DNA from: SAR202 cluster bacterium
GTDB lineage: Bacteria > Chloroflexota > Dehalococcoidia > Lucifugimonadales > UBA6952
Reading direction: 5' to 3'
NCBI GenBank assembly: GCA_009392515.1
Contig: VFGE01000016.1
Span: forward strand, 1-36,065
DNA length: 36,065 nt
Positions 1 to 36,065 of this stretch are shown here, piece by piece (position 1 is the stretch's first letter; each line of letters starts with the position of its first letter). The notes under the pieces were generated by a model. It had not been told where the DNA came from. It made no database searches and saw only the letters and a list, made by a program, of their open reading frames with translations. The position numbers were made by a program, and so were the translations under genes.

Positions 1-197
1 AAAGTATGAATGATGGTAATTTCGTTCTTTTTCCCAGTTATTTCACCAGATTTTATAAGTCTCGAAATTTTGCCACCTGTAAGAGTGTCTATTGTTCCGG
101 TTGCTCCTCCAGGTATTTTCACATCTTCAAATAAATTTATTACTAATGCTTCGGTTTCTACTGAACTTACTTCTGATTTTAAACATGAAATTTTCAC
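1..197 (-). CDS. pepA: Leucyl aminopeptidase (M17), N-terminal part only
   Basis: This is the first 65 codons of a cytosol (leucyl) aminopeptidase, running off the left edge of the window. The readable protein begins VKISCLKSEV and contains the family-typical N-terminal stretches ALVINLFEDVK and PGGATGTID, followed by a GKIS-LIKSGEITGK segment. These belong to the non-catalytic N-terminal domain, so the two-metal active site lies outside the window. The start is GTG at 197-195, chosen because a strong AAGGAGG ribosome site (209-203) sits five bases upstream. It follows yggT by 23 bases on the same strand and is probably the third gene of a proC-yggT-pepA operon. The family call rests on the N-terminal domain alone, which is distinctive for M17 peptidases. 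Confidence 0.85.
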   Translation of the reverse strand, partial: MKISCLKSEVSSVETEALVINLFEDVKIPGGATGTIDTLTGGKISRLIKSGEITGKKNEITIIHT

Positions 198-220
198 ACA
201 ATCCTCCTTGATTCGTCTTT

Positions 221-490
221 CTAACTAACAGCAAAAAGAATACGCAGTATTATTCTTTCTATAAATTGAATCAGTAATAACGCAATAATTGGGCTAATAT
301 CTAAGGTTCCACCAATCGGAGCAGCTATTCTTCTGATTGGCCTTAGGATAGGTTCTGTAATTAGATATATAACTAAAGCAAAATTACTACTTTGAATTGA
401 AGGAGAAAGCCAAGATAAAATCACGCGAGCAAATATACACATATAGAGTATTACACTAAATAGATTTACAAGTTCGGCTATTGCTCTCAA
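221..490 (-). CDS. yggT: YggT family integral membrane protein
   Basis: This is an 89-residue membrane protein of the YggT family, whose members are small two-helix proteins often found beside proC or in the division/cell-wall region. Two hydrophobic segments are visible, roughly residues 8-26 and 60-85. Between them are the family signatures LSWLSPSI and ITEPILRPIRRIAAPIGGTLDISPI. The start is TTG (490-488), overlapping the proC stop by four bases (TTGA) and preceded by AAGAGGTG. This argues for translational coupling with proC. Family function is poorly defined; links to osmotic tolerance and envelope organisation have been proposed for relatives. The family assignment is secure, the role is not. 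Confidence 0.9.
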   Translation of the reverse strand: MRAIAELVNLFSVILYMCIFARVILSWLSPSIQSSNFALVIYLITEPILRPIRRIAAPIGGTLDISPIIALLLIQFIERIILRILFAVS

Positions 491-1293
491 GACTCACCTC
501 TTAATGATACAGATTTTTTGTAAGCACTATACACCGCTTCCATCAAAGCAGTCCTAAATTGTTTTTTCTCTAATGTCATCAATGCTTCAGCCGTAGTTCC
601 TCCAGGAGAAGTAACCATTGTTTTTAATTCCACAGCAGATATATTTTGATCTGACATCAACTTTGAAGTGCCCGAAACGGTTTGCAAGGCAAGCTTTTCA
701 GCCATATCCCTAGTCATTCCTAATGCCACTGCGGCATCTATTAGACTTTCAATAAATAAAGCGACATATGCAGGGCCACTCCCACTTAAGGCAGTACCAA
801 TATCAATTAATTTTTCATCCATAACTTCAATTTCTAAACCTAATGAGGAAAGAATATTTTTTGCGAACAATTTATCATCTATACTTACTTCTTCGGAAGA
901 AAGCCACACACTAGCCCCTTGCCCAATTTGAGCAGGTGTATTTGGCATAACACGAATTACTTTCTTATGATCAAATTGATCTATTAATTTATCTATTGAT
1001 ATCCCTGCAAGAATAGAAATTAAAAGTTGCTGTGGATTTAAAGATCCTTTTAATTCTTCTCCCACATTAAGTAAATTTTGCGGTTTTACACATAAAATAA
1101 TTACATCAGATTTTTCTATCAATTCGGTGTTGTTACTAGTTATATTTATTTTGTATTTATCTTTCAAAAAATTTCTACGCGATTCAACTAATTCAGAGAT
1201 AAGAAAGTCTGAAGCAGTAATAGTTTTTTGATTAAGCACTCCTCGAATTATGGCTTCAGCCATAATTCCTCCGCCTATGAAACCGATTGTCAT
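487..1293 (-). CDS. proC: Pyrroline-5-carboxylate reductase
   Basis: This is the last enzyme of proline synthesis, reducing 1-pyrroline-5-carboxylate with NAD(P)H in the cytoplasm. The 268 residues are the usual length. The Rossmann nucleotide-binding loop GFIGGGIMA is at residues 4-12, RVMPNTP at 114-120, GSGPAY at 171-176 and the C-terminal signature TSPGGTT at 228-234. It is the first gene of a minus-strand proC-yggT-pepA unit and overlaps yggT by four bases. A plausible promoter lies about 40 bases upstream (see 1334-1363). Nothing in the sequence is unusual for the family. Confidence 0.97.
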   Translation of the reverse strand: MTIGFIGGGIMAEAIIRGVLNQKTITASDFLISELVESRRNFLKDKYKINITSNNTELIEKSDVIILCVKPQNLLNVGEELKGSLNPQQLLISILAGISIDKLIDQFDHKKVIRVMPNTPAQIGQGASVWLSSEEVSIDDKLFAKNILSSLGLEIEVMDEKLIDIGTALSGSGPAYVALFIESLIDAAVALGMTRDMAEKLALQTVSGTSKLMSDQNISAVELKTMVTSPGGTTAEALMTLEKKQFRTALMEAVYSAYKKSVSLRGES

Positions 1294-1333
1294 TCAATTC
1301 ACATCCTTATTTTTTATATTAGGAAGATTGTAT

Positions 1334-1363
1334 ATTATAGTACTTCTGGGTATGATAAAGCAA
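1334..1363 (-). promoter_or_regulatory. Possible promoter of proC-yggT-pepA
   Basis: On the minus strand the -35-like element TTGCTT (1363-1358) and a perfect -10 TATAAT (1339-1334) are 18 bases apart. Transcription would start about 35-40 bases before the proC ATG. The -10 box is strong, but the -35 matches only its TTG. Confidence 0.42.
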
Positions 1364-1387
1364 AAATTTAGCGTAGGAATAATTAGT

Positions 1388-2224
1388 ATGTTGAAAAAAC
1401 AATTTATATTTTTAATTATCAGTGTTGGATTAATAAGTATTGCTTGTAACAACAGCGTGGATTTTGGTTCAGAAGAAGCAGGATCAGACTCTATTTCTGT
1501 ACCATTACCTTCAACAGAGACTACATCTCAAAATGACATGACTAAAGATCTAAGCATTTTGAATACTCAACAAGTTGCTACTGGAATTAATGTGATCGGG
1601 AAAGGTATAGCTGATGCAAATCCAGATATTGCTATAATAAATTTCAGCGTACTTTCGATTAAAGATACAGCTTCAGAGTCAAGAAATACCGCTGCAAAAG
1701 CATTACAAAATATAATTGATGAATTGATAGCTAAGGATATATCCAAAGAAAATATAACGACCAATTATTTTAGAATTGGCCCCGAAAAAGAATGGAATGA
1801 TAAAAAAAGAAAAATGGAACTTATAGGGTTCAAAACAACCAATTCAGTTAACGTAAAAATATATGAATTAGATAAGGTTGGAGAAATAATTGATGTAATT
1901 ATCATGAATAGTGACGAATTAATTGACTTCGAATCAATTACATTTGATCTAGAAGACAAAACAAGTATTATAAAATCAGCTAGAGAAATTGCAGTAAAAA
2001 ATGCTATGGAAAAAGCTCAAGAAATAGCCAGTACCGCTAATATTAAATTGGGTAATCCAAAATATATAAATGAAATATCATCTCCTAACGCTTTTGAATC
2101 AGTATCAGATATGCCAATGATGGCTATGGCTAGAGCAGAATCATTTATTGAAACTCCAATTATGTCTGGAGATATCTCTGTATCAGTACAAGTTCAAATG
2201 CATTTTGATATCAATGATAATTAA
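1388..2224 (+). CDS. SIMPL (DUF541) domain lipoprotein
   Basis: This is a 278-residue exported protein with a SIMPL/DUF541 (YggE-like) domain. The reading frame is open upstream to 1250, but the ATG at 1388 is chosen. It has an AGGA site eight bases before it and starts a classic signal: MLKK, a hydrophobic stretch (residues 5-18) and a lipobox-like SIAC with Cys20 as the likely lipidated residue. The serine at -3 is atypical but allowed. After a low-complexity Ser/Thr/Glu linker, the SIMPL domain runs from about residue 50 (GINVIGKGIADANPD) through the conserved NSVNVKIYELDKVGEIID region. The C-terminus ends in a beta-strand segment SVSVQVQMHF. Relatives are periplasmic or surface proteins linked to oxidative stress or signalling, but the biochemical role is unknown. 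It diverges from proC. Confidence 0.85.
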   Translation: MLKKQFIFLIISVGLISIACNNSVDFGSEEAGSDSISVPLPSTETTSQNDMTKDLSILNTQQVATGINVIGKGIADANPDIAIINFSVLSIKDTASESRNTAAKALQNIIDELIAKDISKENITTNYFRIGPEKEWNDKKRKMELIGFKTTNSVNVKIYELDKVGEIIDVIIMNSDELIDFESITFDLEDKTSIIKSAREIAVKNAMEKAQEIASTANIKLGNPKYINEISSPNAFESVSDMPMMAMARAESFIETPIMSGDISVSVQVQMHFDINDN

Positions 2225-2306
2225 CGATAACTTCATGAAAGTATTTGAATAAGAAAATATGTATAATATTTGATAATACGTAATTAATATTCAAATGAGG
2301 ATAAAG

Positions 2307-2876
2307 ATGGTACTTAGTGATGTAACAATTAAAGAACAAATTGAAAAAGGGAATATTGTTATAGATCCTTTGGATCCAAATGATATACAACCTGCTTCTG
2401 TTGACGTACATTTAGACAATAAAGTCCTAGTTTTTCGTAATTCAAGACGGCCTTATATTGATGTCAGGGAAGACCTAGAAGGATTAATGGATTTAGAAAC
2501 CATTGAGGACGAAACCCCTTTTATTCTACACCCAGGAGAATTCATTCTTGGAAGCACCTTAGAAAATATTGAAATACCGGCAAACCTAGTAGCTAGACTG
2601 GAAGGCAAAAGTTCTTTAGGTAGAATAGGTCTATTAATACATTCAACTGCAGGTTATGTTGACCCAGGATGGAAAGGTAATTTAACATTGGAATTAAGCA
2701 ATGTTTCTAATTTACCTATAACTCTTTACTACAAAATGAAAATTGGCCAATTGTCATTTTTACAACTAACAACACCAGCAACAAGGCTATATGGTTCTTC
2801 TGAATTAGGTAGTAAATACCAAGGTCAAAAACTTCCTACTGCAAGTAAATTACATAAAGATTTCCCATCAAAATAA
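2307..2876 (+). CDS. dcd: dCTP deaminase, probably bifunctional dCTP deaminase/dUTPase
   Basis: This enzyme deaminates dCTP in thymidylate precursor synthesis. The start at 2307 (MVLSDVTI) is preferred over an in-frame ATG at 2295 because GAGG (2297-2300) lies six bases upstream and the family begins this way. It gives 189 residues. EGKSSLGRIGL spans roughly residues 99-109, HSTAGYVDPG 112-121, the catalytic Glu is in TLELSN at residue 129, and GSKYQGQ is near the C-terminus. The HSTAG...DPG...ELSN...GSKYQGQ pattern is close to the bifunctional dCTP deaminase/dUTPase type, which yields dUMP directly, rather than to the E. coli monofunctional form. A TATAAT hexamer at 2262-2267 could be its -10, though no good -35 is visible. 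It is four bases from ribD, so likely co-transcribed with it. Confidence 0.93.
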   Translation: MVLSDVTIKEQIEKGNIVIDPLDPNDIQPASVDVHLDNKVLVFRNSRRPYIDVREDLEGLMDLETIEDETPFILHPGEFILGSTLENIEIPANLVARLEGKSSLGRIGLLIHSTAGYVDPGWKGNLTLELSNVSNLPITLYYKMKIGQLSFLQLTTPATRLYGSSELGSKYQGQKLPTASKLHKDFPSK

Positions 2877-2879
2877 GTT

Positions 2880-3962
2880 ATGGATTTTTTAGAATTAGCT
2901 TTAGATCAGGCCAAATTAGCAGTTGGGTTATGTTACCCAAACCCTGCAGTAGGAGCTGTCGTTGTTAAAAATAACGTAATAATTGGCTCAGGTTATACCC
3001 AAAAACCAGGACAAAGCCATGCTGAAATTATGGCACTAGAAAATTTACAGGAGGCAAGTAATGGTGCGACTTTGTATGTCACGTTAGAACCTTGCTCACA
3101 TACAGGGAAAACACCACCCTGTGTTGATAAAATCATCTCATCAGGAATCACGAAAGTGGTTTATGGAATTGAAGATCCTAATCCAAAAGTTTCTAGTTAT
3201 GGTATTAAAAAACTTCAAGATGCTAATATTACAGTAGAAAAAAGCAAAAATACAGATTTAATAAAGAAATTTTATGAAGCTTATATCCACTACCACAAAA
3301 AACAAAAGCCTTTTATATCCGCTAAATTTGCCGCAAGTTTAGATGGGAAAATTGCCACTGCTTCTGGCGAATCAAAATGGATAACAAATGAATTTTCAAG
3401 AAATAAAGTACACGAGATACGATCTGCAAGTGATGTAATCATTGTTGGTATAAATACTATTCTAAAAGACAACCCATTATTAACTGCACGCAAAAAAGAT
3501 GGAAATGAATACGAATACCAACCTTTGAAGGTGGTTATTGATAGTAATTGCAATATTCCCATCGAATCAAATGTAATGAATAATCCCACTAATACTCTTA
3601 TTGCATACAACCAAATTACTGAAGATAAAAAGAATTATTTTGAGCAAAAAGGTATTCAGTTTATTAAGTTACCCAAAGAAAACAAAGTAGATATAAATGA
3701 GCTTATTAATTTTCTGTATAGTAAACAAAAATATCAAATATTAATCGAGGGTGGTAGTGAAATATTAGGATCTTTTTTCAATCTCCATTTAATAGATAAA
3801 GTATATGCTTTTATTGCACCAATACTTATAGGTGGACAAAATACACCATCTGCAATAGGAGGTTTAGGCGCAGAAACTATGTCTGATATAATTAAGCTCA
3901 AAAACACTAAAATAGAGAAATATGATTCAGATTTATTACTAACCGGATACCCCAATAGGTAA
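2880..3962 (+). CDS. ribD: Riboflavin biosynthesis deaminase/reductase RibD
   Basis: This is a bifunctional cytoplasmic enzyme that deaminates the pyrimidine made from GTP by cyclohydrolase II, then reduces its ribose side chain with NADPH. The 360 residues are normal length. The N-terminal cytidine-deaminase-like domain has the zinc ligands His47 (HAE), Cys72 and Cys81 (PC...GKTPPC), with NPAVGAVVV before them. The reductase domain starts near residue 145 with KPFISAKFAASLDGKIAT and includes GGSEILGSFF near 290. The ATG directly follows the dcd stop, with no clear ribosome site, so translational coupling is likely. The stop is five bases before ribE. Confidence 0.97.
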   Translation: MDFLELALDQAKLAVGLCYPNPAVGAVVVKNNVIIGSGYTQKPGQSHAEIMALENLQEASNGATLYVTLEPCSHTGKTPPCVDKIISSGITKVVYGIEDPNPKVSSYGIKKLQDANITVEKSKNTDLIKKFYEAYIHYHKKQKPFISAKFAASLDGKIATASGESKWITNEFSRNKVHEIRSASDVIIVGINTILKDNPLLTARKKDGNEYEYQPLKVVIDSNCNIPIESNVMNNPTNTLIAYNQITEDKKNYFEQKGIQFIKLPKENKVDINELINFLYSKQKYQILIEGGSEILGSFFNLHLIDKVYAFIAPILIGGQNTPSAIGGLGAETMSDIIKLKNTKIEKYDSDLLLTGYPNR

Positions 3963-3967
3963 AATTT

Positions 3968-4543
3968 ATGTTCACTGGAATAGTAGAAGAAGTAGGAAAA
4001 GTATTAAATATTACAGATGATACCTTGGCTTTTAGCGCATCGAAAACAATTGAAGATGCAATAGTTGGTAGCAGTATATGTGTAAACGGAGTTTGTTTGA
4101 CTTTGATTTCACTTGATAAAAATTCAGGTACAGTAAATATAGGACCGGAAACAAAAAAATTATCTAACATAGGTGAATTAACATTAAATAACTTAGTAAA
4201 CCTTGAACGACCACTTTCTCCTCAAGATAGATTTGGAGGACATATTGTTCAAGGCCATATTGAAGGAACGTGCACGATTGTAAATATTATAAAAAACGAT
4301 ATCTCTTATGAAATTGATTTAAAATCACAAGAATATCTCAATCGATACATCGTTAAAAAGTGCTTTATAACTTTAGATGGTATAAGCCTCACAGTTAATG
4401 AAATCATCAATAACACATTTAGAGTTTCTATAATTCCACATACCTGGGAAAATACGAACTTACAAAACAGAAAAATAGGAGATCGTATTAATGTTGAAAC
4501 TGATATAATTGCCCGTTATATAGAAAGATTTTTAGAAAAATAA
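3968..4543 (+). CDS. ribE: Riboflavin synthase alpha chain
   Basis: This is the last step of riboflavin synthesis: dismutation of two 6,7-dimethyl-8-ribityllumazine molecules to riboflavin and a pyrimidine. The 191-residue protein has two lumazine-binding repeats. The first opens with MFTGIVEEVG. The second begins at about residue 98 with GHIVQGHIEG, and repeats the pattern of the first with DGISLTVNEI. It acts with RibH (5836-6315), which makes the lumazine substrate. The start ATG is preceded only by an A/T-rich stretch, so initiation probably depends on translation of ribD, whose stop is five bases upstream. After this gene there is a 69-base gap before ribBA. Confidence 0.97.
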   Translation: MFTGIVEEVGKVLNITDDTLAFSASKTIEDAIVGSSICVNGVCLTLISLDKNSGTVNIGPETKKLSNIGELTLNNLVNLERPLSPQDRFGGHIVQGHIEGTCTIVNIIKNDISYEIDLKSQEYLNRYIVKKCFITLDGISLTVNEIINNTFRVSIIPHTWENTNLQNRKIGDRINVETDIIARYIERFLEK

Positions 4544-4547
4544 AAAC

Positions 4548-4576
4548 TAGCAAAGTAATATCAACTGGTCTATAAT
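4548..4576 (+). promoter_or_regulatory. Possible internal promoter for ribBA-ribH
   Basis: A perfect -10 TATAAT (4571-4576) follows a weak -35-like TAGCAA (4548-4553) at 17-base spacing, in the only sizeable gap of the rib cluster. A second TATAAT occurs at 4585-4590. The 69-base gap is too short for an FMN riboswitch and shows no such fold. Confidence 0.33.
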
Positions 4577-4612
4577 GATCAAACTATAATTATCCATGTG
4601 CAGGAGAAATAT

Positions 4613-5812
4613 ATGCCTCTTAGTGATATAGAAGACGTTATTAAAGATATTCAAAATGGCAAGATGGTCATCATAGTTGATGATGAAGATCGAGAAAATG
4701 AAGGAGATTTGGCTATTGCTGCTGAATTTATTACCCCTGAAGTTATTACATTTATGGCTTCATATGGTAGAGGTTTAATTTGTATGCCAATTATAGGCCA
4801 AAGACTTGAGCATTTGGATATTCCTTTAATGGTACCAGAAAATACCGCTAGATTAGGTACAGCATTTACTGTATCAATTGACACAAAAACTGATGGTGCA
4901 ACTACTGGTATATCTGCATATGACCGATCAGCAACAGTAAAAGCAGTGTTAAACCCTACGACAAGACCTGAAGATCTACAAAAACCGGGACATATATTTC
5001 CTTTAAGGTATGCTGAAGGTGGTGTACTAGTTCGTGCCGGACAAACAGAAGGGTCAGTAGATTTGGCAAAATTAGCTGGATTATATCCCGCAGCAGTAAT
5101 ATGTGAAGTAATGAATGAAGATGGCACAATGGCCCGTATGTCAGAATTAGAAAAATTATCAGAAGAATTTGACATTAAAATTATAAGTGTAGAACAAATA
5201 ATTGAATACAGGCACCAAAAAGACAAAATGATTGTGAAAGTTGCTGAAACTAAACTTCCAACAAAATATGGAGAGTTTACTTCTGTGGCTTTTCGTAGTC
5301 TTACTGATTCTGACGAGCATGTAGCATTAGTAAAAGGTGATTTAGGATCTTCTGATCAAATTCCATTGGTCAGAGTTCATAGCCAATGTTTAACCGGAGA
5401 TACATTTAAAAGTTTACGATGCGATTGTGGTGAACAAATGGAAAAATCTCTCGAATTAATTGCGAACTCTGAATGCGGTGTATTTTTGTATATGAGACAA
5501 GAAGGAAGAGGCATAGGTTTGCATAACAAATTAAAAGCGTACGAATTGCAGGATCAAGGTATGGATACTGTAGATGCAAACACAAAACTTGGATTCCCGC
5601 CTGATTTGCGTTGGTATGGTATAGGAGCACAAATTCTTTCATCCCTTGGAATTACAAAAATGAAATTGCTAACAAACAATCCAAAAAAAATTGTAGGATT
5701 GAACAGCTACGGTATAGATATTGTAGAACAAGTACCAATTGTTATAGAAGCTAATTCTGTCAATAAACAATATCTAGATACAAAACGAGACAGACTAGGT
5801 CATTCAATTTAA
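4613..5812 (+). CDS. ribBA: RibBA: DHBP synthase / GTP cyclohydrolase II
   Basis: This fusion supplies both precursors of riboflavin. The N-terminal half makes 3,4-dihydroxy-2-butanone 4-phosphate from ribulose 5-phosphate, and the C-terminal half opens the GTP ring. I place the start at ATG 4613, since AGGAG (4602-4606) is six bases upstream. A GTG at 4598 is also in frame but has no ribosome site. The protein is 399 residues. DHBP synthase shows DDEDRENEGD at about 23-32 and GHIFPLRYAEGGV near 126. GTP cyclohydrolase II begins near residue 205, with zinc cysteines at about 259, 270 and 272 (C-x10-C-x-C) and the QEGRGIGL motif at about 296. Both active sites look intact. Confidence 0.97.
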   Translation: MPLSDIEDVIKDIQNGKMVIIVDDEDRENEGDLAIAAEFITPEVITFMASYGRGLICMPIIGQRLEHLDIPLMVPENTARLGTAFTVSIDTKTDGATTGISAYDRSATVKAVLNPTTRPEDLQKPGHIFPLRYAEGGVLVRAGQTEGSVDLAKLAGLYPAAVICEVMNEDGTMARMSELEKLSEEFDIKIISVEQIIEYRHQKDKMIVKVAETKLPTKYGEFTSVAFRSLTDSDEHVALVKGDLGSSDQIPLVRVHSQCLTGDTFKSLRCDCGEQMEKSLELIANSECGVFLYMRQEGRGIGLHNKLKAYELQDQGMDTVDANTKLGFPPDLRWYGIGAQILSSLGITKMKLLTNNPKKIVGLNSYGIDIVEQVPIVIEANSVNKQYLDTKRDRLGHSI

Positions 5813-5835
5813 CATATACCTTAGTAAAAAATAAT

Positions 5836-6315
5836 ATGAATGAACAAAATAATGTACAAGAAATACGTGGAACTCTTGACGCTTCTGGTTTAACAATTGC
5901 AATAGTAGTGTCTGAATTTAATGGCAATATTACATTACCATTATTAGAAGGCGCAATAGATTGCTTGAAACATAATGAGATATTGAAGAACAACATAATT
6001 GTTACATATGTTTCAGGTGCATTTGAAATTCCAGTAATAGCAAAAAAAATCGCCACGTCAATCAAACCTGATGCGATTATTTGTATTGGATGTGTTATAA
6101 AACATGAAACAGATCATTACTTTCATGTCGCAAATCAAGCTGCAACGGGTATAGCAGAATGTGCTTTATCTACAGGTATCCCTACAATCTTTGGGGTACT
6201 TACTACATTAACAGAAGAGCAAGCAGTAGAAAGATCAAAACCTGGAAAACAAAATAAAGGATACGAATCTGCTGAAGCTGCAATCAAGGCCGCTAATCTT
6301 ATTAAACAATTATAA
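5836..6315 (+). CDS. ribH: 6,7-dimethyl-8-ribityllumazine synthase
   Basis: RibH condenses the RibD product with dihydroxybutanone phosphate to give the lumazine used by riboflavin synthase. Family members assemble into pentamers or 60-subunit shells. The 159 residues show the substrate-binding SEFNGNIT near residue 26, SGAFEIPV, the GCVIKHETDHYFHV segment carrying the catalytic histidine, and GVLTT. The usual family form around that histidine is GxTxHF or GxTxHYD; here it reads ETDHYF, a mild variation. It lies 23 bases after ribBA with no strong ribosome site and is the last rib gene of the unit. The following MmgE/PrpD gene is 29 bases downstream on the same strand. Confidence 0.96.
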   Translation: MNEQNNVQEIRGTLDASGLTIAIVVSEFNGNITLPLLEGAIDCLKHNEILKNNIIVTYVSGAFEIPVIAKKIATSIKPDAIICIGCVIKHETDHYFHVANQAATGIAECALSTGIPTIFGVLTTLTEEQAVERSKPGKQNKGYESAEAAIKAANLIKQL

Positions 6316-6344
6316 AATTTTATACCTAAATTCGGAGGACTAAA

Positions 6345-7727
6345 ATGGATAAATTTTTAGATAATATGACATCTTATGCACAAGATTTAAAATTTGAAGA
6401 TATTCCACAAGATGTTGTGGAACGTGCTAAACACTTTATCTTAGATGCTGTAGGTTGTGCTTTAGGAGCAAGTAAAAGCCCTCCGGCTATTATTGCCCAA
6501 GCATCAGCAAAAGAAATTTCTTCATCTACTCCTTCAAAGGTATTAGGATCTGCTGAACCGACTTCTCCAGACCTTGCAGCTTTTGTAAATGGAGCAATGA
6601 TAAGGTATCTTGATTACAATGATACCTACACAGGATATACCACCTGTCACCCAAGTGATATGGTAGGACCTGCACTTGCTGCAGCAAGTGCAAAACCTGA
6701 TGGTAACGGAAAAGATGTTATTTTAGGTACAGTATTAGGTTATGAAATATTGTGTGGTCTTACCGACACGCCTATTTTTGAAGGATCTACTGGATTTCGC
6801 CATTGGGATCAATCTGCTCTTGGACTAGTAGCAGCCTCCGTTTTATCTGCAAAAATTTTAGGTTTAGATAAAGAACAAATGGATCACGCTGTTAGTTTGG
6901 CTGTTTCTTCTCACCTTTCTATAGGTCAAATACGAACAGGGCAAATTTCTCATTGGAAAGGATGTGCAGTAGGAAATGCTTCAAGAAATGGCGTTTTTTG
7001 CTCTATGCTTGCTGCAAAAGGTATGACCGGACCAAATTTTGTTTTTGAAGGTGAAGGCGGATATTTCAATGCTATTGGTAATAAAGTTGAATTACCACCA
7101 TTTGGCAATAAAGGTGGAGAATTTAAAATTATGAGAGCTAGAGTAAAACCTTTCCCTTCGGGATACTTTTCTCAAAGTGCGATTGAAGCAGTTCTAGAAT
7201 TACGAAATAACATAAAAAACGTAGATGAAATTAAATCAATTTTACTAGAAACCTTTCCTTCGGGAAAATCTGCGATGGGTGGCGATATATCTCGATGGAA
7301 ACCTGAAACTCGAGAAAGTGCAGATCATAGTCTACCTTTTGTTATGGCAGTTGCATTGATGGATGGAAACTTAGAAATCCGCCATTATGATGAAGAATAT
7401 TACAAAAAAGACAACGTCAGAGAATTAATGAGTAAAATACAAGTTGAGGTTGGCGAAGAGTCGTCGAAAGCTTGGCCTGATGTGCCATTAAATGTTTTAA
7501 CTATAGAAACAAATTCTGGAGAGAAGTTTTCTACCAAAGTTGCATTTCATTTAGGCCATTATGAAAGATTAATGACTAATGAGCAATTAGAAAATAAATT
7601 CCGCCCGATGGCTTTACAATACGGAGACCTCTCTGAAGATCAATTAAACGAACTATTATCAAAACTTTGGAACCTAGAATCTGTAAATAATATAGATGAA
7701 GTTATAGAACTAACTGCAAGAAAATAG
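6345..7727 (+). CDS. MmgE/PrpD family protein (PrpD-like)
   Basis: This is a 460-residue member of the MmgE/PrpD fold family, which includes 2-methylcitrate dehydratase, cis-aconitate decarboxylase and iminodisuccinate epimerase. Start ATG 6345 has a strong CGGAGG site. Residues 87-95 (RYLDYNDTY), HPSD at 102-105, FRHWDQSALG, the HWKGCAVGNASRNG segment and ESADHSLPFVMAVAL are the substrate-pocket landmarks. DYNDT...HPSD resembles true PrpD more than the second copy does. However, no other methylcitrate-cycle gene (prpB, prpC) is nearby, so 2-methylcitrate dehydration should not be assumed. It could share the rib transcript, being 29 bases after ribH, but has no evident functional link to it. 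Confidence 0.88.
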   Translation: MDKFLDNMTSYAQDLKFEDIPQDVVERAKHFILDAVGCALGASKSPPAIIAQASAKEISSSTPSKVLGSAEPTSPDLAAFVNGAMIRYLDYNDTYTGYTTCHPSDMVGPALAAASAKPDGNGKDVILGTVLGYEILCGLTDTPIFEGSTGFRHWDQSALGLVAASVLSAKILGLDKEQMDHAVSLAVSSHLSIGQIRTGQISHWKGCAVGNASRNGVFCSMLAAKGMTGPNFVFEGEGGYFNAIGNKVELPPFGNKGGEFKIMRARVKPFPSGYFSQSAIEAVLELRNNIKNVDEIKSILLETFPSGKSAMGGDISRWKPETRESADHSLPFVMAVALMDGNLEIRHYDEEYYKKDNVRELMSKIQVEVGEESSKAWPDVPLNVLTIETNSGEKFSTKVAFHLGHYERLMTNEQLENKFRPMALQYGDLSEDQLNELLSKLWNLESVNNIDEVIELTARK

Positions 7728-7737
7728 AGGTTAAATT

Positions 7738-8115
7738 ATGGGTTCCGGAACGTATAAACTCTTAGGGGCAGGTGCTTTATCTGCAATAGCTTCCTGTCTG
7801 ATTTTTTTTGGAGTCCTTACTTTTTTCTCTAGGAATGGAATATTAGAATTCTATGAATTCGTGCTCTGTATTGGGGCTGCTGGGATAGCGCCGTATTTGG
7901 TATCAAGGCTACTGGCAATAAAGGTAAAATTCATACTGTTTCCTTCATTTGTAACTCTATTCTTTCCTGTTCTAGGCCCGATTTTTGGTGGTGGAGGATC
8001 TCAAACCTCAGGACAAATGCTTTCAACAATTTTTGTGTTGAGTATGTCAGGTGGATTTTTTTGGTCCTGTATTCAATTGTTTGTAATAACTTTATTTAGA
8101 GCAAGAAGAAGATAG
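7738..8115 (+). CDS. Small four-helix membrane protein, unknown function
   Basis: I do not recognise this 125-residue protein. It is strongly hydrophobic, with about four membrane segments at residues 8-30, 36-58, 62-84 and 92-119. A glycine-rich loop (GPIFGGGGSQTSG) lies between the last two, and a basic tail RARRR suggests a cytoplasmic C-terminus. The ATG is ten bases after the preceding MmgE/PrpD stop, with AGAGG just upstream, so it is probably translated from the same mRNA. Its TAG stop abuts the stop of the next, oppositely oriented gene with no base between them. No charged motif that would hint at transport or catalysis is visible. Confidence 0.75.
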   Translation: MGSGTYKLLGAGALSAIASCLIFFGVLTFFSRNGILEFYEFVLCIGAAGIAPYLVSRLLAIKVKFILFPSFVTLFFPVLGPIFGGGGSQTSGQMLSTIFVLSMSGGFFWSCIQLFVITLFRARRR

Positions 8116-9498
8116 TTATGGTCGTAATAGATCTCTTAAATCCCTAACATTACCTAAAGATTCTAAATTCCATATAGTATCAATCAATTGATCAGTTTTA
8201 TCTTTTCCAATTACCATCTCTAAAAGTGGTCGTTCCTTAATTTCCACTTCCTCTGTGCTTAATGGATCTTCCATAGCACCTTTTACTACTACAACATGAT
8301 TTCGATATTTTTCACCATTAGTGTGATTAAATTCTACAACCCCTTGACGTGGACTTTCTGGAGTAATGAGACTAGGATCAGTTTCAACTTGAATTTTGTT
8401 CATAATCTGTACGACATCATCATTTGACATACGATCAAAATCGTGACCTGCTTCAAAAGATAAACCTCTATCTAATAAACTTACTGCTAATAAATAACGC
8501 AGGTTTATATCGGGCATAGTTTGGGCATCACTTGTTAAGCGGCTATCACCATGTGCTAAATATACTGTCATATTATTTAAATCAGAAGGATTAACTTCAT
8601 GATCTCTTACAATATTAAGTAATGCATCTACAGGTGCTTGAATAGGCGACCCCACACAATATTTCTTTATGTTTGTATCCATTATTTCATAATGAGAACC
8701 CAACCCCTTAATTAACTCTGATCGGAAATGTTCTGAAGCAAAACAATCAAAAAAGTTATTTTGACCTTCTATCACATCCCAAACACCAGTAAATCCAGCT
8801 TCTACCATAGTAGCAGCAGTCGCACCACTTCTGCAGGGCATTCCTGCAAAATCAAAAGCTTTTTCAATATGTTCTAGATCTAATTGCCATGCTGTAATAC
8901 CAGATGCTTGCTGTGTAGTATAAGAAAGTAAATATCTAACCTTTTTTTCATCTAATTCAATGTGAGTTCCAGCAGCTGCTGCTGCTCCAAATACACCACC
9001 AATAGCATGACTACTAAATCCTCTTCCATGCATTCTTTGGAATGTACCTCCTCCAAAAGCTCTCATAAATCTTGCACACATGTCATATCCCAAAGCAATC
9101 GAATTCAAAAAGGTTTTTCCATCAGTTTGGTTTTTTTCCCCCATAGCAAGAGCAGGAGGTATAATTGTACATCCTGGATGAGTTCCTGACGCAGCATGAG
9201 AATCATCTGTTTCATCTGAATGTGCTAACATTCCATTGGCCAATGATGCTGTTACAGCATTTGTCAAAAAGTTAGTGCCTATGATTTGGGATTGATCTGA
9301 ACTACCCTGCAGTTTGGCATACTTAATAGCAAATTCCCCAGGTGGTAAAGTCGTTCCAGAAACCATCGCAGCTAACGTATCTAGAATATGATGTTTCGTT
9401 TTTAAAGCAACATTATCAGGTAAATCTGCCTTTTGAGCATCAATAAAATAATCTGCTAATTGTTTAATAATCGTATTATCTGTTTCAGACGAGCTCAT
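8116..9498 (-). CDS. MmgE/PrpD family protein (second, divergent copy)
   Basis: This is a second 460-residue MmgE/PrpD-fold protein, clearly different in sequence from the one at 6345-7727. Residues 93-109 read HSDETDDSHAASGTHPG, the H-x-DxDD...HPG pattern seen in the cis-aconitate decarboxylase/iminodisuccinate epimerase-like branch. Later landmarks are FKSHAIGG-like GRGFSSHAIGG, KKYCVGSPIQAPVDALL, and DINLRYLLAVSLLDRG. The start ATG has GGAGG six bases upstream. It is the last gene of a minus-strand run, 54 bases after dapA, so it could be transcribed with the dap genes. Substrate cannot be read from sequence; a lyase or epimerase acting on a small di- or tricarboxylate is likely from the family. 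Confidence 0.88.
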   Translation of the reverse strand: MSSSETDNTIIKQLADYFIDAQKADLPDNVALKTKHHILDTLAAMVSGTTLPPGEFAIKYAKLQGSSDQSQIIGTNFLTNAVTASLANGMLAHSDETDDSHAASGTHPGCTIIPPALAMGEKNQTDGKTFLNSIALGYDMCARFMRAFGGGTFQRMHGRGFSSHAIGGVFGAAAAAGTHIELDEKKVRYLLSYTTQQASGITAWQLDLEHIEKAFDFAGMPCRSGATAATMVEAGFTGVWDVIEGQNNFFDCFASEHFRSELIKGLGSHYEIMDTNIKKYCVGSPIQAPVDALLNIVRDHEVNPSDLNNMTVYLAHGDSRLTSDAQTMPDINLRYLLAVSLLDRGLSFEAGHDFDRMSNDDVVQIMNKIQVETDPSLITPESPRQGVVEFNHTNGEKYRNHVVVVKGAMEDPLSTEEVEIKERPLLEMVIGKDKTDQLIDTIWNLESLGNVRDLRDLLRP

Positions 9499-9552
9499 AG
9501 GTATCCTCCAAATATTTTAATCTTACATTCGAATTTATAAAATATGCTGTAA

Positions 9553-10443
9553 TTAAACTGGTAAGTCTATTTCATATTGAGATAATAAATTTTCCAGAAA
9601 AGCTTTTGTGGTTTCATCTACTTCATCCAATGGTAAACGAGTATGTCCAGCAGGAAAACCTACAGAATTTACACAATATTTCACTGGAATAGGATTAGCT
9701 ACAGTAAACAATCCTTTTGATATGGGTAGCAGCTTACGATGTAGTGATGCTGCACCGCTTATACTGCCATCTAGTAACATTTGTATCATAGATTTTATTT
9801 GCAAACCTACTAAATGACTAGCAACACTTATAATTCCATATCCTCCTAAACACATAATGGAAAAAGTATCAGAATCATTCCCGCTCCAAACTTTAAAGTC
9901 TTCATTAGTGCCATCAATAATATAAGATATTTGATCAAAATCAGAACTTGCTTCTTTTATACCTACAATATTTGGAATTTGACTCAATCGAATCGTGGTC
10001 TCGGCATTTAAGTTAGTGATAGTACGACTAGGAACATTATATAAAATACATGGTAAATCAGTACTTTCAGCTATTGATCTAAAATGTTGATATAAACCTT
10101 CTTGAGTTGGTTTGTTATAATATGGAACAACTAGTAATAATGCATCAGCGCCAGCCTTTTTTGCTTCAGCACTCAACTCAATACTTTCTTTAGTACTATA
10201 ATTCCCGGTTCCAGCAATAACACTTTTACTATCTCCTAGTTCTTCTTTTATTTCAGAAAATAGTTTCATTTTTTCGATTGTAGATAGGGTAGGTGATTCT
10301 CCTGTGGTGCCAGATACTACTAATCCATCGCTACCTGATTCAACTAGAGCAGTTGCTAAACGTCTAGCATTTTTGTAATCAACTGAATCGTCAGAATCAA
10401 AAGGTGTTACCATAGCTGTAAACAAACGCCCCAAAGCAACCAT
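9553..10443 (-). CDS. dapA: 4-hydroxy-tetrahydrodipicolinate synthase
   Basis: DapA condenses pyruvate with aspartate semialdehyde, the first committed step of lysine and diaminopimelate synthesis. The 296-residue length is normal. The Schiff-base Lys163 is in GIKEASSD, Tyr135 in LYNVPSR (with Arg140), and the GTTGES loop is at 45-50, so the catalytic set is complete. AGGAG lies eight bases before the ATG. It follows asd by 53 bases on the minus strand, in the order rpsO-pnp-dapB-asd-dapA, which supports true DapA function for this copy. The DapA-like domain of the 16395-18527 fusion is a distant relative without the GTTGE loop. Confidence 0.96.
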   Translation of the reverse strand: MVALGRLFTAMVTPFDSDDSVDYKNARRLATALVESGSDGLVVSGTTGESPTLSTIEKMKLFSEIKEELGDSKSVIAGTGNYSTKESIELSAEAKKAGADALLLVVPYYNKPTQEGLYQHFRSIAESTDLPCILYNVPSRTITNLNAETTIRLSQIPNIVGIKEASSDFDQISYIIDGTNEDFKVWSGNDSDTFSIMCLGGYGIISVASHLVGLQIKSMIQMLLDGSISGAASLHRKLLPISKGLFTVANPIPVKYCVNSVGFPAGHTRLPLDEVDETTKAFLENLLSQYEIDLPV

Positions 10444-10496
10444 TTGAATTACTCCTTGTTAAAATATGAATAGTTAGACAAGTTTATCATATTTAA

Positions 10497-11516
10497 TCAA
10501 GTATGCAATAAGTTTTGAGTAAGTATTTCTTCAGCAATTTGAATTGCATTAGTTGCTGCACCTTTACGAAGATTATCAGAGACTACCCACATGGCTATAC
10601 CATTAGGAGTAGATATATCTTTTCTAATTCTTCCTACATATACTTCATCTGATCCCGCTGAATTGCGAGCTAATGGATATAGATTTTGTTCAGGATTATC
10701 AATAACTGAAACACCAGGAAAATTCGATAATAATTCCTTTACAGTATCCACTTCCATAGCTTGACTAAACTCAATATGTAAAGATTCGCTATGTGATACA
10801 AATACAGGAACTCTTACACATGTTGCAGAAACTGCTAAATTGTCTGCATGCATAATTTTTTGAGTCTCTTCAACCATTTTACGTTCTTCTTTTGTATATC
10901 CATCTTCTAAGAATCCTTCTATATGAGGGATAACGTTATATCCTATTTCATGAGGATATACAGCCGGTGAGGTAATTAAACCATTATTTATCTGTTCAGT
11001 TTGTTGTTCTAACTCTTTCATCGCATTACCACCAGTACCAGAAACTGATTGATATGTATCCGCAACAACTCTTTTTATGGGGTTTTTAACGTGTAACGGA
11101 TAAAGTGCCATTACCATTTGTGTAGTAGAACAATTTGGTATTGCAACAATATTTTCATGATTTTTAAGATCATTTGCATTAACTTCTGGTATAACTAAAG
11201 GAACATGTTTTTCCATCCTAAATGCAGAGCTATCATCAATGACAATAGCTCCATGACTGGCTGCTATGGGCACAATATTTCTACTAACCTCAGTGGAAGC
11301 TGAAACAAATGCAAAGTCAGCATCATCAAAAATATCATCTGTGGCTTCTTCTACTATGAGATCAGCCCCATTAAATCGAATTTTTTTTCCTACAGATTTT
11401 GGAGAGGCACACACTTTAATATTACCAATCGGAAAATTTCTTTTTTCTAATAAGTCTAAAAATATCGTTCCAACTGTTCCAGTAGCACCAATGACTACTA
11501 TATTAGGATTATCCAT
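10497..11516 (-). CDS. asd: Aspartate-semialdehyde dehydrogenase
   Basis: Asd reduces aspartyl phosphate with NADPH to aspartate semialdehyde, the branch point for lysine, threonine and methionine. The 339 residues include the NADP loop GATGTVG (10-16), catalytic Cys129 in IPNCSTT, the conserved Gln in DTYQSVSGTG, and the substrate/His region RVPVFVSHSESLHIEF. GAGGT lies about nine bases before the ATG. It is 24 bases downstream of dapB and upstream of dapA on the same strand, so it supplies the substrate of its neighbour. No aspartate kinase gene is in the window. Confidence 0.97.
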   Translation of the reverse strand: MDNPNIVVIGATGTVGTIFLDLLEKRNFPIGNIKVCASPKSVGKKIRFNGADLIVEEATDDIFDDADFAFVSASTEVSRNIVPIAASHGAIVIDDSSAFRMEKHVPLVIPEVNANDLKNHENIVAIPNCSTTQMVMALYPLHVKNPIKRVVADTYQSVSGTGGNAMKELEQQTEQINNGLITSPAVYPHEIGYNVIPHIEGFLEDGYTKEERKMVEETQKIMHADNLAVSATCVRVPVFVSHSESLHIEFSQAMEVDTVKELLSNFPGVSVIDNPEQNLYPLARNSAGSDEVYVGRIRKDISTPNGIAMWVVSDNLRKGAATNAIQIAEEILTQNLLHT

Positions 11517-11540
11517 TTAGTATTACCTCGCTGATATAAA

Positions 11541-12344
11541 TTATTTAAGATCTAGAATAGTTTCTAATCCGTTAACTAAACCTTTAATCTTGGTTATTTT
11601 TTTTAGTGATATAGAAATAGCTGGTATATAGCATTCCCTACTCAATGTATCATGTCTTAATGAAAGGGTTTGTCCACTAGATCCAAAAACAACCTCATGT
11701 TGAGCTAACTTTCCAGGTAAACGCACGCTATGGATATTTACTGTATTGTAATCGCCACCTCTAGTACCTTTAATCGTTTCTTTATGTGTTGGAGGTTGAA
11801 TAAATTTTTTGCCATCGCTAATAGACTTTGCTAAAGAAAGAGCTGTACCTGAAGGGGCATCTACTTTCTGCTCATGATGTGATTCAATAATTTCCACATA
11901 ATCAAAAAAATTCGCAGCTATACTGGCAATATGGGTTAAAATAACCGCACCAAGTGCAAAATTAGGTGCGACCAAAATACCAATATTCCCAGAATTGGCT
12001 AAATTAGCTAATTCGTTCAGATCGTTATCATTCAAGCCTGAGGAACCAGTAACCATAGGAATTGAATTTGAACTACATATTTTGGCGGCCACCATACATG
12101 CTTGAGCATTTGTCAGATCAATTACCACATCTGGATTATAATTATTAACAGCGTAGGATATATCTGTTGTATAAGGAATAGAACCGTTTATACCATTAAC
12201 TACTACAGAATTTCCTCTATCTTTTGTCCCAACAAATCCAGCTATGGCTAAATCACTATCTTGTAGAATAGCTTCAGTAGCAATTAAACCCATCTTTCCC
12301 ATTGCTCCATGCACAATAACTTTTATTTTAGAATTATTATTCAT
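11541..12344 (-). CDS. dapB: 4-hydroxy-tetrahydrodipicolinate reductase
   Basis: DapB reduces the DapA product with NAD(P)H to tetrahydrodipicolinate. The 267-residue protein starts with the nucleotide-binding VIVHGAMGKMG and has the signature ESHHEQKVDAPSGTAL with the catalytic His-His and Lys. GTRGGDYNTVNIHSVRLPG follows, as usual. It is 19 bases after pnp on the minus strand. Only a weak ribosome site (GAGTGA) precedes the ATG, so expression may depend on read-through from pnp. Together with asd and dapA this gives three consecutive steps of the pathway. Confidence 0.97.
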   Translation of the reverse strand: MNNNSKIKVIVHGAMGKMGLIATEAILQDSDLAIAGFVGTKDRGNSVVVNGINGSIPYTTDISYAVNNYNPDVVIDLTNAQACMVAAKICSSNSIPMVTGSSGLNDNDLNELANLANSGNIGILVAPNFALGAVILTHIASIAANFFDYVEIIESHHEQKVDAPSGTALSLAKSISDGKKFIQPPTHKETIKGTRGGDYNTVNIHSVRLPGKLAQHEVVFGSSGQTLSLRHDTLSRECYIPAISISLKKITKIKGLVNGLETILDLK

Positions 12345-12363
12345 GAGAAATCACTCTATATAA

Positions 12364-14541
12364 TTAAAAACGTTTCTTATTGTCTCGCCTATCGCGTCGG
12401 TTATTATTAGATCTGCCTTTATAATTTTGCTCTCTATCGCCTGATGATTCTGATTCTTCATCTGAGTCATCAGCATAAACAGCTTTTCGTGATAAATTTA
12501 CTCTACCTTGTTGATCTATCTCTTTTACCAATACTGTTATCTCGTCACCCACATCAACTTCGTCAGTAACATTTTCAACCCTGTGGGTTGCAAGCTGACT
12601 TATATGAACCAAACCTTCTTTACCAGGCAATACTTCAACAAAAGCACCAAAATTCATTATGCGCGTGACTTTACCAGTATATATTTCTCCGACTTCTATT
12701 TCTTTAACTAATGATTGAATAGCAAATATGGCAGCGTCAGCACTACTTTGATCTGAAGACCCAACTACCACTGTACCATCATCACTTACATCAATTGATA
12801 CATTATAATCTTGGATCATACCTCTTATAGTTTTTCCACCAGGTCCGATAACAGTTCCTATCTTTTCTGCAGGAACGCTAATTTTTATCATTCTTGGAGC
12901 ATAAGGATTCATATCGACCCTTGGAGAATCAATCACTTCTAACATAGCGTCCAATATCCTATAACGTGCATCTTTAGCTTTGCCTAAAGCATCTTTCATT
13001 ATTTCAAAATTAATTCCTTGGACTTTTACATCCATTTGCAAAGCGGTAATTCCTTCTCTTGATCCAGCAACCTTGAAATCCATATCTCCCTGAAAATCTT
13101 CTATTCCTTGAATATCAGTCAAAACTGCATAACTACTAGAATCATCAGATAAAATTAATCCCATTGCTATTCCTGCAACTGGACTTTTAATTGGTACACC
13201 TGCATCCATTAATGAAAGAGTACTACCACAAACGCTTCCCATAGATGTGCTTCCATTTGAACTTAAAACTTCTGATACTATTCTAATAGCGTAAGGAAAG
13301 TCTTCTTCTGAAGGTATAACTGGTTCTAAAGCACGTTCTGCCAAAGCTCCATGTCCAATTTCTCTACGACCTGTACCTATTCTTCGCACTTCTCCTGTTG
13401 AATAAGGCATAAAGTTATAATGATGCATATAACGTTTTGTTTCCTCTGGACTTAAATTATCCAAATTTTGCACCATACTCAAGCCAGCAAGTGTTGCCAC
13501 CGATAGAACCTGAGTCTGACCTCGTTGAAACAGACCGGTTCCATGTGTTCTAGGCAAAATTCCAACTTCAATAGACAATGGTCGTATTTCATCTACACCT
13601 CTACCATCTGGTCGTTTGCCATCATCTAAGATTTTGTTTCTCATAGTCTTTTTTAAGATCTTTTCGAATCCCTCATTTATGTCAGAGGATTCATATTTTT
13701 CCACAAGCTTTTCATTTAATTCATCTTGCATATCATCCAAAACTTGGTTTCTCTCGCCCTTGGCTGCGCCTTCGTCAAAAATTGCTTTAACTCTATCGCC
13801 AACCAATTCTTTAATGTCGCCTTCGAGACCTTCGATTTCTGCTGCAGGTATAAATTCAATTTTTTCTTTACCACAAGTATTTTTTATTTCTTCAATAAAT
13901 TGAATTATTTCTGAATTTACCTCCCTACCTTTTTCTAAAGCATCAAGCATAATATCTTCTGGTAATTCTGATGCTCCAGCTTCAACCATAACAACTGCCT
14001 CATTTGTACTCGAAATAGTCAAGTCTAAAGAACCTTGGGTTATTTGATCATAAGTAGGATTAACAACAAATTCCGAATCTATATAGCCAATACGACATCC
14101 TGCAACTGGGCCACTAAAAGGTATCTCAGAAAGGGATAAAACTACTGATGCACCTACAATGGCAAGAATATCTAAAGGGTTTTCTTGGTCGTGGGAAACT
14201 GCTGAAATTATAACCTGTACTTCATTTCTAAAACCTTTTGGAAATAAAGGCCTAATTGATCGATCTGTTACGCGTGAAGTTAAGATAGCATTAGTGGGTG
14301 GTCGAGCTTCTCTTCTGAAAAAGCTACCTGGTATCTTACCAATTGCATAAAGCCTTTCTTCATAATCAACGGTAAGAGGGAAAAAATCCATTCCCTCCCT
14401 TGCATCCGCAGTACAAACTGTTGCTAACACAACAGATTCACCATAGGTTACTAATGCAGCAGCTGAAGCTTGTTCTGCAAATTTGCCTACTTCAATTTTT
14501 AATTCTTTGCCACCTACAACTTTGGAAAAAATCTGGGACAT
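12364..14541 (-). CDS. pnp: Polyribonucleotide nucleotidyltransferase (PNPase)
   Basis: PNPase degrades RNA 3' to 5' with phosphate, or adds tails in reverse, as a ring-shaped trimer. The 725 residues hold two RNase PH domains (about 1-215 and 320-545), the second with DFQGDMDFKVAGSREGIT carrying the conserved acidic residues. A KH domain follows, with GPGGKTIRG in the GxxG loop near 570. An S1 domain starts near 625 (GEIYTGKVTRIMNFGAFVEV). The C-terminal tail is rich in Arg, Asn and Asp, typical of a disordered RNA-binding end. AGGAG sits six bases before the ATG. It follows rpsO and the hairpin at 14589-14626, the classical arrangement in which pnp expression depends partly on read-through. 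Confidence 0.98.
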   Translation of the reverse strand: MSQIFSKVVGGKELKIEVGKFAEQASAAALVTYGESVVLATVCTADAREGMDFFPLTVDYEERLYAIGKIPGSFFRREARPPTNAILTSRVTDRSIRPLFPKGFRNEVQVIISAVSHDQENPLDILAIVGASVVLSLSEIPFSGPVAGCRIGYIDSEFVVNPTYDQITQGSLDLTISSTNEAVVMVEAGASELPEDIMLDALEKGREVNSEIIQFIEEIKNTCGKEKIEFIPAAEIEGLEGDIKELVGDRVKAIFDEGAAKGERNQVLDDMQDELNEKLVEKYESSDINEGFEKILKKTMRNKILDDGKRPDGRGVDEIRPLSIEVGILPRTHGTGLFQRGQTQVLSVATLAGLSMVQNLDNLSPEETKRYMHHYNFMPYSTGEVRRIGTGRREIGHGALAERALEPVIPSEEDFPYAIRIVSEVLSSNGSTSMGSVCGSTLSLMDAGVPIKSPVAGIAMGLILSDDSSSYAVLTDIQGIEDFQGDMDFKVAGSREGITALQMDVKVQGINFEIMKDALGKAKDARYRILDAMLEVIDSPRVDMNPYAPRMIKISVPAEKIGTVIGPGGKTIRGMIQDYNVSIDVSDDGTVVVGSSDQSSADAAIFAIQSLVKEIEVGEIYTGKVTRIMNFGAFVEVLPGKEGLVHISQLATHRVENVTDEVDVGDEITVLVKEIDQQGRVNLSRKAVYADDSDEESESSGDREQNYKGRSNNNRRDRRDNKKRF

Positions 14542-14588
14542 AAAAAACTCCTAACTTTAATTAGCGAGAGCACATTGGTAAATAAATT

Positions 14589-14626
14589 GAAATAAAAATA
14601 CCTCTACAAGAATTTGAAGAGGTATT
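14589..14626 (-). terminator. Intrinsic-terminator-like hairpin between rpsO and pnp
   Basis: A nine-base perfect inverted repeat, AATACCTCT (14626-14618 read on the minus strand) and AGAGGTATT (14605-14597), encloses a 12-base loop and is followed by a T-rich tract (14596-14590). The right arm overlaps the rpsO stop codon. It looks like a partial Rho-independent terminator; since pnp lies 50 bases further on, it may attenuate read-through or serve as an RNase processing site, as known for rpsO-pnp in E. coli. Confidence 0.72.
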
Positions 14627-14891
14627 ATCTCCTGATGCCTAAGCGGCTAATAAGAGCCCTGTATTCAGAAACGTCATTTTGACTTACGTATCGTAGTAAG
14701 CGACGTCTTCTTCCGACTAGTTGCATAAGACCACGTCGACACTGAAAATCCTTATGGTTGGCTCGTAAATGATCAGTCAATCTATTAATTCTTTCTGTTA
14801 ATAGTGCGACTTGAACCTCTGATGAACCTGTATCAGTATCATGTTTCTGGTAATCTTTTATTACTGAATTCTTTATTTCTTGAGTAACCAT
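14625..14891 (-). CDS. rpsO: 30S ribosomal protein S15
   Basis: S15 is a primary 16S rRNA binding protein of the small subunit. The 88-residue protein is full length and shows the conserved [35 protein letters not shown] and [10 protein letters not shown] segments. It starts the minus-strand run rpsO-pnp-dapB-asd-dapA. A good extended promoter is present upstream (14946-14974). AAAGGA sits very close to the ATG. Its stop lies inside the hairpin at 14597-14626. Confidence 0.98.
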
Positions 14892-14945
14892 AATCCTTTA
14901 AGGTTTTTTATATACTTTCACTTTGCTTTATTATTACAATAAGAA

Positions 14946-14974
14946 AATATAACATATGGTAATATTTAAATCAA
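14946..14974 (-). promoter_or_regulatory. Promoter of the rpsO-pnp-dap unit
   Basis: On the minus strand, TTGATT (14974-14969) and TATATT (14951-14946) are spaced by exactly 17 bases, with a TGn extension before the -10 (TGTTATATT). The predicted start would give a leader of roughly 45-50 bases before the rpsO ATG. Confidence 0.58.
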
Positions 14975-15028
14975 ATTTACATTCTATATTTAGGTATTCA
15001 TTGATAATACTAATTGTTCGAGGTTAGG

Positions 15029-16264
15029 ATGGACGCAGAAATAATTGCATCAGGTACAGAATTACTAATGGGGGAGACCCAAGACACGAATTCCTCTTTT
15101 TTAAGTTTACATTTGCCTAGTGTAGGTTTACAAGTAAGAAAAATTACCATAATCGGTGATGATTTTGAAGAATATAGTGAAGCCTTACACAAAGCTTGGG
15201 AAAAGTCATCATTTGTTTTCACAACTGGTGGTCTAGGCCCTACAAAAGATGACCTTACAAGAGAAGCTATTGCAGATCTTGTAAATGAAAAACCTTCTGT
15301 AAACGAAGAACAATTGAAAATCCTAAAAAGTTTTTTTTCTGCTAGGAATTCCGATATGCCTGAAACTAATATTAAACAATCTTGGCTAATTCCCTCGGCA
15401 ACTGCTATAAGTAATCCAAATGGGACTGCACCTGGATGGTGGGTAGAAAAAAATAATAAATTCGTTATAGCAATGCCTGGGCCTCCACGAGAATTGTATC
15501 CAATGTGGGAAAATGAAATAAAGCCAAAACTTATATCCTTACTAGATAATGAAGTAGTAATGACTAGGTCATATAAAACCATTGGATTATCCGAAGCTAG
15601 AATTGATGAAATGGCATCTCCAATTTTAGGTGATGAAAATCCTTATGTAGGAATTTATGCTAAAGAAGACGGAATACACATAAGAGCTATTGCTAAAGCA
15701 AAAGATCAGAATAAAGCATTAGATATTCTTAAAAATATTGACGATAAAGTTGAACAAATTTTTGGTTCATATGTATGGGGAATAGACAATGAGTTACCTG
15801 AGGAATCTCTACTAAAACTTCTAATATCAAAAAAGAAAACTCTTGGTCTCATGGAATCATGTACAGCAGGAACTATCGCCAATAAAATTACTAATGTTAA
15901 CGGTAGCTCTAACTCACTTCATGGAGGATTGGTTTCGTACTCAGATGCCACTAAAATCCAATTTGGAATTAATGAAGATTCCATAACAAAATTCACTTCA
16001 ATTAGTGAAGAAGTATGTAGAGAAATGGCAATCAAAGCTAAAGATATTTTTAATGCAGATTATGGTATAGCTACGACAGGGATTGCAGGAAATCAACAAA
16101 TTAAAGACATAATCCCTGGAACAGTTTTTATCGGGATTGCTGATAACTCCAAAGTAAAAGTTTCTAAACATCTCTTTCCTTCCAATAATCGCAATGCTGT
16201 AAAAAATAGAGCATCAACTATGGCTATTCTTTCCCTGATTGATTTTATATCTGAAAACATATAA
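15029..16264 (+). CDS. cinA: CinA family protein (ADP-ribose pyrophosphatase/NMN deamidase type)
   Basis: This is a 411-residue two-domain CinA. The N-terminal half is a MoCF-like domain (DAEIIASGTELLMGETQDTN at the start, then TTGGLGPTKDDLTRE near residue 75), acting as an ADP-ribose-type pyrophosphatase in studied homologues. The C-terminal half (about 255-411) has LGLMESCTAGTIANKIT, TGIAG and PGTVFIGI, typical of the NMN/pyridine-nucleotide amidase domain. The start ATG 15029 is preferred to the in-frame TTG at 15014 because GAGG (15020-15023) lies five bases before it and family proteins begin M-x-AEII. The family is involved in salvage of pyridine nucleotides and was first named for competence. 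It is divergent from rpsO. Confidence 0.93.
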   Translation: MDAEIIASGTELLMGETQDTNSSFLSLHLPSVGLQVRKITIIGDDFEEYSEALHKAWEKSSFVFTTGGLGPTKDDLTREAIADLVNEKPSVNEEQLKILKSFFSARNSDMPETNIKQSWLIPSATAISNPNGTAPGWWVEKNNKFVIAMPGPPRELYPMWENEIKPKLISLLDNEVVMTRSYKTIGLSEARIDEMASPILGDENPYVGIYAKEDGIHIRAIAKAKDQNKALDILKNIDDKVEQIFGSYVWGIDNELPEESLLKLLISKKKTLGLMESCTAGTIANKITNVNGSSNSLHGGLVSYSDATKIQFGINEDSITKFTSISEEVCREMAIKAKDIFNADYGIATTGIAGNQQIKDIIPGTVFIGIADNSKVKVSKHLFPSNNRNAVKNRASTMAILSLIDFISENI

Positions 16265-16394
16265 AATCTTAGACTCAATGATTCGTTTTTTTTCATTGTT
16301 TTGTGATAAAATTAACTATGACTGTTGAAAATATTGCTTATGTGTGTAATTAAGTAATACATGCATTTTGTATCTAATTTATTAGGAGAATAAT

Positions 16395-18527
16395 ATGGCA
16401 AACTATTCAAAAAATGAAGCTCAAGAATGGGCATGGGAAAATTTAAAAGGTCAATGGACTACCCTTGTTACACCATTTGATTCCAACAATAAAATTGATG
16501 AAATTGGTTTAAGAAAAAATATTAAATACACCCAAAGCCTAGGAACTAAAGGTGCAGGTTGTACTTGGGGTATGGGTGAATTTTGGAGTCTTAGCCAAAA
16601 TGAAAGAAAAACAGTAATGGATATTACTGCCGATGAAGGTAGATCTAACTGGCTAATTGGTTCTCATATAAGCCATACATCAATGGTAGATATGCTAGAT
16701 TTAGCAGATCACGCTCAATCCACCGGGTTTGATTTACTCATTGTGGCAGCACCATATATGGTTGCACGCACAGAAGAACAGGTAATTGAATGGGTAAGTA
16801 CATTAGCCTCTCATACAAATCTTGCAATAATGTTTTATAATTCACCCCAATTTAATATAGTAATGAGCCCTCAGGGCCTTAATAAATTATGCCAAATACC
16901 TAATGTTGTAGGAGTAAAAGAAGCAAGTTTTAGTCAACAAACATCTATAGAAACACACTTATTAGTAGGAAAAAAAGCAATAATAAGTACCCCAGATGAA
17001 TGGATTTATAGAAAAGCAGAATCATTAGGATTTAAACAACAAGTTATGTTTGCAAACACATCAGACTGGAGATTTGATACACCAAATAACAACAATTATG
17101 TAAAGTTTATTGATAAAGCCTCAGAAGGCAATATCGACTGGAACTTCTATGACAAAAACATTAAAGCAATCAAAGATGTCTCAGATAAATGGTGGGGATA
17201 CACTGTGAAAAAATTTGGGGGCGCTTTACCATTAACCTTAGTTAAATACTGGGGAGAATTAATGGGTATGGCTAGCGGTGGTGTTCGCCAGCCTTTTTCA
17301 GAATTAACCGAAAGTGAAAAAGAACAAATTAAATCTGATATCAGCTCAGTAATTTCTTTGAATAATATCCCTAATAAAACTCAAAATAATTTAGCTGGAG
17401 AACTAAGTTCAAACGTCTATACTACAGATTTAATTGCTAAAAATGGTAATGGCCACAAAAATGGTAATGGCCACAAAAATGGTCTTGGTTCATTTTCTGA
17501 TGCTAGGCCTACAGGATTTGACTCAGGTATGATGCTAATGGTAAGTGTTCAAGACGTTAAAGAAGCTCTTGAAGCCGAAAAAGGTGGAGCTGATGTTGTA
17601 GATGTGAAAAATTTACAAGAAGCAATGGTGGGATCTGGGCATCCCCTTATTGTAAAAGAAGTAAGAGAAATTATACCCGAAGAAAAACATGTAAGTGTTA
17701 CTTTAGGAGTAGTACCTAATCAACCCGGTACAGTTGCTATGGCAACTCATGCTGCTGCCTCTTTAAAGGCTACATCGGTTAAAGTAGGATTTATCAAAGC
17801 TGATTACGAAACTGCACTCGATGTTTTAAAAGAAGCAAAAAAAGCTCTGGAAGGTACTGAGACTAAATTAATTGGATCTTTATTTGCTGATAATGTTCTT
17901 TATGAAGAGGGGTTAGATCCTGAATGTATGGTTACTCTTGCCAAAGAAAGTGGTTGCGATGGATGGCTTATAGATACTCTTACCAAAGATGGAAGAAATT
18001 TATTTGACTTTATACCTGAAGCAAAACTTAGAGAAATGGTTTTTGAAAGTAAAAAACTTGGACTCAGTACAGCTTTATCTGGGCATCTCAAATTAACAGA
18101 TCTTGATGAACTAGCTAGAATAAATCCTGATATTGTTGGTGTAAGAGGAGCTGTCTGTTCTACCGGCGACAGAGATAGAGCTGTTGCTTGGGAAGCAGTA
18201 GCAAAATTTAAATCAGAATTAGATAAGAGGAAAAGTGGTGAAATAGAAGTACATGATAAGCCAAGTACTAATTCCGAAGAATGGAATATCATTGACGGAA
18301 GAGGTAAAACTTGTGCAGGTGTATTAGCTGCTTTAACAAATCAAATAAATGAAAATCCATATTCATATGTTGAAGCCATTTTAGCTGATGCTCTAAATAT
18401 CTATGATGTAATTGTCTGGGCTGAAGAAGGAAATCATGAAGTAATAACTAAAAGAACTGATGCTGATGGTTCTGTCCGTGTTCTTTTTAAGCCTAATGCA
18501 ATGCGTTTAAAAGAATCATCAAAATAA
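16395..18527 (+). CDS. Triple fusion: DapA-like aldolase, MfnB-type furan phosphate synthase, TusA-like domain
   Basis: This is a 710-residue protein of three recognisable parts. Residues 1-320 form a DapA/NAL-family class I aldolase barrel with Schiff-base Lys175 (GVKEAS) and Tyr148 (FYNSP). The GTTGE loop is replaced by CTWGMGEFW, so its substrate differs from DapA. Residues 349-365 are an Asn-Gly-His-Lys repeat linker. Residues 378-612 match MfnB (DUF556), the enzyme that builds (5-formylfuran-3-yl)methyl phosphate from two glyceraldehyde 3-phosphates: DVKN (Lys405), VKVGF (Lys463), DTLTKDG (Asp527, Lys531), LFDF and GVRGAVCSTGDR are all present. Residues 630-700 resemble TusA: DGRGKTCAGVLAAL with Cys640 at the persulfide position, Ala replacing the usual Pro. 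AGGAG lies six bases before the ATG. The hydrolase-like gene follows after 22 bases. The substrate, pathway and role of the fusion are unknown. Confidence 0.85.
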   Translation: MANYSKNEAQEWAWENLKGQWTTLVTPFDSNNKIDEIGLRKNIKYTQSLGTKGAGCTWGMGEFWSLSQNERKTVMDITADEGRSNWLIGSHISHTSMVDMLDLADHAQSTGFDLLIVAAPYMVARTEEQVIEWVSTLASHTNLAIMFYNSPQFNIVMSPQGLNKLCQIPNVVGVKEASFSQQTSIETHLLVGKKAIISTPDEWIYRKAESLGFKQQVMFANTSDWRFDTPNNNNYVKFIDKASEGNIDWNFYDKNIKAIKDVSDKWWGYTVKKFGGALPLTLVKYWGELMGMASGGVRQPFSELTESEKEQIKSDISSVISLNNIPNKTQNNLAGELSSNVYTTDLIAKNGNGHKNGNGHKNGLGSFSDARPTGFDSGMMLMVSVQDVKEALEAEKGGADVVDVKNLQEAMVGSGHPLIVKEVREIIPEEKHVSVTLGVVPNQPGTVAMATHAAASLKATSVKVGFIKADYETALDVLKEAKKALEGTETKLIGSLFADNVLYEEGLDPECMVTLAKESGCDGWLIDTLTKDGRNLFDFIPEAKLREMVFESKKLGLSTALSGHLKLTDLDELARINPDIVGVRGAVCSTGDRDRAVAWEAVAKFKSELDKRKSGEIEVHDKPSTNSEEWNIIDGRGKTCAGVLAALTNQINENPYSYVEAILADALNIYDVIVWAEEGNHEVITKRTDADGSVRVLFKPNAMRLKESSK
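17441..17483 (+). repeat. Tandem 18-base repeat encoding an Asn-Gly-His-Lys linker
   Basis: Two perfect copies of AAATGGTAATGGCCACAA (17441-17458 and 17459-17476) plus a partial third (17477-17483) lie inside the fusion gene. They encode a flexible, histidine-containing linker between the aldolase and MfnB domains. Copy number could vary by slippage without shifting the frame. Confidence 0.9.
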
Positions 18528-18549
18528 CCTGTATTGGAAAATCTATAAT

Positions 18550-19350
18550 ATGGCCGATTTATCTAATATTTCTATTTTAGATCATGAAGAAATAAGCGAT
18601 TTTATTTTTATAAATCGTGATAATTGGAATTCACCTCAAGAATCATCTGAAGATCATTTGATCGAAATAGATAACGATGCTTCAATAAATGCGCGGTTTT
18701 ATTTTAAAAACCCTGATTCGACAAATATTTTGCTGTTTCATGCTAATGCTGAATCACCAATAGATTATGATGGCTTAAAACAAGATTTCTTCAGCATTAA
18801 TGTAAATCTTTTTGTAGCAAGTTATCGCGGATACGGTAATGGAATAGGTACTCCAACAATAATTAATTCTTTACATGATTCTGAAAATATCTTTGATTAT
18901 TTTAAGAAAGTATTATCTGATAAAAATGCAAACGGCCCGATAATTATTATGGGAAAAGCTATTGGATCTTTATCTGCTTTATATATTGCATCTCATCACA
19001 ATGAAGAAATATCAGGGATTATTACTGAAAGTTCATTTTCAGGCCCAAAGTACTGTGCTGAAATATCTGGTGTAGAATTAACACAAGACCAGCAAAATGA
19101 ATTAGAAAATTTTTCCCACGAATTATGCAATTCTATAACTAGTCCGGCTCTTTTAATTCATGGGGAAGCTGATTTTATGATACCAATCACAGAAGCACAA
19201 ATTCTTTTTGATCTTCTAGGTAGTAAGGCTAAAGATATAATAACCATACCAGAAGCTGATCATGGCAACTTAGTAATACTTGGTGAAGAATATTATTGGT
19301 GGGCAATTGAAGAATTCATTTATACCCACTGTAACATAAGCCCGTATTAA
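18550..19350 (+). CDS. Alpha/beta-hydrolase-fold protein lacking the nucleophilic serine
   Basis: This 266-residue protein has the fold signature of the Bem46/ABHD13-like (COG1073) hydrolases: LLFHANAE near residue 61, YRGYGNGIGTPT at 92-103, an acid-bearing loop HGEADFMIP (Asp208) and ADHGN (His238). The nucleophile elbow reads GKAIG (135-139), so the expected serine is alanine (codon GCT at 18958-18960 region). Asp and His of the triad remain. It may therefore be a non-hydrolytic binding protein, or use another residue. It begins 22 bases after the triple-fusion gene on the same strand, suggesting a shared role. Its TAA overlaps the stop of norD on the other strand. Confidence 0.82.
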   Translation: MADLSNISILDHEEISDFIFINRDNWNSPQESSEDHLIEIDNDASINARFYFKNPDSTNILLFHANAESPIDYDGLKQDFFSINVNLFVASYRGYGNGIGTPTIINSLHDSENIFDYFKKVLSDKNANGPIIIMGKAIGSLSALYIASHHNEEISGIITESSFSGPKYCAEISGVELTQDQQNELENFSHELCNSITSPALLIHGEADFMIPITEAQILFDLLGSKAKDIITIPEADHGNLVILGEEYYWWAIEEFIYTHCNISPY

Positions 19351-22300
19351 AAAGTTAATTTCCTGTAAAGGGTAGGTAGCCTTGTTGGTAGGGAAGAAAT
19401 ATCATCTAATATCTCGTATCCCATATCTTGGCACATAGTTTTTAAATAATCATGTCCTGATTTATCAACAGTAAGACAAAAAGGTGTAATTCCTTTATGT
19501 CTTGCCTCTATCAATGCCATCCTCGTGTCATGAACTGCATATTCTTTTTCCACACCTTCTCGACTATATCCTCTATCTTGAGGTCTTCCATCACTTATCA
19601 AAAATAGTACTTTGGTTCTTGAATCTTGTTTTGCTAGTTTTGAAACAGCATGCCTAATAGCTGGTCCCATTCTTGTAGCATGTAACGGAGAAACTTTATC
19701 AATACGACGCTTAATACGTTCATTAAATTGTTCTTCTAGGTCTTTAATTACATAGTATTCAACATTTTCTCGACCATATCCAGAAAATCCATAAATACCA
19801 TACCTATCTCCAATTGTTTCCAAAGCATTAATAAGTAAAACTATACTTTCTTTTTCTAAATCAATTATTCGCTTGTAGCTACGTTTATTTTCAGCGCCTC
19901 GACGAGCTCTAAGCCAAACCATATATTCAACAGGATCATCTGGTGCATCCCAATCATCTGGATTTTTTCGTGATTCATCTATTGCTTCAGCTGTTGAGGC
20001 ACTCATATCTAAAAGAAAAGCAACTGAAACATCTCGCTCTATTTTATTTCGTCTCCAATGTACTTTATCAGAAGGAGATTCTCCTGCCCATTTATCTATA
20101 ATTGATTCGATAACTGCATCTAAATCAAAATCATCTCCATCTGGTAAATGTTTAATTTTCCGATAAACTTCTGGCATAAGCATTTCGAATTGTCGTTTTA
20201 TTTGATTCATTAGTTGGCGATAATCACTAACGGTTTGTTGATAAAATTCCGTGTCTCCTTCCGTCATAGGTTTTTCTTTCACTAGACACCATCTCGGTCT
20301 GTAATCAACAGCTCGAAAATCCCATTCATCATAAACGTATGATTTTTCTTCTTGGACTGTTAAGGATTCTCCCTCGTCATCTTGGTGAGGAATCGGAGCA
20401 TATCCCTCTTTTTGCTGATCATTTTGAGGAGCTTGTGATTCTTTCATCAAATTCTGTATAAAGTTTGAAAGCTCTTCATCAAATTGCCCAGATTCTGCAT
20501 CAAGTTCCAATTCTGCGCTATCAGCAAGCATCTGTTGAAGCATTTCTTCAGTAATTTCAATCCCTTCTCCCATCGAAGATTGACTATCAGTTTGATTGAG
20601 TTTCATCTTTTCTAACAATTGGCTCAATTCAGGTTTGAAATCACCACGAAAATCAACTTGAGGAGGTGATTCATAGTCCTGAGACTCCCCTAAATCACCA
20701 AAATCAGGAGAAGAATTAGCAGTCATCTGCTGCAATAAATTTTCCATCTCTTCATTTGACATTTCTTCTTCAATTTCTGTATCAATTTCAGACCAATCTT
20801 CTTCAGGTAATTCTGTATTTGGAAAGTCTGCAATTAAATCATATATCCTTAAAGTTGCTTCTGCAGAATCTTCAACAGTTGTATCTTCTGTAAGAACTTT
20901 ATTAAAAATTTGTAATAATAACTTAGCCTCTTCAATATATGCCGTTGGGCAAGGCAATCCTTGAAATTGTTGTAGACTAAACCTCACAAGAAATTCAACC
21001 ATGGCTTCTTGCAATGGCATTTCTTCAATATCAGGTCTGTCTTCCATAGAATCTTGTTGAACTCTCTTGTACAAACCAGCCAAACCAGGATATTTATTCC
21101 TGATTACATAATCTAGCCGCCCATCTTCGACAACAGTAAATAAATCTAATGCTAATTTCCTATTAGGGAAAAGGTTAAAATATCTCCCCATATCAGTTAC
21201 GTGAGATTTTTCCACATTTGGGGCAGATGTTTCTTGGCTCTCATCAACCAAATCGATTTCTACATGGCTTTTATGTTGTTCAATTGCTTCGGTTTCTCTT
21301 TGCAACCGACTATCAATAAAATTTGAGGATTCTTGCTCAAAATCAAACTCAAAACTTCCAAATTCAATTCGAGCTACTTGATGAGTTGAAATAACTTTAA
21401 ATAACCCAAAATTAAGATCCTTATTATCATAATAGTCTGAAATGTGAGGCAAATAAACGACATTTCCTTCAGTTGTTGCGTAATTTGCAGATACCCAACC
21501 TATATTCTTGGCTACCAACTCGGCACTATTCCCTATTTCTATATCTGCACCAGCAAGAGCTCTGCAATAAATCCTTAGTACTCCTTGGACTTTTTCAAGT
21601 TCAACTGATGACGATAAATCATCAATTACTCTTTCAGAAGTTGTTGATTCAATTTTGAAAAAAGCCAATCCGCCTTCAACATTATTATTTAGTAACTCAA
21701 TACCTCGATTGAACCAGACTTCAATTTGGTTAATGGTAATCTGGTTTACTAATTGAGGAGCGTTTTGTAGGAAAGCAAAAACAGCTTCGCTCGATATTGG
21801 AAGTAGTTGTTCAGCTAAATCTAAAAATTTACTTTGATAATTTTCATCTAATCCAGATAAAGATTTTGAGGTTTCGTTAAGAAATAATGAAAGGTTTGGT
21901 AAATTATTTTTAGCAATACTTGCCGATAAATTAATAAACCTTCCTCGTTGTGATTGTTCAAAACTTTGTATAAATCTTGGAGCATATTCAAAACAACTTT
22001 TAACTTCTCTCCAATTATTTTCAGCAACTGAAGATACCATTTTTATAAAATCACTTCTATTTGAATCTATTGAAGGCAATACATCTTTACTTAATATCAA
22101 ACATTCAGTGGCTACATCAATTGATTTTCTGGAAATTAATTCTACGAAATCTCCAAATTCTCGCAATTCTGTATCAGTTAAATCTTCTAGTATTGAACCT
22201 GAACTCTCAAAAAACTTAGATGCTAAAGCACTAGATTTCCAAGTGCCTTTGTATAATCGACTTCCTAACTCTGCCCAGTCTGACATTTTTTTCGCATTAA

Positions 22301-22634
22301 GATTTTGTAATCTAGGTCCTGTACTCGATTTAAAAAATGATACAGCCAAACCAGGTGATTGATCACATAAATTTAAACCACATTGACCCCAATGAAGTAA
22401 ATCAGCACCCGAAACAAATTTTGAAACATCTGAGCTTGATTTATAGTACTCTGCAGCAGCTTCCCATGATCTAACAGTTTTCTGGGCAATTTGGACTCCC
22501 TGTCGAGCCCAACTACTAAAATATGGCTCTTCAATTATAGAAAGTATGTTATTTACAGCGGTTTTGAATTCGTCTAATACTGAAGAAGGAAATTTGGATA
22601 ACTCTAATTCAATATCTTTTATTTCTTCTTTCAT
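19347..22634 (-). CDS. norD: NorD/CbbO-like VWA protein with long N-terminal repeat region
   Basis: This is a 1095-residue protein whose C-terminal third is a NorD/CbbO-type von Willebrand A domain. The metal-ion-dependent adhesion site is complete: Asp876-x-Ser878-x-Ser880, Thr987 and Asp1015 (SDGRPQD), followed by the NorD-typical DTRMALIEARHKGITPF and the LP-x-LYRKLT end. The middle (residues 380-560) has the NorD-like ISTHQVARIEFGSFEF and FTVVEDGRLDYVIR segments, then an acidic linker (about 605-765). Residues 40-340 consist of about eight degenerate 36-42-residue helical repeats. With its AAA+ partner NorQ (23219-24112), such proteins insert metal into or remodel a client enzyme such as NO reductase or Rubisco. 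No such client is in the window. AGGA is six bases before the ATG, overlapping the end of the NUDIX gene. Confidence 0.88.
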   Translation of the reverse strand: MKEEIKDIELELSKFPSSVLDEFKTAVNNILSIIEEPYFSSWARQGVQIAQKTVRSWEAAAEYYKSSSDVSKFVSGADLLHWGQCGLNLCDQSPGLAVSFFKSSTGPRLQNLNAKKMSDWAELGSRLYKGTWKSSALASKFFESSGSILEDLTDTELREFGDFVELISRKSIDVATECLILSKDVLPSIDSNRSDFIKMVSSVAENNWREVKSCFEYAPRFIQSFEQSQRGRFINLSASIAKNNLPNLSLFLNETSKSLSGLDENYQSKFLDLAEQLLPISSEAVFAFLQNAPQLVNQITINQIEVWFNRGIELLNNNVEGGLAFFKIESTTSERVIDDLSSSVELEKVQGVLRIYCRALAGADIEIGNSAELVAKNIGWVSANYATTEGNVVYLPHISDYYDNKDLNFGLFKVISTHQVARIEFGSFEFDFEQESSNFIDSRLQRETEAIEQHKSHVEIDLVDESQETSAPNVEKSHVTDMGRYFNLFPNRKLALDLFTVVEDGRLDYVIRNKYPGLAGLYKRVQQDSMEDRPDIEEMPLQEAMVEFLVRFSLQQFQGLPCPTAYIEEAKLLLQIFNKVLTEDTTVEDSAEATLRIYDLIADFPNTELPEEDWSEIDTEIEEEMSNEEMENLLQQMTANSSPDFGDLGESQDYESPPQVDFRGDFKPELSQLLEKMKLNQTDSQSSMGEGIEITEEMLQQMLADSAELELDAESGQFDEELSNFIQNLMKESQAPQNDQQKEGYAPIPHQDDEGESLTVQEEKSYVYDEWDFRAVDYRPRWCLVKEKPMTEGDTEFYQQTVSDYRQLMNQIKRQFEMLMPEVYRKIKHLPDGDDFDLDAVIESIIDKWAGESPSDKVHWRRNKIERDVSVAFLLDMSASTAEAIDESRKNPDDWDAPDDPVEYMVWLRARRGAENKRSYKRIIDLEKESIVLLINALETIGDRYGIYGFSGYGRENVEYYVIKDLEEQFNERIKRRIDKVSPLHATRMGPAIRHAVSKLAKQDSRTKVLFLISDGRPQDRGYSREGVEKEYAVHDTRMALIEARHKGITPFCLTVDKSGHDYLKTMCQDMGYEILDDISSLPTRLPTLYRKLTF

Positions 22635-22635
22635 T

Positions 22636-23208
22636 TTATATCCTTTTGGTCCAGCCAGATTTCATGATAATATCCAAGAATTGTTTAAGCATTCTTGCAG
22701 TTGCACCCCATATTATGTGGTCATTAAAGAAATAAACCCTAGACTGAAATTCCTCTTCTTTGTCTTCATAATTATCAGGATTTAAAAGTAGTTTTATTGG
22801 CACTTCTAGGACTTCAGCAACCTCTTCAGTACTAGGACTGAATTCATATGGATAAGGAATAGTCCCTACAAATGGATGGATTCGAAATCCGGCCCGAGTT
22901 CTAGTTTCACTTAGGTCTCCTATTAGTGTTATATCTTCGATATTGATTCCCATCTCTTCAAACACTTCTCTTTTCGCTGTATCTGTTAGATGATTATCTT
23001 CTGGATCCTGTGCACCACCTGGGAAACATATATCACCTTTATTAAACTCTACAAGTTCTGTACGTTTGTTAAACAATATGCAGTAATCGCCATCTTTAGG
23101 ATAAAGTAATAAACACACTGCTGAATTCCACAAAGTTTCATCTGACAATATTTCAGGATCAGAAGAACTTAATATTGTACTTAATTCTACTAAATCTGGA
23201 TTCAACAA
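22636..23208 (-). CDS. NUDIX hydrolase, CoA-pyrophosphatase type
   Basis: This 190-residue NUDIX protein is of the type that hydrolyses CoA or its derivatives to 4'-phosphopantetheine and 3',5'-ADP. The NUDIX box starts at residue 63 (PGGAQDPED) and ends with KREVFEEMGI at 79-88, with the spaced acidic insertion typical of the CoA group. KRTELVEFNKGDICFPGG precedes it, in place of the usual VRxHxGxxxFPGG. The start is TTG 23208, five bases after AGGGGGT, which overlaps the norQ stop. It is one base from norD. Its place between norQ and norD, with coaE upstream, is notable. Substrate is inferred from subfamily and context only. Confidence 0.82.
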   Translation of the reverse strand: MLNPDLVELSTILSSSDPEILSDETLWNSAVCLLLYPKDGDYCILFNKRTELVEFNKGDICFPGGAQDPEDNHLTDTAKREVFEEMGINIEDITLIGDLSETRTRAGFRIHPFVGTIPYPYEFSPSTEEVAEVLEVPIKLLLNPDNYEDKEEEFQSRVYFFNDHIIWGATARMLKQFLDIIMKSGWTKRI

Positions 23209-23218
23209 GTTTTACCCC

Positions 23219-24112
23219 CTATTCAAAAATAGACATTATTACTTCAGTAATACTTTTCTGCACTTCTTGATCATCAGTAACGCCCCATACTACAGCTGAT
23301 TGGCATGCTCGTCGCGGTGGTATTCCATGTTTAATTAGTTTTCCAGCATAGATTAGTAATCTCGTGCTTGCTCCCTCTTGCAAACCGTGATCTTTTAAGT
23401 TTCGTACTTTTTCTCCTAGTCTAGCTAAAGACTCGGCCATTGCACTATCTACACCACTTTCATGAGCTATAACTTTTGATTCAGAATCTTGATCAGGGTA
23501 ATCAAATTCAAGAGCAACGAATCTTTGCCTAGTACTATGTTTTAGGTCCTTTAATGCACTTTGGTATCCAGGATTATAAGACATACATAATAAAAATCCA
23601 TCGTCTGCTTGAACGACTTGTCCTCGCTTTTCAATTGGTAATAATCTTCTATGATCAGTTAGTGGATGGATTAAAACAGTTGTATCTTTTCTTGCCTCTA
23701 CAACTTCATCCAAATAACATATTGCCCCTGCCCGAACTGCTCGCGTCAAAGGACCGTCAATCCATTTTGTTTCTTCTCCTTCAAGAAGGTATCGACCAAC
23801 CAGATCACTTGCAGTTAAGTCTTCGTGGCAAGCTATTGTAATTAAAGGTAATCCAGAACCCGTATCATCATTTGTTTTTGTTGTTTTAATTTTAGTTACA
23901 GGTCTACCCAAGCGCCATGCCATATGTTCAACAAATCGTGTTTTCCCACAACCAGTAGGACCTTTAAGAAGAACTGGTATTCTTTGTTTGTATGCCGCCT
24001 CAAACATTTCGACTTCATCAGTTACGGGAACATAAAATGGTTCTTCTTCAACAGTATATTCTTCTATCATAAATTCCTGAGCTAAATTGCGATTACTTTT
24101 CTTTTGAGTCAC
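23219..24112 (-). CDS. norQ: CbbQ/NirQ/NorQ-type AAA+ ATPase
   Basis: This is a MoxR-class AAA+ ATPase of the CbbQ/NirQ/NorQ group. I place the start at GTG 24112, which overlaps the coaE stop (GTGA) and has GGAGGG four bases upstream, giving 297 residues. An ATG at 24142 would overlap coaE by 34 bases. Walker A GPTGCGKT is at 51-58, [16 protein letters not shown] near 95-110, and Walker [12 protein letters not shown] around 131-141, all typical of this group. It acts with a VWA partner of NorD/CbbO type, found two genes downstream at 19347-22634. The client protein is not evident. Confidence 0.92.
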
Positions 24113-24714
24113 GTTACCCTCCCGTTTACTCTTGAATGCCATAAAGTTTTGACTTTTTCGTGAAGTTGTTCAATTGTTCCATCATTATCAATTACAACAT
24201 CTGCATGTTTTTCACGTTCATCGTTAGACATTTGTGATTGTATTCTCTTAATGATTTCTTCACGAGTAAAATTATTCCTTAATTGTACTCTTTCTATCAC
24301 AACTTCTTGATTTGCTTTAGCCAGCCATATTTCATCAGTCAAATCTTGCCAATTTGCTTCAATCAATATAGCAGCTTCCAATATAACTACATTAACTCCT
24401 TGATCAGAGAAATTTTTAATTTTTTCCTTAACTAAATCATGTATTATTGGGTGCATAAGTTTGTTAAGTTTATCCATTTCATTAGGATCGCTGAATACTA
24501 TTGATCCTAATTTTTTCCGATCAATCTGTTTGTCAGGTCCCACAATATCTTGACCAAAAACTGAAATTACTTTTCGCCAACCTTCAGAATCAGGAGTGTA
24601 TGCTTCGTGACCAACCTTATCTGCATCTATTACATCAACACCTAAAGATTTAAGTATCTCTGACACAGAACTTTTTCCAGACCCTATTCCGCCGATTAAA
24701 CCGATTACAAACAT
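24109..24714 (-). CDS. coaE: Dephospho-CoA kinase
   Basis: CoaE phosphorylates dephospho-CoA in the last step of coenzyme A synthesis. The 201-residue protein has the P-loop GGIGSGKSS at residues 8-16, the [10 protein letters not shown] substrate segment, [10 protein letters not shown], and [19 protein letters not shown] near the lid, all typical. GAGG precedes the ATG at seven bases. It is the first gene of a minus-strand unit with norQ, the NUDIX gene and norD, overlapping norQ by four bases. A well-formed promoter is visible at 24741-24770. Confidence 0.96.
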
Positions 24715-24740
24715 AATTTTTCCTCACAAACCATCGAATA

Positions 24741-24770
24741 ATTGTACATTCCAAAAGATCGAGGGGTCAA
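24741..24770 (-). promoter_or_regulatory. Promoter of the coaE-norQ-NUDIX-norD operon
   Basis: On the minus strand, TTGACC (24770-24765) and TACAAT (24746-24741) are 18 bases apart, each one mismatch from the sigma-70 consensus. Transcription would begin about 20 bases before the coaE ATG. The same 168-base gap also holds a TATAAT at 24795-24800 facing selA, but without a matching -35. Confidence 0.6.
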
Positions 24771-24882
24771 GCAAGAATTTGAGGTAAATTAGTTTATAAT
24801 GACTTAGTTGAGAGTTTGGTTTAATATATACATATATAAAATAACTACAAGCAACTTAATTTAATCCATTTAGAAGATTATA

Positions 24883-26250
24883 ATGGTGAATGAATTACAA
24901 AAAATACCTAGTGTAGACGCTGTACTAAGAGACCCTTTAGTAGAAGAGCTCTGTAACATCTTTTCTCGCTCATATGTCACTAACACAATTCGTACTGTTT
25001 TAACAAATTTTAGAACAAATATGAAAAATGGTACTAAAGCTCCTGATATATCTGAAATAATTTCAGATATACAAATTTACATTGGAAATAAGTTAAATAC
25101 TTTTCCCAAAACCATAATCAACGGAACAGGAATAATTTTACATACAAATTTTGGACGAGCGTTATTAAGTAAGGAGTCAACTGAGGTAATAAAAGATATA
25201 GCTATTAACTATAGTAATCTAGAATTCGATCTTGTTTCTGGAGAAAGATTTTCACGACATAAACATGTTGAACATTTAATAAATTATCTAACAAACTCAG
25301 AAGCTTCAAATGTAGTGAATAATAATGCTGCAGCATTAATACTTACACTCACTAGTATTTGTGAAAATAAAGAAGTAATTATTTCTAAAGGTGAACAAGT
25401 AGAAATAGGTGGAGGATTTAGAATTCCAGATATTGTAAATCAAAGTAGAGTCCATATAACTGAAGTTGGAACAACAAACAGGACGTACTTATCAGACTAT
25501 GAAAATGCTATCAACAAAAATACTGCAGCAATACTAAAAGTTCATCCAAGTAACTTCAAAACGATAGGTTTTACGAAAAGCCCCGATTTAGATGAATTAG
25601 TAGTGTTAGCAAATAAATACAATATCAAGTTAATTAATGATTTAGGTTCAGGATGCCTAATTAATACTGAAAATTATGGAATTGAACACGAACCAACCGT
25701 ACAAGAAAGCGTTTTATCAGGATGCCATATAACTTTATTTTCAGGAGATAAATTAGTAGGAGGTCCTCAATCAGGCATCATAATTGGGGAAAAAGAATTA
25801 ATTAATAAGACAATTAGACATCCACTTGCAAGAAGTTTCAGATTAGATAAATTCAATTTGGCAGGTTTACATCGTACACTTGAACATTATGTCAGAGGGG
25901 AAGTCGATAGAAAAATTCCAGTATGGCAAATGATAAAAATGAACAAAAAAGCAATATTAACAAAAGCTGAAAAATTACAAAAGCTAATCAAGTACAAAAC
26001 AACGATTGAAAAAAGTGTATCGCAAATTGGCGGTGGTAGCTTACCTGGGCAAGAATTAGAAACTTTTGTAATAGGAATTGATGAAAAGCATATGCCTTTA
26101 GGTCAAGAAAATTTTAGGAAAATATTAAGAGAAAGTACCCCTTCCATTATCGGCAGAAGCGAAAATTCGAAATTATTATTTGACCTAAGGACAATACATT
26201 CAAATCAAATCAAAACTTTAGCAAGTATAATTAACAATATTAATACATAA
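24883..26250 (+). CDS. selA: L-seryl-tRNA(Sec) selenium transferase
   Basis: SelA converts seryl-tRNA(Sec) to selenocysteinyl-tRNA(Sec) using selenophosphate and PLP. The 455 residues include the N-terminal IPSVDAVLRDP, INGTGIILHTNFGRALLS near 79-96, EVGTTNRT, the IND-LGSG region and the PLP-binding Lys290 in LFSGDKLVGGPQSG. Length and motifs are normal. The genes usually next to it (selB, selC tRNA, selD) are not in the window. No in-frame TGA selenoprotein candidate was seen here. It stands alone, divergent from coaE and convergent with the esterase, with a 45-base gap. Confidence 0.94.
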   Translation: MVNELQKIPSVDAVLRDPLVEELCNIFSRSYVTNTIRTVLTNFRTNMKNGTKAPDISEIISDIQIYIGNKLNTFPKTIINGTGIILHTNFGRALLSKESTEVIKDIAINYSNLEFDLVSGERFSRHKHVEHLINYLTNSEASNVVNNNAAALILTLTSICENKEVIISKGEQVEIGGGFRIPDIVNQSRVHITEVGTTNRTYLSDYENAINKNTAAILKVHPSNFKTIGFTKSPDLDELVVLANKYNIKLINDLGSGCLINTENYGIEHEPTVQESVLSGCHITLFSGDKLVGGPQSGIIIGEKELINKTIRHPLARSFRLDKFNLAGLHRTLEHYVRGEVDRKIPVWQMIKMNKKAILTKAEKLQKLIKYKTTIEKSVSQIGGGSLPGQELETFVIGIDEKHMPLGQENFRKILRESTPSIIGRSENSKLLFDLRTIHSNQIKTLASIINNINT

Positions 26251-26295
26251 TTGTATTCACATTATTGCATTTTTCATACAATTATACGATAAATA

Positions 26296-27216
26296 CTACA
26301 TTAAACCTGTTAGAAAATTACATGAGTCGTTCATTGCTTTTTGACTTTTATCCAAGACTCCAACCTGTGAAAAAAAGCCATGCATTACTCCAGTAAATTC
26401 AATAAGTGATGAGCAAACATTTGCTTCTAATAACCGATTGTGGTACTCAACACCTTCATCATACAAAGGGTCGTGATCGGCAACAATAATCATTGTTTTT
26501 GGTAAATCTGTAAAATCGGGATATTTCATTGGACAAACATATGGATCATTTAAATCTGCAGGGCTATTTGTATATTGCTCCCAAAACCATTTCATAACAG
26601 GAGCCGTAAGAACATAACCTGAGTCGTTCGCAATATACGATTTTCGAGTAAAATTAGAATCCAAACAAGGATAAATCAATAATTGAGATTGTAATTTAAA
26701 CACTGCTTCATCATGAGTCTTTAGAGAAACAGCTGCAGCCAGGTTTCCTCCAGCGCTATCTCCTCCTACCGAAATCCTTTTTGGGTCTATGTCCAACTGA
26801 TCTGCATTTTCATACACCCATTTGGTTACACCGTAGCAATCATTAAATGGTCCAGGATATTTCGTTTCTGGCGCAAGTCGATAATCTACTGATAAAACAG
26901 CAAATCCAGACCCTAAAGCTAAATGGCGAGCAGTTCCATCTGAGCCATCAACACTACCTATTACCCATCCCCCTCCATGAAACCAAACTATTATTGGTAG
27001 CGTTTTATTTAATTCCGGCTTGTACAATCTACAAGGAACACTTACATCATCCAAGATAATATTCATATCTTTTACAAAAGGTAATTCAGGACCGGGTAAA
27101 CGAGGTCGAGATGCATAATTTTCCCGCGCTTCAGATGGCGTAACAGTATTAGCTGGGGGTAAGTTTAGAGCCTTTATTTGTTCTAACAATTGTTGTGATT
27201 GTTCATCTAATGCCAT
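26296..27216 (-). CDS. Hormone-sensitive-lipase family esterase (alpha/beta hydrolase)
   Basis: This is a 306-residue serine esterase of the HSL (acetyl-esterase Aes-like) family. The oxyanion motif HGGG is at 80-83, the nucleophile Ser154 in GDSAGG, Asp249 in ADHDPLYDEG and His279 in MHGFF, so the triad is complete. DYRLAPE at 111-117 is also typical. Members hydrolyse short-chain esters or related carboxyl esters in the cytoplasm. It is the last of three minus-strand genes (threonine aldolase, amidase, esterase), 16 bases after the amidase. Substrate unknown. Confidence 0.9.
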   Translation of the reverse strand: MALDEQSQQLLEQIKALNLPPANTVTPSEARENYASRPRLPGPELPFVKDMNIILDDVSVPCRLYKPELNKTLPIIVWFHGGGWVIGSVDGSDGTARHLALGSGFAVLSVDYRLAPETKYPGPFNDCYGVTKWVYENADQLDIDPKRISVGGDSAGGNLAAAVSLKTHDEAVFKLQSQLLIYPCLDSNFTRKSYIANDSGYVLTAPVMKWFWEQYTNSPADLNDPYVCPMKYPDFTDLPKTMIIVADHDPLYDEGVEYHNRLLEANVCSSLIEFTGVMHGFFSQVGVLDKSQKAMNDSCNFLTGLM

Positions 27217-27232
27217 TAAACTACCTTTCTTT

Positions 27233-28651
27233 TCAAACTTGTACCAAATTAGGTCTTATTTTCCAATATTCTGTTCTATCCTCAAACGCTTTGGCCAATT
27301 GCAACACACTTGCTTCCTGTCTATATCGACCCACTATTTGTATCCCTACAGGAAGGCCATCTTCAGTAAAACCACAAGGAACAGAGATAGCTGGATGGCC
27401 AGTAGCGGTAATGTAATAACACGATTTCATCCAATCTATATAATTTCCCATTTTGTGACCATTAATTTCTTTTACATATTCTTCTGTTACAGGAAAAGGA
27501 GGTACTTGGCTTACAGGGAAAATCATAAATTCATAAGTTTCCATAAATGATCGAATTGTCTCAAATAGTTCTGCTTGTTTAACTTCAGCTCGACCTAAAT
27601 CCAAGGCGGAAAGCCTTAAACCTTCTTCAGTATTCCATATTACGGTATCTTTTAATTGATCTCTATGAGTCGTTAATTTCTCAAAATGAGATGTTGCCAT
27701 ACCATATGCTCGTTTAGTTTCAAAAACCTCTCTTGCTAAAGAAAAATCTGGACAGATTTCATCTATTTCAAATCCTAATTCTTCAAAAACAGCTTTATGT
27801 GATTCAATAACTGTTTTTGTTCGCCCATCTACAGGAAGCCCATCAAAATCGACACTCCATGATATTTTGATATTTTTAAAGGATCTCTCAGTTAAAGATT
27901 TACTAAAATCTATCTTATCGCTTAATGAAACAGGTGCTCTCAAATCAGGGCCTGAGATAACTGTTAACATTAATGCTAAATCTTCAATATTTCTAGCCAT
28001 GGGACCTTGTACAGATAAAGAAGACCAAGGCTGATCTGAAGGCCACGTTGGAACCCTTCCTACTGAAGTTCTAAAGCCTATCACATTACAAAAATTAGCT
28101 GGATTTCTCAACGAACCGCCTAGATCACCACCATCAGCAATCGGTGTCATACCACACGCCAAAGCTACTGCAGATCCGCCACTACTTCCACCACAAGTTT
28201 TCGTTAAATCGTAAGGGTTCAATGTAGCCCCAAAAACTTGATTAAATGTTTGAGAACCTGCTCCAAATTCTGGCGTATTCGTTTTCCCTAATGTTACTGC
28301 CCCAGCTTCTTTTAATCGTTGAACTATCAAACCATCTATCTCAGGTATATTATCTTTGTATAAAGGTGATCCATATGTAGTCCGCAAATCTTTAGTTGGG
28401 ACCAAATCTTTATGTAACACAGGTATGCCAAACAACAATGGCAATTCATGATTCTGAGGTTTTGCGTCTAGTTTATTAGCTGTAGCCAAAGCTCTATCAA
28501 AATCTGTAGTAACTACTGCATTTACTTGAGGATTATATTTTTCAATTTGTTTTATATGACACTCGACTATTTCTTTAACAGAAACTTTTCTGGATTTGAT
28601 TTTCTCAGAAAGCTCAGAGATTTTAATCCAACATAATTCTTGACTATCCAT
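27233..28651 (-). CDS. Amidase signature family hydrolase
   Basis: This is a 472-residue amidase signature enzyme. The catalytic Lys81 (HKDL), the cis-serine in GGSSGGS (154-160) and the nucleophile Ser180 in DLGGSLRNPA are all present. The length is typical of a stand-alone amidase rather than GatA, which normally sits with gatB or gatC; neither is nearby. It lies between threonine aldolase (12 bases upstream) and an esterase. Substrate cannot be predicted; aliphatic or aryl amides are usual for the family. Confidence 0.92.
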   Translation of the reverse strand: MDSQELCWIKISELSEKIKSRKVSVKEIVECHIKQIEKYNPQVNAVVTTDFDRALATANKLDAKPQNHELPLLFGIPVLHKDLVPTKDLRTTYGSPLYKDNIPEIDGLIVQRLKEAGAVTLGKTNTPEFGAGSQTFNQVFGATLNPYDLTKTCGGSSGGSAVALACGMTPIADGGDLGGSLRNPANFCNVIGFRTSVGRVPTWPSDQPWSSLSVQGPMARNIEDLALMLTVISGPDLRAPVSLSDKIDFSKSLTERSFKNIKISWSVDFDGLPVDGRTKTVIESHKAVFEELGFEIDEICPDFSLAREVFETKRAYGMATSHFEKLTTHRDQLKDTVIWNTEEGLRLSALDLGRAEVKQAELFETIRSFMETYEFMIFPVSQVPPFPVTEEYVKEINGHKMGNYIDWMKSCYYITATGHPAISVPCGFTEDGLPVGIQIVGRYRQEASVLQLAKAFEDRTEYWKIRPNLVQV

Positions 28652-28663
28652 ATGACACCACCA

Positions 28664-29698
28664 CTAATTACTAATTGCTGAATCAACAATTTCCAAAGCT
28701 TTAGATATATCAGATTCTTCAATACCATAATGTGTTACCAATCTAACTCTATTAGTATCAGCATGTGATACTAATAAACCTTTATCCTTAAGATCAGAAA
28801 TAAATTTAGTGATAGGTTTCGCCAAAACCTCAACAATTACAATATTTGTCTTAATCATAGTAGGCTCTACTTGCAATCCATCGATTTCCGCTATACCTTG
28901 TGCAAGGGTTTTTGCATTTTTATGATCTTCACTCATCCGATCAACCATAGTATCTAATGCGACAACGCCAGCTGCTGCAAATATTCCAGCTTGACGCATT
29001 CCCCCTCCCAGCATTTTTCTATTTCTTCGTACTTCAAGAATTGTTTCTTCGCTACCGCAAACTATAGAACCAATCGGACAACTAAGACCTTTTGACAGAC
29101 AAAAAGTAATTGTGTCTGCATTTTCAACTAACTTATCTGGGGTAACTCCTAAAGCTAGCGCAGCATTAAAAATTCTAGCTCCATCAATATGAACTTTCAT
29201 ATCTCTTGAGCGGGCTAATTGTGATATTTCTTTCATATGATCAAGCCCTATTACTGCTCCACTACACCTATTGTGTGTATTTTCTATTACAACCATTTTA
29301 GTTCTAGGTACATGAATATCATCTCCCCTTATAACTAATTCTAATTCATTTAAATCAAAGGTACCGTCATCTTTATTTTCAATAGGTCTTATTTGTATGC
29401 CTCCAGTAACTGCTAAATTTGCAACTTCGTAAAGTAAGAGGTGAGATTTATTTCCTACTATAACTTCATCTCCTCTTTGGCATTGAGCTAAACTTGCAAC
29501 TAAATTACCCATGGTGCCACTAGCAACTAATACTGCGGACTCCATTCCAAATATTTGTGCAGCTTTAGCCTCCAAAGCGTTTACAGTGGGATCTTCTCCA
29601 TAAACATCGTCACCTAATTCAGCTCGATATATTGCTTCACGCATTTCATCGGTGGGCAAACTAACAGTATCACTTCGTAAATCAATGATCTTATTCAT
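28664..29698 (-). CDS. ltaE: Low-specificity L-threonine aldolase
   Basis: This PLP-dependent enzyme cleaves L-threonine or allo-threonine to glycine and acetaldehyde. It opens with the family signature IDLRSDTVSLPTDEMREA. Lys203 in FCLSKGLSCPIGS is the PLP lysine, HIDGARIFNA carries the cofactor Asp, and GDDVYGEDPT and ENTHN are present. The start is uncertain: ATG 29698 (ten bases from AGGAG) is chosen, but TTG 29704 (four bases from it) would add two residues. It heads a minus-strand unit with an amidase and an esterase. Confidence 0.93.
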   Translation of the reverse strand: MNKIIDLRSDTVSLPTDEMREAIYRAELGDDVYGEDPTVNALEAKAAQIFGMESAVLVASGTMGNLVASLAQCQRGDEVIVGNKSHLLLYEVANLAVTGGIQIRPIENKDDGTFDLNELELVIRGDDIHVPRTKMVVIENTHNRCSGAVIGLDHMKEISQLARSRDMKVHIDGARIFNAALALGVTPDKLVENADTITFCLSKGLSCPIGSIVCGSEETILEVRRNRKMLGGGMRQAGIFAAAGVVALDTMVDRMSEDHKNAKTLAQGIAEIDGLQVEPTMIKTNIVIVEVLAKPITKFISDLKDKGLLVSHADTNRVRLVTHYGIEESDISKALEIVDSAISN

Positions 29699-29740
29699 AT
29701 CCAAATCACTCCTAAAAACCTATGTTATCAATTGGTATGT

Positions 29741-29768
29741 ATTATAGAAAAAAACAAAATAATATAAA
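29741..29768 (-). promoter_or_regulatory. Possible promoter of the threonine aldolase unit
   Basis: On the minus strand a perfect -10 TATAAT (29746-29741) follows a TTTATA element (29768-29763) at 16-base spacing, with a T-run between. The leader would be about 35 bases. The -35 is weak. Confidence 0.37.
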
Positions 29769-29807
29769 ATTACTTTTGAACCTGACAAATATTGAAAGAA
29801 CAAAATA

Positions 29808-30494
29808 ATGCAAAAAAGTATTGAATTTCTATCGGAGAATTTAACATTAGAAGGTGTTATTTCAATACCAGAATCTAAAGATAATATCCCTTGCGTTATA
29901 CTATGTCACCCCCACCCTTTATATGGTGGAGATATGTACAACAATATTGTTATAGATATCGCACAAAATTTATACCAACTAGGGATTGGTTCTTTGTTAT
30001 TCAATTTTCGTGGTGTGGGAAATAGTGAAGGCACTTTTGATAATGGCAAGGGAGAAGTTACTGATATTATTTCTGCGTATAAATATATAGCCACCCTACC
30101 TACTATTAACCAAGCTAAAATAGGTATCGCTGGATATTCTTTTGGAGCTTCAACTACTTTTAATTTATTTCTTCAAATTCAAACAAACAATATAGATATT
30201 AATATTGAATCTTTTGCGTTTATAGCATGCCCTTCCAATAATCTACAAAGTCTTCTTTTATCGAATACTAATTCAAATATAAACTTTGCAGATCAAATAC
30301 TATCTATAAAAAAGCTTTTCGTTTACGGGGATTTAGATGAATTAATTGAACAAGACCTTTATAACACTATGCTTAGAGATTTTTGCAAACCCTCTGAAAT
30401 TATAAAAATAGACCATACCGATCATTTTTTTTCCAATGAAATCCCTCAGCTATCAAATAAAATTGGTGATTTCTTTAACAGTACCTTAAAATAA
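29808..30494 (+). CDS. Alpha/beta hydrolase (COG2945-like)
   Basis: This 228-residue serine hydrolase belongs to the small COG2945-like group. CHPHPLYGGDMYNN at 33-46 is the family signature, followed by NFRGVGNSEGTFDNGKGE. The nucleophile is Ser111 in GYSFGAS, with a likely acid in YGDLDELI and histidine in TDHFF. Unlike the protein at 18550-19350, its serine elbow is intact. No strong ribosome site is visible before the ATG. It is 33 bases upstream of lspA on the same strand. Substrate unknown. Confidence 0.85.
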   Translation: MQKSIEFLSENLTLEGVISIPESKDNIPCVILCHPHPLYGGDMYNNIVIDIAQNLYQLGIGSLLFNFRGVGNSEGTFDNGKGEVTDIISAYKYIATLPTINQAKIGIAGYSFGASTTFNLFLQIQTNNIDINIESFAFIACPSNNLQSLLLSNTNSNINFADQILSIKKLFVYGDLDELIEQDLYNTMLRDFCKPSEIIKIDHTDHFFSNEIPQLSNKIGDFFNSTLK

Positions 30495-30527
30495 ATAAAA
30501 TATTAATAAAATGATACAGGAAATACT

Positions 30528-31034
30528 TTGGAACAAAATAAATCTTGGTTGCTAGACATTTATATGGTAGGTGTAATGATATTTGTCCTGGCAATCGATC
30601 AATTTACCAAATGGATAGTTAAAGAAAATTTATATATCGGACAGTCTATTCCTGAAGAGGGATTTTTTCGATTTACACACACACTCAATACCGGAAGTGC
30701 TTTCGGTTTATTTCGAGGGCAAACTACTTTTTTACTAATTGCTTCAATAGTGGCAATAGTTATCTTACTACTATATTTCAAGAATTCTGATCTACCTCCA
30801 TTAATTTTGCGTACCTGTCTTGGCATGCAAATTGGAGGGGCATTAGGTAATCTATTAGAGAGAATTACTATAGGACATGTTACAGATTTTATTGACGTTG
30901 GACCATGGTATATTTTCAACATTGCCGATAGTGCAATAGTAATCAGTATCTTTATCATCATTTGGGCATATATAAAAAATCCCACAGTAGAATCTAATGA
31001 AGGTAATGATGAAACAGCAAACGATAAAAACTGA
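30528..31034 (+). CDS. lspA: Lipoprotein signal peptidase II
   Basis: LspA is the membrane aspartyl protease that removes signal peptides from prolipoproteins after lipidation. The 168 residues have four hydrophobic segments and the signatures DQFTKW, NTGSAFGLF, GGALGNLLERI and VTDFIDV...FNIADSAI, with the two catalytic aspartates in the last pair. The start is TTG 30528, six bases after AGGAA. It would process the SIMPL lipoprotein at 1388-2224, among others. It overlaps the rluD start by 26 bases, the usual lspA-rluD arrangement. Confidence 0.96.
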   Translation: MEQNKSWLLDIYMVGVMIFVLAIDQFTKWIVKENLYIGQSIPEEGFFRFTHTLNTGSAFGLFRGQTTFLLIASIVAIVILLLYFKNSDLPPLILRTCLGMQIGGALGNLLERITIGHVTDFIDVGPWYIFNIADSAIVISIFIIIWAYIKNPTVESNEGNDETANDKN

Positions 31035-31917
31035 ATATAAATACACAAAGATATCACCAACAAGAGTCGATTTATTTGTTGCAAAACAATTTCCATATTT
31101 GTCTCGCAATAAAATCCAAAGAATGATTACAAATAAACAAATCTTAGTAAATAATTTGCCGATTAATCCATCATTTTCAGTTCCAGACTCTTTTAATCTT
31201 TTAATAAATTTTGAAAATCAAAAAGAATTTGTTTTAGAGCCTGAAGATCTTAAAATACCCATTGTATATGAAAATGAACACATAATTGTTGTGAATAAAC
31301 CTGCAGGAATGGTAGTACACCCAGGTGCTGGAAATTTTCATGGCACGTTAGTAAATGGACTCATCAAACTCTATCCAGAATTGGCAAACATTGGTGATAA
31401 ATATAGACCCGGTGTAGTTCATAGATTGGATAAAGACACATCAGGGGTAATACTTATAGCCAAAACAACACTTGCCCATAGTGATTTATCATCACAATTA
31501 AAAAATAGAAAAGCAAAAAAATCTTATTATGCTTTAGTCAAAGGTACTCCCAAAGAGGATAAGTCAAGAATTGAAGGACCAATATCAAGAAATCAAAAAA
31601 ATAGAAAAAAAATGTCTATTAATTCTTATGGTAAAGAAGCTTTTACATATTACGAGACAATTAATAAATTCCAAAATTACACACTAATTTGCGCCCAACC
31701 TGAAACAGGACGAACTCATCAAATTCGAGTACATATGGCCGCAATAGGGCATCCTATAGCTGGCGATAAGCTTTATGGTGGCAGAGTAGATTTTCTAAAA
31801 CGACAATTTTTGCATGCTTATTCAATAACAATTAAAATACCAGAATCAAATAATATTGAAACATTTACTGCAGAGTTACCCAACGATCTAACATATACCT
31901 TAGAAAACTTAGTATAA
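31009..31917 (+). CDS. rluD: RluA/RluD family 23S rRNA pseudouridine synthase
   Basis: This is a 302-residue pseudouridine synthase. An S4-like domain occupies about the first 80 residues (RVDLFVAKQF...SRNKIQRMI...ILVN). The catalytic domain has the signature HRLDKDTSGVILIAKT with the catalytic Asp, plus VNKPAGMVVHPG and ETGRTHQIRVHMA. The start at ATG 31009 is chosen because AAGG (30999-31002) lies six bases upstream; in-frame ATGs at 30997 and 31006 are alternatives. The gene lies on the end of lspA, so coupling is likely. The exact target uridines are not predictable, though RluD is the nearest named type. Confidence 0.93.
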   Translation: MKQQTIKTEYKYTKISPTRVDLFVAKQFPYLSRNKIQRMITNKQILVNNLPINPSFSVPDSFNLLINFENQKEFVLEPEDLKIPIVYENEHIIVVNKPAGMVVHPGAGNFHGTLVNGLIKLYPELANIGDKYRPGVVHRLDKDTSGVILIAKTTLAHSDLSSQLKNRKAKKSYYALVKGTPKEDKSRIEGPISRNQKNRKKMSINSYGKEAFTYYETINKFQNYTLICAQPETGRTHQIRVHMAAIGHPIAGDKLYGGRVDFLKRQFLHAYSITIKIPESNNIETFTAELPNDLTYTLENLV

Positions 31918-31954
31918 TATTCTAAAAAATACACAAATATAGGCTCTAATATCT

Positions 31955-33436
31955 ATGACAATAAATAAACCAAGATCACGATTTGCTCCAAGCCCAACAG
32001 GTGAACCACATGTAGGTAATATGAGAACAGCTATTTTCACATGGTTGTTTTGTCGCCACTATGGAGGTGAATTCATATTACGAATTGAAGATACAGATCA
32101 AGCTCGAAAACAAGATGGAGCTCTGGAATCAATAATTACTGGATTGAAATGGCTAGGGTTAGATTGGGATGAAGGCCCGGAAATAGGCGGTTCCCATGGC
32201 CCCTACATGCAGTCAGAAAGATTAGAATTGTATCAAAATGCAGCCAATCTACTGATTAATAATGACTGGGCATACAAATGTTATTGTACGCCAGAAGAAT
32301 TAACTCAAATGAGACTAAATCAACAAAAACAAAAACTTCCACCTCAATATGACCGTCGTTGTAGAAATGCAAATAATTCAGATAAAGAAGCTAAAAACTT
32401 ACCCTACGTAATTAGATTTAAAATACCTGAAAATATAAATACAATCGTAGTGGATGATTTAATCCGAGGAAAGGTTGAGTTTCAAAACACTCTGTTAGAT
32501 GATTTTGTATTATTAAAATCGGATGGCTATCCAACTTATCACCTAGCAAATGTTGTGGATGACCACGAAATGGAAATATCACATGTATTAAGAGCCGAAG
32601 AATGGCTTTCTAGTACTCCTAAACACCTTCTTCTATATAATGCTTTTGGCTATACGCCTCCAGCTTTTGCACATCTACCAATGATATTAGGTAGCGATAA
32701 ATCAAAACTTTCAAAACGCCACGGGGCTACCTCTATACTTGAGTACCAGACTAATGGGTATCTTCCTGAGGCTATGCTAAATTTTTTAGTTTTATTGGGT
32801 TGGTCACTTGATGATAAAACTGAAATTTTTTCTATCGAAAATCTAATCGATGTATTTACTATAGATCGAATCGGAAAATCTCCATCTATATTCAATACAG
32901 AAAAGCTCAATTGGATGAATAGTCAGTATATAAAAACTTCTAGTGATAATTATATTACTGCATCTATAGCTAATGAATTAGATGTTTATTGTAAATCTAA
33001 TAAAATTAAACTAGAAACACCAATCACTCAAGATAGTGTAAAAACGGTGTTAGAAATCTTAAAAGAACGAATTAAAACAATTAACCCAGAGGAAATTTGG
33101 CCAGTATGCAACTTCTTCTTTGAAACTCCAGAACCAAATGAACAACAGCGGCTACTATTAAAATCAAAAGCATCCTTACCGCTAGAAATATATAAAGAAG
33201 CAATTACTATAATCAATAATATCGATGATTTTACAGAACATAAAATAGAAACCTCATTACGCGATTTATTAGAAAAACATCAATGTAAACCTCGGGACTT
33301 ATTCGGTACAATAAGAATAGCTATAACTGGTAAAGAAGTATCCCCACCATTATTTATTACTTTTGAATTATTAGGAAAAAAAAGATCTATTGAAAGAATG
33401 CAAAACTTTATGGAATATTTAAGCGTTGCAACATAA
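31955..33436 (+). CDS. gltX: Glutamyl-tRNA synthetase
   Basis: GltX charges tRNA(Glu), and in organisms lacking GlnRS also tRNA(Gln). The 493 residues carry the HIGH-type motif PSPTGEPHVGN at 12-22, ILRIEDTDQAR, and the KMSKS-type SKLSKRHG. The C-terminal anticodon-binding domain is present. Whether it is discriminating cannot be decided by eye. The gene lies 37 bases after rluD. The -35 of the following ferredoxin promoter lies in its last codons. Confidence 0.97.
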   Translation: MTINKPRSRFAPSPTGEPHVGNMRTAIFTWLFCRHYGGEFILRIEDTDQARKQDGALESIITGLKWLGLDWDEGPEIGGSHGPYMQSERLELYQNAANLLINNDWAYKCYCTPEELTQMRLNQQKQKLPPQYDRRCRNANNSDKEAKNLPYVIRFKIPENINTIVVDDLIRGKVEFQNTLLDDFVLLKSDGYPTYHLANVVDDHEMEISHVLRAEEWLSSTPKHLLLYNAFGYTPPAFAHLPMILGSDKSKLSKRHGATSILEYQTNGYLPEAMLNFLVLLGWSLDDKTEIFSIENLIDVFTIDRIGKSPSIFNTEKLNWMNSQYIKTSSDNYITASIANELDVYCKSNKIKLETPITQDSVKTVLEILKERIKTINPEEIWPVCNFFFETPEPNEQQRLLLKSKASLPLEIYKEAITIINNIDDFTEHKIETSLRDLLEKHQCKPRDLFGTIRIAITGKEVSPPLFITFELLGKKRSIERMQNFMEYLSVAT

Positions 33437-33454
33437 TCAAGCATACAATATAAT
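33426..33454 (+). promoter_or_regulatory. Promoter of the ferredoxin gene
   Basis: TTGCAA (33426-33431, inside the end of gltX) and a perfect TATAAT (33449-33454) are 17 bases apart. This would give a leader of about 65 bases before the ATG at 33527, which holds a strong GGGAGGA site. Confidence 0.57.
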
Positions 33455-33526
33455 ATTCCCGAGGCCTAACATGCCTTTAATACATATATTTAGTTTTTTT
33501 CACAATTCCGTGGGAGGAAATCTAGA

Positions 33527-33817
33527 ATGACTTATATCATTGCCGAACCTTGTGTTGATCTAAAGGACCAATCATGTATTGACGTCTGTCCTGTTGATTG
33601 TATTTATGGTGTAGACGAAGGAGATGATCGACAGTTGTACATAAATCCAGACGAGTGTATAGACTGTGCTGCTTGTGAGCCGGTATGTCCTGTAAATGCT
33701 ATTTTTGCAGAAGAAGATGTACCAACCAAATGGGAAGGTTGGATCAAAGTAAATTACGATTATTTCGATGATGCTGATTCAGCTCGTCAACAAGTAAATG
33801 ATCTTAAACCAGCCTAA
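33527..33817 (+). CDS. fdxA: 7Fe (3Fe-4S/4Fe-4S) ferredoxin
   Basis: This 96-residue ferredoxin starts MTYIIAEPCVDLKDQSC. Cysteines at 9, 17 and 54 fit the 3Fe-4S cluster, and 21, 44, 47 and 50 the 4Fe-4S cluster; Cys25 is the usual extra one. DECIDCAACEPVCPVNAIF is the second-cluster signature. The C-terminal extension WEGWIKVNYDYF matches FdxA-type proteins. It has its own promoter and a strong ribosome site, suggesting high expression. Its redox partners are not in the window. Confidence 0.96.
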   Translation: MTYIIAEPCVDLKDQSCIDVCPVDCIYGVDEGDDRQLYINPDECIDCAACEPVCPVNAIFAEEDVPTKWEGWIKVNYDYFDDADSARQQVNDLKPA

Positions 33818-33832
33818 TAACTAAACAATTCA

Positions 33833-34132
33833 TTGAATATACCAGAAGAAATTAAATTACTTCCTGATGGAATTCACATATTATGGAACGACGGGGTTTG
33901 GTGTTCGTACGAATATCGAACGGTTAGGTTTCAATGTGGATGCGCCCACTGTGTAAACGAAATGACTGGTGTCAGAGTGATTTCTCTATCTGAAATTAGT
34001 TCTGATATTCAGGCTATAGATTACATGTATATTGGCAAATATGCAGTCCAGTTCTTATGGACGGATCTACACACAACAGGTATTTATCCTTTTGAAACTC
34101 TTCGCAAGTTATGTGAAACTCAAAATCAATAA
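33833..34132 (+). CDS. DUF971 family protein
   Basis: This is a 99-residue DUF971 protein, the domain also seen at the N-terminus of gamma-butyrobetaine hydroxylases. It contains LWNDGVWCSYEYRTVRFQ, CGCAHCVNEMTG, IGKYAVQFLWTD and HTTGIYPFETLRKLC. The three cysteines in FQCGCAHC suggest metal binding. No ATG is available, so the start is taken as TTG 33833, 15 bases after the ferredoxin stop; no clear ribosome site precedes it. Neighbouring a ferredoxin, it may relate to Fe-S metabolism, as proposed for some relatives. It ends one base from the convergent MutY-like gene. Confidence 0.85.
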   Translation: MNIPEEIKLLPDGIHILWNDGVWCSYEYRTVRFQCGCAHCVNEMTGVRVISLSEISSDIQAIDYMYIGKYAVQFLWTDLHTTGIYPFETLRKLCETQNQ

Positions 34133-34133
34133 G

Positions 34134-34937
34134 TTATATAAAGTATTTATCATTTTTATAGATTATTAATTGATCTTTGACTAAGGATTCCAAAATCAAT
34201 TTTATTCTGTTACTAGAAATTTTATTTTCATTTTTTTCATTTAATAAAATATTTATCTCATCTATAGAAACTTTACCTTTTTGATTAATGTATCTAATTA
34301 AAACACCACGATAATATCTATTTGATAATACAAAGGATTCTTTCTTAGCGTTTCTGCTTACTTTTCTTAACCTCAATTCACTAGAACCATAATCCATTAA
34401 AGCATAGTTCCATTCTCTAGGATTGTTCCTATCTAACACTAAATCTGCAATTCTATATATTTGTTTATCAGGTATGTTTTCGATATCAGGAAAGAAAAAA
34501 TGTTTAAGAACTTTTCTAATGTTGGTTTCTACAAATGCTATCGGATAGTTATAGATGAAACATTTGAGTGCTGCAGAAGTATATTCTCCAACACCTGGTA
34601 ACGTTTTTAGTATATCTATATCATTTGGGAAAACACCTCCATATTTTACTTGAATAATTTCAGCTATTTTCCTCAAATTTAAAGCCCTTTTCCAATAACC
34701 TAATCCATTCCATAATTCAAATAATTTCTTATTATCAGCACCAGCCAAACTCGAAAAATTCGGATATGTATTTAAAAATTTATCGTAAAAATTTAACACT
34801 CTTGAAACCTGTGTCTGTTGCAACATTATTTCAGAAACTAAAATAGAATAAGGATCAAAGGTTTTACGCCAAGGTAAATCTCGACGATTAAACAAATACC
34901 ACGAATTTATTATATTTTTAAATTCTTCTACTTCCAC
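34134..34937 (-). CDS. MutY-like adenine glycosylase without Fe-S cluster
   Basis: This 267-residue HhH-GPD protein resembles MutY, which removes adenine opposite 8-oxoguanine. It has LPWRK, SEIMLQQTQVSRV (Glu36 as the acid catalyst), the helix-hairpin-helix LPGVGEYTSAA at 113-123 and VETNIRKV. The usual catalytic Asp is Glu137 here. The four Fe-S cysteines are absent: after NYALMDYG comes SSELRLRKVSRNAKKES, and Cys126 is the only cysteine. The C-terminal NUDIX-like recognition domain is replaced by a short helical stretch (about 205-267). It is probably one of the clusterless, truncated MutY relatives; 8-oxoG specificity is unproven. The upstream SDR gene is 17 bases away. Confidence 0.83.
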   Translation of the reverse strand: MEVEEFKNIINSWYLFNRRDLPWRKTFDPYSILVSEIMLQQTQVSRVLNFYDKFLNTYPNFSSLAGADNKKLFELWNGLGYWKRALNLRKIAEIIQVKYGGVFPNDIDILKTLPGVGEYTSAALKCFIYNYPIAFVETNIRKVLKHFFFPDIENIPDKQIYRIADLVLDRNNPREWNYALMDYGSSELRLRKVSRNAKKESFVLSNRYYRGVLIRYINQKGKVSIDEINILLNEKNENKISSNRIKLILESLVKDQLIIYKNDKYFI

Positions 34938-34954
34938 AAATAAACCTTCATTTA

Positions 34955-35749
34955 TTAATAAAATACTGCTTCTGAAGCGCCTCCATCAATTGCTATATTT
35001 TGCCCCACTATTGAAGCTGCTCTATCTGAAGAAAGAAAAGCAGTTAAATCAGCAATTTCATCTGATCTTATAAACCTACCCATAGGAATACCTTGAAGTT
35101 CTTGTGCTTCCACTTCTTCTAAAGACTTATTTTCTAAATTGGCTGTTGTTTTCATTCTTTCTATACGTCTTGGAGTATTGGTAATACCAGGCAAGATAAC
35201 ATTTACACAAATTCCGTCTCCTACAACTTGATTTGCTAACTGTTTTCCAAAATTAGCTAACGCTGCACAAACAGGTCCATTATCCATAGCATAAGGTCTA
35301 TAACCTCGAGATCCCATACCAGCAATTAGTATTACTCTACCCCATTGCCTTGATTGCATATCAGGAATAGCCTTTCTTGCGCAGTGAAAACTACTCATAA
35401 ATTTTACATCCATGTGATCTGACCAATCTTTTTCCTCCAGCGAGAAAAAAGTACCACCACCAGGTTGATTTGCAGAACACACAAGAATATCGACACCTCC
35501 TAAATTTTCAATAGCAAAATCCATAATTTTATCACACTCAGATTTTAGTTTTAAATCTCCAGTAATACCTATTACTTTTCCATTAGTTTGAGATCGTATA
35601 TAAGATACTGTATTATCTAAATTCTCTTGACCTCGAGCGCAAATTAAAACATCTACGCCTTCCTTAGATAAAGTCAAAGCTATTTCTCTTCCTATACCTT
35701 TACTACCTCCAGTAATAACCGCGCGTTTTCCTGAAATGTTTAAGTCCAT
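34955..35749 (-). CDS. SDR-family protein with degenerate catalytic triad
   Basis: This is a 264-residue short-chain dehydrogenase/reductase fold protein. The start at ATG 35749 (MDLNISGKRAV) is chosen because GAGAGGA lies eight bases upstream; the frame stays open to 35797. The TGGSKGIG cofactor loop (residues 13-20), the CSANQPG Asn and IDGGAS end are typical. However, the region that normally has the catalytic Ser and YxxxK reads ILIAGMGSRG then NGPVCAAL: Ser is replaced by Gly/Ala, Tyr by Asn157 and Lys by Cys161. It can likely bind NAD(P), but catalysis by the usual route is doubtful. Some SDR subfamilies share this loss. It precedes the MutY-like gene. Confidence 0.88.
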   Translation of the reverse strand: MDLNISGKRAVITGGSKGIGREIALTLSKEGVDVLICARGQENLDNTVSYIRSQTNGKVIGITGDLKLKSECDKIMDFAIENLGGVDILVCSANQPGGGTFFSLEEKDWSDHMDVKFMSSFHCARKAIPDMQSRQWGRVILIAGMGSRGYRPYAMDNGPVCAALANFGKQLANQVVGDGICVNVILPGITNTPRRIERMKTTANLENKSLEEVEAQELQGIPMGRFIRSDEIADLTAFLSSDRAASIVGQNIAIDGGASEAVFY

Positions 35750-35810
35750 TTGCATATTCCTCTCATATAATGAATAATCAGATCGATAAACATACATATG
35801 TTAAATAATT

Positions 35811-35838
35811 TTGTTAAAAAAATCTGCTTAATTATTCT
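35811..35838 (+). promoter_or_regulatory. Possible promoter of the terminal small gene
   Basis: TTGTTA (35811-35816) and TATTCT (35833-35838) are 16 bases apart, 20 bases before the ATG at 35860. Both boxes match at four of six positions. The leader would be about 15 bases. Confidence 0.3.
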
Positions 35839-35859
35839 AGCAGTACAGGTGTACTCCTA

Positions 35860-36065
35860 ATGGGCATGAACTGCAATTTAAAAAAACGTTTCTTTTCAGA
35901 GGACGAAGCAAAAAATGCAGCCTTAGAATATGGCCGTATTTTCTTTTCTAAGGAAACTTTAGGTTATTACAAATGTAATATTCATCGGTGCTGGCATTTA
36001 GGTCATGTTCAAAAAGACGTGCCATACCATATTCGAATCCAAAGATTAATAGATACTATTGATAC
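35860..36065 (+). CDS. Small Cys/His protein with YKCxxxxCWHLGH motif, N-terminal part
   Basis: This reading frame is cut by the right edge after 68 codons. It begins MGMNCNLKKRFFSEDEAKNA, then reads GYYKCNIHRCWHLGHVQ, which is the YxCxxCxxWHLGH type of zinc-binding pattern found in small uncharacterised proteins of actinobacteria, phages and others. AGGTG (35847-35851) is eight bases before the ATG at 35860; the ATG at 35866 is an alternative. A role in nucleic-acid binding is possible but not shown. The frame is open to the window end. Confidence 0.6.
   Translation, partial: MGMNCNLKKRFFSEDEAKNAALEYGRIFFSKETLGYYKCNIHRCWHLGHVQKDVPYHIRIQRLIDTID

Follow-up and report, generated by a model that had tools for sequence, protein, structure and literature searches.

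A three-domain fusion gene in a SAR202 genome

The window analyzed here, the whole stretch of 36,065 nucleotides, comes from a 1.55 Mb genome of the SAR202 group of Dehalococcoidia and has a near-identical public contig (JAKUQA010000016.1). On its forward strand, an open reading frame at positions 16395-18527 (stop codon included) begins with ATG and is open throughout, encoding a single 710-aa protein and confirming a preliminary description that had placed a three-domain fusion on one frame. The N-terminal part is a DapA/DHDPS-family class I aldolase domain (16395-17354, aa 1-320), delimited using PF00701, alignments and AlphaFold2. It is followed by an MfnB domain (4-HFC-P synthase, PF04476; 17523-18230, aa 377-612), delimited by Pfam, PDB match, alignment and fold, and by a C-terminal TusA-like domain (18270-18524, aa 626-710). 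An Asn/Gly-rich linker (NGNGHKNGNGHKNG; 17355-17522, aa 321-376), placed from the sequence and the domain borders, bridges the aldolase and MfnB and is missing wherever the genes are separate. AlphaFold2 models of the protein were confident (pLDDT 86.9 and 91.7, the latter for the aldolase). As the triple fusion recurs in several lineages (G001, with 99% identity, G014, G051, G007 and G044), we ruled out an assembly artefact or a one-off fusion. We use the term module for the aldolase, MfnB and TusA-like parts, whether fused or encoded by separate genes.

The aldolase domain matches the Pfam DHDPS family at aa 17-317 (102.7 bits, cutoff 22.1), and its predicted structure superimposes on the DapA structure 2yxg with a Z score of 33.7. 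The Schiff-base Lys175 and the catalytic Tyr148, both singled out in the preliminary description, are present and invariant in an alignment of 30 aldolase sequences. In these features the domain resembles the DHDPS/NAL family, but it misses the TIGR00674 cutoff (80.1 vs 206.15 bits) and differs from DapA in its substrate-binding motifs. The window also contains, next to asd and dapB, a strong DHDPS-family gene with canonical motifs (9553-10443); in alignment with this DapA, the fused aldolase has WGMGEFWSL for GTTGE and YNSPQF for YNVPSR. Across module aldolases, W[GN]MGEFWSL stands in place of the pyruvate-binding GTTGE and YN[ST]xQF in place of the Arg motif YNVPSR, and invariant QQ-MFANTSDWRF, WW and KYW motifs are found that the DapA of the window lacks. 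We therefore ruled out a simple DapA, and, as the motif that binds the pyruvate carboxylate has been lost, pyruvate should not be assumed to be the partner substrate.

The MfnB domain is complete (PF04476 at aa 381-605, 189.3 bits, cutoff 22.4). Its PDB match is MJ1099/MfnB (4rc1, E=2e-42), on which the predicted fold superimposes over 232 residues with a Z score of 36.4 and an rmsd of 1.3 Å. The preliminary description had called the MfnB signature intact, and this held at the level of single residues: D403, K405, K463, D527 and K531 align with D25, K27, K85, D151 and K155 of MJ1099. We take the first four of these MJ1099 residues to be part of the catalytic site, following Wang et al. 2015, and K155 is reported to be catalytic in MfnB (PMC11365854). 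MfnB sequences share 57-73% identity inside the module clade across phyla and ~37% with MJ1099, and the fused domain does not reach the curated MfnB equivalog models NF002573 and NF002575 (193.2 vs 341 and 180.3 vs 304 bits).

When the three segments were searched against Pfam, the expected DHDPS and MfnB assignments were obtained over their cutoffs and the expected TusA assignment was not, as the segment at aa 626-710 taken alone scored 16.9 bits (E=0.0058) against a PF01206 cutoff of 28.6. Homologous tails and ORFs matched PF01206 in 23 of 23 cases at E<=0.1 (best E=3.7e-10), a stand-alone archaeal homolog exceeded the cutoff (32.5 bits), and the best PDB match of the tail profile was the TusA-like protein 1pav (Ta1170/Ta1414). 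The predicted structure has the element order beta-alpha-beta-alpha-beta-beta, and Cys640, the third residue named in the preliminary description, is present and invariant in 23 TusA-like sequences. Fold order and the position of this cysteine are shared with TusA sulfur carriers. The module domain differs from them in that the CPxP sulfur-transfer motif is absent from the alignment of these 23 sequences, where the invariant Cys is followed by A/K-G, in its weak individual scores, and in that no Tus relay gene was seen adjoining it.

Several other genes of the window were recorded. Downstream of the fusion, at 19347-24142 on the minus strand, a 1095-aa VWA-domain protein, a NUDIX protein and a CbbQ/NorQ-type AAA ATPase lie in one run; by sequence, the VWA protein and the ATPase resemble a NorQD/CbbQO-like pair. 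We rejected these NorQ/CbbQ-VWA genes as partners of the module because they are not recurrent around its other copies. Two related MmgE/PrpD-type proteins of 460 aa each are encoded on opposite strands (6345-7727, plus; 8116-9498, minus); they cluster together, and one was confirmed by Pfam. SelA (L-seryl-tRNA selenium transferase) is encoded at 24883-26250 on the plus strand in this small marine genome.

Distribution of the module and its neighborhood

We found the module in 33 of the 59 genomes of the order to which the window belongs. A survey of related genomes for the fusion, as the preliminary description had proposed, showed that it does recur: all three parts are fused in the source genome (G000) and five further genomes, and the neighboring-gene form occurs in ~27 more SAR202 genomes. 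A collection scan also recovered the module in two Planctomycetota, Thermoplasmata and Micrarchaeota, so that the association of the three genes extends to four phyla, bacterial and archaeal. The module is rare in Thermoplasmata, as a survey of the class recovered it in only 3 of 120 genomes. In archaea, MfnB, the TusA-like protein and the DapA-like protein are separate and mostly adjacent genes; most bacteria have an MfnB-TusA fusion beside an aldolase gene, and in the MfnB tree, as in the aldolase tree, the bacterial copies group in a single clade. At nearly all loci read, MfnB occurs together with a TusA-like part that has the invariant Cys. These separate, adjacent and part-fused forms indicate that the three parts are linked independently of their fusion. 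A literature search found no paper that treats MfnB and TusA together and no relevant paper on MfnB in SAR202.

In several lineages the module is physically linked to quinone genes. In G014 the fusion lies within a single-strand run UbiD-UbiA-UbiX-[fusion]-UbiE/MenG (L057). Four Micrarchaeota loci (L052, L053, L055 and L056) have the order MfnB-TusA-DapA-UbiD-UbiA with UbiX nearby, and in another micrarchaeon DapA, UbiD and UbiA are consecutive (L175). Of the 32 SAR202 genomes with both UbiD and the module, 13 have the two within 20 kb of each other. In most SAR202 genomes, including that of the window, the UbiD cluster is not adjacent to the module; in most of them the nearest neighbors of the module are RecG, PheA, DAK and Trk genes. 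The UbiD contig of the source genome (L111) ends inside UbiA; a complete cluster is present in the congener G001 (L112).

Further genes were seen near these clusters. Genes for a TPP protein resembling the beta subunit of sulfopyruvate decarboxylase, for a PHP phosphatase, or for both are confined to several SAR202 module lineages, where they lie near UbiX (L114:4152-5408, L115:1245-2486, L121:5323-5889, L116:14222-14881 and L118:4318-4977); their products could possibly perform additional steps of the pathway to which the module belongs. Directly beside UbiD lies a gene that combines a CinA-like with a cytidylyltransferase-like part (L121:8911-10041 and homologs); it is found in seven fetched UbiD loci, six of them in module genomes and one in G034, which lacks the module, MqnA/D and MenD. 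Beside the Micrarchaeota operon, conserved genes encode a DUF981 membrane protein and a regulator of the HxlR type (L053:4400-5828, L055:1332-2566).

Methanofuran and methylofuran synthesis is known to begin with MfnB, whose catalytic residues are intact here. This speaks for an alternative in which the module supplies C1 transfer with a furan cofactor, methanofuran-like or otherwise, and its location near quinone genes is incidental. Using formylmethanofuran:H4MPT formyltransferase (FTR, PF02741) as the sole methanofuran marker, we found it in 0 of the 59 genomes of the order, and a control search was positive in two methanogens; we therefore rejected a methanofuran system. In its whole domain, fold and five catalytic-site residues the module MfnB is like MJ1099 of methanofuran biosynthesis, but its setting is not: it almost always occurs with TusA-like and DapA-like partners, neither of which methanofuran requires, and the enzyme that would use the cofactor (FTR) is missing from the 59 genomes. 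Given also the shortfall from the equivalog cutoffs and a UbiD/UbiA linkage that is seen in bacteria and archaea alike, we regard a C1 cofactor as a very improbable product. Co-occurrence of the parts and the absence of FTR support the earlier proposal of a furan-forming module outside methanofuran metabolism in which the aldolase and TusA-like parts are functionally linked. The preliminary description had also suggested, as conjecture, that the aldolase might supply or consume the furan aldehyde and that the TusA part might carry sulfur.

Occurrence of the module, MqnA/D and MenD, and the quinone tail enzymes

We compared the occurrence of the module with that of known quinone head-group routes, using MqnA/D (PF02621) and MenD as the only markers. 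Counts in the 59 genomes of the order were 33 for the module, 12 for MqnA/D and six for a MenD over cutoff. MqnA/D is absent from the source genome and from 31 of the 33 module genomes, the two exceptions (G039 and G051) having one PF02621 hit each, and no module genome of the order has a MenD over cutoff. This near mutual exclusivity is significant over all genomes (Fisher P=6e-6) and when each family is represented by a single genome (P=1.6e-4), values that are optimistic because genomes of one order are related. The complex I subunit NuoH is encoded in all 59 genomes, so that all of them should need a quinone. UbiD is present in 32 of the 33 module genomes, the exception being 75% complete; it also goes with MqnA/D genomes, but occurs in 0 of the 6 MenD genomes. 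This distribution is expected if a carboxylated intermediate persists until after prenylation. In the 20 module genomes outside SAR202, which belong to three other phyla, UbiD is present in 20 and MqnA/D and MenD over cutoff in none.

Ten genomes of the order (G004, G008, G019, G022, G025, G034, G046, G053, G055 and G057) have complex I and none of the three heads, and three of them (G004, G034 and G046) have UbiD. Quinone supply in the order is thus not fully explained; these genomes perhaps use a further quinone route or are incomplete assemblies.

The anticorrelation with Mqn and Men could in principle reflect the phylogeny of the order; the module would then make a sulfur-containing metabolite that has nothing to do with quinones. 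The states are indeed shared among related genomes, and the nearest genes in most SAR202 genomes are the RecG, PheA, DAK and Trk genes described above and not quinone genes. However, exclusivity survives reduction to one genome per family, and genomes with the module, with MqnA/D and with MenD are spread across families, MqnA/D and MenD both being found within f13 and again within f29. The same rule holds in the 20 genomes of other phyla, and operons with UbiD and UbiA arose in separate lineages. On this evidence, we consider an unrelated metabolite improbable.

The tail enzymes themselves resemble those of the futalosine pathway in gene content, in the order UbiD-UbiA-UbiX-UbiE, in sequence and in requiring a carboxylated aromatic compound. 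In G001, UbiD passes the menaquinone-decarboxylase model TIGR03701 (622 bits vs 495.9), and the methyltransferase MenG/UbiE passes its demethylmenaquinone/ubiquinone model (237.5 vs 216). Where tested, UbiD of SAR202, Thermoplasmata and Planctomycetota module genomes passed the same NCBIfam decarboxylase cutoff; that of one micrarchaeon fell below it (433.9 vs 495.9). UbiA did not reach the cutoff of the best curated MqnP model (292.7 vs 430) and is, judged by sequence, MqnP-like only. Module and MqnA/D genomes interleave in both the UbiD and the UbiA trees, as though two heads shared a single tail. The difference from the futalosine pathway lies at the head, where a furan-aldehyde module is found and MqnA/D is lacking in 31 of the 33 module genomes of the order and in all 20 outside it.

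A proposed furan-based route to a quinone head group

Gene order, the replacement of known heads and the tail enzymes agree in pointing to a quinone. Our best reading is a third, furan-based and previously undescribed head-group route into a futalosine-type tail, in which the fused protein probably acts as a three-enzyme module that replaces MqnA-D and synthesizes, entirely or for the most part, the carboxylated aromatic precursor of the quinone head group.

In this route, the MfnB domain would condense two glyceraldehyde 3-phosphates to 4-(hydroxymethyl)-2-furancarboxaldehyde phosphate (4-HFC-P), a known reaction of its family (PMC11365854) for which the catalytic residues are kept. While the domain anatomy, its conservation, the linkage to quinone tail genes and the exclusivity with MqnA/D and MenD are observed, we infer all later reactions and which quinone finally results. 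The DapA-like domain may form a carbon-carbon bond between the furan aldehyde and a partner through a Schiff base on Lys175, and Cys640 of the TusA-like domain may deliver sulfur or act as a thiol carrier during ring building or rearrangement. UbiA/MqnP would then prenylate the product, UbiD/MqnL with the UbiX cofactor would decarboxylate it and UbiE/MenG would methylate it. What the module makes could be the naphthoate of the futalosine pathway or else a novel ring that perhaps contains sulfur. A C6 furan phosphate and one C3 unit do not add up to the C11 of 1,4-dihydroxy-6-naphthoate, implying either more steps or a different quinone; TusA, which has no obvious role in menaquinone synthesis, also counts against our best reading.

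In a special case of our best reading, the head group made by the module would belong to a new quinone other than menaquinone, for instance a bicyclic one that contains sulfur or a furan (benzothiophene- or benzofuran-like), with TusA supplying the sulfur. The TusA-like part with its invariant Cys, present with MfnB in nearly all loci read, speaks for this case, as does simple arithmetic: a C6 furan and a C3 unit sum to C9, as many carbons as a benzothiophene or benzofuran carboxylate has. There is also a precedent in caldariellaquinone, a benzothiophene quinone used by Sulfolobales. A 2026 survey, in which many Chloroflexota seemed to lack all known quinone pathways and which suggested undiscovered quinones (PMC13386864), counts in the same direction. 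Against it, the tail enzymes are orthologous to and interleaved with those of MqnA/D genomes, and a UbiD over the menaquinone-specific cutoff favors a similar naphthoate. We therefore consider such a head group rather unlikely.

A bolder formulation is a chorismate-independent third origin of quinones in SAR202, Planctomycetota, Thermoplasmata and Micrarchaeota, in which the DapA-like aldolase and the TusA-like sulfur carrier convert a furan aldehyde derived from two triose phosphates to a new, possibly sulfur-containing aromatic carboxylate that enters the UbiA-UbiD-UbiX-MenG tail. We advance this tentatively, at somewhat less than even chances. The methyl-plastoquinone of Nitrospirota, a recent discovery in other taxa, shows that new respiratory quinones still come to light in bacteria without known pathways (PMC13386864).

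SAR202 bacteria are ubiquitous across the ocean (PMC10444878), and the main text of the SAR202 cultivation paper contains no data on quinone type. The module is a concrete candidate for the synthesis of an electron carrier in many SAR202 and some archaea. If the proposal is correct, a third head-group route would be added to Men and Mqn, MfnB-family proteins would gain a role outside C1 metabolism, and predictions of 'no quinone' made from genomes would need revision.
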